In this document: one piece after another, positions 1 through 47,904 of the stretch
Numbering within the stretch: position 1 is the stretch's first letter
Layout: every line of letters begins with the position of its first letter
Virus record (IMG/VR): IMGVR_UViG_3300035670_000342
Location: 1-47,904 of that record
Origin: a virus
DNA length: 47,904 bases
Reading direction: 5' to 3' (one strand)
The notes under the pieces: generated by a model
What the model saw: the letters and a program-made list of their open reading frames with translations, nothing else
Databases searched by the model: none
What the model was told of the DNA's origin: nothing
Made by a program: the position numbers and the translations under genes

Positions 1-306
1 TATTCGCTCACTCGCACAGGGCGGGGGTGGCCCGTGGGCGGCGGGGGGATAACCCGCTTGGGCTGAATACGGGAACGCTCATGGACATTGCGAGCGCGGG
101 ATACGCCAAGCTCCGCAAGAGTACGCTGTCATGGACTCAGGGTTTTGTTTGGGGAGTGTACGACGAAAGGAAAGGGAGGTCGCATCTATGGCTTCACGAC
201 AACGGGCAGGCAAACGAATGGCATCTGCCGGTATAGTTGACCCGCTGGCATTGCTGGCAAGGTACGACAACCAAGAGGGCAAACGCGAGTCCGATGCTAG
301 GGCGGC
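1..306. repeat. Left copy of the terminal direct overlap (306 bp)
   Basis: This stretch repeats 47599-47904 in the same orientation. There are 8 mismatches, at 110, 122, 125, 149, 155, 158, 170 and 179. All eight fall on third codon positions of the metallophosphoesterase reading frame and change no amino acid. The overlap shows that the contig closes into a circle of about 47,598 bp. The synonymous divergence points to two natural alleles rather than random sequencing error. Confidence 0.95.
3..236 (+). CDS. Metallophosphoesterase, C-terminal part (5' end cut by the contig edge)
   Basis: This is the 3' end of the gene that is complete at 47103-47834. The 77 residues encoded here are identical in protein sequence to the end of that copy. 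The fragment begins within the last metal-ligand motif (Ala-His-Ser-His). The missing 5' part lies at the other end of the contig, so this is an artefact of linearisation and not a pseudogene. Its stop overlaps the next gene by 49 bases. Confidence 0.9.
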   Translation, partial: FAHSHRAGVARGRRGDNPLGLNTGTLMDIASAGYAKLRKSTLSWTQGFVWGVYDERKGRSHLWLHDNGQANEWHLPV

Positions 307-454
307 GGGATACAGGCCCGTTCAAGAGTGGATGCGCGAACTCCAAGAACCTTATGAGCGGGTGCGGGTGCGGTTCTACCGGATGCACCTTGACGGCAAG
401 GTTGAGAAAGTGAAGGTGGGGCGTGTCAGTTGGTACAAAATCCCGGCGCCGTGA
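188..454 (+). CDS. Small basic protein of unknown function (88 aa)
   Basis: The ATG at 188 is preceded by a good ribosome binding site (GGGAGG, 8 nt upstream), which is why it is preferred to the in-frame ATG at 131. The protein is basic, with many Arg and Lys residues, and has no motif I can name. It starts inside the end of the metallophosphoesterase gene in another frame, as expected for translational coupling at the end of the rightward transcript. A second, truncated copy of its first 119 bases lies at 47786-47904. Confidence 0.7.
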   Translation: MASRQRAGKRMASAGIVDPLALLARYDNQEGKRESDARAAGYRPVQEWMRELQEPYERVRVRFYRMHLDGKVEKVKVGRVSWYKIPAP

Positions 455-608
455 CCTGATCGACCTGCCATCGCCAGAAGATACCGACGAGGAAGATACC
501 GAGATGTTCAAGCCCGTGCGCACTTGGACAGCCCCGCAGGATATTACCGAGCCGCCACCGAGTATGCCTAACGGCTGGCAGGCTGGCTATCGGCGGTTGC
601 AGAGGTAG
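423..608 (+). CDS. Possible small acidic-to-basic protein (61 aa), weakly supported
   Basis: An open frame starts at GTG 423, overlapping the preceding gene, and ends at 608. An internal ATG at 503 (GAGGAAG upstream) would give 35 residues. The N-terminal half has an Asp/Glu cluster and the C-terminus is Gly-Tyr-Arg-Arg-Leu-Gln-Arg. That C-terminus and its DNA are duplicated at 1591-1623. No family is recognised. It would be the last gene of the rightward transcript before the convergent leftward cluster. Confidence 0.4.
   Translation: MSVGTKSRRRDLIDLPSPEDTDEEDTEMFKPVRTWTAPQDITEPPPSMPNGWQAGYRRLQR
575..607 (+). repeat. 33-bp imperfect direct repeat, copy 1
   Basis: Positions 575-607 match 1591-1623 at 30 of 33 bases. 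Both copies encode the C-terminus Gly-Tyr-Arg-Arg-Leu-Gln-Arg followed by a stop in the + frame, and both sit just before the end of a leftward gene (640 and 1626). Confidence 0.7.
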
Positions 609-627
609 GGCGCGTCTTAACGCACCC
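608..627. terminator. Weak hairpin at the convergent junction
   Basis: GGG, one mismatch, GCGT, loop CTTA, ACGC, one mismatch, CCC forms a short stem between the end of the rightward transcript and the end of the leftward cluster. Its position suits a bidirectional terminator. The stem is short and has no T tract, so support is weak. Confidence 0.3.
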
Positions 628-639
628 CCCGTCGTCTAA

Positions 640-873
640 TCATCTGTTCGGGCCAAGTTCCGCGTCGGCCATTTCGATGAGTAGTTTCCCGGTGCATACG
701 TCGCACAGTTGGCGGAGATGCCGTTTCGTGCCAATGACCACGAACGGGCGGTTGGTCTTATACGGCTCGCCGCACTTCGCGCAGAATAGCCACTGGCCCG
801 AACCAGTCGGCCGAGCCAATGCTGACCGCGTTGGCGGCTTGGGGTGCTGGCGGAGTTTTTTGGTCGCGGTCAT
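640..873 (-). CDS. Small zinc-ribbon protein (77 aa)
   Basis: A Lys/Arg-rich N-terminus is followed by Cys-Ala-Lys-Cys near residue 31 and Cys-Asp-Val-Cys near residue 58. This is a four-cysteine zinc ribbon that probably binds one zinc ion. The ribosome binding site AGAGGTG lies 7 nt before the ATG. The start overlaps the stop of the upstream gene (ATGA), so the two are probably coupled. It is the last gene of the leftward cluster. Exact role unknown; DNA or RNA binding would be typical. Confidence 0.7.
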   Translation of the reverse strand: MTATKKLRQHPKPPTRSALARPTGSGQWLFCAKCGEPYKTNRPFVVIGTKRHLRQLCDVCTGKLLIEMADAELGPNR

Positions 874-1049
874 CGTGGCTCACCTCTGTCGTTCTGCCGC
901 CTGCGTTTCTTGCCCTTCGGCCATCCGCCGAGTTTGGCGTTTTCGCGGGAGGACTTCACCTTTGCGGGCGATGTCTTTTTGCCGAGCAGTTGCCCGATAT
1001 TCAGGTCGCCTCCGCAGTGGGGGCATTTAGTGCTCACTGACTCGCTCAT
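870..1049 (-). CDS. Small Cys-His protein with basic tail (59 aa)
   Basis: Reading leftwards from ATG 1049 gives a 59-residue frame. It has a Cys-Pro-His-Cys knuckle near the N-terminus and a basic C-terminal half of the Ser-Arg-Glu-Asn-Ala-Lys-Leu-Gly-Gly type. The latter resembles a short basic motif common in small phage proteins. Its TGA overlaps the ATG of the next gene, and its start lies inside the end of the 1027-1359 gene. The Shine-Dalgarno is poor, so translation may depend on coupling. Confidence 0.6.
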   Translation of the reverse strand: MSESVSTKCPHCGGDLNIGQLLGKKTSPAKVKSSRENAKLGGWPKGKKRRRQNDRGEPR

Positions 1050-1359
1050 TGTTCAGTGCTGCCAGTTCGTTGAGGTCTTCGGCATTGTCGAAGACCGATG
1101 CCGTGATGTAGATGCTCTCGGAGGTGTACGCCGCGCCTGAGAAATCGACGTGTGCTTCGCGGAGTGTGCTGTCCTCGCTCACCCAGAGTTTGAGCACCTG
1201 CTTCACGGATTCTTGATAGAGGTCGTAGTCCTGCCACGGAGTATGTTGGCTGCCGTGTTCCGCGATCACTGCCGCGAACGCCTTCGTGATTGGCCGTAGC
1301 GCGTTGAGGAGTGCCGCTGTCTTCTGCTCTGCCTGTTCGACTGTCATTGGTTGTTTCAT
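1027..1359 (-). CDS. Phage protein of unknown function (110 aa), predicted leaderless
   Basis: An acidic, mostly helical-looking protein (residues 4-40 rich in Ala, Glu and Gln), with no family recognised. It has no Shine-Dalgarno. Instead, a promoter-like -35/-10 pair lies immediately upstream (1366-1394), placed so that transcription would begin at the ATG. Three other genes in this genome show the same geometry. The following small gene overlaps its 3' end. Confidence 0.65.
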   Translation of the reverse strand: MKQPMTVEQAEQKTAALLNALRPITKAFAAVIAEHGSQHTPWQDYDLYQESVKQVLKLWVSEDSTLREAHVDFSGAAYTSESIYITASVFDNAEDLNELAALNNERVSEH

Positions 1360-1365
1360 GCTCTA

Positions 1366-1394
1366 TATATATACCTAGCTGTTAGGTATTGCAA
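1366..1394 (-). promoter_or_regulatory. Leftward promoter with an internal palindrome
   Basis: On the minus strand, TTGCAA (1394-1389), a 17-bp spacer and TATATA (1371-1366) are followed after 6 nt by the ATG at 1359. The spacer holds the near-palindrome CCTAGCTGTTAGG (1374-1386), a candidate operator. The predicted +1 coincides with the start codon, so the mRNA would be leaderless. Confidence 0.6.
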
Positions 1395-1625
1395 GAAGTA
1401 TTTCGATTTATTTTCATGCGGTTTTATTGGGCTTTTGGGGTGATTCGACGGCGGCAGAACCAATCGTCGCAGCGAATGATCGCGGACTCGCATCGCTGGA
1501 CTCACCGTTACACGAAGCCCTACATCATCTGTTCCCAAACTCATCGGAGTCCAAGATAGTCAAGGCAGCGGGTACGCTTACTCGGTTGCTCTGGCAGACG
1601 GGCTATCGGCGGTTGCAGCGGTAAG
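1395..1625. other. Spacer with 33-bp repeat copy 2 and no convincing gene
   Basis: This gap separates two leftward genes and follows the promoter at 1366-1394. A rightward open frame (TTG 1427 to 1624) has no ribosome binding site and is probably not a gene, but its last codons repeat those at 575-607. The repeat copy occupies 1591-1623. Confidence 0.5.
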
Positions 1626-1961
1626 CTACTTTACCTCGACCTCCCCGCGCTCAATTTCGTCAGCCCTGCGCTCAATCCACATCGCCACTGGATGCTTTGG
1701 ATCTCCGTGTCGGCTAAGTCTGCCAGCCACCCACCGCAGCACCGCCGCATCCCGCTGGCGGCGGTCGCCACCGCAGCAACCGCAGGAGGAATCCTTGTGG
1801 TAGTTCGCCAGCAACTTTTCCAGTTCCGCGATGCGCTCCTTTGCCTTTACCCAGTCGGCGCTCCTTTGCTGATATTCAAACTTCCAGTGCCGCGCCTCAT
1901 ACTCGGCATCTTCGGCGCGTGCCTGTAGCTTGGCGGCTTCTTCCATGAAATTGTCGCTCAT
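1626..1961 (-). CDS. Coiled-coil protein with a Cys cluster (111 aa)
   Basis: Residues 5-55 have the Ala/Glu/Leu heptad pattern of a coiled coil. They are followed by Cys-Gly-Cys-Cys near residue 60 and a charged C-terminal domain. A strong ribosome binding site (GGGAGGGAAAGG) precedes the ATG. The start overlaps the stop of the upstream HNH gene as ATGA. This layout is common in small early phage proteins, but I recognise no specific family. Confidence 0.7.
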   Translation of the reverse strand: MSDNFMEEAAKLQARAEDAEYEARHWKFEYQQRSADWVKAKERIAELEKLLANYHKDSSCGCCGGDRRQRDAAVLRWVAGRLSRHGDPKHPVAMWIERRADEIERGEVEVK

Positions 1962-2260
1962 TCCTTTCCCTCCCTATGTTCGTTGTTATGACACTCCTTG
2001 CAAAGCACTTGCAACCTATCAGGATTGACTAGCACCCGCTCATAAATCATATCAGCCACGCCATCCCAATTTATGCCGTCCAAGTGATGCACCGTTATTT
2101 TGACTTCCCTGCTTTTCGCCACGCTGCCTTTGCGGTGGCATCTCTCGCAAGTATTGTGCTCCCGTTTCACAGCCGCAGCACGTTCACGCGAGCGCAACCA
2201 TAGCTGACGGATTGCGTTCTTGATCCTACTGCGCGGCGTGTTGGGTTTGCGGCGGCTCAC
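1958..2260 (-). CDS. HNH endonuclease (100 aa)
   Basis: The start is taken as GTG 2260 because GGGAGGAATT lies directly before it and the GTGA overlaps the stop of the upstream gene. A longer ATG start would overlap that gene by 46 bases. A Cys-Glu-Arg-Cys and Cys-Lys-Glu-Cys zinc frame surrounds Val-His-His-Leu-Asp-Gly and a final Asn-Asn-Glu-His, the beta-beta-alpha metal layout of HNH nucleases. The N-terminus is basic, as expected for DNA binding. It could be a free-standing homing nuclease or a host-DNA nuclease. Confidence 0.85.
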   Translation of the reverse strand: MSRRKPNTPRSRIKNAIRQLWLRSRERAAAVKREHNTCERCHRKGSVAKSREVKITVHHLDGINWDGVADMIYERVLVNPDRLQVLCKECHNNEHREGKE

Positions 2261-2604
2261 AATTCCTCCCACTTCCCAATCGTGCGGAGAAACGCCTCGC
2301 ACAACGCTGTTGGTAGGCTTGAGTTTTCAATTTCAAAGTCGCCGTGCTGCCGATGTGACGCGCTGACATACCACAAGCAATGATGCGGGGTAATCTTTAC
2401 ATGCCATCCAGCCTCGTGCATTTTCTGTCCAAAACATTCAGCGGCGTTGAGGTCGTTGGGGTAGTCGGGGATGCCTTGATGCCCGTTTGTGAATCTGGTT
2501 TCTTCTATTGGTGTAGTAACATAACGGAGTCCGGGCTGTGGGCATGGTTCAATCTTCCACCCAAGCGCCTCTGCGCACGCTATCCTTATTCTCTCGTCAG
2601 TCAT
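2257..2604 (-). CDS. Phage ABA-sandwich domain protein (115 aa)
   Basis: The pattern of an N-terminal helix ending Gly-Trp-Lys, then Pro-Asp-Tyr-Pro-Asn-Asp-Leu-Asn-Ala-Ala, a Lys-Met...Trp stretch, and a C-terminal helix starting Leu-Pro-Thr-Ala-Leu-Cys matches the small phage ABA-sandwich family. That family is widespread in early operons and has no known biochemical role. The ribosome binding site is GGGAGGG. It is coupled through a GTGA overlap to the HNH gene. Confidence 0.7.
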   Translation of the reverse strand: MTDERIRIACAEALGWKIEPCPQPGLRYVTTPIEETRFTNGHQGIPDYPNDLNAAECFGQKMHEAGWHVKITPHHCLWYVSASHRQHGDFEIENSSLPTALCEAFLRTIGKWEEL

Positions 2605-2696
2605 CTCATTCCCTCCCTTTCAAAGTTCTGCCCCTGCCGGTCAGACTCGCTGACCGGGCGCGTGTTGGTGTTATTCTCTAATTGGTTTTCGGCCAT
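2601..2696 (-). CDS. Possible 31-aa peptide coupled to the next gene
   Basis: A short frame from ATG 2696 ends in TGA overlapping the next ATG (ATGA), and its last codons contain that gene's ribosome binding site. The peptide is polar (Asn, Gln, Arg rich). The upstream Shine-Dalgarno is weak, so it may serve only as a coupling leader. A 7-bp hairpin (CCGGTCA / TGACCGG, 2637-2657) lies inside it. Confidence 0.4.
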   Translation of the reverse strand: MAENQLENNTNTRPVSESDRQGQNFEREGMR

Positions 2697-2724
2697 TATT
2701 GAATCACGCTCAAGGGCATAGTGG

Positions 2725-3489
2725 TTACTTCAAACCGTGGTCAAGTTTCCAGATGGCAAGTGCGTGGTAGAACTTGCTCCACGCCCGCTCTAAATCTTCC
2801 ATGCTGTGCTCGGCAACGACCACCTTTCCGTCGTCAATCCCGACAAACACATTCACGCACCGCACCGGCCACAATCCCAAGCCGTGCGCGTAGGCTGCCA
2901 ACTGACAGCGGTGTTCATCGTATGCCAACTCCTTGTCAGTCTTGTCGCCAAGTACGTCCTTTGTCTTGAAGTCCACGACTGCAAAGGCATTGTGCCAATC
3001 CACCTTGCCGCCAAAGCCAAGCTCATGCGCGAAGCTGTGTTCAGCCCTGCCCATCGCCAGATCAATGCCAATGCCTTTCAAGCGCATGGAAATGAGTTCG
3101 CAAGTCTCAAGGCATGATGTTGTCTGCCCCTGTAACCAGCGTTCAATGTCAGCATGGAACTGCGTGCCACGCTCGGCGGCGGCAATGGCTTTCTCCTTTG
3201 CCTCCTGCTTGACGGCCTTGCGCCATTCCTCGTCTGTCAGGTTATCGTGCGGCATCGTTGCTGCCGACATGAGCACCTGATCCTGTTTCCAGTTCTCAAG
3301 CCCTGGCGCGGCCATAACCTTCAACACGGTCGTCACACTCGGAACCCACCCGTGCTTCTTAGCTTCCCGCCATGTGGTAGGCTTGGTTTCGCCCTTTTTG
3401 TTGGTGTAGGTGTACCGAGGTTGTCCGTCTTTATCGTACCAGTGAGTTGAGTCGCTAGCGTAGTTTTTCTTTTCGCCATTGCCTGTCAT
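2725..3489 (-). CDS. PD-(D/E)XK exonuclease, RecB/Cas4-like (254 aa)
   Basis: The sequence shows the ordered RecB-type nuclease motifs. These are Gly-Thr-Gln-Phe-His-Ala-Asp-Ile-Glu (His112, Glu116), Gly-Gly-Lys-Val-Asp (Asp164), Val-Val-Asp-Phe-Lys-Thr-Lys (Asp173, Lys175) and Gln196...Tyr200. Residues 50-55 (Pro-Ser-Val-Thr-Thr-Val) are the usual N-terminal signature of phage members. It probably resects DNA 5' ends for recombination or replication together with the SSB-type protein upstream. ATG 3489 is chosen; an in-frame ATG at 3534 would overlap the HNH gene by 80 bases. No partner annealing protein is recognised nearby. Confidence 0.85.
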   Translation of the reverse strand: MTGNGEKKNYASDSTHWYDKDGQPRYTYTNKKGETKPTTWREAKKHGWVPSVTTVLKVMAAPGLENWKQDQVLMSAATMPHDNLTDEEWRKAVKQEAKEKAIAAAERGTQFHADIERWLQGQTTSCLETCELISMRLKGIGIDLAMGRAEHSFAHELGFGGKVDWHNAFAVVDFKTKDVLGDKTDKELAYDEHRCQLAAYAHGLGLWPVRCVNVFVGIDDGKVVVAEHSMEDLERAWSKFYHALAIWKLDHGLK

Positions 3490-3934
3490 AAGAAAGTTTG
3501 CACTCCTTGCAGTAGGTTTGTTTTGGTTTGCCATATCTTTTGCCGTTATGCTTACCAAAGCATGATAACGGCAATATTCTTCCACACGGTTTGCACAGAT
3601 AAAAACCGTCAGGTATATCCCTTTGCGCTCCTGACGAATTTTTACCAACCTCAATCCACCTTACATTTTCAGGGATATATCCAAGCGATGGCACAATGCG
3701 GTCTAAAGAGGGGCGTTTGAAATTATCTGGCCTATTGTTTTCAGCCCATCGTATAAAACTGCGCCTTGTGAACAAAACCCGAAGTCCTTCATAGGTTGGA
3801 TAGTTCCCATTTCTATTCCTCACTCTCTGCATGATGCTGTCAAACTTAGTGCCAGCCCAACACCTGAAACATTCCTTGCCGATGTAAACCGGCTTCTTAC
3901 AGCAACCGTTGTTACAATGGGGCTTGTCACTCAT
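3455..3934 (-). CDS. HNH-type endonuclease with zinc ribbon (159 aa)
   Basis: The central Ser-Leu-Asp-Arg-Ile-Val-Pro-Ser-Leu-Gly-Tyr followed by Glu-Asn-Val-Arg-Trp (about residues 75-93) is the signature of a phage HNH subgroup. Cys pairs at both ends (around residues 7-25 and 113-145) form zinc ribbons, and the C-terminus is very basic. The gene sits inside the recombination cluster, with ATGA coupling to the gene before it and overlap with the exonuclease gene after it. It may be a mobile nuclease. Confidence 0.75.
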   Translation of the reverse strand: MSDKPHCNNGCCKKPVYIGKECFRCWAGTKFDSIMQRVRNRNGNYPTYEGLRVLFTRRSFIRWAENNRPDNFKRPSLDRIVPSLGYIPENVRWIEVGKNSSGAQRDIPDGFYLCKPCGRILPLSCFGKHNGKRYGKPKQTYCKECKLSYDRQWRKEKLR

Positions 3935-4221
3935 TCCAGTTCAACCTCCGCTTTCGTGATCTTGTCGTTCTCTACGGTACAGACGAGCACAAGCTCGTCC
4001 TTGTGCGCTTGGACAATCCTGCCGGCCAGTTGCGGGTCGTGGACGCCTAAGATTCTGCGCTCTGGATCGTCGCAAAGCCTCACTGTCCAGCCATGCGCTC
4101 CCACACTCCACACACAGCCACGGATAATCTCCACGCCTTTCGGCAGCTTCGGGGCAGGCTCGGCGGGCTTGGCAGGAGCAGCACGGCGGGCGGGTTTGTG
4201 TTTCAGGTTGCTAAGGCTCAT
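3931..4221 (-). CDS. Unknown early protein (96 aa)
   Basis: A Lys/Ala/Pro-rich flexible N-terminus (residues 5-30) precedes a compact, beta-looking domain with Gly-Val-His-Asp-Pro and a Glu/Asp-rich end. No family is recognised. It overlaps both neighbours by 4 bases and lies between a coiled-coil protein and an HNH gene in the recombination/replication cluster. Confidence 0.6.
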   Translation of the reverse strand: MSLSNLKHKPARRAAPAKPAEPAPKLPKGVEIIRGCVWSVGAHGWTVRLCDDPERRILGVHDPQLAGRIVQAHKDELVLVCTVENDKITKAEVELE

Positions 4222-4565
4222 AACTTCATTTGCTCCTTTGCCAGTGACAGCGCACTTCTCGCCGCTTCCATCTTGGCGTGCAGTACGTCGAACCGTGCAA
4301 TGTGTTTCTCGGCAGTCGCGTATTGCACGGCCAATTCTTCCAGTTCCCGACGATACTCAGGAGTGGCGCGGGCGATGGTTTCAGCAGCAGTGGCAGAGTG
4401 TTCAGCCAGTAACGGCGCAACAACCCTTGCAAGTGCTACCTTGCGAAGTTCACCGTTGTATTCCTTGACCTGCTTGGCTGTCGCAACAGCCGCCACCATG
4501 CGGGACATTTCACCCACTGTTTCATCCAGTCGCCGCGCCAACTCCATGAGATCGTTGTTATCCAT
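4218..4565 (-). CDS. Helical early protein of the SSB cluster (115 aa)
   Basis: Almost entirely helical by composition (Ala, Glu, Leu, Arg heptads), with no Cys and a C-terminal coiled coil. It directly follows the SSB-type gene, with 8 bp between them. It may be an accessory factor for single-strand DNA handling, but no motif shows this. Confidence 0.6.
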   Translation of the reverse strand: MDNNDLMELARRLDETVGEMSRMVAAVATAKQVKEYNGELRKVALARVVAPLLAEHSATAAETIARATPEYRRELEELAVQYATAEKHIARFDVLHAKMEAARSALSLAKEQMKL

Positions 4566-4573
4566 GTGCCACG

Positions 4574-5209
4574 CTAAAAAGGGATGGAATCTCCGTCATC
4601 TTCCACTGGCGGCTCGTCTTCATCCCGTGGCGCTCGCGGCCCGTCACTGTCCTGCTCGGTCGGTGTTGTCCATTCCTTGCACTGACAGATCACGTTCTGC
4701 AACCACTCGGGCAACGCTTGGAAGGTGGCGTTCTTGCCCTGTTCAATCTCGTAGAACACGGGTTCATTCTTGAGCGGGTCGGGTGCGTTCATGGCTTTCG
4801 GCAACGGCGTAACAGCCTTGACGTTGGCGTAGGTTTTCGTGCCGTCCTTGCTTTTCTCATGCGCCACCGTCACAAGGCACGCCACTGTCAGGAGCTTGCT
4901 GAGTTGGAAACCCTCAAGCTCCTGCTCGGTAAACTTCTTGCCGCGCCAAGATTCCAAGACATGGCGCAGATTGGCCTTTTCGGACAGGCTTGCCGTGAAC
5001 CGTGCCGATACTGTGAACGGTCGGCCATCTTCCATCGGTTCGTCGGTGAGTTCCCAGCCAATCAGCACTTTTGGCTGATGCTTTTCAGCGCCCTGCCATG
5101 TGACTGTCTGTGTGCCGAGGTCAATCACGCGGTAGCAACGCGCTCGGTGATTCCCTGCTGGCGGCAGTTGAAAATCACCGCCACCACTGTTTTTTACGAT
5201 TAGGCTCAT
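4574..5209 (-). CDS. Single-stranded DNA-binding protein, phage type (211 aa)
   Basis: Residues 1-150 look like a beta-rich OB-type domain. The last 30 residues are strongly acidic and end Asp-Asp-Gly-Asp-Ser-Ile-Pro-Phe, the classical SSB tip that recruits partner proteins. It should coat single-stranded DNA during phage replication and recombination. The gene stands first in the cluster with the exonuclease. Its leader holds a ribosome binding site (GGGAGG) and the direct-repeat region at 5291-5444. Confidence 0.8.
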   Translation of the reverse strand: MSLIVKNSGGGDFQLPPAGNHRARCYRVIDLGTQTVTWQGAEKHQPKVLIGWELTDEPMEDGRPFTVSARFTASLSEKANLRHVLESWRGKKFTEQELEGFQLSKLLTVACLVTVAHEKSKDGTKTYANVKAVTPLPKAMNAPDPLKNEPVFYEIEQGKNATFQALPEWLQNVICQCKEWTTPTEQDSDGPRAPRDEDEPPVEDDGDSIPF

Positions 5210-5468
5210 ACTCTACTTTCCTCCCTTTTTGGTTTGTTAGTTAAATTGTTGCGCGATTTGCGTGACGCGCCCCACGCACTCCTACTTGCATTGACTGACT
5301 GCTTGACTGACTGCCATCTGTTTGTCGTTCGTTGCGTTCGTTGCCCTTGCGATTACGTTTCGGGTTATACCGTACTCCGTTGCACGTTATCGGGCGTTCG
5401 TTGCGTTCGTTGACGTTGTAGGACTGACTGCAAGACTGACTGCAATGCTTTCGGTCGCGGCGTAGCGA
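5210..5468. repeat. Intergenic region with symmetric tandem direct repeats
   Basis: Two 12-mers TTGACTGACTGC (5291-5302, 5303-5314) are followed by two 9-mers CGTTCGTTG (5326-5334, 5335-5343). After 51 bp come two more CGTTCGTTG (5395-5403, 5404-5412), then two 12-mers of the type (A/G)GACTGACTGCA (5421-5432, 5433-5444). The order is thus A-A-B-B-spacer-B-B-A-A. A hairpin GTCGC / GCGAC lies at 5454-5469. No gene is seen here. It could be a replication origin or a protein-binding region upstream of the SSB gene. Confidence 0.85.
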
Positions 5469-5753
5469 CTACGATTGTTCATTTGTCTCACCTCCTTTCA
5501 GTGCTTCAAACCCGTCACAGCTTTCAAGCCATACAGGGTCGAAATTGATCGGCCACATGAACCATCCGTGTTTGATTCCGCGCGCATTGGCGGTGATGTT
5601 GAGGCGCTTGACCGCCCCAGAACTGAGTCCGTTTATCAGCATCAGCGGAGACAACATCTGGTCGGCAGTCCCGATTTTCGGGTGCAAACATTCGGAGTGA
5701 CCGTCAAGGACTAGCCTCCGCCGGTGTTTGCAATCATAGCATTTCAGTTTCAT
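5469..5753 (-). CDS. Small Cys-rich zinc-binding protein (94 aa)
   Basis: The N-terminus carries Cys-Tyr-Asp-Cys-Lys-His, then Glu-Cys-Leu-His-Pro, and near the end Ser-Cys-Asp-Gly-Phe. This is a four-cysteine pattern frequent in small phage proteins. ATG 5753 is preferred because GGGAGG sits at the right distance; ATG 5756 is almost on top of it. It overlaps the preceding gene by one base. No enzymatic motif is present. Confidence 0.65.
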   Translation of the reverse strand: MKLKCYDCKHRRRLVLDGHSECLHPKIGTADQMLSPLMLINGLSSGAVKRLNITANARGIKHGWFMWPINFDPVWLESCDGFEALKGGETNEQS

Positions 5754-5989
5754 CATTCCTCCCGTTTTGTCATTTCGGTCGTTATCCACTTCCCGCATTC
5801 CGCACATTCCAGATGCGTCTTACCCTCATCGCGCCCACGGCAGGTCGGGCAAACCCTTGACGGTGCGGTGCATCTCCGCGTCCCGTAATGCTTGCCGCGC
5901 ACCTCGCCAGCGCCCAGACAGGTCGGGCAATCAGGCTCTTCGATAAACTGCGGGCAATCGCAGTCAGGGCATCGGTCGGTAGTCGTCAT
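5753..5989 (-). CDS. DnaJ-type zinc-finger protein (78 aa)
   Basis: There are several Cys-x-x-Cys pairs: Cys-Pro-Asp-Cys, Cys-Pro-Thr-Cys-Leu-Gly-Ala-Gly, Cys-Pro-Thr-Cys-Arg-Gly-Arg and Cys-Ala-Glu-Cys. The Cys-x-x-Cys-x-Gly-x-Gly form is the zinc repeat of DnaJ, here as a free-standing protein. It probably acts as a small zinc-stabilised adaptor. It is coupled to both neighbours in the leftward operon. Confidence 0.65.
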   Translation of the reverse strand: MTTTDRCPDCDCPQFIEEPDCPTCLGAGEVRGKHYGTRRCTAPSRVCPTCRGRDEGKTHLECAECGKWITTEMTKREE

Positions 5990-6375
5990 TCCTCACCTCT
6001 GAATCGCCTTTCAGCGGGTTTTCCTTGCGGTTTCACTGGCGCTTTACCCAGTCGTTGCAACATATACTCAGCTTGCAGTTGAAGCTCTTTGGCTTCGATG
6101 GTGTCCCGGTCTTTCGGGTAGTGATTCTCAAGCAAATACTCAATGCGCTTGATGGCCTTCTCAAGCTGGCCGCGATGGAAAGTGTCAATCAGTTCTGCCA
6201 CGTGCTCCGGCAGTCGCATCTTCTGGATGTAACGATCCAAGCACGCACCGCAGCCATTCGGTTTCATCTGTCCAATGTGAGCAAGGCAATCCCGGTCAAC
6301 CTGCTCCACAAAACCACGCTTGCACCACTGGCAGACCCACTGAATCTCTACGGTATTGTCGGTGGCGGTAATCAT
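5986..6375 (-). CDS. Zinc-knuckle protein with helical tail (129 aa)
   Basis: Cys-Gln-Trp-Cys near residue 15 and Cys-Gly-Ala-Cys near residue 42 form a zinc site. A long helical segment (60-110) and a basic tail follow. It starts with a 4-base overlap with the stop of the replication initiator gene, so it is probably co-expressed with it. Role unknown. Confidence 0.6.
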   Translation of the reverse strand: MITATDNTVEIQWVCQWCKRGFVEQVDRDCLAHIGQMKPNGCGACLDRYIQKMRLPEHVAELIDTFHRGQLEKAIKRIEYLLENHYPKDRDTIEAKELQLQAEYMLQRLGKAPVKPQGKPAERRFRGEE

Positions 6376-7163
6376 CGGTTCCTCCGTTTTTTCTCCGCGT
6401 CCCGCCTATCCAGTTCCTTCGCGTGATTCTCCATAGTTACCAGCCATTGCCCAAACTTCTGCGGATCGGTGGCTGTAACGAGGCTTTGCGGCGTACCAGC
6501 AAGGGCGTCTTTGTGACGCGCCCAACAGTACACACTATCAACCTGATGGGCTTTGTAGCCACGGCGTAGGAGTTCACAGAGTTGGCCGTGTACCTGCTGA
6601 CGGTTAATGTCCAACGGAGCAAGCCCGAACCGCTCCATCCCTTTCCTGAGAAGGTCACGGGCAGCGGCCTGCTGGTCAACTGTCAGGGCAGGGAGGTCAT
6701 CGGCATCCGTCGAAGGTATGCGGCTCGGCAATTCAACCCTGCCGGCATCCTCCCCCTGCACCCCCTCCTTGTCTTTGTCCTTGTCTTTGTCTTTGTCCTT
6801 GTCCTGTACCCTATCTGATAGGGTATCTGATAACCTATCTGATAGCCTATGGCGTTCAATCAGCTCCAAAACGTGGTTATGCGCTCGACACTCACTAGAA
6901 AGCCGCCCGTACTGGAACGCGATAAAGCCCACAATCCAAACTTTGCCGCACTCCAAAACCTGTACCCTGCCGTTGAAAGCCTGTAGGTCGCTTGCGCAGA
7001 CTGGTTCACCGATTTGAAAACTTGCCAGCCCCCAATCAGCCTCCCAAACTCCTGCGGCATCGCACTTGTTACGAAGGTATTCCCACAGACACTTGTGCTT
7101 TAACGACAGTTGCCTGTACCAGGGTTTATCGTGCATTGCCGTATCCACAAATCGCTTTGCCAT
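6372..7163 (-). CDS. Phage replication initiator, O/DnaD-like (263 aa)
   Basis: The N-terminal Trp-Tyr-Arg...Leu-Trp-Glu-Tyr-Leu pattern, with Ala-Gly-Val-Trp and a Gly-Lys-Val-Trp-Ile turn, is the winged-helix start of phage O/DnaD-like initiators. A low-complexity linker follows (Leu-Ser-Asp-x repeats, then six Asp-Lys repeats). A C-terminal helical domain would bind the host helicase loader or helicase. ATG 7163 has GGAG upstream; the longer open frame runs through the structured leader and is rejected. The linker DNA holds three tandem 12-bp iterons (6812-6847), as in the lambda O gene where the origin lies inside the coding region. Confidence 0.75.
   Translation of the reverse strand: MAKRFVDTAMHDKPWYRQLSLKHKCLWEYLRNKCDAAGVWEADWGLASFQIGEPVCASDLQAFNGRVQVLECGKVWIVGFIAFQYGRLSSECRAHNHVLELIERHRLSDRLSDTLSDRVQDKDKDKDKDKDKEGVQGEDAGRVELPSRIPSTDADDLPALTVDQQAAARDLLRKGMERFGLAPLDINRQQVHGQLCELLRRGYKAHQVDSVYCWARHKDALAGTPQSLVTATDPQKFGQWLVTMENHAKELDRRDAEKKRRNR
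6769..6804 (-). repeat. Asp-Lys codon repeat
   Basis: Hexamer repeats (TTGTCT/TTGTCC on the + strand) encode six Asp-Lys pairs in the linker of the replication initiator. Such charged repeats are usual in this protein family. Confidence 0.8.
6812..6847. repeat. Three 12-bp tandem iterons, candidate origin core
   Basis: TATCTGATA occurs at 6812, 6824 and 6836 with an exact 12-bp period. Each copy is palindromic around its centre (TATC-T-GATA). They lie in the middle of the replication initiator gene, where they encode Leu-Ser-Asp-x. This matches the iteron-in-initiator origin design known from lambdoid phages. Confidence 0.6.
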
Positions 7164-7175
7164 CGCTAACACTCC

Positions 7176-7280
7176 AAAGAAAAAGCCCCCACCAGCCAGA
7201 GAATGCAGTCGGCGAGAAGCCGATGCGTGCCGGATAACCGGCGGCCAGTGGGGGCAAATTCTTGGTTGTTCTGCATTCTC
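7176..7280 (-). promoter_or_regulatory. Structured leader with terminator and competing stem
   Basis: On the minus-strand RNA a 13-bp stem forms between 7255-7243 and 7197-7185 and is followed by UUUUUCUUU (7184-7176). It is continuous only on this strand, where two positions become G-U pairs. It encloses GCCGG-UUAU-CCGGC (7242-7229) and UCGGC-UUCUC-GCCGA (7223-7209). A second perfect 10-bp stem (7280-7271 with 7208-7199) crosses it, so the two form a pseudoknot or exclude each other. The initiator start codon lies 13 nt after the U tract. This looks like an attenuator. Confidence 0.65.
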
Positions 7281-7294
7281 ACCTTCAATTGTGG

Positions 7295-7300
7295 TGTCAA
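7295..7300 (-). promoter_or_regulatory. Consensus -35 box TTGACA upstream of the initiator leader
   Basis: TTGACA is read on the minus strand. The hexamer 17 bp downstream (AATGCA) is a poor -10, so promoter activity is uncertain. If used, the transcript would begin near 7265 and lack the 5' arm of the competing stem. Confidence 0.35.
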
Positions 7301-7335
7301 CTACAGACGACCCACGGGTGAAAACCTGTCCTTTA

Positions 7336-7545
7336 TCACAGCAACGTACCTCGCATCGTATGTAGGCTCCGCTCAAACTCGTCTTGTGCGGGCTGGCCGT
7401 GCTCGATAAGCCAATTCTCACAAGCCAGTTTCAACTTGTCCCACCGTATCCCGTCACGGTGGCCGCTCGGATCATCGCCAAGTACACCGCGCTTGCCGCT
7501 GAATTGCTGACAGGCTCCTGACATCATGCGAGTGCGGTATTTCAT
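7336..7545 (-). CDS. Unknown early protein (69 aa)
   Basis: Starts at ATG 7545, overlapping the stop of the preceding gene (ATGA). It has a basic N-terminus, Gly-Asp-Asp-Pro-Ser-Gly-His in the middle and a C-terminal helix. No family is recognised. It ends about 80 bp before the structured leader of the replication initiator. Confidence 0.55.
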   Translation of the reverse strand: MKYRTRMMSGACQQFSGKRGVLGDDPSGHRDGIRWDKLKLACENWLIEHGQPAQDEFERSLHTMRGTLL

Positions 7546-7721
7546 TGCCGCACCCCAAGCACGACAATGGCCTTGATCCAATAGTAGGCCGCGATAATCG
7601 TCGGCGTGCTAATGACAATCCCCCAAAAGACAGCAGCACCCCAAGTCATACCCTCGGCACGGCGGCGGTTGCGGTTCAACGTCTCCAAGTCCCAATCATC
7701 TTCTCGGCGTGATGTGCTCAC
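7542..7721 (-). CDS. Small membrane protein (59 aa)
   Basis: GTG 7721 overlaps the stop of the upstream gene as GTGA and follows a clear GGAGGAG site. A charged N-terminal half (residues 1-24) precedes a hydrophobic segment (about 26-57) long enough for one or two membrane passes. The topology is probably N-in. It could be an early inner-membrane protein such as a superinfection-exclusion factor, but nothing in the sequence proves it. Confidence 0.65.
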   Translation of the reverse strand: MSTSRREDDWDLETLNRNRRRAEGMTWGAAVFWGIVISTPTIIAAYYWIKAIVVLGVRQ

Positions 7722-8620
7722 TTTGCTCCTCCTTGTTGTGGGTTGACTGCATAAACGTAGAAAATTCCGTTGATGACACTGTGCAAGCAGTAGCCCTTTC
7801 GCCACACTTCCATGCGGGATTCAGCGTGTTTTAAGTTCTTTTGCATTGTCGGCAAGTCGGCTACAGTTAAACAGATAGCCATCAATGCAGCATCCCTCGC
7901 CGCATCCCACGCCGCATACCACGCCGCATACCACGCCGCATCCCTCGCCGCATTGCTCGCCGCATCCCTCGCCGCATACCACGCCGCATCCCTCGCCGCA
8001 TACCACGCCGCAGCCCTCGCCGCAGCCCTCGCCGAACCCCACGCCGCATCCCACGCCGCATACCACGCCGCATCCCCCGCCGCATCCTCCGCCGAACCCC
8101 ACGCCGCATCCCACGCCGCATACCACGCCGCATACCACGCCGCATCACCCGCCGCATACTTCGCCGCATACCACGCCGCATCCCCCGCCGCATTGCTCGC
8201 CGCATCCCTAGCCGCATCCCTAGCCGCCAAAATATTATCGGCGTAAAAAACCTTCCAAGATGGGTCGGCATTGCCGTCAGGCTTACACCACCGAAAATCT
8301 TTGAGCATTTCAATATGGCTAATCGTTCTAGCCCACCATTGCGGCGCTTCCACCTCTCTCAACAGCCGCGCCGCCCGACACACGCACTTGTCACCCTCCC
8401 AACCGCCGATCTCTTTAGCCTCGGCCTCATAAACAGTCATGCCGAACTTTGCCCAACGTGAATAAGGCGCTGTCGTTAGGTGGATGCCGCGTGAGCAGAT
8501 ACGCAACTCCCCGCTGACGGTTTGCCATTTGCCGGGCTTTCCGTTTTTTGGCAATGACCACTTCATATTTCCGCCATGACAGGACTTGCCATCGACAAGC
8601 ACCTTGTAAAGCGTGTTCAT
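7718..8620 (-). CDS. DUF7666-like protein with long Ala-Ala-x-x repeat (300 aa)
   Basis: Residues 1-95 show the pattern of a small phage/bacterial domain (Ile-Cys-Ser-Arg-Gly-Ile-His-Leu, then Tyr-Glu-Ala-Glu-Ala-Lys-Glu-Ile, then Cys-Val-Cys-Arg-Ala-Ala) that I associate with DUF7666. Residues 131-246 are about 29 tandem tetrapeptides of the form Trp/Arg-x-Ala-Ala, with Trp-Tyr, Trp-Asp, Arg-Asp or Ser-Asn in the variable places. This should form a regular helical rod or solenoid. A normal C-terminus (247-300) follows. The ribosome binding site is GGAG, and the gene follows the structured RNA region. Function unknown. Confidence 0.7.
7883..8230 (-). repeat. 12-bp tandem array encoding Ala-Ala-x-x
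   Basis: About 29 units of 12 bp (on the + strand variants of GCCGCATACCAC) keep several frames open on both strands, which explains the apparent overlapping open frames. The array is variable in sequence but constant in period, a substrate for slippage or recombination. Confidence 0.9.
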
Positions 8621-8693
8621 CTTCTCATCTTCTCCGGGTCGTCACAGTGACCTCCGTTGGTTGTGGTTTGGTTTGCGAAAGTATTGCGCCCGC

Positions 8694-9266
8694 CGCGTGA
8701 ATCCTTACCCTTTCGGGTGTCTAGGTAGTCGCTAGCGCCTTCACGCGCTTCGCCCTGCTGCAAGCCAGCCGTCGCCGGCTCATCGCCATTGAAGCACGGG
8801 CTATCGGTCGGCACAGACACGGACGCAAAAAGATTGCAGGCGAGCGCGGCGTTACTGCGCACTCGTGCCGCCCCGATAGGCAATCGCTTGCCTAGTGGCT
8901 TTAACGCCACCGCCTGAGTGCTTGCTTTCCCGCCTGCAACTGAAAACAACCCCGCTGGTGAGTGAGTGTTTGGTCGCTTGGTTTTGGGAACAAGGATTGC
9001 GGTGGAGAAGCACCGCATCGCGGGGTGTAGAGTTGCTACAGAAATTGCGTATTCAGTTGATTGTTCACCATGCGCCCTACAGGGGTGAACTCCTGCCCCA
9101 ACCGTTGACGTTCTCATATCAGGTTAAGGAGTTCACCCCCTCCCGGCGGTTGAACCCCTCAACGACATTGGAAATAGAGCAGGCGCGGGCACTCGGTAGG
9201 TCTGTGACAACGCTCTGAGTGTTTAGCCCCGCGCCTGCAAAGTTGGTTTGATTCAGCGTTGTCACA
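8694..9266 (-). ncRNA. Large structured non-coding RNA (about 570-620 nt), candidate
   Basis: The minus strand folds into many perfect helices. They are 9266-9255/9214-9203 (12 bp), 9238-9228/9189-9179 (11 bp, crossing the first: pseudoknot), 9139-9127/9094-9082 (13 bp), 9059-9052/8944-8937 (8), 9026-9020/8955-8949 (7), 9017-9011/9004-8998 (7), 8893-8888/8883-8878 (6, loop GCGA), 8879-8873/8807-8801 (7), 8865-8858/8848-8841 (8 with one G-U), 8780-8776/8771-8767 (5, loop GCGA), 8747-8740/8701-8694 (8) and 8718-8715/8710-8707 (4, loop GAAA). Three GNRA loops and the G-U pair exist only on the minus strand. No convincing protein is encoded. Size and ornament resemble phage giant RNAs such as ROOL or GOLLD, but I cannot assign a class. 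attP arm sites are an alternative for part of it. Confidence 0.7.
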
Positions 9267-9271
9267 ATTTC

Positions 9272-9300
9272 AACCTAGTGAATCCGTTCTTCTGTTTCAA
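9272..9300 (-). promoter_or_regulatory. Promoter candidate for the structured RNA
   Basis: TTGAAA (9300-9295), 17 bp and TAGGTT (9277-9272) on the minus strand predict a start near 9265, which is the first base of the first long helix. The -10 is weak, so confidence is moderate. Confidence 0.4.
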
Positions 9301-9309
9301 GGATTATTT

Positions 9310-10152
9310 TCACGACAGCACCATTTTCTCCGCCTCGGCGCGGCTGTGCTCGCTCAAGACGTGCGCGTATATCCGCAGCACGATGGAAGGGTCCCGGTGC
9401 CCCAGCCATGACGATACGACATTCGGCGGCACGCCCCGGCGTAATGCTTCGGTGGCAAAGAAATGCCGGAACGTGTGATTGGTGAACCTCGGGAAGCCGC
9501 CCATAAGTCGCGCAGCATCCAATCCTTTCTTGGCCGAATTGACGGAGAAAATATAACCTGTAGTCGTCAACGGACGCAAGCGTTCCAGAAGTTTCCGGGC
9601 GCTCGGGAACAACGGGGTCCGCAGGTCATCGCCGTTCTTGCGGTCGCGGAACATGATCTCGCCCCGCTCAAAGTCGATGTCGTTCCAGAGAATCAACCGG
9701 GCTTCCGAGACGCGGCAACCGGTAGAACCCATAAATTCCACCAAGTCCGCCTCACGGGGAAACTTGTTCTCGCGGAGCCATTGCAGGATCCGCCCATAAG
9801 TCGCCATGTTCGGTACTTTCAAATCCAGTTTCCCGACCCGCACCCTACGGATGATCGCCGCCGGGCAGGTCGTGTACCCGTCCCGCTCGGCCTCGGTCAG
9901 GATGGATTGCACTACCTGAGCCTCGATGTTGTAGGATCGCGGTTTCAGTTCGGCACTACGCCGCTTGCACCACTCGGAAACATCGTTGGCGGTGAGCCGG
10001 TCTAGCCGGCAATACCCGAACGCTTTTTCAAGCTGGAGCAGGACGTAGCGGTAGCGTTCCATCGTGCCGGGTTTAATGGTGGCTTCCCGGCGGGACAGCC
10101 AGAGCCGCCCATAAGTGTGCAGCATCATCGGTTTATTTGTGGTGGCAATCAT
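9310..10152 (-). CDS. int: Tyrosine recombinase / integrase (280 aa)
   Basis: The catalytic set is visible: Arg147 in Thr-Gly-Cys-Arg-Val-Ser-Glu, Lys172 region, His226-x-x-Arg229, His252 in Leu-Gly-His-Arg and Tyr262. Residues 8-90 form the SAM-like core-binding domain. It should integrate and, with a helper, excise the phage genome. ATG 10152 is used (AAAGGA upstream, ATGA overlap with the preceding gene); the open frame extends further but without a start signal. An attachment site would be expected close by, most likely in the 8621-9309 interval. Confidence 0.9.
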   Translation of the reverse strand: MIATTNKPMMLHTYGRLWLSRREATIKPGTMERYRYVLLQLEKAFGYCRLDRLTANDVSEWCKRRSAELKPRSYNIEAQVVQSILTEAERDGYTTCPAAIIRRVRVGKLDLKVPNMATYGRILQWLRENKFPREADLVEFMGSTGCRVSEARLILWNDIDFERGEIMFRDRKNGDDLRTPLFPSARKLLERLRPLTTTGYIFSVNSAKKGLDAARLMGGFPRFTNHTFRHFFATEALRRGVPPNVVSSWLGHRDPSIVLRIYAHVLSEHSRAEAEKMVLS

Positions 10153-10310
10153 TTCAGTCCTTTCACGGTTTTTCGGATTCTCCCGGCTTCCGCCAGAAGT
10201 TCCCGGTTGCGGTCGGTTCGGCGCGAATTGCTTTCCTTGTCGTTGTACTCCGCCAAAGCCACGGCCATGTCCTCGATCAGCTTGATGATTTGGGATTGTG
10301 TGTCGCTCAT
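10149..10310 (-). CDS. Small helical protein coupled to the integrase (53 aa)
   Basis: Starts at ATG 10310, overlapping the previous stop, and ends in a TGA that overlaps the integrase ATG. It is helical and charged, with many Glu, Arg and Asn residues. It could be a recombination accessory factor because of its position, but no helix-turn-helix is evident. Confidence 0.6.
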   Translation of the reverse strand: MSDTQSQIIKLIEDMAVALAEYNDKESNSRRTDRNRELLAEAGRIRKTVKGLK

Positions 10311-10684
10311 ATCTCGACCCCTTCCCGTGAGAGTTCTCGACCGAGTTCGATGATCTTCCGCAATAGCTCACGTTCCTCCGCCCCGACCGGCAGCACGCCC
10401 CGCTTGCCTTGCAATCCGATATACTCAAAAAGAGTACGGATTAACAGGCTGGCGGTTTCCTCGACGTGTTCCGCAGTCGGTGGGACGGGTTCTTTCAGTC
10501 CCGCCACGGCGTCCGCTATGCCCTTGCGGTGATGGGCGGGCGGTCGCCAGGGTTCGCCCCGGCTGGCGGGATCGGCGCTCGGCTCGGGTTCGCCCTCCAT
10601 AAGTTTGCGAAACTCAGGGTTACGCTCCAGCACCGTCCCGCTCATTCCGTGGATACCTTGCAGTTCTTTCAGTGGAATGCCCAT
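10307..10684 (-). CDS. Unknown protein upstream of integrase (125 aa)
   Basis: ATG 10684 follows the GGAAAGGT-type ribosome binding site shared by genes in this block. It has a polar, Pro-rich middle and a C-terminal helix of Glu/Arg/Leu heptads. No family is recognised. It is the first gene after the terminator at 10776-10861, so this three-gene unit ending with the integrase probably has its own promoter. Confidence 0.6.
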   Translation of the reverse strand: MGIPLKELQGIHGMSGTVLERNPEFRKLMEGEPEPSADPASRGEPWRPPAHHRKGIADAVAGLKEPVPPTAEHVEETASLLIRTLFEYIGLQGKRGVLPVGAEERELLRKIIELGRELSREGVEI

Positions 10685-10775
10685 GTCTTTACCTTTCCCG
10701 CCACCACAATGCCCCGCGTTGCGCGTATTAGCCCCGTGGTGACGTTTGTTTGTTGTTCGGGTGTCATAACCCAGT

Positions 10776-10861
10776 TCTAAAAATCCCCGTCCCGCCGGTC
10801 GATGTTGCGCCATATTTAGCCGCAGACAATCGGCAAGGTCGGCGCACCGGCGGGAACGGGG
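10776..10861 (-). terminator. Rho-independent terminator of the clamp operon
   Basis: On the minus strand a 15-bp stem with one bulged base (10861-10846 with 10799-10785) is followed by ATTTTTAG. The loop contains nested stems at 10846-10841/10811-10806 and 10834-10831/10822-10819. It closes the operon that runs from 13783 to 10906. Confidence 0.75.
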
Positions 10862-10905
10862 GGAATTGTGTTGTGGTTGTGAACATCGTTACCTTGTGAG
10901 TTGGG

Positions 10906-11229
10906 CTATTCCCCTCCCGTGGCTTTGGCGATGGCTCGCTTTGCTTGGTCGTAGTTTACCGCCTTGCAAAGCCAATTATGCGCCCCGCATTGCGCGGTCG
11001 TGTCCGTGTGCATTGCGTCAATAGCTTCCACCACATCCCGCAATGCCGCCAAAAGCTCAGGAGCAGCGGCTATTAGTCGCGTGTTGGCAATGTGTTCCTC
11101 GCGAAACAGCATACACGGGATCATGTCGGCAACTTGTTCACCCTTTGGCCCGTACACAATCGGCCCCGGTCTCATTCCAATATGCCACGGCCCCGGCGTA
11201 TGTTGCGCCTTATGTTGTCTTGTTGTCAT
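10906..11229 (-). CDS. Phage protein of the His-Thr-Pro-Gly-Pro-Trp family (107 aa)
   Basis: The N-terminal His-Thr-Pro-Gly-Pro-Trp and the central Ala-Asn-Thr-Arg-Leu-Ile-Ala-Ala-Ala-Pro-Glu-Leu-Leu-Ala-Ala-Leu are the signature of a small protein found in many phage early operons; its function is not known. ATG 11229 follows GGAAAGGT, itself preceded directly by a 5-bp hairpin (11243-11256). Confidence 0.75.
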   Translation of the reverse strand: MTTRQHKAQHTPGPWHIGMRPGPIVYGPKGEQVADMIPCMLFREEHIANTRLIAAAPELLAALRDVVEAIDAMHTDTTAQCGAHNWLCKAVNYDQAKRAIAKATGGE

Positions 11230-11234
11230 CTTGT

Positions 11235-11323
11235 ACCTTTCCGAGCCTGTAGGCTCTACGGTTAGCGTCATGCTAACCCCTGTAGGGTGCCGGCAGTGTT
11301 ACCCGCCGGCACCGTGGCAGGGG
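11235..11323 (-). promoter_or_regulatory. Structured 5' leader with hairpin-SD cassette
   Basis: GGAAAGGT (11242-11235) directly follows GAGCC-TACA-GGCTC (11256-11243). Further upstream are GTTAGC/GCTAAC (11261-11277), a 9-bp stem GGTGCCGGC/GCCGGCACC (11286-11313) and an outer CCCCTG/CAGGGG (11277-11323). There is no T tract, so this is a leader or processing structure rather than a terminator. Confidence 0.55.
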
Positions 11324-12463
11324 CTAGTTCAACCGTATCGGCATGATAACTTCCAACTGCGCTACATTGTCCGCCACCACAACGCCAGGGTCACGCTCAT
11401 CGTCACCCAGCCGCAACTCGATTTCCTCGCAGTCGTGACTTTTCACGGCATCGGCTAGGAAATTCGGGTTGAAAGCAATCACGCCCGGCACTTTGCCGGT
11501 TATCGTGACTGCAATTTCCAGCTTGGCGAAATCGGCATTCTCTCCCATGACCGTCAACTCGCAGCAGTTGGAGAATGCCAGCTTCACGGTCGGGGCTTTT
11601 TGGGAGCATAGCGGCAGCAGCGTTGCCAGCGCCCCGAGCAACGCCACGCGGTTAAACCGCGCAACGCCCTTGTGCTCGGTCGGAATCACGCACTGATAGT
11701 TCGGATATTGCCCCTCGATCAACTTGGTCCTGATTTCCACCGGCACAATCACAGCCTTTTTGCCTTTCCCCGTGATTGTCTCGAAGGTGAACTTGGCGGC
11801 ATTGCGGACTGCCACAAGGTCCACTTGCAACTGGACCAAGCCGGTGCCGGTTAGCAACGCCAAGAGCTTTTCAACCGTATCGCTTGGCAGAATGATCGAA
11901 AAGTTTTCACCCCCCGAACAAACCGTGTCGAAATAAACCAAGCGCCGGCCATCGATGGCAACGGCGCGCAGTTGCGTGTCTTTCCGTTCCAAGTAAACAC
12001 CGTTCAAGACAAACCGGGTTTCGTCGTCGCTTTGCGCGTGTTGAACCCGGCGGAGCAAGTTCGCCAAATCAGCTTGAGGGATTGTCATTTCCCGGCTGGG
12101 TTTCAGCTCCGGTTCAACCGGATAATCCGCCGCCGCAAACGTGTCCGCCGCCATTGTCATTACCCCGCTGGCAATGCTCATTCGGAGTGGGTCCGCCGTG
12201 TCTAACGTCACGACACAGTTACAGCCCTTAACGGCATCGGCTAGGCGCTTGGCGTCAACGCAAGTCGCGCCAGGGTCCGCCACGTCCGCCGGCAGTTGAC
12301 CAGTTAGCGTGCAATCCAAGTCCGTTGCTTGGAATTGCATTGCGCCATTAGTGGCGGTCATGCGAATTGCGCCAAGGATCGGCAGGACCGGACGGCGCTC
12401 GGCGAACCGTTTACCAAGCACGGCCATTGCCGCCATGTTTTGAGTTGTCATCGTTGCTTTCAT
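11324..12463 (-). CDS. dnaN: DNA polymerase III beta subunit, sliding clamp (379 aa)
   Basis: The three-domain clamp pattern is clear. There is Arg-Pro-Val-Leu-Pro-Ile-Leu near residue 26, Phe-Val-Leu-Asn-Gly-Val-Tyr-Leu-Glu in domain 2, Ala-Ile-Asp-Gly-Arg-Arg-Leu-Val, Glu-Gly-Gln-Tyr-Pro-Asn-Tyr at the domain 2/3 border, and an Ile-Met-Pro-Ile-Arg-Leu end. The length fits the bacterial family. It would ring the DNA and tether a polymerase, probably the host's since no polymerase is seen here. ATG 12463 has GGAAAGGT upstream, preceded by a hairpin (12479-12492). Confidence 0.9.
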   Translation of the reverse strand: MKATMTTQNMAAMAVLGKRFAERRPVLPILGAIRMTATNGAMQFQATDLDCTLTGQLPADVADPGATCVDAKRLADAVKGCNCVVTLDTADPLRMSIASGVMTMAADTFAAADYPVEPELKPSREMTIPQADLANLLRRVQHAQSDDETRFVLNGVYLERKDTQLRAVAIDGRRLVYFDTVCSGGENFSIILPSDTVEKLLALLTGTGLVQLQVDLVAVRNAAKFTFETITGKGKKAVIVPVEIRTKLIEGQYPNYQCVIPTEHKGVARFNRVALLGALATLLPLCSQKAPTVKLAFSNCCELTVMGENADFAKLEIAVTITGKVPGVIAFNPNFLADAVKSHDCEEIELRLGDDERDPGVVVADNVAQLEVIMPIRLN

Positions 12464-12470
12464 CTGTTTG

Positions 12471-12556
12471 ACCTTTCCGCCCATATTTGGGCTGTTATCG
12501 TGTTCGGGACCATCCCGGCCACGCTTGCCGGCACTGGCAACTCAGCCAATGCCGGC
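12471..12556 (-). promoter_or_regulatory. Hairpin-SD cassette before dnaN
   Basis: GCCCA-AATA-TGGGC (12492-12479) abuts GGAAAGGT (12478-12471), 7 nt before the start codon. Upstream, GCCGGCA and TGCCGGC (12527-12556) form a longer stem with an inner TGGC/GCCA pair. Confidence 0.55.
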
Positions 12557-12571
12557 TGGCGCGACGGCGGG

Positions 12572-13051
12572 CTAGTCGTTGACAACCGCTCGGGCTACTT
12601 CCTCCGCCGCGAACCACGCCAAGGCATTGGCAACTTGTGTGTCATCGTCTGTCAACCGTCCACCGTAAAGGCACCGGCTCACACTGGGCAACCACTCCCG
12701 CTTGGCTTGTTCCAGTTCGCGCTTTTGTTGTTCGGTTGTGACGCATACGCCACGCGAACCGCCAAGGCAGTTGAACCCAGCCACCATATCCGCCGGGTTT
12801 TCCCCGAGATCATCCGCCATGCGGTTTACCAGGTCCACAATGTCGGGCCGATGGGCTTTAAAGAATTTCACCGTATCAGCGTAATAAGTGAACCCGCAAA
12901 ACCCGCCATCGACGCCATAGTTGGCGATGTCCCGGCAGCTTTCCCGGGCGTCATCCCCTCCGCCAAGCTGGAGTAATACGGCCCGAATAAGCCGCGTAGG
13001 TATACCGGATCGCTCACTGATAATCTTGATTGTCTCGTGTTGTGTTGTCAT
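12572..13051 (-). CDS. DUF7222-like phage protein (159 aa)
   Basis: The central Gly-Val-Asp-Gly-Gly-Phe-Cys-Gly-Phe-Thr-Tyr-Tyr-Ala-Asp-Thr, followed by a helix with Phe-Phe-Lys-Ala-His-Arg, resembles a family of phage/plasmid proteins that I associate with DUF7222. Its role is unknown. The protein is acidic and soluble. Its leader carries the palindrome GCCCCTAGGGGC directly before GGAAAGGT. Confidence 0.55.
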   Translation of the reverse strand: MTTQHETIKIISERSGIPTRLIRAVLLQLGGGDDARESCRDIANYGVDGGFCGFTYYADTVKFFKAHRPDIVDLVNRMADDLGENPADMVAGFNCLGGSRGVCVTTEQQKRELEQAKREWLPSVSRCLYGGRLTDDDTQVANALAWFAAEEVARAVVND

Positions 13052-13058
13052 CGCATTA

Positions 13059-13138
13059 ACCTTTCCGCCCCTAGGGGCATTGTCTGTTAGTGTTTACCAT
13101 CCGAGCGGGTATTGCTACCCGCTTTCGCCTTTCGAGGC
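13059..13138 (-). promoter_or_regulatory. Hairpin-SD cassette with GNRA stem-loop
   Basis: GCCCCTAGGGGC (13078-13067) abuts GGAAAGGT (13066-13059). Upstream is an 8-bp stem AGCGGGTA / TACCCGCT with loop GCAA on the minus strand (13123-13104), and a 4-bp stem at 13138-13127. Confidence 0.55.
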
Positions 13139-13152
13139 TCTTCAGGGATGGA

Positions 13153-13491
13153 CTAGGTTTGGCTATAAGCCAGCGATTCAATCGCCTCGCCCACCGCGTC
13201 ACGTGCTGCTGTTTCAGGGTCGGAGTCACGATACAAGGCGACCTGTCCCCAGTGGGGAAAACTATATGCCCCACCGGTGAAAGACGTGTCCCCCGTTTCC
13301 CATCCCCAGTTCCCGTCATCGTCAATTCCGATTGTGACCAGCATCGACGGGCCGTCGTCGTCGTCACTGTCATCGTATGCGCGGCAATCATCATCTATGC
13401 TGGGAGTCAAATCACGCATGAGTTCGGTCACTGCTTGAACCAGATCATATTCCATCGCGTCAAGTTGCGCGTCTGTTAGCTTGGTTTTCAT
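13153..13491 (-). CDS. Acidic early protein (112 aa)
   Basis: Strongly acidic, with a run of Asp residues around 34-47 and a beta-looking segment holding Trp-Gly-Trp-Glu-Thr-Gly. No family is recognised. An acidic DNA-mimic role is imaginable but unproved. The ribosome binding site is AAAGGG. Confidence 0.55.
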   Translation of the reverse strand: MKTKLTDAQLDAMEYDLVQAVTELMRDLTPSIDDDCRAYDDSDDDDGPSMLVTIGIDDDGNWGWETGDTSFTGGAYSFPHWGQVALYRDSDPETAARDAVGEAIESLAYSQT

Positions 13492-13516
13492 CTGTTACCC
13501 TTTCTTGTGTGTTGTG

Positions 13517-13783
13517 TTACTTGGTTTCGAGTTCCGTTAGGCATTCCCGAGCGGATTGTTGCGCGTCAGCGATGGACTGGGATTGACGATCCGCTAAAAC
13601 ATAGAATTGGCTTTCCTTGCCGTTCAATGTTTTACCATCAGCCCATGTTAGACCGATGCAATTCCCATTATGGCACCGGATAAACCATTGACCCAAAGAA
13701 TCAAGAATCACAGTATAGGCTGGACTAGCCCAATGGACCCGCTTGCCATCTGTTACAGCTTTTTGGATTTCCTGAAGTGTCAT
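13517..13783 (-). CDS. First gene of the leftward operon, unknown (88 aa)
   Basis: ATG 13783 has GAAAGG upstream. Val-His-Trp-Ala-Ser-Pro-Ala-Tyr-Thr-Val-Ile followed by Gly-Leu-Thr-Trp-Ala-Asp-Gly-Lys-Thr-Leu-Asn-Gly matches a small family common in phage early operons, with no assigned function. It stands closest to the divergent control region, so it is probably transcribed first. Confidence 0.65.
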   Translation of the reverse strand: MTLQEIQKAVTDGKRVHWASPAYTVILDSLGQWFIRCHNGNCIGLTWADGKTLNGKESQFYVLADRQSQSIADAQQSARECLTELETK

Positions 13784-14040
13784 CGTTTTACCTTTCGCTG
13801 ATTGTTGATTGTTCACTACAGCACAATGTATAGCATCCACAGTGCCAACACTACCCCACTGTTGACCATCAACATGTTACGCAATACTGCGAACACAATT
13901 CACTGACATTGTGTCGCGTGTTTTCACTCTAGTTTCCATAACCTACTCCAAACACTACACTTGCAACATTGCCAGCTTGTCAGAGGTTTGTCATTCTGTC
14001 ATGTATTGACATTGTAAAGACACTAGGCTATCTTCCCGTC
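13784..14040. promoter_or_regulatory. Divergent control region
   Basis: Leftwards there is an extended -10 (TG-C-TATACA, 13835-13827 on the minus strand) before the 13783 gene. Rightwards, TTGACA (14006-14011), 17 bp and TATCTT (14029-14034) lead to ATG 14041. A palindrome TGTTGA-CCA-TCAACA lies at 13860-13874. A 21-bp palindrome seen four times in the genome covers the rightward -35 (14002-14022). No gene is seen in the interval. Confidence 0.7.
14002..14022. promoter_or_regulatory. 21-bp palindromic operator, site 1
   Basis: Half-sites TGTATTGACA and TGTAAAGACA flank a central T. The site covers the -35 box of the small-terminase promoter and differs from the best copy (38968-38988) at one position. 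The geometry suggests binding by a dimeric regulator. Confidence 0.65.
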
Positions 14041-14568
14041 ATGCCACGGAAACGCAATCCTCCAGGTTCAACGCTAACACGGACCGCAACGCCAAAGGAA
14101 ACACGTATCCCCAAGACACAGGCCAAGCAGAAGTTTATCGAGGTACTCGGGAAAGTGTATGGCGTTGCAGTAGCAGCGGAGGCTATCGGTCGTGACAGGA
14201 CCACGATGTACCATTGGCGAGCGGAAGATCCCGAATTCGCTAAGCAGTGGGACGCAGCCTTGGAATCCTGCCTTGACCGTATTGAATCCGTACACGTTGC
14301 CTCCGCACTGGAACCAGGTCCTAGCAACATCTCCCGCATTCACGCACTGAAGGCCAGACGCCCGGCACAGTGGAATGAGGTTCAGCGTCAGCAAGTCGAG
14401 CACGTCAACCAGCCAATCCTCCCAGCCTACGCTAACCCCGGCCTTAGCGAACTCGCCGCCGCCGCCGCAAAACTCCTACTCTCAGGCCAACTCGTGCCCA
14501 AAGGCGACAAGGCAGACCAGGCAAAGCCCGTGCTGGACATCGACTCCCAGGAACCCACCACCACGTAA
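14041..14568 (+). CDS. terS: Terminase small subunit-like HTH protein (175 aa)
   Basis: After a basic, Pro-rich N-terminus, residues 28-62 form a helix-turn-helix (Ala-Ala-Glu-Ala-Ile-Gly-Arg-Asp-Arg-Thr-Thr-Met-Tyr-His-Trp-Arg) followed by Asp-Pro-Glu-Phe-Ala-Lys-Gln-Trp-Asp-Ala-Ala-Leu. This is the pattern of small terminases that recognise phage DNA for packaging. ATG 14041 is chosen because the promoter places the transcription start on it; a longer frame from 13969 would lie upstream of that promoter. It is the first gene of the rightward arm. A regulatory protein is the alternative. Confidence 0.65.
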   Translation: MPRKRNPPGSTLTRTATPKETRIPKTQAKQKFIEVLGKVYGVAVAAEAIGRDRTTMYHWRAEDPEFAKQWDAALESCLDRIESVHVASALEPGPSNISRIHALKARRPAQWNEVQRQQVEHVNQPILPAYANPGLSELAAAAAKLLLSGQLVPKGDKADQAKPVLDIDSQEPTTT

Positions 14569-14972
14569 CCCATCGACCTACCCACCGTGCTACAGCCAAG
14601 CCAACAATACCGGCAGCGTAGCCTTTGACGCGCTGGACTACAGCTTAGCAGAGTGACGTGGAGCTGGTACTCATGGACGCCCCCGCTCACGCCACCGGTG
14701 CCATCCCTGCCAGTAACCCATTGCTACCGTTAACCCTGCCACTGAATGACGTATTCAGTTACACCGTCCGCATCCTGTCACAACTTGAGCTTGGGCAACG
14801 CTGTCCTTCACGCCCTCTCCCAAAAAATTCAGTAAAAAGCGATAGCGCTGTAACTACGGTACTGCTGTGTGGCGATGTAAGTGTGTGGTGGCGAGTTGCT
14901 TTGGATACAGGACTTCCCTAGCAAGAAGCCCTGTTCGACAGCGTTATACCAATGAGTTGAATTGGTGTTAGC
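14569..14972. other. 404-bp intergenic region with hairpins, no supported gene
   Basis: Two perfect or near-perfect stems are present: ACTGAAT / ATTCAGT (14741-14759), and a 10-bp stem on the minus strand (14907-14916 with 14925-14934, one G-U). The latter lies just beyond the end of the leftward HNH gene. A frame at 14658-14921 has a GTG start and no ribosome binding site and is not accepted. A packaging site could lie here because it sits next to the small terminase, but no cos-like feature is visible. Confidence 0.5.
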
Positions 14973-15899
14973 TTATCGACAGACAGGCAAGCTCGCGGGT
15001 GGCAGGGCTTGAACTGAACCGAGACGATCTCCAAAGCAAGAGACACTGGCGGCAACCCTATCGTGTCTGATGTTCGTCAAGGTGCTTGGGGTTTCCCCCG
15101 TTGCGGTATCCGTGCTTGGTGTTGGGCACGTTTTCACCTGTCCTGGGCCTCCCCCACTTAGGTTGTAGCCTGTTGAACCTACAGGAGAGCAACCGGAGGG
15201 CCGGGCTTGGGTGTGCATCGTTGCGATTTCACGACCTGATTCAGTGGTCGAGGCGTCGTTATTCACTCCGCTTACACGTTTGTCTGCGTGTGCCAGTGAG
15301 TCGGCTTTGGACTGGCAAATAGGTCGAAAATGGTTTCGTCCTTGTTTAAGGGACTTCTTGCGCTGTTTCTTGATATGGTTTTTCAGCGTACCCGGCTTTG
15401 TCCTGCAAGTGCGTTGGACGTACCAGAGAGCCTTTCTGCGTCTGTAGTCGATCCAAGCCTCGCGGTTGTACTGGGATTGCTTTGTGGCGAGGTTGTGCTC
15501 GGTCTGCAATGCCTTGTCGGTTGCTTCCTGAACCGAGCCATTGAAGTTGTCTCTGCGATGTATCTTGTGAATGTAATCGTGGCAACTGCGGCACAAGGCC
15601 ATGAGATCGCCCATGCTTTCATTGCCGAGCCGTTCGTAGGTCTTGTGGTGGACATCCAGAAACTTGAAGGTGCGGTGGCAGCACTCACATTGGTTGCGAT
15701 TCTTGCGTCTGCCGTGGAGGTATTGGATGCGCTTTTGCCGCCAAGCATCTGAATTGATGTACCGCTGGTAAAAAAGATCGCCGCCAGAAGGTGAACCCTG
15801 AGTCGAGGCATCTGGCGGCACTTCCTTGAGTAGCTGGGTGCTCATCCCTGCCACGGCCTTTGTGGGGCTTGGAAGCTGTGAAATTATGATTGAGTTCAC
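14973..15899 (-). CDS. HNH endonuclease with long atypical C-terminus (308 aa)
   Basis: Residues 42-120 carry the HNH fold: Tyr-Ile-Asn-Ser-Asp-Ala-Trp-Arg, Cys-Glu-Cys-Cys, Leu-Asp-Val-His-His-Lys-Thr-Tyr-Glu-Arg-Leu-Gly-Asn-Glu, then Ala-Leu-Cys-Arg-Ser-Cys-His. A Lys/Arg-rich stretch (about 150-200) follows, then about 100 residues of low complexity rich in Ser, Thr, Gly and Pro that do not look like a folded domain. The GTG 15899 start is supported by a promoter placed exactly 29 nt upstream. It is transcribed against its neighbours, between small terminase and portal. HNH proteins beside terminases often assist packaging, but a selfish nuclease is also possible. Confidence 0.75.
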   Translation of the reverse strand: MNSIIISQLPSPTKAVAGMSTQLLKEVPPDASTQGSPSGGDLFYQRYINSDAWRQKRIQYLHGRRKNRNQCECCHRTFKFLDVHHKTYERLGNESMGDLMALCRSCHDYIHKIHRRDNFNGSVQEATDKALQTEHNLATKQSQYNREAWIDYRRRKALWYVQRTCRTKPGTLKNHIKKQRKKSLKQGRNHFRPICQSKADSLAHADKRVSGVNNDASTTESGREIATMHTQARPSGCSPVGSTGYNLSGGGPGQVKTCPTPSTDTATGETPSTLTNIRHDRVAASVSCFGDRLGSVQALPPASLPVCR

Positions 15900-15906
15900 G
15901 ATGCTG

Positions 15907-15934
15907 ACTTTACCATGTCTTTACAGCGTGTCAA
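15907..15934 (-). promoter_or_regulatory. Leftward promoter of the HNH gene
   Basis: TTGACA (15934-15929), 16 bp and TAAAGT (15912-15907) on the minus strand. The distance from the -35 box to the GTG is 29 nt, as for three other genes, so the mRNA is predicted to be leaderless. The spacer repeats the TGTAAAGACA half-site of the 21-bp operator with altered spacing. Confidence 0.55.
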
Positions 15935-16125
15935 GTGGGTTGGCAGAAAAAAATTGAAAAAGGGGAGACGTAAAGTGCTTGAAACAGTAAGGCCAAATTG
16001 GTATGGTGTGGGTGTGGCGATGCAAACGATAGAATTCAGCGGCGGGAGTGAGCCGCTGCTGACTTCTAAATCCAAAACAACCGGCAACCGCTCACTCCGT
16101 TCGCTGGACTGATTGGTGGCAACTT

Positions 16126-16320
16126 ATGGAAATAGAACAACTGCAAAAAGACATCAAAGACGCCGAAGCCAAAGTGAGAGACATACTGCGTGCTCTCGAT
16201 GAGAAATACTCAAGCACCAAAGAAATGCCGGTTCGTGGTGTGTCCGTCCGCCGGTGGAATGGAAGCAACGAATTGTCTGGGCCGATAACAGGAGTGACGA
16301 TTTCGGTCAGTATTTGCTAA
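16126..16320 (+). CDS. Possible small protein (64 aa)
   Basis: A charged, helical N-terminal half (residues 1-30) and a beta-like end. There is a modest GGTGG upstream. It lies between the leftward HNH gene and the portal promoter. Composition looks coding, but no family is recognised. Confidence 0.45.
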   Translation: MEIEQLQKDIKDAEAKVRDILRALDEKYSSTKEMPVRGVSVRRWNGSNELSGPITGVTISVSIC

Positions 16321-16377
16321 CAGCTTCGCTAACCCGCCTTCTCCACATATTGCCCACGTAGGCATCGTAAAACTTGC

Positions 16378-16438
16378 TTGCAAAGCCAGTACGGTAGTGG
16401 TATAGCATCTCTCAGATGGTATTTACAATGTCCATACA
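16378..16438 (+). promoter_or_regulatory. Late promoter with operator site 2 before the portal gene
   Basis: TTGCAA (16378-16383), 17 bp and TATAGC (16401-16406) predict a start near 16413. The 21-bp palindrome lies just downstream (16418-16438, inverted orientation, 2 mismatches to the best copy). Its position over the early transcribed region suits repression. Confidence 0.6.
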
Positions 16439-16456
16439 CGGCAGAGGGAAGCGACC

Positions 16457-18097
16457 ATGAATTTCTTGAGTGGGTTACGGGAACGGCGGGAATTGCGTCG
16501 TGCTCGGGCGGCGTCGGAGTTGGCGAGGTTGGAGGTGCAACGGGCCAAGGACGAGGAATTGCGAATGGTGATCTCGGAGGCGCGGAACATCTTCAACGTG
16601 GATGATACGGGGGTGTTGTTCGACCTCTACAATTACACGACCGGGGATGCGATTGACGAGGGAAGTTTCCTGACGATGCAACGGAACGCATACCAAGCGT
16701 GGGCGACCGATGCGTATGCCGGTGGGTGGATTGAGGCGATGGTTCGGATGGTGGTTGGACGGAACTGTTGGTTGAAAGCAAGGGATGAAGATACCGAGAC
16801 GCAGAAGGTGTTGGATGCGTTCTGTGCCGGGTACGAGAAACCGGGCGGGAACGGGCAGCGGGAATCCAGTTGGCCGGTGTTCGCGCAGGAGTTTGCCCGC
16901 CGAGCGTTCCGGGACGGGGAATCGATTGTGCGGAAGTTTGTGAACCCGATGAACGGGCACATCTACAAGCGGTTCCTGAACCCGATGTGGATTAAGAGCG
17001 GGGCGGGGTACGACCATCGGGCGAGCTTCGGGATTATCACCAGCGACAACGACATTGAAACGCCGTTGACGTATTTGTACTGGCCGTGGAACGGGAACAG
17101 TTACACCACCCAGCCGATTCGGATTGACGCCTCGGAAGTATGGCATTGCAAGCTGAACGACAGCGATGCGAAACGGGGCCGACCGGTGATTCTCAGGGTC
17201 ATTGGGGATTTGGTCGGGTTGAACAAGATTATGAAGTCCCGCGAGAAACTGATATGGTTGCGAAGCCAGTTCGCGGTGGAAAAGATTTATGACGGGTCCA
17301 GTCCCGATTTGATTCGGGCAAGCCATGAATCGGCTCGGACCGGCAACAGCACGGATAGTACCCTGAAAGAGTCCGCGCCAAATCCCGGCAGCATCGCCCG
17401 GCACAGTGCCAACGTAAAGTATGAGTTCAAGACGCCGAACTTGCAGGCAATGGATGTCGATGTGGACATCAAACGCCGGCTGGAACGGATGTCGGTGGGG
17501 ATGGGTTTGAGTTATTACGTCGCGTCCGGGGATATATCCGCCAACACGTATGACAGCGGGGAACTGGCGGAAAGCCCGATGCTGGCGACGATTTACTCCT
17601 ACCGCGAGATTTTCGGTCAGGTCTTTAGTCAGATCGGGGCCGCTGTTCTACAAGAGGCAATCGACAAGGGGGAATTAAGCCGCAACAGTTTTCGCACCGA
17701 GTTGGATGGTGCCAAAACCACCGTTCCCCGAACCACCGAGGTTATCGTGGATTACCCGAACATTGCGCCCCGTGATTTGGAGAAGGAAACCCGGAGCTAC
17801 ATCCTGCAAGCCGCCCAACGCTGGATTAGCGACCGGACGGCGCAGATAAAGTTGGGACTGAACCCGGAAGAAGAAAAAGCCCGCATCGTCATGGAGACGG
17901 AACGGAAACGGGAACAGGACGAACAAGACGATTGGATGAACGATGCCGAGTTAATGGCGGTGGCTGGGAACGGTACCGGCTTGGAACGGCAGGCGGAACG
18001 CGGCACGGGCGGGAACGGACAGAACGGACAGAACGGAAAGAAGGCGGGTTCGATGCGTATGAACCGACCGGCAAGGAGCCGTGCAAAGACAAGTTGA
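16457..18097 (+). CDS. Portal protein (546 aa)
   Basis: Length and sequence fit a lambda B-like portal. There is a Trp/Tyr-rich middle, a Phe-Arg-Asp-Gly-Glu-Ser segment near residue 155, a conserved Ser-Tyr-Tyr...Asp-Ile-Ser-Ala-Asn-Thr-Tyr-Asp-Ser-Gly stretch in the stem/crown region, and a C-terminal Gly/Asn/Arg-rich tail (about 505-546). The portal forms the dodecameric ring through which DNA is packaged by TerL. GGGAAG precedes the ATG. The next gene starts inside its last codons. Confidence 0.85.
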   Translation: MNFLSGLRERRELRRARAASELARLEVQRAKDEELRMVISEARNIFNVDDTGVLFDLYNYTTGDAIDEGSFLTMQRNAYQAWATDAYAGGWIEAMVRMVVGRNCWLKARDEDTETQKVLDAFCAGYEKPGGNGQRESSWPVFAQEFARRAFRDGESIVRKFVNPMNGHIYKRFLNPMWIKSGAGYDHRASFGIITSDNDIETPLTYLYWPWNGNSYTTQPIRIDASEVWHCKLNDSDAKRGRPVILRVIGDLVGLNKIMKSREKLIWLRSQFAVEKIYDGSSPDLIRASHESARTGNSTDSTLKESAPNPGSIARHSANVKYEFKTPNLQAMDVDVDIKRRLERMSVGMGLSYYVASGDISANTYDSGELAESPMLATIYSYREIFGQVFSQIGAAVLQEAIDKGELSRNSFRTELDGAKTTVPRTTEVIVDYPNIAPRDLEKETRSYILQAAQRWISDRTAQIKLGLNPEEEKARIVMETERKREQDEQDDWMNDAELMAVAGNGTGLERQAERGTGGNGQNGQNGKKAGSMRMNRPARSRAKTS

Positions 18098-18965
18098 GTG
18101 CTGTGGGGCTATACGAGAAGTCGTGGCGCGAGACCGCGATGTGCCGTCGCGGATCCCACCGGACGAGAACCGGCGTAGCTATCTTCGTTACCTGAGAGAG
18201 AAAGACAAGGAAGCCTTGGACGTGTTGGCCCTGTTGTACGCGGCCTTGGCAGCGGCAATGGCGGGCGGGGCGGGAGCCGATGGCCGGCTGGACCTGATTG
18301 ATTTGCGGGGGCTGGAAAACCGGGTCAACGGCACGTTCCGGGTTTACACCGCTCGACTCGCGGACGTGGCGACGGGCGGACTAAGGAGGGTGATTGATCT
18401 TGGCGAACAAACCATGCTCGATACCATGCGTGCCCAGTTGGGGGCAACACAGGCGGGACGCCTGTTGCGTGGCTATGATTCGGTGGGCGGTCAGACTCAA
18501 TCATACGTTGCTGAAATGGGCACACGCCATGAGCCGTTGGCTGATTGGATTCAGCGCGTGGCTGGGGATGCTCGGTCTAAAGTGCTCCGTGAAGTGCGTA
18601 CAGGCATTGTGCAGGGAGAACAGGCCACCAATGTCACCAAGCGTATTCGTGGAGTCATTACCGGCGAAGTCGCGGGGGGCGGTCAAAGGCCGAAAGAATC
18701 GTTGGCGGTCAACGTCCCGCGAGCCATCGAAACGGAGTACGCCGGCGCGTTCGCGGAAGCGCAGAAACGTGTAGCCGGCAAGTTCAAGGATGTGTTGGTC
18801 GGGTTCCGGTGGTGGTTGTCGGATCGTCATGTGGTGCCGGACATCTGCGACCGATACTCCGGTCAACTCCTGCGGTTGGGGTCAAAGGATTTGCTGAACT
18901 TCCCGCCCCACCCGAACTGCCAGTGTTTTTTACAACCCGTATGGGAGAAAGCGAGTGAACGGTGA
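18081..18965 (+). CDS. Head morphogenesis protein, Mu F-like (294 aa)
   Basis: The C-terminal Arg-Trp-Trp-Leu-Ser-Asp-Arg-His, Asp-Ile-Cys-Asp-Arg-Tyr-Ser-Gly and His-Pro-Asn-Cys-Gln-Cys-Phe motif (about residues 243-287) is the Mu gpF minor head signature. It is normally found directly after the portal, as here. GTG 18081 has AAGGAG upstream; a later GTG is possible. The protein probably sits inside the head near the portal. Confidence 0.8.
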   Translation: MQRQVECCGAIREVVARDRDVPSRIPPDENRRSYLRYLREKDKEALDVLALLYAALAAAMAGGAGADGRLDLIDLRGLENRVNGTFRVYTARLADVATGGLRRVIDLGEQTMLDTMRAQLGATQAGRLLRGYDSVGGQTQSYVAEMGTRHEPLADWIQRVAGDARSKVLREVRTGIVQGEQATNVTKRIRGVITGEVAGGGQRPKESLAVNVPRAIETEYAGAFAEAQKRVAGKFKDVLVGFRWWLSDRHVVPDICDRYSGQLLRLGSKDLLNFPPHPNCQCFLQPVWEKASER

Positions 18966-19912
18966 AGATTTGTTTTGTGGGGAACTTTGAACCGCCTAAT
19001 TCGACCGAGAACGATTTGTTGTGGACGCTGCGGGACATGGGCCATGAAGTGTACCCGAAACAGGAGAACCGCGCCCCCGGGTCGAACATCATCCTGACCT
19101 GCCGTCAATGCGATGCGATGTTGTGGGTCCACACGCACGGCTGGGAAACACCGGGCGGGTCGAAGGCGATGCTGGATGGCGTCAAGGAGACCGGGTGCCC
19201 GACCGCTTCGTTTCACTTGGACCTGTACGCGGGACTGCCACGGTCGAGCATGGTCGAATCGCACCCGTTCTTTCGGACGGACTACTTTTTCGGCGTGGAT
19301 GGTGGAAGCCAGGAATGGTACACGAACAAGGGCATCAACCACGTTTACACCCATGCCGGCGTCGTGAAACGGGACTGCTATTTGGGACAGTCGGATACGA
19401 AGTTCTGTGACGTGGCGTTTGTCGGGAGCGGCACGTATCACGAGTCGTGGCCGTATCGGAAGAAGCTGCTGGAATGGCTGGCAGCGACGTATGGCAAAGG
19501 TTTCCGGCACGTTGGCAACCCGAACCCCGGTTTGCGCGGGGATGATCTTAACCAGTTTTACGCGGGATGCAAGGTGGTGGTTGGGGATACGTTATGCCCG
19601 AACTTCGCCCACCCCGAGTATTGGAGCGATAGACCGTATGAAGCTCTTGGCCGGGGCGCGTTTCTCATCATGCCCTACGTGAAAGGCATGGAGAAAGATT
19701 TCACGGCGAACGAGCATCTGGTGTTCTACGAGTTCAACGATTGGGACGGGCTGCGAACGAAGGTCGATTATTACCTGACCCACGACGACGACCGGGAGTT
19801 GATCCGCCTGATGGGACATGAACACGTAAGAAAAAATCATACCTACCATAACCGGATGGAAACGGTCGTGGAAACACTGAGAACCCACGCATTGAAGGCA
19901 ACCTATGTCTGA
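18962..19912 (+). CDS. Glycosyltransferase, CgeB-like (316 aa)
   Basis: An N-terminal Rossmann strand (Lys-Ile-Cys-Phe-Val-Gly-Asn-Phe) and a C-terminal Ser-Asp-Arg-Pro-Tyr-Glu-Ala-Leu-Gly-Arg-Gly-Ala-Phe, followed by a Tyr-Leu-Thr-His-Asp-Asp-Asp helix, match GT-B enzymes of the CgeB/DUF3880 type. These transfer a sugar from a nucleotide donor. GTG 18962 overlaps the preceding stop. It starts a modification cassette inserted between head genes; the target (capsid, tail, DNA or host glycan) cannot be told. Confidence 0.75.
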   Translation: MKICFVGNFEPPNSTENDLLWTLRDMGHEVYPKQENRAPGSNIILTCRQCDAMLWVHTHGWETPGGSKAMLDGVKETGCPTASFHLDLYAGLPRSSMVESHPFFRTDYFFGVDGGSQEWYTNKGINHVYTHAGVVKRDCYLGQSDTKFCDVAFVGSGTYHESWPYRKKLLEWLAATYGKGFRHVGNPNPGLRGDDLNQFYAGCKVVVGDTLCPNFAHPEYWSDRPYEALGRGAFLIMPYVKGMEKDFTANEHLVFYEFNDWDGLRTKVDYYLTHDDDRELIRLMGHEHVRKNHTYHNRMETVVETLRTHALKATYV

Positions 19913-20585
19913 GAATCGAATCATCTGGATGTGTGGTGGCGCGGCGTTGCGCTGGCGCAAGTTTGGCGGGGCTGGCAAACACGAGTTCCGCATCGGCGGG
20001 GAACGGGTGATCGACCGGTCGGTGCGCTTGTTGTCGGCGCAGTTCCCCGACTGGAAACGCTACATCGTCAGCGACAGTTTGGAAGTCGAAGGTTGTGACC
20101 GGGTTCCGCCGAGACAGAGAACCTACAACATGGACAAGTTCACATCCAGCTCTACGATTTGGCGTGAACCCGGCACTACCCTGATGGTCTATGGCGACGT
20201 ATTCCTGTCGCTGGATGCGGCAAACCGGATTCGCGAACTGGCGAACGGTGACAAATACCGCTGGTTTGTGAATCGTCAGGCTGGTGAGGTCATTGCGTTC
20301 TATCTGCCGGATGGATTGCGGGAGGATGCGAACGCCAAGTTCGATTTCCTGCGGAGAACGGAAGCGAGCGGTATGCACTACGGCGGTGGGTGGCGGTCGA
20401 TCCGGTATTTCGTGGGACTGGAGCCGGAAGCGCCCGAGGGTGAGTATCTGCTGGACAAGATACCGAATGACGAGTTTTGCGTGGATATATCCGGTGTCAC
20501 CCGCGACTTCGATACACCCGACGACTTGGTGTGGTGGCTGTTGCCATTGGCCGAGGAAGAACTAAAACGGAAAGGCGAACTATGA
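19905..20585 (+). CDS. Nucleotidyltransferase-like protein (226 aa)
   Basis: An N-terminal Gly-Gly-Ala-Ala-Leu-Arg-Trp, Gly-Gly-Glu-Arg-Val-Ile-Asp-Arg, then Val-Tyr-Gly-Asp-Val-Phe-Leu-Ser in the middle, and Asp-Phe-Asp-Thr-Pro-Asp-Asp-Leu near the end. This is the order expected of MobA-like or sugar-nucleotide pyrophosphorylase folds (GT-A). It may make the activated sugar used by the adjacent glycosyltransferases. The loop at residues 11-16 departs from the standard Gly-rich motif, so activity is uncertain. Confidence 0.6.
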   Translation: MSENRIIWMCGGAALRWRKFGGAGKHEFRIGGERVIDRSVRLLSAQFPDWKRYIVSDSLEVEGCDRVPPRQRTYNMDKFTSSSTIWREPGTTLMVYGDVFLSLDAANRIRELANGDKYRWFVNRQAGEVIAFYLPDGLREDANAKFDFLRRTEASGMHYGGGWRSIRYFVGLEPEAPEGEYLLDKIPNDEFCVDISGVTRDFDTPDDLVWWLLPLAEEELKRKGEL

Positions 20586-21358
20586 GCGATAACTATGCGA
20601 CGTACATCACCCCGAGCGGACACAAGATGTTGGTTCGGACATCCAAGTTTGCGAATTGCAGTGATGACCTGATTATCCGCGAGCAATGGATGGAGAACGT
20701 GTACCGGCTGGACCCGCAGACATTGGGCGGGACACGATTGATCGTGGACATCGGTTGCAACATTGGCGGGTTCGCCATCTTTGCTTGTTCCTGCGAGCCG
20801 AATGTCAGGGTGGTGGGGTTTGAGCCGGAAGAAGAAAACTACCGGATGCTCTGCCGGAACGTGGAAGAAAACGGGCTGGGCACAAGGATTGAAGCGCACC
20901 GGTACGCCGTTGGGAAAGCGACGGGTGAAGTCACGGTGAACGCTTTCCAAGCCGGGACATGGGTGGACGGCCAACCCTCCATCCATGCCGGCACGGCGCA
21001 GATCGTCCCGAACCAAGGCGGGAGCCGGGTGTTGGACACGATTGAAGTCAAACCCAAGGGCTACGCGCCCAAGTGCGAGACGGTGCCGTGCATCACGTTC
21101 AAGCAAGCGTTGGACATGGCGTGCGGGGAAGGGAAAGGCTGCGATTTCCTCAAGATGGATTGCGAATGGAGCGAGTACGACATCATCGAGAGCGCCAACC
21201 TTGAGGATATGTACCGGTGCAAACACATCGCCATCGAGACGCACACGATAGACGAGCAACGGTTCGGGGCGTTCTTGGCGAAGCTCTGCCGGTCGCATCG
21301 GATTGAAGTGCTCGGTGGACACGCGAGCGGCGGGTATGTGTGGGGAACGAAACTGTGA
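20582..21358 (+). CDS. FkbM-family methyltransferase (258 aa)
   Basis: Val-Asp-Ile-Gly-Cys-Asn-Ile-Gly-Gly-Phe-Ala (about residues 56-66) is the SAM-binding loop. Gly-Phe-Glu-Pro-Glu-Glu-Glu-Asn-Tyr is the ribose-binding acidic motif, and Leu-Lys-Met-Asp-Cys-Glu-Trp-Ser-Glu-Tyr is the FkbM signature. These enzymes O-methylate sugars or small hydroxyl groups. ATG 20582 overlaps the previous stop. The neighbours suggest that it decorates a glycan. Confidence 0.8.
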   Translation: MSDNYATYITPSGHKMLVRTSKFANCSDDLIIREQWMENVYRLDPQTLGGTRLIVDIGCNIGGFAIFACSCEPNVRVVGFEPEEENYRMLCRNVEENGLGTRIEAHRYAVGKATGEVTVNAFQAGTWVDGQPSIHAGTAQIVPNQGGSRVLDTIEVKPKGYAPKCETVPCITFKQALDMACGEGKGCDFLKMDCEWSEYDIIESANLEDMYRCKHIAIETHTIDEQRFGAFLAKLCRSHRIEVLGGHASGGYVWGTKL

Positions 21359-21382
21359 TGGCTGACAATGGAGTGGCTTGTT

Positions 21383-21622
21383 ATGCGATTTGACGGAGCA
21401 GAATGTCCACGATGCAAAGGAACTGACTTCCGAGAGGTGGACTGCGGCCAAGACTCTTACGATGACGATATCACATGGACTGACACGATTTGTAACACCT
21501 GTGGGCTACGACACGATGGATGGAATGAGAAATGGTACACAGACATCGAGGAACGCACCGAGTATGAGGCTAACACGCCGTCGCCCGAGGCGCACGGCAC
21601 TGTTAGCCGATTGATGCCATGA
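21383..21622 (+). CDS. Zinc-ribbon small protein (79 aa)
   Basis: Cys-Pro-Arg-Cys near residue 8 and Cys-Asn-Thr-Cys near residue 37 make a zinc ribbon. The rest is acidic, with Trp and Asp. ATG 21383 has GGAG upstream; ATG 21368 has none. It is embedded in the sugar cassette and coupled to the next gene by ATGA. Function unknown. Confidence 0.6.
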   Translation: MRFDGAECPRCKGTDFREVDCGQDSYDDDITWTDTICNTCGLRHDGWNEKWYTDIEERTEYEANTPSPEAHGTVSRLMP

Positions 21623-22557
21623 AAGTCAACGTCATCACCAACACGACGAACGGGAAAGGTCTGCAACGGGACGCCGAGATCATCCGGGAAGCGTTGGTGA
21701 CTGCCGGCATCGAAGTCCGGTTGGCGCATTTCCTGAAACCGCAAGAAGCCGAGCCTGCCGACCTGAACATCTTCTGCGAGGTTATCACGGAAGAACACCT
21801 GAAATTGTCCAAGCGGAACTGGATATTTCCCAATCCCGACTGGTGGATGCCGCACTATGACGCCTTGCTCCCGCAGTTTGAGATGGTGTGTTGCAAGACG
21901 CGGGTGGCGCAACGGTTGTTCGCCAAGAAACATCATTCGGCGGTGTTCACCGGGTTCTGTGCGCGGGCGATGCTGGACAAGACATCCGGCAGGAAACGGA
22001 CGTTTCTGCATTGCCCCGGTGAAAGCATCGTCAAGGGCACGAAAGCCGTTTTGGAAGCGTGGCGGGATTATCAGATTCAGCATCCGTTGACGGTGGTGCG
22101 GGGGTTCCCCACTGTCCGGGCCGAGATGCAACAATACTGGGTGGACGTGGAAAAGATGCTGCCGATCCCGAACGTGGAAGTCTTGGGACGTATCACCGAC
22201 GAAGAATTGACCGCGTTGATGAACTCCAACATTTTCCACCTGTGCCCGTCCGAGACGGAAGGGTTCGGTCATTCCATCCATGAAGCCCTGAACTGCGGGG
22301 CGGTCGTGTGCGCGACGGATATTGCGCCCATGAACGAATGGCACGGCATCGACATCCGGTTACTGATCCCCGCCACGGCCATTCGCCAGCAGCGCATGGC
22401 AATCTGCGGGATGGTGCCACCGGACGGCATCAAGACGGTCGTGGACCGGTGCATGGACTTGGATTCCCGCGAGGTCTGCGCCATATCTGCCGTCGCCCAC
22501 GAGTTTTCGTTGTGGGAACGGATGGCGTTTTACCGGGCGTTGTATCACCTGTTATGA
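21619..22557 (+). CDS. Glycosyltransferase family 4-like (312 aa)
   Basis: The C-terminal half contains Leu-Cys-Pro-Ser-Glu-Thr-Glu-Gly-Phe-Gly-His-Ser-Ile-His-Glu-Ala-Leu, the nucleotide-sugar binding Glu-x7-Glu motif of GT4 enzymes, after Val-Glu-Val-Leu-Gly-Arg-Ile. The N-terminus begins with a Rossmann strand. It probably extends a glycan together with the other sugar genes here. It overlaps the TerL start by 4 bases. Confidence 0.8.
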   Translation: MKVNVITNTTNGKGLQRDAEIIREALVTAGIEVRLAHFLKPQEAEPADLNIFCEVITEEHLKLSKRNWIFPNPDWWMPHYDALLPQFEMVCCKTRVAQRLFAKKHHSAVFTGFCARAMLDKTSGRKRTFLHCPGESIVKGTKAVLEAWRDYQIQHPLTVVRGFPTVRAEMQQYWVDVEKMLPIPNVEVLGRITDEELTALMNSNIFHLCPSETEGFGHSIHEALNCGAVVCATDIAPMNEWHGIDIRLLIPATAIRQQRMAICGMVPPDGIKTVVDRCMDLDSREVCAISAVAHEFSLWERMAFYRALYHLL

Positions 22558-25139
22558 GCGATAAACGCGAGGGGATGATTCGCGGCAAGAGCGGTATCTG
22601 GCTGGATGCCGAGTTGCAGGCGAAAGCCAAGGAACTCGAAGCCAACCCCGAGTTGATGGCGAGTCTGACCCCGCGCATGAACAGTTATTTCAAGCAACTG
22701 CCGTGGCCGAAACAATGGGCGGCATTGCTGTTAAATGGACAGGAAGGGCTATACGGCGGAGCCGCTGGACCGGGGAAAGTAGTTGATAAAGAAGGACTTG
22801 TGTTGACTCCGTTCGGATTCAAGAAGGGCAAGGACTTGAAAGTTGGTGATGCCGTCAACAATCCAGATGGTTCGGTGGCGCGAATCATCCAGATTCACCC
22901 GACCGTTCGACTGCCGGCGTGGTGGGTGCGATTCAGCGACGGTACACAAACAAAGGTTGCCGCCGATCACTTGTGGCTGGCGTGGCGTTCCGGTAAGCGC
23001 AAGAAAGTTTCCAATGGTGGCAAGTTCGGCATGGCGGCAGCGGAGATCGTCGAAACCCGCACGATTAAGGAGTGGGTTGACGAAGCCAACCGACAAGTCG
23101 AATGCGGAATCCGACCGAACTGGCCTTGCATTCCGGTGTGCAGCGAACAACCGTTTAACGTGACGCACCGGTATCCTTCGGTGTTAGACCCCTACGTTTT
23201 GGGCTTATTGATTGGCGACGGTTCGATTGTTGATGCAAATGCACTCACAATCACGACAGCCGATATTGATTTCATGTGCGCCGAACTAGACAGGCGGGGC
23301 CTTGAGTATTCAGTCATCGGCAAGCAGGAAGGCAATCATGCCGTATCTCTGAGGTTTCGCGGCGAGAGCCGCAAGTTGATTGCTGCTGAATTGGAAAAGC
23401 TCAAATTACTGGGAACGTACTCTGACAACAAGTTTATCCCGCGCCAGTTTCTATACGGGTCAATTGAGTCGCGCTACCAACTGTTGCGCGGACTAATGGA
23501 CACGGACGGGCATTGCTGTGAAGAAGATACCGGCTATTGCACGATCAGCAGGCGGTTGGTGAAGGATATAATGTTTCTGATCCAAAGCCTGGGCGGTACA
23601 GCCACTTTATCCGAGAAGAATCCGACCTACACCTACAAGGGCGAAAGACGCAATGGACAGAAGGCGTACACGCTCTACATCAAACACCCCGACCAGACAA
23701 AGCTGTTTTCATTACCACGAAAACTCAAGGTCGCATCGAGCCGCGCCAGTACCCCGATGTACCGGCGGGTTGTGGGAGTGGAGGTTGACGGGGAGATTAT
23801 CGGTAACTGCATCACCGTGTCTCACCCCAACGGTCTGTATCTCACAAACGACTTTATTGTAACGCACAATAGCTCCTACCTACTCATGGCGGCCTTGCAA
23901 TACGCCGATGTACCCGGTTATTCTGCCGTGCTTCTACGTAGAACGTGGGCGCAGCTTTCACAGCCGGGCGGTCTAATCCCAAGATCGCAAGAATGGCTGG
24001 ATGGCACGGGAGCCAAGTGGAGCGAGACGAAGAAGCTCTGGACGTTCCCCTGCAAGGACGGTCCACCAGCGGTACTCCAATTCCTGCACATGGAACACCC
24101 GACTGATATGTATAACCTGAAAGGATTGGAAGCCCAGTTTTTCGGGTGGGATGAGTTGACCGAGTTTGAAGAAGCGATGTATCTGTACGGGTTTTCACGG
24201 CTCCGCAAACCAAGATGCCCGATTCACGATTCCACGCCAAACACGCAGGATTGCGCGTTCTGCCAACGGAACCATAAGTTGATGGCCGTGCCCCTTCGTG
24301 TCCGTGCCGCATCCAACCCCGGCGGCATTGGACATGATTGGGTCAAACAACGGTTTGTCGAACAACCCAACACGCCGGACAGATTCTTCATCCCCGGCAC
24401 CGTGTACGACAATCAGGCCGTGGACGCCGAGAGTTACGTCAAGAGTCTGCATCATCTTCCCATGATTGAACGGAAACGGTTGCTGGACGGGGATTGGAAC
24501 GTGACGGAATCGGGGATGCTGTTTCGGAGAGACTGGTTCAAGGTGATCGACACCGCACCGGCCAACCTCGCTTGTGTGCGAGCATGGGACTTGGCGGCGA
24601 GTGCCGTGAAGAAAGGGCGCGACCCCGACTATACGGTGGGAGCCAAGCTGGGGATTGACGGGAACGGTATTGTGGTCGTGTTGGACTTGAAGATCATGCG
24701 GGACACGCCGTTGAACGTGGAGATGCTGGTAAGAGAGACAGCCGAGCGGGACGGGATTGAAGTGCCAATCTACATCGAACAAGAACCGGGTGCTTCCGGC
24801 AAGAGTTTGATGGAGCATTATCAAAGGAACGTCTTGCGGGGATTCGTGTTCAGCTTCGACCGGAACACCGGCAGCAAAGCGGCCAGAGCAAAACCGTGGA
24901 GCGCCTACGCCGAGGCGGGTCACGTGTGTATGCTGCGGAGAGACTGGAACACGCCGTTTCTGGAGCAACACGAGATGTTTAGCGGCAAAGCGGACGGCCC
25001 GCATGACGACATCGTGGACGCCTGTTCGCTGGCGTTCGCCCAACTGAAACAACCGATTGCAAGGCGTGAAAGTTTTTACAGCGATGATCTGAACGACTTG
25101 GACGCAATCGAACGGGAACTGGCAAGCACTTGGGGATGA
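22554..25139 (+). CDS. terL: Terminase large subunit with intein (861-aa precursor, 497 aa spliced)
   Basis: Host-protein parts are residues 1-75 and 440-861. The Walker A loop Gly-Gly-Ala-Ala-Gly-Pro-Gly-Lys is cut by the intein directly after Lys75; splicing restores Lys-Ser-Ser. Walker B is Phe-Phe-Gly-Trp-Asp-Glu (Asp169/Glu170 in the spliced protein). The RNase H-like nuclease shows Arg-Ala-Trp-Asp-Leu-Ala-Ala and His-Asp-Asp-Ile-Val-Asp-Ala. TerL pumps DNA through the portal and cuts it. ATG 22554 overlaps the previous stop. Confidence 0.92.
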   Translation: MSDKREGMIRGKSGIWLDAELQAKAKELEANPELMASLTPRMNSYFKQLPWPKQWAALLLNGQEGLYGGAAGPGKVVDKEGLVLTPFGFKKGKDLKVGDAVNNPDGSVARIIQIHPTVRLPAWWVRFSDGTQTKVAADHLWLAWRSGKRKKVSNGGKFGMAAAEIVETRTIKEWVDEANRQVECGIRPNWPCIPVCSEQPFNVTHRYPSVLDPYVLGLLIGDGSIVDANALTITTADIDFMCAELDRRGLEYSVIGKQEGNHAVSLRFRGESRKLIAAELEKLKLLGTYSDNKFIPRQFLYGSIESRYQLLRGLMDTDGHCCEEDTGYCTISRRLVKDIMFLIQSLGGTATLSEKNPTYTYKGERRNGQKAYTLYIKHPDQTKLFSLPRKLKVASSRASTPMYRRVVGVEVDGEIIGNCITVSHPNGLYLTNDFIVTHNSSYLLMAALQYADVPGYSAVLLRRTWAQLSQPGGLIPRSQEWLDGTGAKWSETKKLWTFPCKDGPPAVLQFLHMEHPTDMYNLKGLEAQFFGWDELTEFEEAMYLYGFSRLRKPRCPIHDSTPNTQDCAFCQRNHKLMAVPLRVRAASNPGGIGHDWVKQRFVEQPNTPDRFFIPGTVYDNQAVDAESYVKSLHHLPMIERKRLLDGDWNVTESGMLFRRDWFKVIDTAPANLACVRAWDLAASAVKKGRDPDYTVGAKLGIDGNGIVVVLDLKIMRDTPLNVEMLVRETAERDGIEVPIYIEQEPGASGKSLMEHYQRNVLRGFVFSFDRNTGSKAARAKPWSAYAEAGHVCMLRRDWNTPFLEQHEMFSGKADGPHDDIVDACSLAFAQLKQPIARRESFYSDDLNDLDAIERELASTWG
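22779..23870 (+). mobile_element. Class 3-type intein with LAGLIDADG endonuclease (364 aa)
   Basis: The insert runs from Val1 to Asn364 (ending Val-Thr-His-Asn) and is followed by extein Ser. Position 1 is Val, so there is no N-terminal nucleophile. The class 3 Trp/Cys/Thr set is visible: Trp66 two residues after the block B His64, Cys344 in block F and Thr362 before the penultimate His. Block A shows Leu-Val-Leu-Thr-Pro-Phe-Gly and Lys-Val-Gly-Asp. Two LAGLIDADG motifs (about 139-149 and 235-245) mark a homing endonuclease. Confidence 0.85.
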
Positions 25140-25140
25140 C

Positions 25141-25914
25141 ATGAAAGTTACCATTGGAATACCGACCTACAACCGGGCTGAATTATGGCGAAAAGGCAAG
25201 CTATGGGACAGTCTCATGGACCAAAGCATTCTGCCCGATGAAGTCGTGATCGTGGATGACAACTCCAGCGATGAGACGGTGGAAGTCTTGTCCCAATTTG
25301 AGAAACCGTTTCCCGTGAGAGTGTTCAAGACGAACCTACCCAAGACCGGCAAGCACAACGATTCAGCGTTTGCCGATAACGTGATTTTCAAGGAGTCCAC
25401 CGGGGATTGGCTGTTGCACGTGGATGATGACGGGTGGATAGATTACCGGGCGGTGGAGACGATACACAAGCTGTCGGCCTTGGGAGAGACGGCGTGGTAC
25501 GGGAACATCTATTACGTCGATGCCGAGACAATGGAAGTCTTGGACAAGGATATCCGGCTGTCGATGGGCAAGATCACCGAGGACTACGCTTGGGGCGCGT
25601 TGTGGGCGGCTCCGTTGCCCCTGTTACGGCGCATTGGCGGGCATGAGGAACGCTGGATAGGCAAGTTAGGGTGCGATGCACGGCTTGGCACACGAATCGC
25701 CAGGATGGGCGTCAGACAGGCGTTCTATACGGGACCGGAGTTCCGGTTCTATCATTTCGGGCTGACCACGTGGCAATGGTACAACAAGACCAACCGGAAA
25801 GGTGAGGTTTACAAGCACTGGGTCGTACCGCAGCACGGCCAGATCGAAAGCCGACCTATCGTGAACGGCGGGGAGAAGTATTGGGCGCGGCTGACGGAGT
25901 ACGTCGAGGCTTAA
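25141..25914 (+). CDS. Glycosyltransferase family 2 (257 aa)
   Basis: The start Val-Thr-Ile-Gly-Ile-Pro-Thr-Tyr-Asn-Arg, then Val-Ile-Val-Asp-Asp-Asn-Ser-Ser-Asp and Leu-His-Val-Asp-Asp-Asp-Gly (the metal-binding DxD) are textbook GT2 signatures. It adds a sugar from a nucleotide donor. It directly follows terL and completes the set of sugar genes around it. Its end overlaps a convergent leftward gene by 4 bases. Confidence 0.88.
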   Translation: MKVTIGIPTYNRAELWRKGKLWDSLMDQSILPDEVVIVDDNSSDETVEVLSQFEKPFPVRVFKTNLPKTGKHNDSAFADNVIFKESTGDWLLHVDDDGWIDYRAVETIHKLSALGETAWYGNIYYVDAETMEVLDKDIRLSMGKITEDYAWGALWAAPLPLLRRIGGHEERWIGKLGCDARLGTRIARMGVRQAFYTGPEFRFYHFGLTTWQWYNKTNRKGEVYKHWVVPQHGQIESRPIVNGGEKYWARLTEYVEA

Positions 25915-26111
25915 GCCTTCACAGCCATTCGATTGAGTTCAGCGATAATGTTATCCTCAAACTCATCGAGATAGGCTGCTGTGTGGAGACATTGGAAGCA
26001 CTTGCAAAATCCTATTTCATGCCCAAGCAGCTCTCTGGCAAGTCGCAGATGATACTCGGTATCTTCAACCTCTAGGTGGGTTTCGTCATCCCACGTGAAG
26101 TGTTTCGCCAT
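25911..26111 (-). CDS. Small acidic protein of unknown function (66 aa)
   Basis: A leftward frame coupled to the preceding HTH gene by TAATG. It has a Cys-Lys-Cys-Phe-Gln-Cys motif in the middle and is acidic, with Glu and His. It forms a two-gene leftward unit inside the rightward arm, as regulatory pairs often do. Confidence 0.55.
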   Translation of the reverse strand: MAKHFTWDDETHLEVEDTEYHLRLARELLGHEIGFCKCFQCLHTAAYLDEFEDNIIAELNRMAVKA

Positions 26112-26302
26112 TACTCATCATCCCTTCCGCGCTTGGGGCACACTTCGCTGATCGCTTCAATCTGTTCTTCCGTCCACATCCAATCCTCGCGCCTGCCGAA
26201 CTTGGCAACCTTGAGGCCAATCATCTGCGCCACGCTTTTGACATAGCGCGGTGTCACACCAACCCGCTCGGCAACCTGCCCGGTCGAATACAGTTTGTCC
26301 AT
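26111..26302 (-). CDS. Small helix-turn-helix protein (63 aa), predicted leaderless
   Basis: Tyr-Ser-Thr-Gly-Gln-Val-Ala-Glu-Arg-Val-Gly-Val-Thr-Pro-Arg-Tyr-Val at residues 5-21 is a MerR/excisionase-type winged helix start. The remainder is short and charged. It has no ribosome binding site; its promoter is set so that transcription starts at the ATG. It is divergent from the capsid gene and close to operator site 3, so it may be the regulator or excisionase that acts there. Confidence 0.7.
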   Translation of the reverse strand: MDKLYSTGQVAERVGVTPRYVKSVAQMIGLKVAKFGRREDWMWTEEQIEAISEVCPKRGRDDE

Positions 26303-26308
26303 GCACGA

Positions 26309-26337
26309 ATCGTACCAGTACCAAACCAGTTTGTCAA
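26309..26337 (-). promoter_or_regulatory. Leftward promoter of the HTH gene
   Basis: TTGACA (26337-26332), 17 bp and TACGAT (26314-26309) on the minus strand, followed after 6 nt by the ATG at 26302. The -35 to start distance is 29 nt, as in the other predicted leaderless genes. Confidence 0.7.
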
Positions 26338-26360
26338 TTACAACCGATGCGTGTATTGGG

Positions 26361-26381
26361 TGTATTGACAATGTAAATACA
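26361..26381. promoter_or_regulatory. 21-bp palindromic operator, site 3
   Basis: Half-sites TGTATTGACA and TGTAAATACA flank a central A. A partial copy TGTATTGGG precedes it. It lies between the divergent HTH gene and the protease-capsid gene. TTGACA within it could act as a -35, but the matching -10 is poor. Confidence 0.65.
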
Positions 26382-26395
26382 TAGGAGAGCTACGC

Positions 26396-28531
26396 ATGGC
26401 AGACAACAAGCATTTTACGGCTGAGATTGCGGAGCGATTCGCGTTCGGCGCTGGTATTTCCGAGCGGCTGGACAAGGAGAAGGGGATCGTTCGTGATGTT
26501 GTCCTTTTTGCCCCCAAGATTGAGGACGGCGTTTTCGTGTCGGAATCCGGGCGAATGTATGCGCCTGAGTTCATTGGCAACGCCGCGCCTGCGCTTGAGG
26601 GCGCTTTATCGTTTCCCAAACACCCCGCCCGCAATAACGGCGGTTGGGAAGAAAGGGATGTGCGCGAAGCACTGGGCCGGATTCGGCGGGTGCGCGTGGA
26701 CGGGAACAAGATTATCGGTGATTTCCATGTTCGGAAGGCGAAACGGGATGACGTGTTCGACCTGATCGAAGAAGCATGGGACACCATCGGTTTTTCACTG
26801 TTTGGCGATGGCATCGGATACCGGGACGCCAAGGGGCGCAAGGTTCTAACCGGCTTTGACCCTGACGTGAAGCGGAAACCCACCGCCGATTTGGTGGATT
26901 GCGGAGCGGCTACGACCAACGTGTTTGAGTCTGCCCCGCGTGAACTCAAACAAACCTCCGAGGAGAAAGTCATGGAGAAACAAGAAGTTGTGCAGATTAC
27001 CGACGCCGACAAGGACAAGTTGAAGGCCGAGGTGATGGAATCGCTCAAGCCGCAGCTTGACCGAGTTGCCGCTCTGGAATCAGAGAACGCCCGTTTGAAC
27101 CGCGAGGGGATCGTCCGTCAGAAATTGGCGGAATCTGCCTTGCCCGAAAAATACGTCACCAACGGTCTGCGTGAGCAGTTGATGACTTGCGATGAAGCCA
27201 AGATCACCGACTTCATCAAGGAACACAAAGAGGCGGTTGCCAACTCAATCCCAGTCGTCAAAGACATGGGCGCTGGCAGCGGAGCCGGGGAAAAGAAAGA
27301 AATGACGAAATCCATCGTGGAAGTGGCCGGGCACCGTGGCCTCAAGGAAGTGGTGCGTGAAGTGGCAGGCGGTCAGGGATTCGGTCGGGACCGCGACAAG
27401 GACCAGGCGTTTGTGAAGAAGTGGAACGCCGAGATTGCGGAATCGTTGACCGACATCAAGAACACCGACCCGCAGATCAAGAAACTCCGCGCCAAGCTCG
27501 TTGAGCAATTCAGCGGCACCGGCTTGCGGAACCTGTTTGCCGAGTGCTACGGCATCCTGCCGACCACCGAGGCGGACATCCGTGACACCATCCGTGAAAC
27601 CGCCGTGGACAGCACCGGCTTTGCCGTTGTGACCAGCGGGTTGCTCGGGATGAGCATGATTGAGGCGTACCAGTTGGTGGCCGCGCAGTCCGTGGCCGAG
27701 CAGTTGACCACGCCCTACCGCACCAGCAAGGCGACCGAACAGATCGCCGGGCTCACCGCCCCGTCCGGCAGCGCAGCCGTCTCGGAAGGCGCAGCGTATC
27801 CCGATGTGGCGATTGACGACAAGTACGTGACCTTGCAACAGATCACCAAGCGCGGTGGTGCCGTCAAGATCACCCGCGAAGCGGTGCTGTACGACATGAC
27901 CGGCCAGTTGCTCATGCGGGCCAATCGCATTGCCGAGAAGGAAGCCTACGAGGAAGAAAAGGCGGGCGTGCATGGCATCGTGGACGCCGCGAACTTCCGT
28001 TGCTGGTATCCGTCCGGCGTGATGACGACCCTGTGGGATGAAACCAACATGGTCGGCGCGAATGCCTTGGCGGATTACACCGACTTGGAAGGTGCCGCGC
28101 TCAAGTTGCTCGCGCAGTTGGACGAGAACGGCGACCGCATCGAGAACGCCGAGAATCCGTTTGAGATCCTGGTCCCGCAAGCGTTGATGTTCACCGCCCG
28201 CAAGATCGTGGGTGGCGACCTGAACGAAACCAATCCGGCGGCGGCGAACAACATTCGCGGCCCGAATCCGTGGGCAGCGACTCGCGTGTACGTGAGCAAG
28301 CACCTGGATTCGCTCTCCCCGACGACTTGGTATATGTCGGGTGCCGGCGGCTTCAAGCGCCAGTATCTCAAGAAAATCACGATCCCGTTTGAGGTCGTGC
28401 AGATTCCGGCGGCGGAAGTCAATGCGGTTACGCAGGACATCATCGGCGGCGTCCGTGTCGCGTGGGCCACGAAGGTTCAAGCCATCGACCGGAAGTACGT
28501 CATCAAGAGCATCAGCGCGGCGTTGAGCTAA
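26396..28531 (+). CDS. Fused prohead protease, scaffold and major capsid protein (711 aa)
   Basis: Residues 1-185 look like a prohead protease (Ser-Phe-Pro-Lys-His-Pro near 62-67, then Phe-His-Val and Ile-Gly-Phe-Ser). Residues about 190-300 are a Glu/Lys-rich coiled coil typical of a scaffold. The remainder matches an HK97-type capsid protein (Thr-Ser-Lys-Ala-Thr-Glu-Gln-Ile-Ala-Gly, then Gly-Ala-Ala-Tyr-Pro). Proteolysis would free the capsid part. Internal ATGs with ribosome binding sites (26972 and 27301) could give nested scaffold and capsid products. The ribosome binding site is GGAGAG. Confidence 0.8.
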   Translation: MADNKHFTAEIAERFAFGAGISERLDKEKGIVRDVVLFAPKIEDGVFVSESGRMYAPEFIGNAAPALEGALSFPKHPARNNGGWEERDVREALGRIRRVRVDGNKIIGDFHVRKAKRDDVFDLIEEAWDTIGFSLFGDGIGYRDAKGRKVLTGFDPDVKRKPTADLVDCGAATTNVFESAPRELKQTSEEKVMEKQEVVQITDADKDKLKAEVMESLKPQLDRVAALESENARLNREGIVRQKLAESALPEKYVTNGLREQLMTCDEAKITDFIKEHKEAVANSIPVVKDMGAGSGAGEKKEMTKSIVEVAGHRGLKEVVREVAGGQGFGRDRDKDQAFVKKWNAEIAESLTDIKNTDPQIKKLRAKLVEQFSGTGLRNLFAECYGILPTTEADIRDTIRETAVDSTGFAVVTSGLLGMSMIEAYQLVAAQSVAEQLTTPYRTSKATEQIAGLTAPSGSAAVSEGAAYPDVAIDDKYVTLQQITKRGGAVKITREAVLYDMTGQLLMRANRIAEKEAYEEEKAGVHGIVDAANFRCWYPSGVMTTLWDETNMVGANALADYTDLEGAALKLLAQLDENGDRIENAENPFEILVPQALMFTARKIVGGDLNETNPAAANNIRGPNPWAATRVYVSKHLDSLSPTTWYMSGAGGFKRQYLKKITIPFEVVQIPAAEVNAVTQDIIGGVRVAWATKVQAIDRKYVIKSISAALS

Positions 28532-28552
28532 TGCGCTTGGGGTGAGTTGTAA

Positions 28553-28585
28553 GGGGTGCCCGTGGCAGGGGTTGGCGGGCACCCC
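28553..28585 (+). terminator. Strong hairpin after the capsid gene
   Basis: GGGGTGCCCG and CGGGCACCCC form a perfect 10-bp stem with a 13-nt loop. There is no T tract, so it may be a processing or stability element that raises capsid mRNA rather than a full terminator. Confidence 0.55.
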
Positions 28586-28608
28586 AACCCCGCAACAACC
28601 GAGGCGAC

Positions 28609-28899
28609 ATGGCGAACTACGCAGATGACCGGGCAGAAAAGTTACGGCTCCGGCTGGAGAAGTTGGATGAGCTTATCGACAAGCTCACCGACCGGCTGGT
28701 GGACGTTACGGATGCCCATGTCATTGACACGGGGGCCGATTCTGCGCGGCACGCCGGGTCGCAACGGTTAAAACTTCTGCAAGAGGAACGGAAAGAAATC
28801 CTCAAGCAGATTGCCGAGATACCCTTTGACGGCGTGTATCCTGTCGCCATCGGGTATGACGTTTTGGGCAGCGACATCGGAGAGGCGGTGCTTTCCTAA
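28609..28899 (+). CDS. Coiled-coil protein between capsid and connector genes (96 aa)
   Basis: Residues 5-65 are helical, with Leu/Asp/Lys heptads. The C-terminus is beta-like and acidic. The position suggests a head completion or adaptor role, but no motif shows it. It is coupled to the next gene by TAATG. Confidence 0.6.
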   Translation: MANYADDRAEKLRLRLEKLDELIDKLTDRLVDVTDAHVIDTGADSARHAGSQRLKLLQEERKEILKQIAEIPFDGVYPVAIGYDVLGSDIGEAVLS

Positions 28900-29354
28900 T
28901 GTCAGCCATCAAGGAAAACCGCCTGAACGCCGTGGTGACGCAGATCGCGGCGATTGTGGATGAATCCAGCGTGACCGTGTTCAACACCGTCAAGCGCGGG
29001 GAGTTGCTGCCGCAATCCATCCCCACTGGCGAACTGCCCGCGTGTTACGTCACCGAAGGCAATGAGCGACCGTTGACGGGGGAATGGGAAGAAACGGTTG
29101 CCGTGGCGTTGCCCGTCTATTGCACGTTGATCGGGAAAGAATCGGAAGTGACGGCAATCCGCACCGAGTTGGTGGAGTTGGAGAGCCGGTTGAAAAAGAA
29201 GCTGGAACAGAACGACCTCGGGCTGGCGCAGGGGAAGTTGAAGTGGATTGGCACGGACACGCCCATCGGGAACCAGAGTTTGCCGATTGGGAGCGTGATG
29301 GTGGCGTTCATGGACACCTACGCTTACCAGAGGACCGACCCGTACCTGAGTTGA
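28899..29354 (+). CDS. Putative tail terminator / head-tail connector (151 aa)
   Basis: Size, position between head genes and the Mu G-like protein, and the alternation of beta strands with Val-Tyr-Cys-Thr-Leu and the ending Gly-Ser-Val-Met-Val-Ala-Phe-Met-Asp-Thr-Tyr fit tail terminator proteins that cap the tail tube. Assignment rests mostly on synteny. Confidence 0.55.
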   Translation: MSAIKENRLNAVVTQIAAIVDESSVTVFNTVKRGELLPQSIPTGELPACYVTEGNERPLTGEWEETVAVALPVYCTLIGKESEVTAIRTELVELESRLKKKLEQNDLGLAQGKLKWIGTDTPIGNQSLPIGSVMVAFMDTYAYQRTDPYLS

Positions 29355-29355
29355 A

Positions 29356-29883
29356 ATGGACGTAGCCAGAAAAATCATAGCGCGAGAAGGTCAGGCATTG
29401 GTGAGCCAGTCCGGGCGCATCATTGCCAGCGACATCAAGCGCATCATCTACGAGGAACAAGAGTTCCCCGGTGATGAAGTGTTTCACGGCACGCCGACCA
29501 AGAAAGTCCGGCCATTGACGTTGACGCGGCAGCGGGTGAAACAGGCGAAAGGGTATCCGAGCACCCCCCGCATCAAGACGGGCGGGCTGGTGGGCGGTAT
29601 ACAGGCCACGGTGGGGCCGAAGCCATTAACATCCACCATCGGACCGTCCATATCTTCACTGGTGCCGGCGCTGGGACAACAGCGCGGAACTGGTGAGCCG
29701 TGGACGGATGAATTTGGGCAGCGGGTCAACCAGGACGGGAAACACCCGACCCCGGCGCGACCCTTCATCGGAATTTCAGACGTTGCGTTGTCGAACATTG
29801 AATCTGCTGTTCGGGCAGCAGAGCAACGCATCGTGGCGAGTCTGGACAAGATTACACTCTCGCCAATCACACTGAACGCATAG
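29356..29883 (+). CDS. Virion morphogenesis protein, Mu G / HK97 gp10-like (175 aa)
   Basis: An N-terminal helix, a Thr-Gly-Gly-Leu-Val-Gly-Gly stretch in the centre and Pro-Ala-Arg-Pro-Phe-Ile-Gly-Ile-Ser-Asp near residue 138 form the usual pattern of this connector/tail completion family. It sits directly before the tail tube gene, as expected. Confidence 0.7.
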   Translation: MDVARKIIAREGQALVSQSGRIIASDIKRIIYEEQEFPGDEVFHGTPTKKVRPLTLTRQRVKQAKGYPSTPRIKTGGLVGGIQATVGPKPLTSTIGPSISSLVPALGQQRGTGEPWTDEFGQRVNQDGKHPTPARPFIGISDVALSNIESAVRAAEQRIVASLDKITLSPITLNA

Positions 29884-29897
29884 GAGACAGTAAGCAA

Positions 29898-30305
29898 ATG
29901 GCTAGTACAAATATCCAGAAAAACTTCAGCACCGTAAAGCTGACGGTTGGGGCGACGGAGTATGTAGTAACATCCGTGCTCGACTTGCAGGTGACGCCGG
30001 AATCCGACTTTGAGCGGGACGGCTCGGACAACGACACCAGCTTCACCTACATCCAGCGGAAAGCGGAACGCAACCGGATTACGGTGGTTTGCCGCGACCG
30101 CACACAGATTGGCAAGCTCGCCAACAAAGCCAGCGGCACGCTGACTTGGACGGAGCCGGCGGCCACGGGCACATCGGCGTCATTCAGCGTCGCCAATGTC
30201 GTGTTCGACGCGACGTTCTCGCACAATGGCCGGTGGGACAACCTGCGCGAGTATTCGATCAGCGGCGAGGGCGGAGCCAAGACTGACACCAGCGCGGCCA
30301 GCTAA
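29898..30305 (+). CDS. Putative major tail tube protein (135 aa)
   Basis: A short beta-rich protein with many Thr and Ser residues and no Cys-rich or helical part except near the middle. It follows the connector genes and precedes the chaperones and tape measure, the usual place of the tube protein. The ribosome binding site is GGAGA. Confidence 0.65.
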   Translation: MASTNIQKNFSTVKLTVGATEYVVTSVLDLQVTPESDFERDGSDNDTSFTYIQRKAERNRITVVCRDRTQIGKLANKASGTLTWTEPAATGTSASFSVANVVFDATFSHNGRWDNLREYSISGEGGAKTDTSAAS

Positions 30306-30313
30306 GGAGCGGA

Positions 30314-30742
30314 ATGACAACCCCTATCCGTTACATTGATGTCCCGCTGAAAAATGACAAGACGGTGAGCGTCCGGGTGATTAACCATCACCCGGACGAC
30401 AACCGGCTTTGGGTTCTTTACTATCAGGCCGACGAATTGTGGTCGTGGTGCGAGGGGAAAAGCCGAGAGATCGGTGAGTGCGAAGATGCCGAGCGGCTGG
30501 TGAAGCTGTCCGACCTGCTGGCGCAGGTCAAGCCGAAACGGGATCAACGATTGGCGGAGTTGCTGGCGGCAACCCTGAAAGACAAGCTGGGGGATGACGC
30601 CAAGATTGCCGAGGTACTGAGCCAATGCACGACACTGGACCTTCTGGAGATGTTCGAGGCGACACAGGGGATCGAACCCTGGCGGAAGAAATTGCTCGCT
30701 GCCTCGCAGAATACGCCGACACAAGACGCCAAATTGAGTTAG
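30314..30742 (+). CDS. Tail assembly chaperone, G-like (142 aa)
   Basis: An acidic helical protein located between tube and tape measure genes, the place of the lambda G chaperone. A second open frame shifted by -1 overlaps its last 118 bases, as in G/GT pairs. The sequence G-GGG-A at 30667-30671 allows the Gly tRNA to re-pair after a -1 slip. The ribosome binding site is AAGGAG. Confidence 0.7.
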   Translation: MTTPIRYIDVPLKNDKTVSVRVINHHPDDNRLWVLYYQADELWSWCEGKSREIGECEDAERLVKLSDLLAQVKPKRDQRLAELLAATLKDKLGDDAKIAEVLSQCTTLDLLEMFEATQGIEPWRKKLLAASQNTPTQDAKLS

Positions 30743-30942
30743 CGCAACGCAGGTTGCTCTTGTTCAAGGCGGGGTACGGCGGCGAACGGTTGCGCGAGTT
30801 CAGTTACAGTGATGGCCGGTTCTATGTGAACGCCAGTCCAGAGGCGTTACAGCAGGAGTACGAGCGCAAGCGGGATGAGCATGAACAGAAGATGGAGAAG
30901 CTGCTAAATGGCCGTACCCCTGACAATCAAGGTAGTCGTTGA
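30670..30942 (+). CDS. Chaperone frameshift extension, T-like (91 codons)
   Basis: Reached by a -1 shift from the 30314 gene near GGG codon 30668-30670. It continues as Asp-Arg-Thr-Leu-Ala-Glu-Glu-Ile-Ala-Arg and ends in a charged coiled coil. The same frame is open back to 30625, but that part does not look like protein and lacks a ribosome binding site. The fusion product would recruit the tape measure during tail assembly. Confidence 0.55.
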   Translation, partial: DRTLAEEIARCLAEYADTRRQIELAQRRLLLFKAGYGGERLREFSYSDGRFYVNASPEALQQEYERKRDEHEQKMEKLLNGRTPDNQGSR

Positions 30943-33682
30943 CGACGCGGAAGCCCTCAAGCTCGATGCGTTACTAGACCAGCTTGGTCGCAAGCGCGGC
31001 ACAAGCGGCGGAGCGGGCGGTGGTGGCGGGAGTGTTGGACCGGAAGCTAGAGCCACCAGTTCCCGGCGTTCTGATTCTTTACGAGACGTAGAGAAGCAAC
31101 TCGCCCGCGTCGAAGCCGCCGAAAAGAAGTATCAACTTGCGCTGGAGCGCACTTTCGCACTAGAGCAACGCATCGCCAATCGCGCCGCCCGAATCGGCGT
31201 GAGGCGTGATATATCCCCAATCAGTAGTCTTGGATTTCGTGAGGCTACAAACGCAGAGATAGCGGCCCAACGCGAGTCAGAGCGACTTGCCAAGACTCAA
31301 CAGGCTGCGGCATTCAAACAACGCGCCACCCGCGACCAAGCAATAATCATGGCGCAGCGGTTCGGTATCTTGTTCGGAACCACTGGCGGTATCTCCAACA
31401 TCGGGAAAAATCTCGGCTTGGGTCAGCTCCCGTTGTTTGGTCCCGTCTCAAGTCTGATTGGATTAACCTCTGGCTTTATTAACTTCCGACCAGAAACGGC
31501 CCCGCTCACGGCAGCATTCTTGGCTTCACTTGCTGGCGGTGAAGTTCTTTCCGCAAAACTGGCGGATCGCAGAAAAGCCACCGCTGTTACCGAGGGACTT
31601 GGTAATACATTGGTGACTCGCGGCTTCTTGGCAGAAGATGTGCGCCGACAGTTCACCGGCTCAATCGGAGAACGTGGGGTATCTCGCGGATTAACCGCTG
31701 ACACGCTTGCTTCGTTGCTTGGGGGCGGGGTCAAGATCAATGACCTTTCCAACTCATTCAAAGACCTTCGGGCTGTGTCGAAGGCGACCGGCGAGACAAT
31801 CGAACAGGCATTACAGAGGGCACAGAAAGAGGCCGAAAAAACAAAACAGCCGCTCCGTGAGGTTATCAGCGCGTTTTCAGTTTCGACATTCCAAGACACG
31901 CGGACTGGCTTTGCCAAGCTCCAGAAGGAAAATCCAGAGTTGCGACGGCTGCGTGAGTCGCGGTTAGCAGTAGAATTTGCTGGTAGGGATATTGTCGGCG
32001 GTGGTGCCACTGATATAGATGTTCAAAAAGTCAGGAGCCAGATTGAGTTACAGCGAATATCAAATGAATCGTCGCGGTCTATCAGCGATTTCTTGGATAG
32101 GTTCGATTACCAGCAGGCGGCAAAAACTCTTGATAAGGCGATTGAACTCAAGAGATTTGAAACTAGAGTTGACCGAGACATATTTGTAAATACTGCGACT
32201 CGTGAACAGGCGAGGGATGTCCGCGATGCAAGACTCGCGCTTGACCAAGCCGATAAGGGCGGAACATCCGTTGACAAGAAAGAGGCATCTGACAGGTTAA
32301 ACGCGGCTCAAAAGCGTCTAAAAATTGCGGAAGAACAGGCGCAGATTGATTTTGAGGCTTCTTCTGAGAGCATCAAGTTACAGCAGGAATTAGTACAACT
32401 GGAAGAAAGGCGAAGCGACTTATCCCGCTCAAGATTTGACTTCAAGAAGCGCGAGCTACAGGCCGATATTGATTTACGGGATAACATCACAAACGCCAGG
32501 CTGTCTATCAACTCGACAACCTCAGAAGGTTCGGCTGCTGTAAGCGACCTTCTCAGCGGGAACAATTCTGGAATTGGATTGGCTGGCGCAAGGTTGGACT
32601 CCAGCCGCCGTGCTCTCTTACTCGCCATATCTCGCCGGCTCTCCCTGAACTTGGCATCCAGCCGTCCATTTGACACCAAGGAACAACGCGACCGAGCCAT
32701 ACAGGAAGCCGATTTACAGATTCAAAGATCAGCAGCAGGCGTAACAACGGAGTCACAGAAGTTTGGTATCGCCAAGTTTTCTGACGCAGGAAGAAGGTTC
32801 GATATAGCCGTTTCGCAATCCAACTTGGAACGTCAACTTGAGCGAAGACGGTTACAAGACACCGCCCAAACGGAATCGCAAATCCTGTCCATCAAACGCA
32901 ACTCCGGGCAAAAGACGTTGCAAGAGCGGCTGGCGATTGAGCGGCAGATTTCCGATGGCGCGATCCAAGCGGCGGATTCGCAGGTCAAAGCGATTGACGA
33001 ACAGATTCTCCGCATCCAGAGCACGCTCAAGACCACCGGGCTTACCGACGACCAACGCAGGGCAAGGCAAGCCGAGATTGCCGGACTATTTTCCGAGCGT
33101 GGTCAGATATTAAGTTCCCGCTCTGTGGTGTCGGAATCCGCGAGAGCGCAGCGGGAGGACGCATTATCAAAAGTTGGGCGAGAGACGACAGAAGAACGCT
33201 TTGCAGAACGCCGGTCGGTACGACAGTTTGAATCCGAGAAACGGCTTGGTGAAGAACGGCTAATCAACCGCAATAGAGAAGATCAACGCGAGTTGGACAG
33301 ACTAGCTCCCAACGGGAAAATACTTCCGCTGTCCGACCCGAAGCGGGTCGAAGAACTGCAAAAGAACATTCAAGAACGCAATGCTATTCTTGTGCCTCCG
33401 CAACAGCCGCCGTTCGACCCGCAGGCTATCACACAAGCGGCAGAACAATCCAAGGCATCGTTAAGTGGCGCGGCATCTGAATTGACCGCTGCCGCGACCG
33501 CGCTCAAAGACGCTGCTGACAAACTCCGTATGGGTCCAGGCGGCGGTGGCGGCGGTGATGGTCCTCAAGGTCCATTCCAAACAGGGCCGCTTACACTTCA
33601 GGGCGGTACGCAACCGTCTCCCGCAACTATTTCAGTTGGGCCATTTAACATTCCTCCATTAACGCTCGGGATAAACCTGTAA
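30908..33682 (+). CDS. Tape measure protein (924 aa)
   Basis: The longest gene in the tail module. Long Gln/Arg/Glu-rich helical regions alternate with a hydrophobic, Gly-rich segment (about residues 150-220, Phe-Gly-Ile-Leu-Phe-Gly then Phe-Leu-Ala-Ser-Leu-Ala-Gly-Gly). It ends in a Gly/Pro-rich tail. By length it would set a tail of roughly 130-140 nm if the usual 0.15 nm per residue holds. It starts inside the chaperone extension. Confidence 0.85.
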   Translation: MAVPLTIKVVVDDAEALKLDALLDQLGRKRGTSGGAGGGGGSVGPEARATSSRRSDSLRDVEKQLARVEAAEKKYQLALERTFALEQRIANRAARIGVRRDISPISSLGFREATNAEIAAQRESERLAKTQQAAAFKQRATRDQAIIMAQRFGILFGTTGGISNIGKNLGLGQLPLFGPVSSLIGLTSGFINFRPETAPLTAAFLASLAGGEVLSAKLADRRKATAVTEGLGNTLVTRGFLAEDVRRQFTGSIGERGVSRGLTADTLASLLGGGVKINDLSNSFKDLRAVSKATGETIEQALQRAQKEAEKTKQPLREVISAFSVSTFQDTRTGFAKLQKENPELRRLRESRLAVEFAGRDIVGGGATDIDVQKVRSQIELQRISNESSRSISDFLDRFDYQQAAKTLDKAIELKRFETRVDRDIFVNTATREQARDVRDARLALDQADKGGTSVDKKEASDRLNAAQKRLKIAEEQAQIDFEASSESIKLQQELVQLEERRSDLSRSRFDFKKRELQADIDLRDNITNARLSINSTTSEGSAAVSDLLSGNNSGIGLAGARLDSSRRALLLAISRRLSLNLASSRPFDTKEQRDRAIQEADLQIQRSAAGVTTESQKFGIAKFSDAGRRFDIAVSQSNLERQLERRRLQDTAQTESQILSIKRNSGQKTLQERLAIERQISDGAIQAADSQVKAIDEQILRIQSTLKTTGLTDDQRRARQAEIAGLFSERGQILSSRSVVSESARAQREDALSKVGRETTEERFAERRSVRQFESEKRLGEERLINRNREDQRELDRLAPNGKILPLSDPKRVEELQKNIQERNAILVPPQQPPFDPQAITQAAEQSKASLSGAASELTAAATALKDAADKLRMGPGGGGGGDGPQGPFQTGPLTLQGGTQPSPATISVGPFNIPPLTLGINL

Positions 33683-33683
33683 C

Positions 33684-34037
33684 ATGGCAATTCGCACACA
33701 TCATTACGAGGTCACGAAACCGCAGTCCAAGACGGTCACGTGGGAGATACCGGGCTTTGATGGCGTCGTGGAAAAGCTGCTGGTTCGGCGCACCGAGACG
33801 ATACGGGAATATGGGTGGACCGACACCGATGCCTCCACGCTCGCCACGTTATGCGCCAACCGGGGCGACCCGACCGTGACCGTCTCCATCAACACGCTCG
33901 GGCGCGGGACGTACACCTGTTACTTGGTGGACGTGCAACTCATTGACCGGTCGATTGGCGACGGCAGCAAAGCCAGTGAAGTCCGGTACGTCCGAACATG
34001 GAAACCTTTAACGAACAACACGGCAGTCTTATCCTGA
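33684..34037 (+). CDS. Distal tail region protein (117 aa)
   Basis: A small beta-rich protein between the tape measure and the large tail-tip protein. It has no recognised motif beyond alternating Thr/Val strands. Position suggests a distal tail or tail-tip component. Confidence 0.5.
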   Translation: MAIRTHHYEVTKPQSKTVTWEIPGFDGVVEKLLVRRTETIREYGWTDTDASTLATLCANRGDPTVTVSINTLGRGTYTCYLVDVQLIDRSIGDGSKASEVRYVRTWKPLTNNTAVLS

Positions 34038-34038
34038 T

Positions 34039-35949
34039 ATGCCAGCCACCTTTGCACCTGACAGCACAACGCTGGTGCTGAACGGAGTCACCACGCAAGC
34101 GGTGTTGCTCACTTGGGAGCATCGCCCCGGGGCTGCGCCGTCCCGAGCGACCGTGGCGTTACCGGCCAAGAACGCCTACGACTGGGGCAACCCGCTGAAC
34201 TATCGCGGGCAGACAGCAGTGGTGAGCGTGAACGGCACGGCCAAGATGACCGGCAGGGTGTACGGCCAACGTAATTCCATGAGCGACCAGACGGTGATCC
34301 TGACGATACTGGATAACCGCTGGATGATTAACCGGGATTGGGTTGGCAGAAGTAAGCTCGGCGCGGGGAACGGGCTGTACTACTTGGGGGCCGATGTCGT
34401 GTTCAACCTTGGCGGGAAAGGCAACAAGGACAAGGATACCGGTATCTATCTTAATCCCGCTGTATCCCCTGACTTCGTGTACGAGAAAGCCAGTGGCGGC
34501 GGAACATCCCCGTCCTGTTTGGATACCGATGCCGCTTTCTGGACGTATGGCGACATGATTGATTGGTTGTGGGAGACGTTCATTACGGACGTGACCAAGC
34601 CCACCATCCCCGACACCGACGATCTCAAGACTGAAGCGGGCGAACTGGACGTGTTCGGGTTGCCGATTGGCGAGGCGTTGGACCGGGTGTTTGCCAAGAC
34701 GCTTTCGACATGGACGCTGGATGGCGACGGGAACGCCTACATCTTCTCGCTGGCGAACCCCAAGACGGTCCGCGACATCTATTTCAAGAACCCCGCCACA
34801 CCGGATGTGCCGACCAATTACACCACCGATTACCCGTCGCAATGGGATGTTATCAACAGCATCGAGAACACGATCACCGATGTCAACGTGGTGGGCGGCA
34901 AGAACCTGTTGGAGTTGACCGCCTCGGGCGCGGATTTCCTGTCACCGGTACAATCCAAGAACATCCAGGCAACCCCGACCCCGCCGCCGGCAGGGGAAGC
35001 GATGGGCGGGCAGTTGGTATACATCTACTGGAGCAATTACGGTCAACAGGAACAGTACCGCCATAAGTTGAGTCCTGATTATTACGAGAATCACAGTGGA
35101 GCCGGGCGGCGGATTCGGGCGAAGGACAAGTACAAACCGATCTTCAATGAGTTGATGATTAAGCGGGATGAAGATGGATTGTATGTCAGCGACGACAGCG
35201 ATTGCGGCATCTACGGGGTGAGCGCGACTGAAACCTTGGCCTCGCAGTACACGGCGGGGGCGCAGGTCAACGCCGACATGGGCGAGATATTGGCAACCTA
35301 TGTAAACGGTTCGACCGGCAACGCCACCCCGAATCATTGGACGCACGTTGTCGAGACGGAAGAACGGTCGGTGGTGACGGCAACGGTCGTTCCGGTCGGG
35401 ATGCCCGCGCACGTCTACCGGCCCGTGCTCCGCAACGAACTCGCCCATAAGTCACGGGAATCAGGCACGAAGATTGAGATACCGGTTGACGTGGTATGGA
35501 TTTTCAATGCGCTCGGTCAATCCACGTGGTCGGTCACGGAAGCGATTGATGTCACAACCTTGTTGGATGCCGGTGGGTCACGGAACTATGCGCTGAGTGG
35601 AACCGGCAACTTCTCATTCAGCAACTTCACAATCTCCATGCCGGCAGGGACGGTGTTCGATGCCGTGTCCGCCTTGCAGGAAGTGGCCGACGAACTGGAC
35701 AGCGAGATTGGGCGACCGGCGGTGAACATCGAAGGCGCGTTCCCGACCATGCGCGACCTTGAGTTGGGCGACAAGTTCCGGTGCGTGCCGTCCAATGCTT
35801 ACGGTTCGACAGGGGAAGAAATTGTCGTGGCGATCTCGTTCAAGGATGATGTGCAAGCCCTGACGTTTGCCGCCACGAACCATATCGGCGCGGACGCGCT
35901 GGAGCTTGCCACCAAGTTCATCGACCGGAGGCGATTCTCGCGGTTATGA
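34039..35949 (+). CDS. Large tail-tip / hub protein (636 aa)
   Basis: A beta-rich protein with many Asp, Thr and Gly residues. Sequences near the start (Ala-Val-Leu-Leu-Thr-Trp-Glu-His-Arg) and at the end (Thr-Lys-Phe-Ile-Asp-Arg-Arg-Arg-Phe-Ser) look like a structural hub. It follows the tape measure, where hub or baseplate proteins are encoded in siphophages. No catalytic motif is visible. The next gene overlaps its stop. Confidence 0.6.
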   Translation: MPATFAPDSTTLVLNGVTTQAVLLTWEHRPGAAPSRATVALPAKNAYDWGNPLNYRGQTAVVSVNGTAKMTGRVYGQRNSMSDQTVILTILDNRWMINRDWVGRSKLGAGNGLYYLGADVVFNLGGKGNKDKDTGIYLNPAVSPDFVYEKASGGGTSPSCLDTDAAFWTYGDMIDWLWETFITDVTKPTIPDTDDLKTEAGELDVFGLPIGEALDRVFAKTLSTWTLDGDGNAYIFSLANPKTVRDIYFKNPATPDVPTNYTTDYPSQWDVINSIENTITDVNVVGGKNLLELTASGADFLSPVQSKNIQATPTPPPAGEAMGGQLVYIYWSNYGQQEQYRHKLSPDYYENHSGAGRRIRAKDKYKPIFNELMIKRDEDGLYVSDDSDCGIYGVSATETLASQYTAGAQVNADMGEILATYVNGSTGNATPNHWTHVVETEERSVVTATVVPVGMPAHVYRPVLRNELAHKSRESGTKIEIPVDVVWIFNALGQSTWSVTEAIDVTTLLDAGGSRNYALSGTGNFSFSNFTISMPAGTVFDAVSALQEVADELDSEIGRPAVNIEGAFPTMRDLELGDKFRCVPSNAYGSTGEEIVVAISFKDDVQALTFAATNHIGADALELATKFIDRRRFSRL

Positions 35950-36380
35950 ACGATAAACTTACACGCTCAGACTTGCGCCGACTGGAAGCGCGGGTGCGAT
36001 TCTTGGAACAGATCAGCTTCCCAAGAACACTCAAGCTGGAACCGCTGGTGGATGAGATTGACGGTGAATCTGGCGGCGAACTGGCGGATTACCCGTTCCT
36101 GTGCCTGTGCACCACGGACGGCGGCAGCGCGGGCGGGGGTGGCGGTGATTGCTCGTTCACCTACGTGGTGTCCAAGCTGGACGGCGTGACGAAGCTCGGT
36201 GAGAACATGGAACCCGTCAAACCGCGAATGGAAGGCGTGCAATATGTCGAGCCTGCCGCTGACTCGCTAGGGTTAGGGTATTACGATGACGGGACTTTCA
36301 CCCTGATCGAAGTGTACGCAGAGATACCGGATATGGATGAAACGGAGCTTACACCATGCGAAGAACCTGGCCTGTCATAA
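35946..36380 (+). CDS. Small virion protein with trimerising N-terminus (144 aa)
   Basis: Residues 5-30 form a charged helix (Leu-Arg-Arg-Leu-Glu-Ala-Arg-Val-Arg-Phe-Leu-Glu), then a Gly-rich hinge with several Cys residues, then an acidic end. It may be a tail-fibre attachment or stalk protein. No family is recognised. Confidence 0.5.
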   Translation: MNDKLTRSDLRRLEARVRFLEQISFPRTLKLEPLVDEIDGESGGELADYPFLCLCTTDGGSAGGGGGDCSFTYVVSKLDGVTKLGENMEPVKPRMEGVQYVEPAADSLGLGYYDDGTFTLIEVYAEIPDMDETELTPCEEPGLS

Positions 36381-36832
36381 CTCTTGCCCTGCTACTGGCG
36401 ACCCCTTGCTTTGGACAGCTTGGGATGCGGCGGTTTTGGGGTACCACGGATTTAACGAACCTCTGGCCGGGCGCGGTGTACTTCAATACCGCGAGCAACA
36501 CGTTTTGGGTTGGAAACGTCAGCAGCAACCCCGTTTTGGTGGGGAATGCCGCTTGGACAAACGCCGCCGACTTCGCCGCAGCTTCCACGGCGATTATCAG
36601 CACGAGCACGAACTTAACACTGGGAGCCGGTGCGTATCTGGTTTTCGTATCTGGCACGCCGACAATAACCCTGCCGGATGCCACAACCTGCACTGGCAGA
36701 ACGTACCGAGTCAAGAACATCGGCAACGGCACGGCCATAATGAGCGGCACGATTGACGGTAAAACTGGCTGGCTGATAGACGCCGGCAACGCCTTTGATT
36801 TCGTTAGCGACGGGGCATGGAGAGTACAATGA
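36356..36832 (+). CDS. Secreted adhesin-like protein (158 aa)
   Basis: A Sec signal peptide is plain: basic start, Val-Ile-Thr-Leu-Ala-Leu-Leu-Leu-Ala-Thr core and likely cleavage after Cys-Phe-Gly (about residue 20). The mature part is Thr/Asn/Gly-rich and beta-like, as in fibre or adhesin domains. GGAG precedes the ATG, which lies inside the previous gene. It is the first of four such signal-bearing proteins in this block. Confidence 0.6.
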   Translation: MRRTWPVITLALLLATPCFGQLGMRRFWGTTDLTNLWPGAVYFNTASNTFWVGNVSSNPVLVGNAAWTNAADFAAASTAIISTSTNLTLGAGAYLVFVSGTPTITLPDATTCTGRTYRVKNIGNGTAIMSGTIDGKTGWLIDAGNAFDFVSDGAWRVQ

Positions 36833-38109
36833 GAAAACTACTAGGAATATTTTTGCTGGCAACCGCTTCCGTGTATGCGGCGTATCAGCCAACTGTCACA
36901 CTGAATGGCGACCAGTTGGACGGTTTTGGGCGTGTCCAGGTGGCTGACCCAGTGACCCTTTTTACCTCGGCCTTTCAATACTCCCGCGAACCGCTTGTGT
37001 GGCAATGTATCACGAACAATGGCGGCAACGTGGTGCATCTGCCGAATGAGTCGAGTGTCAGCATTGTGGTGACTGGCGCGACTGAAACAGCAGCCATGCA
37101 GACTTACAGTTACTTTCGGTATCTGCCCGGCAAGGCGCAACAGATATTCCAGACGGGCGTGTTTGACAGCAGCACGAACAGCATCAAGCGGCTCGGATAT
37201 TATGACGCCGACAACGGGCTGTTCTGGCAGATGAGCAATAACGTAGCGGCGGTGGTGCGACGGACAAAGGCCAGCGGCACGGTCGTGGATAACATCCATC
37301 CGTCATCGACTTGGAACATCGACCGGCTGGACGGCACAGGCCCTAGCGGGGTCAACTTTTTCTTAGGTACAAGCTCTAATAGGTTCTACAATGGAGGCAT
37401 ATTTATCATTGATCTGGAGTGGTTGGGCTATGGCCGCGTCCGCTGGGGCGCGAATATCGACGGCAAGACCGTTTGGCTCCACGAGGCCACCAACGCCAAC
37501 AACCTCGCCACGGTTTACATGACCACGGCGAATCTTCCATTGCGCGCCGAGGTGATCCCATTGGCCGGCATTGGCGAGACTAACAAGCTGACGTTTACCT
37601 GCAACTCAGTTATCAGTTCGGGCGGGGTGGACGATGAAGCGGGGTACGAGACAAGTTTCGGTTCTACGATTGACACTAGCCTATCGACAACTCCCGCCCA
37701 CATTATCAGCATCCGACCTGCTGCGACTTTCAACAGCATCACAAACCGCGCTCAAATCATCGCTACTAAGGTGGATGTTAGCAGCAGCGGCACGGGCGGT
37801 GCTTACTGGGAAGTCTTATACGGTTCCACGTTTTCGGCGGGTGACTGGGCTTCATGGGATAGCACCAGCGCGGTTGAAGTCTCTACCAACGCCACGATTG
37901 ATGTGGCGGGAAAGGTTATTGCCCACGGTTTCATCGGTGGGGCAGGGGCGGCAAATCAGCGCGTATCTGACTCTAAAAACCTCGCCTCAAAATTGCCTCT
38001 CACGCTCGACTATCAAGGGCTGAATCCGAAAGCCTTGACGCTAAGGGTGAGAACCTTAACCTCAACCGGAAACGGGCGGGGCGGTTTCAGCACAAAGGAA
38101 AGCCGCTAG
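36829..38109 (+). CDS. Tail/adhesin protein with signal peptide (426 aa)
   Basis: The signal peptide (Met-Arg-Lys-Leu-Leu-Gly-Ile-Phe-Leu-Leu-Ala-Thr-Ala) has likely cleavage near residue 18. The mature region has Asp-Leu-Glu-Trp-Leu-Gly-Tyr-Gly-Arg-Val-Arg-Trp-Gly near residue 205, a motif typical of phage fibre or minor structural proteins. A long Thr/Ser-rich beta region follows. It may bind the host surface. It is coupled to the previous gene by ATGA. Confidence 0.6.
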   Translation: MRKLLGIFLLATASVYAAYQPTVTLNGDQLDGFGRVQVADPVTLFTSAFQYSREPLVWQCITNNGGNVVHLPNESSVSIVVTGATETAAMQTYSYFRYLPGKAQQIFQTGVFDSSTNSIKRLGYYDADNGLFWQMSNNVAAVVRRTKASGTVVDNIHPSSTWNIDRLDGTGPSGVNFFLGTSSNRFYNGGIFIIDLEWLGYGRVRWGANIDGKTVWLHEATNANNLATVYMTTANLPLRAEVIPLAGIGETNKLTFTCNSVISSGGVDDEAGYETSFGSTIDTSLSTTPAHIISIRPAATFNSITNRAQIIATKVDVSSSGTGGAYWEVLYGSTFSAGDWASWDSTSAVEVSTNATIDVAGKVIAHGFIGGAGAANQRVSDSKNLASKLPLTLDYQGLNPKALTLRVRTLTSTGNGRGGFSTKESR

Positions 38110-38558
38110 TGTCCCTTCTCCGCTCATGCGCTGGCAAGCTGGCACGCTCCTGCACGGACGGGAAGCTGTTGAGGCCGTGTAGTACCGGGTGCGATGACGG
38201 TTGCGCCGATGTGTTTGCGCTGACTTTCGACTACGAGATATGGTTTGCCGTCTCGGATTGCGGAGCTATTGGGGGCGAACCTCCCGACGATAGCGGGACG
38301 GCAACCGATACAATGGCGCGGGTAAATTGCGGCGTCTATACCAACGAAGCCAGCGATCCTTGGCATGGATGGAGTCTAGTTGTGGAGAAGCTGGATGGCA
38401 TCTGGAACCTCTATATTATTGGGCCTTCCACATCCTTGCTATATGTGCTCGCCACTAACACCGACGCCTGCCCATACACTGACGGATGGGTGTCAGAGGG
38501 ATGCGTGGACATTGGAGATGGATTCTCCGCTCGCTACACCAACATATCAGGCGCATGA
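38109..38558 (+). CDS. Cys-rich small virion-region protein (149 aa)
   Basis: GTG 38109 abuts the previous stop. About ten Cys residues, several in Cys-x-x-x-Cys pairs near the N-terminus, suggest disulphides or a metal site. The rest is beta-like with Trp and Gly. Possibly a cap or accessory of the adhesin. No family is recognised. Confidence 0.5.
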   Translation: MSLLRSCAGKLARSCTDGKLLRPCSTGCDDGCADVFALTFDYEIWFAVSDCGAIGGEPPDDSGTATDTMARVNCGVYTNEASDPWHGWSLVVEKLDGIWNLYIIGPSTSLLYVLATNTDACPYTDGWVSEGCVDIGDGFSARYTNISGA

Positions 38559-38959
38559 ACTGTGGAAGATTACAAAATGGGTTAGTGCGCTGCCTTGAGG
38601 TTTACAAAGGCAAGCTGGTAACGCTGTCAGTCTGTCGGCTTTGCAAGCTACCGATTGAGCGCGGCATTTTGCCAGAGCATCTGCGTGCTGCTATCCGAGG
38701 CATCGGCCATAATCTTGACGCTGACAAACCAACCAGCAGCGAGAAGATAAAAGCCAATAACGTGAGCAGCAATGATGACTTTAAGAGTGGGGTTCATGCC
38801 TCAACATTACCCAATCCCGCCCCGAATGCAAGCCCGACCGGACTGGGCGACCTTGTAGCCAGCTTCACGAAGGCCATCGGAATAAAGCCCTGCGGCGGGT
38901 GCAAGAAGCGTCAAGCCGCACTCAACCGGTTGGTTCCATTCCAGCATCCAAAACCTTAA
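38555..38959 (+). CDS. Zinc-binding small protein (134 aa)
   Basis: N-terminal Cys residues (Cys-Arg-Leu-Cys near residue 27) and a C-terminal Ile-Gly-Ile-Lys-Pro-Cys-Gly-Gly-Cys-Lys-Lys-Arg motif, which recurs in phage structural modules, with a Ser/Asn-rich linker between. Coupled by ATGA. Its end is followed by operator site 4. Confidence 0.6.
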   Translation: MNCGRLQNGLVRCLEVYKGKLVTLSVCRLCKLPIERGILPEHLRAAIRGIGHNLDADKPTSSEKIKANNVSSNDDFKSGVHASTLPNPAPNASPTGLGDLVASFTKAIGIKPCGGCKKRQAALNRLVPFQHPKP

Positions 38960-38967
38960 CCTAGCGA

Positions 38968-39000
38968 TGTATTGACATTGTAAATACACGATGATACCCT
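38968..39000 (+). promoter_or_regulatory. Operator site 4 with promoter elements
   Basis: The best copy of the 21-bp palindrome (38968-38988), with half-sites TGTATTGACA and TGTAAATACA around a central T. TTGACA (38972-38977) within it, 17 bp and TG-A-TACCCT (38992-39000) form a promoter with an extended but weak -10. It serves the gene at 39020. Confidence 0.6.
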
Positions 39001-39019
39001 CACCTGTAAAGGCACGACT

Positions 39020-39763
39020 ATGAGCGTAAACGCACGATATATGTACCTTGACCGACGCCGGAACGTGTTTGTGGACCCGTTCTTGGGTTGGAGTCGGGTC
39101 AAAACCATTTCCGTCCCGCAGTTCGATCTCACCTATCTTTGGCTCACCGTCATTGACGCCAACCGCCTTGACGATGTGCGGCTCAACGCTGACGGCACGT
39201 TGATTGCATCGGCAAGTAACGTGATACTAGACCTATCCGACCAAGTGGACGGCATCGTGGGCATCAAGGCGGAGGATCACACCAATGCGACTGACTACGA
39301 GGAACAGTTTGAAGGGTTCACGTCCGACAGCCGGCACAGTCCCGCCAACGCCCGACTCACGCGAGGTATCATCCTGTCCTCGGCGGTCGCGCCGGGCACG
39401 CACTGGCTCGAATGGCAGTTGCTCACCGCGCTCGGAAACAAGTGGACGCTCCCCAAGCTCAAGCTGACCTGCGAACAGGTTGTGAATGTCGGGACGGAAA
39501 CCAATGCACCAAGCGGCGTACCGGGCGGTCAACGTGGGTCGTTCAGCATCAGCGACGATGATGAGAGCGCCACGGTATCCGTAACGGGGTTGACAGCCGA
39601 CGGGTTTGTGCTGGTGAGTCAGACAGCCCCCACGGGCAACATTGCGCCGGCCACGTATCAGGTGGTGGAAGGAACCGATGAGTTTGTCGTGACCGTCCAG
39701 AGTTCTCCAGGGACGGGCAACGCATTCAACTTCAAGTGGGAGCTTGTGAGACTCGATGATTAA
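39020..39763 (+). CDS. Virion structural protein of unknown role (247 aa)
   Basis: A beta-rich protein with Trp and Asp in the first half and a C-terminal Thr/Val-rich Ig-like segment (Ala-Thr-Val-Ser-Val-Thr-Gly-Leu-Thr). It probably belongs to the tail-fibre or receptor-binding set. It has its own promoter/operator upstream. The ribosome binding site is AAAGG. Confidence 0.5.
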   Translation: MSVNARYMYLDRRRNVFVDPFLGWSRVKTISVPQFDLTYLWLTVIDANRLDDVRLNADGTLIASASNVILDLSDQVDGIVGIKAEDHTNATDYEEQFEGFTSDSRHSPANARLTRGIILSSAVAPGTHWLEWQLLTALGNKWTLPKLKLTCEQVVNVGTETNAPSGVPGGQRGSFSISDDDESATVSVTGLTADGFVLVSQTAPTGNIAPATYQVVEGTDEFVVTVQSSPGTGNAFNFKWELVRLDD

Positions 39764-41192
39764 GTACGTGGCTGTATTCATGTTGGTCGTATCGGCGGCA
39801 TTCGGAAAAGACTTCCGCGTGGATACGCTCATCGTCAAAAGCAACGTGACAGTCGGTGCCGGCGGCACCATCACGATCAACGGGGTGGGGGTGATTACGA
39901 ATATACCCGCGTCCAGCGTTGGCACTGTCACCAATGTTACTGGTGGCGTACTAACGCTCAGTATCGACGGAACTATTATCGGCTTGAGTACGAACGGATG
40001 GGCGTTTGGCGGCTCACAAACGCCGTGGACATCCGATATTGACGGCGGCGGGTTCAATCTATCCAACGTCCTGACTGGATCATTCGCGGTCATCAACCTT
40101 GGCGACAATGACCTTGTTGACCTGCTCAATTCCAAGCTATCCACCAACGATGTCAACGGTCTGATCGGCAGCACGGGCAGCAATTTGTTCCTATGGTCGG
40201 GAGGGTTTACTTTGAACGGCGAGAGCATCACCAACGGTGCGGCGGTGACGATCACGGCAGGGACAAACGTGGTGGATACGTTGGCTGCGACTTTGGCGGC
40301 GGGGAATGATGCGAACAGTGGCGTTGCAACTAACTTTTACAAGCTCGGTTTAATGACTAGTAGCGGAACACCTATCCACGGTGTACTGGAAAATTTAGGC
40401 GAAGGTGTTTATGTACCGGCGGGAGACTTGGCGTGGATTCAATCCATACCAGACGGCCCACCAGATACGATTCAGACGAACCGGCTCTGGCACTCTGGCA
40501 ATGACGGCACCGGCTCGACGCTAGACGCCGATATGCTGGACGGAAATCACGCGGCATCATTTGTACTCACCAACGGCGCGCTCGACCTGCTGCGGCTCAA
40601 CAACGGCTCCGGCCTCACGAACATCCCACTTACGGCATTGCAGACGATGCCGCTGACAAACTTCAGTATCAACGGCCAGTCCGTTACGAATGGCAGCAGC
40701 GTGGTATCTCCAAAGTTCAACGTGGGAATAAGCCCGATGTCAGGCCTTACCTTTGGCAGCACCAACGATGCTCTAGTGGTGGGCTATGCAGGGGACGATG
40801 CGTACTGGGCAGAAGCGCAATTCAGCGACACAACGGAGCAACGATTTAGGGTCACAGTCTCGCCAGCCGCAACGTCACGCTGGACGGGTGGCGCATTAAC
40901 AAATCAAATCTGGTGGCGCGGCACTTCTACTGTCGGGGCTGTCGTTTGGCAGATTAGTATGGTCGGCGCGACGAATAACGGGCTGGCCGACCTAGCGTAT
41001 CAGAACTCTATCTCGGTCACACAGACAGTGAGCAGCGTCACCAGCAACATCAACATCGCGGAACTGATATTCACTCCCACGAACTGTCCTGCGGGTTCAC
41101 TCTGGCTAGGTGAACTGAAACGTCTGACGGGAGATGCAGGCGATACGATGGTGAACGATGCTCGGATGTTGAACTGGACTATCAAAGAATGA
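39756..41192 (+). CDS. Tail-fibre-like protein with signal peptide (478 aa)
   Basis: Sec signal peptide Val-Ala-Val-Phe-Met-Leu-Val-Val-Ser-Ala-Ala-Phe-Gly with likely cleavage near residue 15. The mature part has many Thr-Asn-Gly and Ile-Asn-Gly turns. It carries the tail-fibre phrase Leu-Asp-Ala-Asp-Met-Leu-Asp-Gly-Asn-His-Ala-Ala, found in phage fibre repeats. Probably a trimeric beta fibre. Confidence 0.65.
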   Translation: MIKYVAVFMLVVSAAFGKDFRVDTLIVKSNVTVGAGGTITINGVGVITNIPASSVGTVTNVTGGVLTLSIDGTIIGLSTNGWAFGGSQTPWTSDIDGGGFNLSNVLTGSFAVINLGDNDLVDLLNSKLSTNDVNGLIGSTGSNLFLWSGGFTLNGESITNGAAVTITAGTNVVDTLAATLAAGNDANSGVATNFYKLGLMTSSGTPIHGVLENLGEGVYVPAGDLAWIQSIPDGPPDTIQTNRLWHSGNDGTGSTLDADMLDGNHAASFVLTNGALDLLRLNNGSGLTNIPLTALQTMPLTNFSINGQSVTNGSSVVSPKFNVGISPMSGLTFGSTNDALVVGYAGDDAYWAEAQFSDTTEQRFRVTVSPAATSRWTGGALTNQIWWRGTSTVGAVVWQISMVGATNNGLADLAYQNSISVTQTVSSVTSNINIAELIFTPTNCPAGSLWLGELKRLTGDAGDTMVNDARMLNWTIKE

Positions 41193-41890
41193 GAACGCTC
41201 GCTCTATATTTCCTGCTGACAGTCGTGGCCGTGGCGCAGTCGCCAACGGTGACGAGTGGGCTGGTAGGGTGGTGGCCGATGGATGACGGTTCCGCTACAG
41301 ATAGAAGCGGAAACGCGAACACTGGAACACCGACCAACTCTCCGACAACCGTGACCGGTCAGATTGGTAAGGCTACCGGCTTAAATGGGAGCAATCAAGC
41401 TATTGTACTTCCAAGAATGCTATCAGGCTACCCGTTCACTGTGACGGCGAGATTCTTATCAAAAACAAATGGCTTAGCGCAGACGATGTTTTCGCAGAAG
41501 ATTGCTTCTAGCTCTATTTGGATTCGATTGGTAGTTAGAGCGGCTGACGATGCTACTTACTTTGAAATTTTCAATAACCCTACAATATCTTCCGTGGCAA
41601 GTTCGACGTATATGCTGCCCAACCAGTGGAATACTATTGCTGCCGTTGCCACGGACACCTCTATAAACCTCTATTTCAACGGGCAACAATATTCCGCGAC
41701 AAATGTTGTTACATTTACTTGGGGTTCGTTCACAGAATCTAGAATCGGGATGTTGCTTAACTTTGGACAGTATCTAAACGGTTCGATAGACGATGTACGC
41801 ATCTACAACCGCGCACTCTCAGCGCAAGAGATAGCCGCCATCTACAACGAAACCAAGCGCAAGCCCATTTACACAGACGGAGGACAATAA
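41189..41890 (+). CDS. LamG / concanavalin-like domain protein with signal peptide (233 aa)
   Basis: The signal peptide (residues 1-17, ending Ala-Val-Ala-Gln) is followed by a LamG jelly roll. Motifs are Gly-Leu-Val-Gly-Trp-Trp-Pro-Met-Asp-Asp-Gly, Leu-Asn-Gly, Trp-Asn-Thr-Ile-Ala-Ala-Val, Leu-Tyr-Phe-Asn-Gly and Ser-Ile-Asp-Asp-Val-Arg-Ile-Tyr-Asn-Arg-Ala-Leu-Ser. Such domains bind glycans, so it is a candidate receptor-binding protein. It is coupled to the fibre gene. Confidence 0.8.
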   Translation: MRTLALYFLLTVVAVAQSPTVTSGLVGWWPMDDGSATDRSGNANTGTPTNSPTTVTGQIGKATGLNGSNQAIVLPRMLSGYPFTVTARFLSKTNGLAQTMFSQKIASSSIWIRLVVRAADDATYFEIFNNPTISSVASSTYMLPNQWNTIAAVATDTSINLYFNGQQYSATNVVTFTWGSFTESRIGMLLNFGQYLNGSIDDVRIYNRALSAQEIAAIYNETKRKPIYTDGGQ

Positions 41891-41892
41891 CT

Positions 41893-42429
41893 ATGTGGCT
41901 GGAAAGAGCAGGCGAATGGATTGAAAAGGCCACGCAAGAACCGTGGGTGACGAAGGGTTACGTTGTCAGGACGCAACAGGAACGTGATGCGTACCTCGCA
42001 GCGCAACAGGCTGCCGCTGATGCTGCGGCGGCAGAAGCGGCATTACTGGCGTCGATGCCAGCGCAGTTTCCGACTGGCGTGGCAGTACCCGTACCAGACA
42101 GCGCGGGTCAATGGTTTGTGTTGGAACCAGTGGCCGATGGTGAGCCGGTGGTGGCACTGACGGCCAGTAATTCGCCGTTGTCACCGACTGAATGGGTGTC
42201 AATCAAGGCCGCTGCCAAAGCCCGATACGATGCAGAACGGACAGCGCGACAATCCGCAATCAGCGAGCTAGGTCTGACGCAGGCACAGATTGACAGCATC
42301 AAAGCCTACTTCGACGCTGACGTTGACACTCTGTTTTCTGGACTCACGGCAGGGCAGCGAAACTTTATGAAGGTTCAACGGGCATTGGTCAAGGCTCTGA
42401 CGAAACAGGCTGTGAAGGAAGTTCGATGA
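41893..42429 (+). CDS. Tail-fibre-associated protein (178 aa)
   Basis: Residues 30-55 are an Ala/Gln-rich helix. The middle is a small Pro/Val domain, and the end is a helical bundle with many Ala and Lys residues. The layout (short structured head, Ala-rich helix) recalls fibre assembly proteins, but no family is certain. The ribosome binding site is GGAGG. Confidence 0.5.
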   Translation: MWLERAGEWIEKATQEPWVTKGYVVRTQQERDAYLAAQQAAADAAAAEAALLASMPAQFPTGVAVPVPDSAGQWFVLEPVADGEPVVALTASNSPLSPTEWVSIKAAAKARYDAERTARQSAISELGLTQAQIDSIKAYFDADVDTLFSGLTAGQRNFMKVQRALVKALTKQAVKEVR

Positions 42430-42536
42430 TTCACCATCGCACAGACATTCTCTGGCTACTGCTGCTGACGGTTGTGTGTTCGCCCGTGCTCGCAGTGGCG
42501 TGGGTTCTGTTCTGGTTGGATAGGAGGAAAGCATGA
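42426..42536 (+). CDS. 36-aa membrane peptide
   Basis: One hydrophobic segment (Ile-Leu-Trp-Leu-Leu-Leu-Leu-Thr-Val-Val-Cys to Trp-Val-Leu-Phe-Trp) is followed by Asp-Arg-Arg-Lys. It overlaps both neighbours by 4 bases (ATGA at each end). Possibly a holin-like or anchoring peptide. Confidence 0.6.
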   Translation: MIHHRTDILWLLLLTVVCSPVLAVAWVLFWLDRRKA

Positions 42537-43981
42537 GCGCACCCGCCCGCCCGCAATTTGACACGAAAGCCTCCACGGTGGACGGCAAGACGATCCGCTT
42601 GGTTTGGTTCCCGCAGGCCGATGCGGATTCGTTCATGCTCTATCGGTACAACCCTGACGGCTCGCGGTCGTTTGTATGGCGCGGGACGGCCACGGAGTTT
42701 ACCGAGACGGTGACAATGGCAGGCGGTTATCGGTATGCTCTGTCGGCCCGCAAAGGCAGCTTCAGCAGCAGCGCGGCGTATCTGTCCCTGGTAGTGACGG
42801 GTGTTGTTGTGCCGCCTCATATTCCCAAGTGGGTATCCTATGACGTACCGTTTGCTGGCCCGATTGCTTCAGATGGCGGGACGCTGGTTAGTTATCGCGG
42901 TGAGAAGCTATGGCTCCGCAGGAAAGGCAAGGCCGCCGTCACGCTGGATATAAAGGTTGAACCCGCCACTCCACGGGACAGACAGTGTGCGGATACTTCC
43001 GTGTATCCGATACGGATATTCCCATGCCCACCGTCGATCACTTCATTGGCTTACAATGCCGAGCGCGATGAACTGGCGATTGCGGGGCAGTGGGTTGATT
43101 TCCCTGCCAATCCTACGCTTTGGGTGTACTCACTCGCCAACGATAAGCCGACCCTGAAATGGTGCCGTCAAATGCTCGACATGGACGCGCAGCCGCTCGG
43201 AGTGTGTCGCATGGACAGCGGTTGGCTCACTGTAATCCGCAAGGGCATTGACGGCAGCAGCGTGGAACTGATTTCCGCAATGGCGATTTGGGATGATGGT
43301 CACAGTAAACTGACAGACCCAGTGCCTTGCCAGTATAGCCCGCCGTGGGGAAATGCCTCTGTGAATGGGTGGGTTCATAGCGTGGATGGGAATATTTTTG
43401 TAGCCGACTGGAAGCAGGACGCAACGGGCAACGCTCGGAAGATCGTCGGCGCGATGGACAAGGATACGATAGTGCTCGGCACGGTCGGCTCACGGTACTC
43501 ACGCGACGGGGAGATGCCGCAAGTGCGGTCAATGGTGCATGACGGAAAGATTTGGGAACTCACCACTGGCGGCGAGACGCTTTACATGGGCGGGGAAGGT
43601 GAGTTCGATCCTGCCAATCCCGGTGGAAAGTCAGCGTACTTTATTCGGCCACTGCAACTGGCAACGATAGACCAGTGGGGGCAACTGGACTTTATCCCGT
43701 GTCCTATCGCTCACGAAGCCATCGGCAGCGTCGGGATCACCACGAAGGACGGGAAACCGTATGTCGTCACGATGCCCTACGATTTCGACACGAACACCTC
43801 CGACCGCATTGTTGGCTTTCGGCAGGATGCCGCTGGCAAGTGGGTGGAAGATTACGATTTTGGCAAGCCAGTCTATGACTGGATTTACCGGGGCGGCTCA
43901 AGCTGCCTGATCTATTCGTGCCGCGATGCTGTGATGATTGTTGGCGGCGATAACCAGCCGCGAGTCTGGATATGGGAATAA
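42533..43981 (+). CDS. Fibronectin-III-like plus beta-propeller protein (482 aa)
   Basis: Residues 10-90 resemble a fibronectin type III domain (Ile-Arg-Leu-Val-Trp-Phe, then Tyr-Arg-Tyr, Ala-Thr-Glu-Phe-Thr-Glu-Thr, Gly-Tyr-Arg-Tyr-Ala-Leu-Ser-Ala). The rest has about five to six blade-like repeats rich in Trp and Gly-Gly. It could be a receptor-binding or exposed virion protein. A strong GGAGGAAAG precedes the ATG. No signal peptide, unlike its neighbours. Confidence 0.6.
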   Translation: MSAPARPQFDTKASTVDGKTIRLVWFPQADADSFMLYRYNPDGSRSFVWRGTATEFTETVTMAGGYRYALSARKGSFSSSAAYLSLVVTGVVVPPHIPKWVSYDVPFAGPIASDGGTLVSYRGEKLWLRRKGKAAVTLDIKVEPATPRDRQCADTSVYPIRIFPCPPSITSLAYNAERDELAIAGQWVDFPANPTLWVYSLANDKPTLKWCRQMLDMDAQPLGVCRMDSGWLTVIRKGIDGSSVELISAMAIWDDGHSKLTDPVPCQYSPPWGNASVNGWVHSVDGNIFVADWKQDATGNARKIVGAMDKDTIVLGTVGSRYSRDGEMPQVRSMVHDGKIWELTTGGETLYMGGEGEFDPANPGGKSAYFIRPLQLATIDQWGQLDFIPCPIAHEAIGSVGITTKDGKPYVVTMPYDFDTNTSDRIVGFRQDAAGKWVEDYDFGKPVYDWIYRGGSSCLIYSCRDAVMIVGGDNQPRVWIWE

Positions 43982-43994
43982 GGGAGCTACAGTG

Positions 43995-44270
43995 ATGAGT
44001 TTAACGCAAGATGAGAAAGAGTTCATTCGTTTAATCGCTCGCGAGGCCGCGAACGAAGCAGTAAAAGCGGCCCTCGAAAACGGGTGGATGTCCACTGTGC
44101 GTGAAACGGCAAGGGCCGAGGCGCAGGAGATTATGAAAGCCCACGCCAACACTTGTCCCGTGGCGGGAAATCTTTTCACGACTGTCGGAAAGTACGCGGT
44201 TGGCTTTCTTGTGGCGCTCGGTGCAATGGCCGCGATTGTTTGGGGCTGGACGGAACGAACTGGCAAATGA
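43995..44270 (+). CDS. Holin-like membrane protein (91 aa)
   Basis: A charged amphipathic N-terminal part (residues 1-55) is followed by one transmembrane helix (Tyr-Ala-Val-Gly-Phe-Leu-Val-Ala-Leu-Gly-Ala-Met-Ala-Ala-Ile-Val-Trp) and a short charged end. This layout is common among small phage proteins placed beside the lysin. GGGAG precedes the ATG. Coupled to the peptidase gene. Confidence 0.55.
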   Translation: MSLTQDEKEFIRLIAREAANEAVKAALENGWMSTVRETARAEAQEIMKAHANTCPVAGNLFTTVGKYAVGFLVALGAMAAIVWGWTERTGK

Positions 44271-44875
44271 ACTACATCGTCAAGACCAGCACCGAGCACA
44301 AGCCAATCCCACGCCTGAATGACGGGATGCCGCATCTGTTTCCTGCCGACATCGTGCTGACAAGGGGCGAAGGGTGGATGAGCAAGGCGATCCGCTGGTT
44401 CGGAGCGCGCAAGTCCGGTAGCTCGCGGGTCAACCATGCTGCCGGGGCGATTGATTCCCGGCTGGTCATTGAATCCCTGAACCGGGTCAAGGTGCGCGAC
44501 TTCTGGAAAGCCTACGCTGACACGCCGCTCTGTGTGTGGCGGTTCAGACGGTTCACGATGGATGAGCGCAACACGATTTCCGACCTGTTACTTGACCATG
44601 ACTCCGAGGGATACGGGTGGGGCAAGATTGGATTGCTGGCACTGGACAGCCTGATACCAGGGCAGCACTACCCGTTCTCGCGGTGGCTGGGTGTCAGTCA
44701 TTTTAAGGTCTGTTCAAACTTACTGGCGTACAGCTACACTAAAGCCACCGGCAAAAACTGGTTCGGTCTGAACTGGCGTTCGGTCACACCGGACGCGATA
44801 GATGACTTCTGCCACGCCAACCCGCAGGACTGGCAGTTGGTGTGGGACACACTGCCCATGCAACAAAATACTTGA
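44267..44875 (+). CDS. Papain-like cysteine peptidase, YiiX/NlpC-P60 type (202 aa)
   Basis: Ala-Asp-Ile-Val-Leu-Thr-Arg-Gly near residue 28, Val-Asn-His-Ala-Ala-Gly (His57) and Lys-Val-Cys-Ser-Asn-Leu-Leu-Ala (Cys149) follow the circularly permuted order of YiiX-like enzymes, with His before Cys. It could cleave peptidoglycan peptides or lipid-linked bonds. It lies next to the holin-like gene, so it is the best endolysin candidate here; no muramidase or amidase is seen. Confidence 0.65.
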   Translation: MNYIVKTSTEHKPIPRLNDGMPHLFPADIVLTRGEGWMSKAIRWFGARKSGSSRVNHAAGAIDSRLVIESLNRVKVRDFWKAYADTPLCVWRFRRFTMDERNTISDLLLDHDSEGYGWGKIGLLALDSLIPGQHYPFSRWLGVSHFKVCSNLLAYSYTKATGKNWFGLNWRSVTPDAIDDFCHANPQDWQLVWDTLPMQQNT

Positions 44876-44921
44876 ATTGCAGTTTTCATTCGCGTTCAAT
44901 CGCGAGCAAGGGAGGTAGCAG

Positions 44922-45149
44922 ATGGAAGCAAAGTTAAGCGTATGGCTTGTTTCAGTGGTCAATAAGCACTACCAGCCAATTACCGGCGCAGAGGCAATAA
45001 AATGCGATGGCGCGCAGCAACTCAACGGGCAATGGCTCATGCCTCTGTCGGGATGTGACACTCTAGCAAATATGCTTGAAGATATAGAGCATGCTGCTGG
45101 CGTTGCCCGAAACAAGCAAGACAAGGGAGGTAGAAAATGCGAAGTCTGA
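44922..45149 (+). CDS. Small unknown protein (75 aa)
   Basis: A clear GGGAGGT precedes ATG 44922. A beta-like N-terminus has Trp-Leu-Val-Ser-Val-Val, the middle has two Cys residues and the end is charged. No family is recognised. The next gene overlaps its end by 13 bases. Confidence 0.55.
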   Translation: MEAKLSVWLVSVVNKHYQPITGAEAIKCDGAQQLNGQWLMPLSGCDTLANMLEDIEHAAGVARNKQDKGGRKCEV

Positions 45150-45394
45150 TTGCAGTTGCGGCACTGGCCGCATTGACGGGATGCACCAGCATTAAAAGTC
45201 TGACGTACTCCACGAAAGACGGGGAATCCCTGACACTGAGCGGCTACCAATCCACGAAGGACTTAACCGTGGAACGCACAGAGAATGGCTTTGTGGTCAA
45301 GGGCATCGCGTCTAGTGCTACAGAGGCTCAAGGCCGAGCGATGGGAACCATCGTGGGAGAGGCTGTCAAAGCCGCAGTCGAGGGCGCAAAGTAG
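45137..45394 (+). CDS. Lipoprotein, spanin-like (85 aa)
   Basis: Ala-Leu-Ala-Ala-Leu-Thr-Gly-Cys at residues 9-16 is a lipobox with predicted lipidation at Cys16. The mature part is small and polar. An outer-membrane lipoprotein in the lysis region suggests the outer spanin half, with a partner among the tiny membrane proteins that follow. Strong GGGAGG upstream. Confidence 0.65.
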   Translation: MRSLIAVAALAALTGCTSIKSLTYSTKDGESLTLSGYQSTKDLTVERTENGFVVKGIASSATEAQGRAMGTIVGEAVKAAVEGAK

Positions 45395-45401
45395 GCTCGT
45401 C

Positions 45402-45491
45402 ATGGACGAGGACACCGTTGCCCGTATAGCTCTAGCTCTCGCTGCATTGGCGTTTGCGGCGTTTGTGTGGACTCAGGTTAGGTTTCCATGA
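45402..45491 (+). CDS. 29-aa transmembrane peptide
   Basis: Met-Asp-Glu-Asp-Thr followed by an almost pure Ala/Leu/Ile/Phe helix. It overlaps the next gene by ATGA. It could be an antiholin-like or spanin-associated peptide. Confidence 0.5.
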   Translation: MDEDTVARIALALAALAFAAFVWTQVRFP

Positions 45492-45706
45492 CCCGCAAGA
45501 CCGACCCTAAACCGCTCGGTATCCGCTCCAAGTGGGGCGAACTGGATCACACTCTCGCTCAAGCAACAGCCTACCTTGAGATGGCGCTGGTCTGTGCCAA
45601 GAATTACCCGCAAGAATCATGGACGGCACACCTCGACCAGCTTTACATCAGCGCAGGTGCCGCCCTACGCATTTTGCGGGAACAGCAGGGTAAGGACACC
45701 TTATGA
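45488..45706 (+). CDS. Small helical protein (72 aa)
   Basis: A soluble, helical protein with Trp residues and a basic start (Lys-Thr-Asp-Pro-Lys-Pro-Leu). Coupled by ATGA on both sides to tiny membrane proteins. No family is recognised. Confidence 0.6.
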   Translation: MTRKTDPKPLGIRSKWGELDHTLAQATAYLEMALVCAKNYPQESWTAHLDQLYISAGAALRILREQQGKDTL

Positions 45707-45816
45707 CCGACAAAGACCCCGCCACGGGCGAATGTGGCGCTTTATGGGGCATCCTTGCGCTGCTGTTGCTGGCAATGGCAATCAACTCAATTTTCCTCGC
45801 GCTTTGTGGACGATGA
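45703..45816 (+). CDS. 37-aa transmembrane peptide
   Basis: A polar, acidic start and one hydrophobic helix (Gly-Ile-Leu-Ala-Leu-Leu-Leu-Leu-Ala-Met-Ala) ending Cys-Gly-Arg. ATGA overlaps at both ends. Candidate lysis-region membrane peptide. Confidence 0.55.
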   Translation: MTDKDPATGECGALWGILALLLLAMAINSIFLALCGR

Positions 45817-46037
45817 TGAGCGAAGCATTACAGTGGACGATCTCTGTTCAGGCAATGGTGATGCTGTGGCTCATGGGTGACGGCAACAAGGCGGGTCCGG
45901 TGGTCGGGCTTTGTGGTCAAGCATTGTGGCTTTGGTACGCAGCTATGACGGAGCAGTGGGGGTTGATGTTGGGAATTGCCGGATTCACGGCGGTACACGC
46001 GAGGAATTGCTGGAAAATGTGGAAGCGCGGGAAATGA
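45813..46037 (+). CDS. Two-helix membrane protein (74 aa)
   Basis: Two hydrophobic segments (about residues 8-22 and 30-60) with many Trp and Met residues, then a basic end (Lys-Met-Trp-Lys-Arg-Gly-Lys). This pattern resembles class II holins or small inner-membrane phage proteins. Coupled to the radical SAM gene by ATGA. Confidence 0.6.
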   Translation: MMSEALQWTISVQAMVMLWLMGDGNKAGPVVGLCGQALWLWYAAMTEQWGLMLGIAGFTAVHARNCWKMWKRGK

Positions 46038-47002
46038 GAGTCTTGCTGCTACAACTGGACGGAAAAATACCAAACATCGCCCTTATGAGAATCGCGCACC
46101 ATCACCGCAACGACAGCGTAGAGCTTCGATGGGGCTTCAATGGCAGGCATCTTGGCGACGACTTCGACAGGGTGTATGCCAGCGCGATCTTTGAAAAGAC
46201 GCGCCCCAAAGTTGACCGAGTGCTTGCTGAGTTTCCGCAGGCGATTGTGGGCGGCACCGGTGTTGATTTGCGCATAACACTGGAACAGCACGGCATAACT
46301 ACCAATGAACAAGATTACAGTCACTACCCAGACTGGCGGCAATCAATCGGGTTTTCTCAGCGTGGATGCCGTCTGAAATGTTCTTTTTGCGTTGTCCCGA
46401 AGAAAGAAGGGGCAGTTACGGAACAGCAAAGCATTGCCGAGATATGGCGTGGCGATCCGTGGCCGCGAGAAGTGATTTTGCTAGACAATGACTTTTTCGG
46501 TCAACCCAACTGGCGCAGTCGCGTCGATGAGTTGATGCGGGGCAAGTTCAAGGTGTCATTCAATCAGGGCATCAATGCCCGTATGCTTAACGACGAAACT
46601 GCGGCGGCGATTGCAGGCATTGATTACCGCGCTGACGACATGAAGTCCCGGCGCATCTATACGGCGTGGGACAATCGCAAGGATGAGCACAGGCTGTTTG
46701 ACGGCCTTGCAGCGTTGACAAAGCACGGGGTTTCTCCGTCGCACATCATGGTTTATATGCTGATCGGGTTCTGGTCGTGGGAGACATCAAGCGACTGGGA
46801 CTACCGGCGTCAACGGCTGCGCGAGTTTGGGGCGCTGCCGTATCCAATGCCGTATGTTAGGAATGACGAGACGGTTGGTTTTCAACGGTTTGTCATAACT
46901 CACTACGATAAATGTTGCTCTTGGCAAGACTACAAAAGATCGGGCTACCGTTCACCATTTGCGGGTAAGGACTTCTCAACATCGGAGTTTGCATTTGCGT
47001 AA
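46034..47002 (+). CDS. Radical SAM protein (322 aa)
   Basis: Gly-Cys-Arg-Leu-Lys-Cys-Ser-Phe-Cys (Cys112, Cys116, Cys119) is the CxxxCxxC iron-sulphur motif. Residues 1-100 look like a B12-binding-type Rossmann domain. Asp-Asn-Asp-Phe-Phe and Phe-Asn-Gln-Gly-Ile-Asn follow in the barrel. It should cleave SAM to a radical and modify an unknown substrate. Relatives occur in many phages without a known role. ATG 46034 overlaps the previous stop. Confidence 0.85.
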   Translation: MRVLLLQLDGKIPNIALMRIAHHHRNDSVELRWGFNGRHLGDDFDRVYASAIFEKTRPKVDRVLAEFPQAIVGGTGVDLRITLEQHGITTNEQDYSHYPDWRQSIGFSQRGCRLKCSFCVVPKKEGAVTEQQSIAEIWRGDPWPREVILLDNDFFGQPNWRSRVDELMRGKFKVSFNQGINARMLNDETAAAIAGIDYRADDMKSRRIYTAWDNRKDEHRLFDGLAALTKHGVSPSHIMVYMLIGFWSWETSSDWDYRRQRLREFGALPYPMPYVRNDETVGFQRFVITHYDKCCSWQDYKRSGYRSPFAGKDFSTSEFAFA

Positions 47003-47009
47003 CAATTCT

Positions 47010-47077
47010 ACCGGCACGGCAAACTTCTCCCGCACACAGGCGGATCCTCCCAGTCATCCGCGTATTGCCGTGCCGGT
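47010..47077. repeat. Inverted repeat between radical SAM and phosphoesterase genes
   Basis: ACCGGCACGGCAA (47010-47022) and TTGCCGTGCCGGT (47065-47077) form a perfect 13-bp stem that encloses a 6-bp stem GCGGAT/ATCCGC (47040-47061). TTCTATTT follows on the + strand. It could be a terminator or a cis-regulatory RNA. Confidence 0.6.
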
Positions 47078-47102
47078 TCTATTTCGGAACAAGGGGGAAT
47101 AA

Positions 47103-47834
47103 ATGGCATATAAAAGAATGATGGCTGTCGGTTGTTCGCACGGGTACTTACAGTGCCCCGAAGCGTTAAAGGCCGTCCTTGAGGCGCGTAGGCGCTGGAA
47201 ACCGCATCTGACAGTCCACTTGGGAGATTTCCTCGACACCGCGGCGCTTCGGAGTGGGGCGCTTGGCACCAAAGACGAAACCGCCGAGATTGCGCCCGAC
47301 ATGACCAGCGGCTTGCAGTTCCTCGAGGCGTTGCGCCCTGACGTGATTCTGTGCGGCAACCACGAAGATCGTATCTGGAACCTTGCCGAACACTACAACG
47401 CCGTGAAAAGCTACCTTGCCAAGCAATGCATCAGCAGCATCGAATCCAAAGCCCGTAAGCTCGGCGCCAAGTTGATTCCATACACCTACAAGCAGGCTTG
47501 GCAGGTCGCTGACATTGCTTTCCTTCACGGCACGATCTACGGGGAAAATGCTGTCAGAGACACGGCAGAAGTCTATGCACCGTGCAACGGCAAGGTGGTA
47601 TTCGCTCACTCGCACAGGGCGGGGGTGGCCCGTGGGCGGCGGGGGGATAACCCGCTTGGGCTGAATACGGGAACGCTCATGGACATTGCGAGCGCGGGAT
47701 ACGCCAAACTCCGCAAGAGCACACTGTCATGGACTCAGGGTTTTGTGTGGGGCGTTTACGACGAAAGAAAAGGGAGATCGCATCTATGGCTTCACGACAA
47801 CGGGCAGGCAAACGAATGGCATCTGCCGGTATAG
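47103..47834 (+). CDS. Calcineurin-like metallophosphoesterase (243 aa)
   Basis: Metal-ligand motifs in order: Gly-Cys-Ser-His (residues 10-13, Cys where most members have Asp), Leu-Gly-Asp-Phe-Leu-Asp (Asp42), Gly-Asn-His-Glu (Asn86, His87), Leu-His-Gly-Thr (His142) and Ala-His-Ser-His (His169, His171). It should hydrolyse a phosphoester, possibly a nucleotide or DNA/RNA end. Cys11 in place of the first Asp might alter metal binding. GGGGGA precedes the ATG. The 3' part is repeated at 3-236. Confidence 0.85.
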   Translation: MAYKRMMAVGCSHGYLQCPEALKAVLEARRRWKPHLTVHLGDFLDTAALRSGALGTKDETAEIAPDMTSGLQFLEALRPDVILCGNHEDRIWNLAEHYNAVKSYLAKQCISSIESKARKLGAKLIPYTYKQAWQVADIAFLHGTIYGENAVRDTAEVYAPCNGKVVFAHSHRAGVARGRRGDNPLGLNTGTLMDIASAGYAKLRKSTLSWTQGFVWGVYDERKGRSHLWLHDNGQANEWHLPV

Positions 47835-47904
47835 TTGACCCGCTGGCATTGCTGGCAAGGTACGACAACCAAGAGGGCAAACGCGAGTCCGATGCTAGGG
47901 CGGC
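47599..47904. repeat. Right copy of the terminal direct overlap
   Basis: Same sequence as 1-306 apart from eight synonymous third-position differences in the phosphoesterase frame. It marks the circle junction. The last 119 bases hold the start of the gene that is complete at 188-454. Confidence 0.95.
47786..47904 (+). CDS. Truncated second copy of the 88-aa protein gene
   Basis: Identical to 188-306. It is cut by the end of the contig, so it is the same gene as at 188-454 seen twice because of the overlap. Its ribosome binding site differs by one base (GGGAGA instead of GGGAGG). Confidence 0.9.
   Translation, partial: MASRQRAGKRMASAGIVDPLALLARYDNQEGKRESDARA

Follow-up and report, generated by a model that had tools for sequence, protein, structure and literature searches.

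To our knowledge, detailed accounts of how phages time and limit the initiation of their replication exist for few model systems. In P4, transcription of the replication genes is terminated early within their untranslated leader through pairing of a leader-derived RNA, the CI RNA (PMC4825925). In the repC attenuator of pT181, an intrinsic terminator in front of a replication initiator gene is combined with a 5' hairpin and kissing-loop recognition (PMC4878617), and the c4 antisense RNA (RF01695) is a phage regulatory RNA with complementary segments (PMC2864571). We analyzed a leader with likeness to all three in these respects, the parallel with P4 being a predicted termination in a replication-gene leader by pairing with complementary leader sequences. 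It lies in a viral DNA stretch of 47,904 nucleotides (IMG/VR record IMGVR_UViG_3300035670_000342), hereafter the window.

The loop-crossed terminator of the window

A sequence-only reading had described a 13-bp minus-strand terminator stem with two G-U pairs and a U tract, crossed by a second, perfect 10-bp stem, enclosing two small hairpins and followed immediately by the ribosome binding site of a replication initiator. We could retrace every one of these elements, given here in the 5' to 3' order of the minus strand:

7271 to 7280, minus strand: 5' arm of the crossing stem, GAGAATGCAG; read from the sequence (10-bp match, 4 of 3000 shuffles)
Between GAGAATGCAG and GCCCCCACTGGCC, minus strand: linker of 15 nt; read from the sequence
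7243 to 7255, minus strand: 5' arm of the terminator stem, GCCCCCACTGGCC; sequence and fold
7229 to 7242, minus strand: inner hairpin 1, GCCGG-TTAT-CCGGC; sequence and fold
7209 to 7223, minus strand: inner hairpin 2, TCGGC-TTCTC-GCCGA; abuts the crossing stem directly
7199 to 7208, minus strand: 3' arm of the crossing stem, CTGCATTCTC, within the terminator loop; sequence and shuffle test
Between CTGCATTCTC and GGCTGGTGGGGGC, minus strand: a single T; read from the sequence
7185 to 7197, minus strand: 3' arm of the terminator stem, GGCTGGTGGGGGC; sequence and fold
7176 to 7184, minus strand: U tract, TTTTTCTTT; read from the sequence
7172 to 7175, minus strand: ribosome binding site GGAG; read from the sequence
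6372 to 7163, minus strand: replication-initiator-type gene of 263 aa with its ATG at 7163-7161; assigned from a shared N-terminal domain, the families of its relatives and the gene neighbourhood

The terminator stem (7255-7243/7197-7185) comprises 13 bp including two G-U pairs, because of which it is continuous solely as minus-strand RNA. Its loop contains the two hairpins and the 10-nt segment 7208-7199, which forms 10 Watson-Crick pairs with 7280-7271 without a mismatch. Stem and U tract (7255-7176) make up a predicted intrinsic terminator that precedes the GGAG motif and the initiator ATG. The region 7290-7165 folds at -57.9 kcal/mol, compared with -39.5 +/- 3.9 in shuffles (z-score -4.8). 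Of 3000 dinucleotide shuffles, 4 contained a perfect match of 10 nt between the terminator loop and the 80 nt upstream, and an energy-based test of the pairing gave p=0.02. The loop-crossed terminator structure in the window is real.

We found no copies of the crossing arms beyond chance elsewhere in the window (one site with one mismatch lies within chance), and an exact-pattern scan for the leader returned zero further copies. Alignable relatives of this leader were not found either, and the covariation described below is that of other leader families. Rfam families gave no match in the window, and the sole match of a permissive Rfam search of 7100-7340 was a chance lncRNA. No promoter was recognized on either strand of 7150-7720 in a scan covering the sigma-70 type alone. 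An HDV-like ribozyme, in which the arm order is alike, was rejected by reasoning from the long inter-arm linker and the U-tract terminator, with scanning via Rfam alone.

That the downstream gene encodes a replication initiator is a well-supported inference, if not proof, drawn from its relatives. Pfam and PHROG searches with the 263-aa protein gave no match, nor did a PDB sequence search. The N-terminal ~107 residues are common to many phage proteins. A C-terminal domain, phrog_15768, is shared by the relatives L002, L017 and L389 with L361 and L363, and in the latter two the N-terminal half matches primosomal protein families of PHROG. L378, located downstream of the same leader as L361, L363 and L389, matches a replication initiation family. 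In named phages, proteins with a phrog_15768-type C-terminal region are encoded immediately upstream of a gene for a DNA helicase or replication protein P. The four initiators behind this same leader join differing N-terminal domains to a similar C-terminal part, which suggests domain swapping.

Several other features of the region were recorded. An iteron-like 12-bp repeat, CCTATCTGATAG, is present in 3.4 copies inside the initiator gene (6810-6850) and is reminiscent of the origins that lie within phage initiator genes. A QDKDKDKDK-like linker (window 6760-6810) is frequent in initiator relatives, a frequency biased by its use as one search pattern for them. A tandem repeat with 12-bp and 60-bp units is found at 7890-8220 (short unit 27 times) in the minus-strand ORF 7718-8620, and the minus strand at 11324-12484 encodes a phage homologue of the DNA polymerase III beta clamp in which all three Pfam domains are present.

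Related leaders before other phage initiators

The earlier reading had proposed a search for homologous leaders upstream of phage initiators, and this search recovered the same topology in many phages. We gathered the leaders of downstream-gene relatives from IMG/VR and genome contigs, 134 after redundancy removal. Long-loop terminators are absent from most of these leaders and present in 28 of the 134, and are enriched relative to leaders of other genes at the same loci (50 of 790, p 6e-7). Loop pairing beats shuffles in 12 of the 28 at p<=0.05 and in 7 at p<=0.01, versus 4 and 1 of the 50 control leaders (Fisher p 0.0005 and 0.003, respectively). One of the four positive controls, L184, in fact belongs to type II (see below) and has a gene inserted between leader and initiator, and L190, another control leader, may be a similar case. 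Crossing in reversed order was uninformative as a control, because the same pairs were often recovered. No convincing counterpart was seen in the leaders of named Vibrio, Psychrobacter and Pseudanabaena phages, and a terminator-like BLAST match in Aaphi23, positioned among tail genes, was taken as chance.

In several relatives, the RNA upstream of the start-codon-proximal terminator contains a segment complementary to the terminator loop, the sequences being unrelated to each other:

L017: AGCGAUAA pairs with UUAUCGCU
L029: GGGUCGUAC pairs with GUACGACCC
L083, L104, L110, L114, L116 and L031-L033: further leaders with upstream/loop complementarity

Inspected by eye, many of these are kissing loops, in which the loop of a small 5' hairpin faces the apical loop of a hairpin inside the terminator on the 3' side. 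The crossing element in several relatives is a kissing interaction and not a plain pseudoknot.

Covariation could be followed in two alignable families of Bacteroidetes-type phage leaders, types I and II, where the pairing is a kissing-loop helix of 7-8 bp. In the type II alignment (10 sequences), 98.8% of kissing cells are paired, and 5 of the 8 pairs show changes in both partners, with no pair changed in a single partner; shifting the partner by 1-3 columns lowers whole-structure pairing to 33-42%. The type I alignment (8 sequences) is 100% paired, with double changes in three kissing pairs; the allele GUUGCAG/CUGCAAC (L152, L222) was excluded from it because its inner stem is longer. A pattern search for type II that used the linker alone, and not the arms, returned at least 120 stretches with at least 50 distinct elements. 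Among the 50 distinct matches listed, 41 pair at all 8 positions in six alleles and 7 pair over 7 positions with a mismatch at the end, so that 48 of the 50 retain 7-8 bp. The other two, L471 and L400, join one allele's arm to another's partner with one internal mismatch. These counts are of sequences, many of them close kin, and not of independent events. As comparative evidence, these patterns show that pairing in type II elements is kept by selection. Kissing columns change faster than stems in type II (38% versus 11-19%) but not in type I (14% versus 30%), and we do not claim diversifying selection on them. In both types, the terminator comes with a conserved second pairing, seen as a covarying helix.

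We weighed these results against an ordinary intrinsic terminator serving an upstream transcript, with a coincidental crossing stem and an initiator expressed by read-through or from its own promoter. Such a terminator would account for the strong minus-strand stem and its U tract, for a window energy-based p of merely 0.02 and for the lack of a comparable leader in the nearest protein relatives (L002-L004), but it would leave to coincidence the rare 10-nt match as well as the recurrence and covariation before initiator genes in other phages. A long loop holding two hairpins is also unusual for plain terminators, and we regard this explanation as unlikely. The same topology recurring before initiator-type genes in many phages lends strong comparative support to an attenuator.

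The type II linker is near-invariant (1.3% difference), as might be expected if a host or phage protein bound the linker or inner hairpins and set termination, with loop pairing merely shaping the site. In line with this, one type II leader (L389 2963-3027, plus strand) resembles Chlorobi-RRM (RF01697) in its linker and terminator region, at E 1e-4 and a below-threshold 29.8 bits against a gathering cut-off of 45. The linker is absent from the window and other families, however, and neither the window nor seven other loci match Chlorobi-RRM, which makes control by such a protein improbable.

The leader family is modular. A single kind of leader, type II, precedes initiator-type proteins of several families: MAKRF-type, two DUF1376-like forms (assigned below the Pfam cut-off) and a Lin1244-like form. 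An HNH or GIY-YIG homing-endonuclease-type gene is also found directly after it (L359, L364, L384, L404, L416 and others), and those initiators that could be followed past such a gene lie at most about 450 nt from the motif. Directly upstream of hairpin A, 49/49 type II and 15/15 type I leaders carry the box TAnnTTYG, compared with about 5% of shuffles. This box corresponds to the Bacteroidetes promoter element, and the leader RNA would therefore begin near hairpin A. These promoter motifs argue against an element that acts as DNA, for example as part of a replication origin, a very improbable reading for which its position beside an initiator gene with an iteron-like repeat could be cited; the stem is unbroken in minus-strand RNA alone owing to its G-U pairs, and the U tract and ribosome binding site come next. 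Least probable of all is a ligand-binding riboswitch controlling the terminator: several riboswitches place a pseudoknot beside their terminator, as here, but the paired arms differ wholly from family to family, a conserved ligand-binding core is not evident and no Rfam riboswitch family reaches its gathering cut-off in the window. From the earlier 'riboswitch or attenuator' we thus retain the attenuator, whose topology recurs and whose pairing covaries in alignable families.

Proposed control of the initiator gene

Our preferred reading, which we hold to be probable, is that the leader attenuates transcription of the replication initiator gene under the control of RNA-RNA loop pairing. Transcription of the minus strand would deliver the crossing 5' arm, the terminator 5' arm and the complementary loop segment in this order. 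The crossing pairing could form before the terminator 3' arm emerges and would enclose the terminator 5' arm, probably slowing the closing of the stem and favouring read-through into the initiator. In folding of the growing transcript, which models no pseudoknots, the predicted optimum contains the crossing stem for RNA ends at 7199 and at 7190 and switches to the terminator once the end reaches 7185, so that the crossing pairing can precede the terminator. If the crossing 5' arm were occupied or unpaired, the terminator would close and a leader RNA of ~100 nt would be released; RNA bound to this arm would thus be expected to favour termination. The effect may also have the opposite sign, above all in families with 7-nt kissing loops. 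The kissing helix and the terminator stem have no positions in common, so that the pairing would not have to act as an antiterminator and might even stabilize the terminator.

Both complementary segments are carried on the predicted terminated RNA. The released leader RNA would likely pair with nascent leaders in trans, and its accumulation would lower initiator synthesis. More tentatively, we consider it possible, though doubtful, that these leaders form a widespread undescribed class in which the terminated leader acts in trans on the nascent leaders of other genome copies via allele-specific kissing loops. Were this so, replication initiation would be under gene-dose or superinfection control without a repressor protein or separate antisense gene, and the kissing alleles would set incompatibility groups. 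Lysogenic immunity as a general role was rejected: the window and the L017 record have an integrase, and PF00589 occurs in 0/20 other phage records. PF00239 was found in 0/21 phage records searched, which may be fragments, and no HTH_3 repressor was found in the window.

Comparison with described leaders

A literature search of limited breadth returned no description of this leader class, and the recurring design, in which the letters differ but remain matched, suggests a family of RNA switches, so far undescribed, for the start of phage replication. A leader class shared by many phages and initiator families, with co-changing kissing alleles, would be a general RNA-based control point of replication and a possible source of orthogonal attenuators. 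The c4 antisense RNA differs in its target, antirepressor genes (PMC2864571), and RF01695 gave no match at the Rfam gathering score. In P4, processing yields the CI RNA, whose pairing partners seqA and seqC flank it (PMC4825925), whereas the partner in the window lies inside the loop of the intrinsic terminator and no processing is known. A third, seqC-like complementary segment downstream was not found in the window, where the arms occur at two sites and at one chance-level site with one mismatch. In pT181, a separate antisense RNA binds the leader, and the terminator stem faces competition from an antiterminator segment (PMC4878617); in the window, the complementary segment sits in the terminator's own loop and the sigma-70 scan recognized no antisense promoter. 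By analogy, the window leader may follow a logic like that of the P4 CI RNA or the pT181 attenuator in a different build.

Follow-up and report, generated by a model that had tools for sequence, protein, structure and literature searches.

The window analysed here is the whole of IMG/VR virus record IMGVR_UViG_3300035670_000342, which comprises 47,904 bases of an unclassified phage. A direct terminal repeat of 306 bases (1-306 and 47599-47904), the copies of which are 97.4% identical and differ in few bases, suggests that the record may represent a nearly complete phage genome. Genes are oriented mainly leftward below ~16 kb and rightward above. Within a mostly tightly packed leftward operon, a gap of ~690 bases separates a tyrosine integrase gene (PF00589, phrog_1) from a DUF7666-like alanine-repeat gene, both leftward, the latter with a weak Pfam match below the cut-off. 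The features of this gap are listed in Table 1. On the plus strand, positions 22308-25139 encode a 943-aa protein of unusual double layout, as its C-terminal part matches the large terminase family phrog_979 and its N-terminal part also matches terminase as well as helicase/primase-type families.

Table 1: Features predicted in and around the gap following the integrase gene.
Feature	Position	Strand	Details
Gap without convincing gene, between integrase and DUF7666-like alanine-repeat genes	8621-9309	minus	ORFs without codon bias or family
166-aa frame	8617-9117	minus	ATGA overlap with next start; coding unlikely
Element A, 5' strand of helix P1 (pseudoknot)	9255-9266	minus	TGTGACAACGCT
Element A, A/C-rich linker	9239-9254	minus	GAATCAAACCAACTTT
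Element A, 5' strand of helix P2	9228-9238	minus	GCAGGCGCGGG
Element A, 3' strand of P1	9203-9214	minus	Within P2 loop
Element A, inner helix	9190-9221	minus	CACTC (9217-9221)/GAGTG (9190-9194); lengthens P2
Element A, 3' strand of P2	9179-9189	minus	
Element A, T-rich tail	9171-9178	minus	TCTATTTC; immediately past P2
Mutually exclusive hairpins sharing strands	9063-9163	minus	9163-9151/9135-9123, 9140-9127/9094-9081, 9090-9084/9069-9063
Element B, long stem	8833-8940	minus	8940-8929/8844-8833, 12 bp with G-U; encloses smaller hairpins
Element B, tail	8826-8832	minus	CTTTTTG; immediately past stem
GCGA-capped hairpin	8761-8782	minus	
3' domain	8694-8747	minus	8-bp helix 8747-8740/8701-8694; encloses GAAA-capped hairpin 8718-8707
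A/C-rich leader	8651-8675	minus	CAAACCAAACCACAACCAAC, then GGAGG, ahead of downstream gene

Coding potential of the gap

The original prediction had recognized no convincing protein in this region, which proved broadly right, with the qualification that a 166-aa frame spans most of it on the minus strand. This frame is longer than expected (P 0.012 in shuffles) and overlaps the next start by 4 bases, as coupled genes typically do; both would fit a real, fast-evolving small phage gene in which the secondary structure is incidental. Against this, the frame showed a codon score of 0.009 without third-position bias and no clear ribosome-binding site; it belongs to no family in Pfam, NCBIfam or PHROGs, searches of IMG/VR, genomes, phages and plasmids yielded no relative, and it leaves the pseudoknot uncovered. 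A tblastn match on a Rhizobium plasmid (E value 0.2), the neighbouring genes of which are unrelated, was ascribed to chance. We regard a protein gene at this position as unlikely, and a fast-evolving one with merely incidental structure as very improbable.

Helices and folding of the gap region

Element A, located after the integrase gene, comprises two predicted crossing helices, and the arms of the pseudoknot proposed originally were confirmed. The arms of P1 (9203-9214/9255-9266, 12 bp) and P2 (9179-9189/9228-9238, 11 bp) are perfect; the duplexes were predicted to have energies of -19 and -25 kcal/mol, respectively. Together with the perfect 13-bp arms 9082-9094/9127-9139, they represent three perfect inverted repeats within 185 nt of the gap. 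With a minimum length of 11 bp and a spacer of up to 120, perfect inverted repeats number five in the entire window, three of them in the gap region; 2,000 shuffles of the region yielded a mean of 0.013 such repeats, and none of the shuffles gave three. When G-U pairs were counted on the minus strand, five helices scored at least 28, compared to 0.25 in shuffles. These five are clearly beyond chance among the dozen helices claimed originally, whereas the others are near the chance level (22 helices scoring at least 18 versus 14.4 by chance, ~1.5-2-fold) and carry little weight. The core of the structure is above chance. Two copies of a module, GCAGGCGsG...CACTCAG (8914 and 9215), also drew attention, but taken alone this direct repeat was not significant (P 0.16) and was discarded.

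Folding of the minus strand, a check suggested with the original prediction, yielded an MFE z-score of -4.22 for 8694-9266 compared to -2.74 for the plus strand (100 shuffles). For the slightly larger segment 8680-9290 the two strands behaved similarly in 20-shuffle runs (-4.06 and -4.53), so that folding energy alone cannot settle the strand. Positions 8694-9060 alone are weakly structured (z -1.9). The three GNRA hairpins reported for the leftward direction are present on the minus strand (TAGGCAA-GCGA-TTGCCTA, AGCCG-GCGA-CGGCT and ACCC-GAAA-GGGT); with stems of at least 4 bp, 0.39 are expected (P 0.01), and the plus strand has one. Two strong helices attain their full length only via minus-strand G-U pairs, and the stem 8841-8848/8858-8865 is indeed continuous only leftwards by virtue of G-U pairing, as had been stated. 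Because of the stronger z-score, the three GNRA hairpins versus one, the G-U-dependent helices and the T-rich runs after long stems, a leftward RNA is the better reading than a rightward one. The neighbouring genes are leftward too, in agreement with this strand. The gap region is probably a structured RNA.

The repeats might also be explained at the level of DNA. The attP of temperate phages with tyrosine integrases is repeat-rich and usually adjoins the integrase gene. The gap lies directly 3' of the integrase gene, no other gap nearby approaching it in size, and the heptamer GGTGAAC is repeated at 9139, 9084 and 9069. The region could thus be mainly attP and integrase-related DNA, with inverted repeats serving as protein-binding sites and RNA folding as a by-product. 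However, the three inverted pairs are unrelated in sequence and none of them recurs in the window above chance, unlike copies of one arm-type site; no core resembling a tRNA 3' end was found in the region; and features of RNA are evident in the perfect continuity achieved by G-U pairing, the GNRA loops and the T-rich tails. We consider it rather unlikely that the region is mainly attP, although an attP overlapping the same gap is possible.

Searches for relatives and transcription signals

The original prediction had compared the region with giant phage RNAs and had proposed covariance models as a check. An Rfam search, including the GOLLD, ROOL, OLE and HEARO models, gave no match at the gathering score, and at E values of up to 10 only chance matches to other families appeared. 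ARAGORN detected no tRNA in the window. The promoter-like pair said to predict a start at the first helix was not substantiated, as no sigma-70-like promoter reached 9/12 in our scan, and the promoter and terminator scans gave no promoter or conventional terminator delimiting a 570-nt unit. Since there was no Rfam match, no tRNA and no promoter of at least 9/12, the sequence does not support membership in ROOL, GOLLD, OLE or HEARO.

The homologues that were to be collected did not appear. Neither blastn of the RNA region against GenBank phages and plasmids nor pattern searches of IMG/VR yielded one, all 14 matches of a genome pattern scan were due to chance, and blast searches in 20 virus records, the 14 chance-match genomes and samples of five bacterial groups were equally negative, as were about 1,480 sampled genomes altogether. 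Short matches in two relatives of the terminase (G010 and G019) were located within coding-like sequence and judged chance. As exact-pattern searches and blastn detect close relatives only, this absence of homologues is weak evidence. Literature searches revealed no matching element. A leader dedicated to DUF7666 genes was considered but discarded, since in phages possessing such a gene the position immediately upstream is occupied by other genes.

ROOL and GOLLD are large ornate RNAs of phages and prophages, phage-encoded and often found near tRNA islands (PMC12286853). The region studied here is likewise phage-encoded, extends over several hundred nt, lacks a protein and contains a pseudoknot; in contrast to ROOL and GOLLD it does not match the respective Rfam models and has neither a tRNA island nor known relatives. 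A discrete, abundant transcript that forms homo-oligomers would be a further hallmark of such RNAs. What holds of the leftward ornate RNA claimed originally is the leftward structured RNA, as indicated by folds, GNRA loops, G-U pairs and U-rich runs; its likening to the giant ROOL/GOLLD RNAs is not supported, in view of the negative searches for families (up to E 10 in Rfam), tRNA, promoter, conventional terminator and homologues. The region might nevertheless encode a free-standing, large and ornate non-coding RNA (~440-570 nt) that resembles ROOL/GOLLD in style but constitutes a new class and functions during infection in trans or as a multimer. Its size, the z-score of -4.2, the pseudoknot and the three GNRA-capped hairpins on one strand would fit such an RNA, as would the lack of a protein-coding signal and the presence of several domains exceeding an attenuator's needs. 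The weak structure of 8694-9060 alone and the lack of an Rfam match, homologue, promoter or tRNA neighbours argue against it, and we consider this explanation doubtful.

T-rich tails and similar elements at other gene junctions

Stems 9238/9179 and 8940/8833 run directly into TCTATTTC and CTTTTTG, respectively. Neither was listed by a standard terminator scan (loop 3-8); the loop of element B is ~85 nt. For an intrinsic terminator, the tail of element A is a weak and interrupted one; this 8-mer has five copies in the record (0.5 expected), three of which are within sequence that looks protein-coding.

A genome-wide scan, designed after the elements had been seen, searched for a stem with a T-rich tail whose loop pairs with an upstream strand, allowing no bulges. 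The two top candidates were 9266-9179 and 7280-7185, both intergenic and on the minus strand, and these were the two reaching a score of at least 23, compared to 0.025 per shuffled window. Tails with at least five T in eight occur at ~2% of positions, yet they were found past the stems at 9179, 8833 and 7185; a T-rich tail also follows a bulged stem at 10785. Four elements thus tailed are distinguished (9266-9171, 8940-8826, 7280-7180 and 10888-10779), three of which have a predicted pseudoknot across an A/C-rich linker. The linkers (AACAACCAAGAATTT, GAATCAAACCAACTTT and CACAACCACAACACAATTCC) contain AACCA. The T-rich tails, the second long stem 8940/8833 and the elements 7280-7180 and 10888-10779 had been missed by the original prediction.

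The element at 7165-7285 (minus strand) is pseudoknotted and U5-tailed and just precedes the start of a gene that ends at 6372. A 13-14 bp stem encloses two hairpins, and within it CTGCATTCTC is the pairing partner of the strand GAGAATGCAG; the tail TTTTT is followed by a ribosome-binding site and ATG. It folds with a z-score of -4.55 and gave no match in Rfam. The intergenic element 10888-10779 (minus strand) has the same layout: next to a bulged stem of 15 bp, CGATGTT and AACATCG form a pair, the tail is ATTTTT, and an ATG lies within ~12 nt downstream. Its score of 16 in the scan, which allows no bulge, is not above chance, as shuffles reach it 6.8 times per genome; what supports it is the 15-bp stem with its bulge, which was recognized by eye.

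Possible role in operon control

Transcription attenuators and riboswitch expression platforms use alternative stems and a stem followed by a U-rich run. The gap region resembles attenuators and pseudoknotted expression platforms in its position between genes, its alternative stems (9063-9163), its stems with U-rich runs and its pseudoknot across an A/C-rich linker. It differs from them in its long loops, the weak, interrupted U run of element A and the lack of a known ligand, leader peptide or Rfam aptamer. Phage antiterminators such as the put RNAs of phage HK022 are comparable as structured RNAs in an early phage transcript, and the region could similarly govern terminator read-through. They differ in that put sites are near the transcript start and are not described as U-tailed.

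Since the strongest parts of the region are terminator-like and similar elements are found at two other gene junctions, we tentatively favour, at rather less than an even chance, a cis-acting terminator/attenuator region after the integrase over a stand-alone ornate RNA. We infer that the region is transcribed, that the pseudoknot forms and that read-through is controlled. The structured leftward RNA would lie within the early (minus-strand) transcript of the phage. About 44 nt past the integrase stop codon, this transcript would fold into the pseudoknotted, U-tailed, terminator-like element (9266-9171), followed by the mutually exclusive hairpins (9163-9063), the second long stem ending in U5 (8940-8826) and finally, ahead of the next gene, the leader rich in A/C with its GGAGG. 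The probable function of the region would be attenuation or regulated termination at the boundary from the integrase to the downstream genes, where the fold adopted would decide whether RNA polymerase goes on. The helix and fold statistics, the T-rich tails past the long stems, the location of the elements between genes and the shared strands permitting alternative folds speak for this attenuation. The failure to find homologues, the weak tail of element A, the long loop of element B and the negative terminator scan speak against it, and the two 3' GNRA hairpins and the domain 8694-8747 are left unexplained by it.

A new class of phage RNA, either an ornate RNA unrelated to ROOL/GOLLD or a family of attenuators (7280, 9266, 10888 and possibly 8940), appears conceivable rather than probable, both versions taken together. 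In the latter version, the gene junctions of a single genome would repeatedly carry such members, pseudoknotted and U-tailed and with linkers rich in A/C. Should the elements prove to be genuine switches, this phage would regulate its early operon, including the integrase, by RNA folds of a layout unlike any Rfam family, which would offer a testable handle on the decision between lysis and lysogeny. If the region encodes one large RNA, it would join a very short list of giant phage RNAs of unknown function.

Further leaders and hairpins of the record

A/C-only stretches of at least 12 bases occur at the minus-strand leaders 13518, 8675, 7745 and 5238, in each case directly 5' of purine-rich ribosome-binding-like sequence. 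Such A/C-only runs number 25 on the minus strand of the record compared to 7 on the plus strand. On the plus strand, a 13-bp intergenic stem at 47010-47085 carries the tail of element A, TCTATTTC, and is situated directly past a stop codon and ahead of a ribosome-binding site and ATG. A cluster of perfect hairpins between two early genes (11235-11323, minus strand) showed the lowest GC-corrected folding energy among the 300-base windows of the record.

Follow-up and report, generated by a model that had tools for sequence, protein, structure and literature searches.

The large terminase gene (terL) of the uncultured virus contig analyzed here, a 47,904-base IMG/VR virus record referred to below as the window, carries a long in-frame insert, which raises the question of what this element is and how a packaging ATPase could be produced from the interrupted gene. 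The terL ORF (22554..25139, + strand) matches the terminase nuclease domain Terminase_6C (8e-17) and, above the cut-off, the profile of the phage terminase large subunit (TIGR01630), and LAGLIDADG and Hom_end domains fall in the first half of its product. The precursor comprises 861-862 amino acids, depending on the start, and is predicted to yield a protein of about 497 amino acids after splicing. The insert itself occupies positions 22779..23870 (+), that is, 1092 nt or 364 codons (V1 to N364) in the same frame as the terminase, and occurs as a single copy in the record. Considering its residues, kinship and predicted fold, we assign a probability of about 95% to the reading that it is a class 3 intein of full length, a selfish and mobile protein-splicing element placed within the Walker A loop of the packaging ATPase.

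The N-extein (22554..22778, +) ends in the Walker A stretch GGAAGPGK, as determined by alignment with intein-free homologs, and the C-extein (23871..25139, +) resumes with the Walker A Ser (Ser+1) as SSYLLMAALQ and comprises the remaining ATPase and an RNase H-like nuclease domain, with homology to 19 IMG/VR loci and to the TerL of the archaeal phage psiM2. The earlier note had placed the interruption exactly between the Walker A Lys and Ser and had proposed a comparison with intein-free terL alleles, which confirmed this position: all 15 intein-free IMG/VR homologs, found with the C-extein alone and 42-48% identical, present an unbroken GGxxGGGK-(S/T)xxLLMxAL (hyphen, insertion point), for example GGAAGGGK-SDALLMAALQ, and the Walker A motif is likewise uninterrupted in psiM2 (GGAAGGGK-SVALLMGALQYV) and in Gordonia phage GMA6 (GGAAGGGK-SDAVLMAALQYV). 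Because removal of the insert leaves no residue extra or missing, the intein borders are certain. Judging from the broken P-loop, it is sound to expect that packaging would depend on splicing. Comparison of the junction DNA between intein-bearing and intein-free alleles revealed just codon-level conservation of the P-loop, which defines no homing site. As a separate observation, the homologous TerLs of GMA6 (L109) and Brevibacterium phage Cantare (L113) are interrupted at another position, later in the ATPase domain, by Cys1 (class 1 type) inteins that also have Cys at block F:4.

Class 3 inteins are defined by the lack of a nucleophile at residue 1 together with Trp B:12, Cys F:4 and Thr G:5, the WCT set (PMC3196547, PMC7664689, PMC7891396). 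A script-based reading of the window intein gave Val1, His64, Trp66, Cys344, Thr362, His363 and Asn364, followed by Ser+1, and residue 1, at a border fixed by the intein-free homologs, is thus not a Cys, Ser or Thr nucleophile. Trp66 (B:12; codon 22974-22976, +) stands two residues after His64 (B:10; codon 22968-22970, +), both within the N-terminal splicing (Hint) half with blocks A and B (22779..23060, +, right border approximate), which was delimited by alignment and by the PDB match to class 3 DnaB inteins. Cys344 (F:4; codon 23808-23810, +) and Thr362 (G:5; codon 23862-23864, +) belong to the C-terminal splicing half with blocks F and G (23760..23870, +, left border approximate), which also holds His363 and Asn364. 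The Val at the intein start and the class 3 residues in blocks B, F and G had been read from the sequence in the earlier note; both observations stood when examined by translation, by script and by alignment with intein-free homologs, and the proposed alignment with known class 3 inteins (Baka, Redno2, Pharsalus, Mangeria, phiEL and others) showed agreement of the WCT set.

The comparison was extended to 76 non-redundant class-3-like sequences, comprising the window, 65 IMG/VR loci and 10 named phages. The six residues H64, W66, C344, T362, H363 and N364 were all present in 74 of the 76 sequences, the window included, an agreement that at the sequence level is far beyond chance. Cys F:4 and His B:10 were invariant (76/76), and Trp B:12 was replaced only in L045 (Phe) and in the TerL of Vibrio phage JA-1 (L105; Asn). 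Thr G:5 was also found in 76/76, but this count is partly ascertained, as the search seed NDFIVTHN favoured Thr. Since class 1 references share the other two positions (Trp aligned near B:12 in three of four and Cys at F:4 in four of four), the class signal resides mostly in Thr G:5 and in the absent first nucleophile. The first residue across the set is mainly Ala, Val or Gly, with few Ser or Cys. An apparent Cys1 accompanied by the full WCT set, which gives two candidate first nucleophiles, was observed in L038 (2983-4083), L046 (near 2980-4023) and the Mangeria exonuclease (L110). The earlier note had regarded a Cys or Ser at position 1 as incompatible with class 3; the residue here is Val, and these three cases indicate that such a rule is not strict. 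A reading with two nucleophiles (Cys1 and Cys F:4) is inapplicable to the window, where residue 1 is Val, and class 1 was rejected for the same missing nucleophile.

The predicted structure is in agreement with these assignments. An AlphaFold2 model of the intein built with a 44-sequence alignment (mean pLDDT 95.5, pTM 0.92) predicts a Hint splicing domain joined to a two-motif LAGLIDADG endonuclease. Among mini-inteins, the modeled splicing domain is best matched by 6bs8, a class 3 DnaB intein (Z 18.3, rmsd 1.5 Å, 123/125 residues), although other Hint domains were only 1-2 Z units behind. At the sequence level, the top PDB match of the window intein was the Mycobacterium smegmatis class 3 DnaB intein, and the intein family profile matched both mycobacterial class 3 DnaB inteins and the PI-SceI endonuclease.

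All the parts required are found intact in the window intein, and from experiments on relatives we infer its splicing chemistry, its endonuclease activity and the need of packaging for splicing. The terL precursor would be translated whole, after which Cys344, helped by His64 and Thr362, would attack the Lys-Val peptide bond and hold the N-extein as a thioester. Ser+1 would then receive the N-extein from Cys344, cyclisation of Asn364 would free the intein, and an acyl shift would join GGAAGPGK to SSYLL, restoring the P-loop. The insert might additionally have a regulatory role, holding packaging back until redox or metal conditions shift, which would complement rather than replace the class 3 reading. 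The catalytic Cys is inherently sensitive, and class 3 DnaB inteins are described as responsive to oxidative stress, zinc and reactive chlorine (PMC6195587, PMC7360933, PMC8557812). However, the TerL inteins tested so far splice fast (PMC5050341), close TerL relatives manage without an intein, and the window sequence contains no pointer to regulation, which makes such a role unlikely. Far less probable is a class 2-like route, in which Ser+1 itself would attack the Lys-Val bond, with no need for Cys344. Val1 and the His-Asn-Ser C-terminal junction would permit this route, but class 2 had been reported only in KlbA genes (PMC3196547), and the full WCT set, the kinship of the element and its best mini-intein fold match all favour class 3; class 2 was therefore rejected for an intein whose host protein is TerL and not KlbA and in which the WCT set is present.

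The class 3 intein of the window also keeps the endonuclease that would confer mobility. The LAGLIDADG homing endonuclease domain (about residues 135-322; 23181..23744, +) was recognized by Pfam, with matches to LAGLIDADG_3 and Hom_end above cut-offs, by the PI-SceI profile match and by the fold match of model residues 135-322 to I-Tsp061I (Z 15.7); the whole intein model also matched PI-SceI (Z about 27). Motif 1 reads YVLGLLIGDGS (residues 139-149) and motif 2 LLRGLMDTDGH (residues 235-245); among 44 sequences, D241, D243 and G244 never vary, and conservation of D147 is at least 90%. The domain matches, motif conservation and predicted fold thus bear out that a two-motif endonuclease has been kept. 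In the proposed cycle, this domain would cut terL alleles (or related P-loop alleles) that lack the intein, acting at the same codons, and repair of the cut allele would copy the element in. That the intein has decayed and leaves a dead terminase is highly improbable, for although one decayed class 3 intein has been published (Arth_1007, PMC3196547) and the source record is an uncultured virus contig, all catalytic residues and both LAGLIDADG motifs are intact and no stops or frameshifts occur across the whole terL precursor ORF.

Related inteins were identified in 509 phage records (tblastn; best identity 35.6%) and in 216 confirmed IMG/VR stretches. In a quick FastTree analysis, the window intein groups with P-loop inteins, mostly from TerL, in a clade with support of 0.93-0.97; it is nested among WCT inteins, and the class 1/class 3 split, with only four class 1 sequences, is poorly supported. 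The closest IMG/VR inteins occupy the same TerL P-loop site, and among the twelve closest the identity to the window intein is nearly flat at 43-51%, whereas the identity of their C-exteins ranges from 19 to 49%; in L001 and L003, for example, inteins 51 and 50% identical to that of the window are accompanied by C-exteins only 25 and 21% identical. Besides, TerLs about as close to that of the window as the closest intein-bearing one (L005) are without the element. The nearly flat intein identity against the wide C-extein range, together with the intein-free close TerLs, is consistent with horizontal homing into this one site, and the weak correlation between intein and extein distances (Mantel r 0.38, p 0.001) would reflect a remnant of shared descent mixed in with such homing. 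Gly-Lys or Ser-Lys directly precedes the intein in 59 of 65 non-redundant loci, which include TerL and apparently several other ATPases. It is possible, albeit somewhat doubtful, that one class 3 lineage specialised in P-loops, with an endonuclease that would recognise GxGK(S/T) codons and let the lineage jump between distant terminases and unrelated phage ATPases. A P-loop intein of the same kind was also found in IMGVR_UViG_3300031227_008217 (L027, 1072-2136), where the TerL frame contains 23 in-frame stops, several at conserved glycines (YG*AA*G*K for GGAAGGGK); this pattern suggests that a stop codon is read as Gly, as in code 25 of Gracilibacteria/SR1.

The genes around terL were also inspected. 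Glycosyltransferases and an FkbM-type methyltransferase surround it within 18962-25914 (18962-19912, about 20579-21358, 21619-22557 and 25141-25914), and the portal gene lies upstream (16457-18097), an unusual order for a packaging module. The record also encodes a sliding clamp of DNA polymerase (PHROG 947; three DNA_pol3_beta domains; 11324-12484, -) and a tyrosine integrase (9310-10428, -). Additionally, a 711-residue protein (26396-28531, +) matches Phage_capsid_4 in its C-terminal part, its N-terminal part being unmatched, and may be a fused protease-capsid protein.

Several known systems resemble the window intein. Among mycobacteriophage proteins, TerL most often hosts an intein, and the most frequent TerL1 sites lie within Walker A, with one site falling exactly between Lys and Thr. 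Splicing has been demonstrated for five terminase inteins and DNA cutting for two, and descriptions of class 3 TerL inteins, among them the Walker A one of phage Baka, date from 2016 (PMC5050341). Baka TerL1-b and the near-identical Redno2 intein (L108, L103) share with the window the WCT set, the TerL host, the Walker A location and the LAGLIDADG domain; the WCT set of Baka was read from the alignment through its Redno2 homolog. Splicing and cutting of the intein-free allele were demonstrated for Baka TerL1-b (PMC5050341), by analogy with which the window intein would be active. However, the Redno2 intein is only about 28% identical to that of the window, belongs to a different TerL family and is apparently inserted one residue further (NGKG-S). 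The closest deposited phage intein, that of Parabacteroides phage PF672P2 (L107; 35.6% identical), shares the GGGK-(T) insertion, the WCT set and LAGLIDADG, but it comes from a different host group and its P-loop-containing protein is annotated as 'hypothetical'. TerL P-loop inteins of uncultured viruses (L001-L018, IMG/VR) have the same site and WCT set, the closest being 43-51% identical, and several of their exteins are far more diverged than the inteins. Mycobacterium class 3 DnaB mini-inteins (6bs8, 6rix, 6riy) share the splicing fold and catalytic residues, although they lack the endonuclease and reside in a helicase, whereas PI-SceI, the yeast VMA1 intein, shares the Hint and LAGLIDADG architecture but belongs to class 1 (Cys1).

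Overall, all sequence claims of the earlier note hold, and kinship, predicted fold and intein-free alleles support a class 3 TerL P-loop intein. It is a new sequence and an ordinary member of a well-described kind with hundreds of relatives: 1,701 class 3 inteins were catalogued from nr in 2020, 82.5% of them with LAGLIDADG motifs (PMC7891396), P-loop inteins as such were already known, and the combination of class 3, TerL P-loop and LAGLIDADG is common and published. The finding brings no change to known intein chemistry or phage packaging, and the value of the element, a clean example of a full-length class 3 intein in an uncultured virus, is that of a further sequence and, possibly, of a tool for splicing. 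Taken together with its relatives, it indicates that class 3 P-loop inteins move between terminases sharing little sequence.
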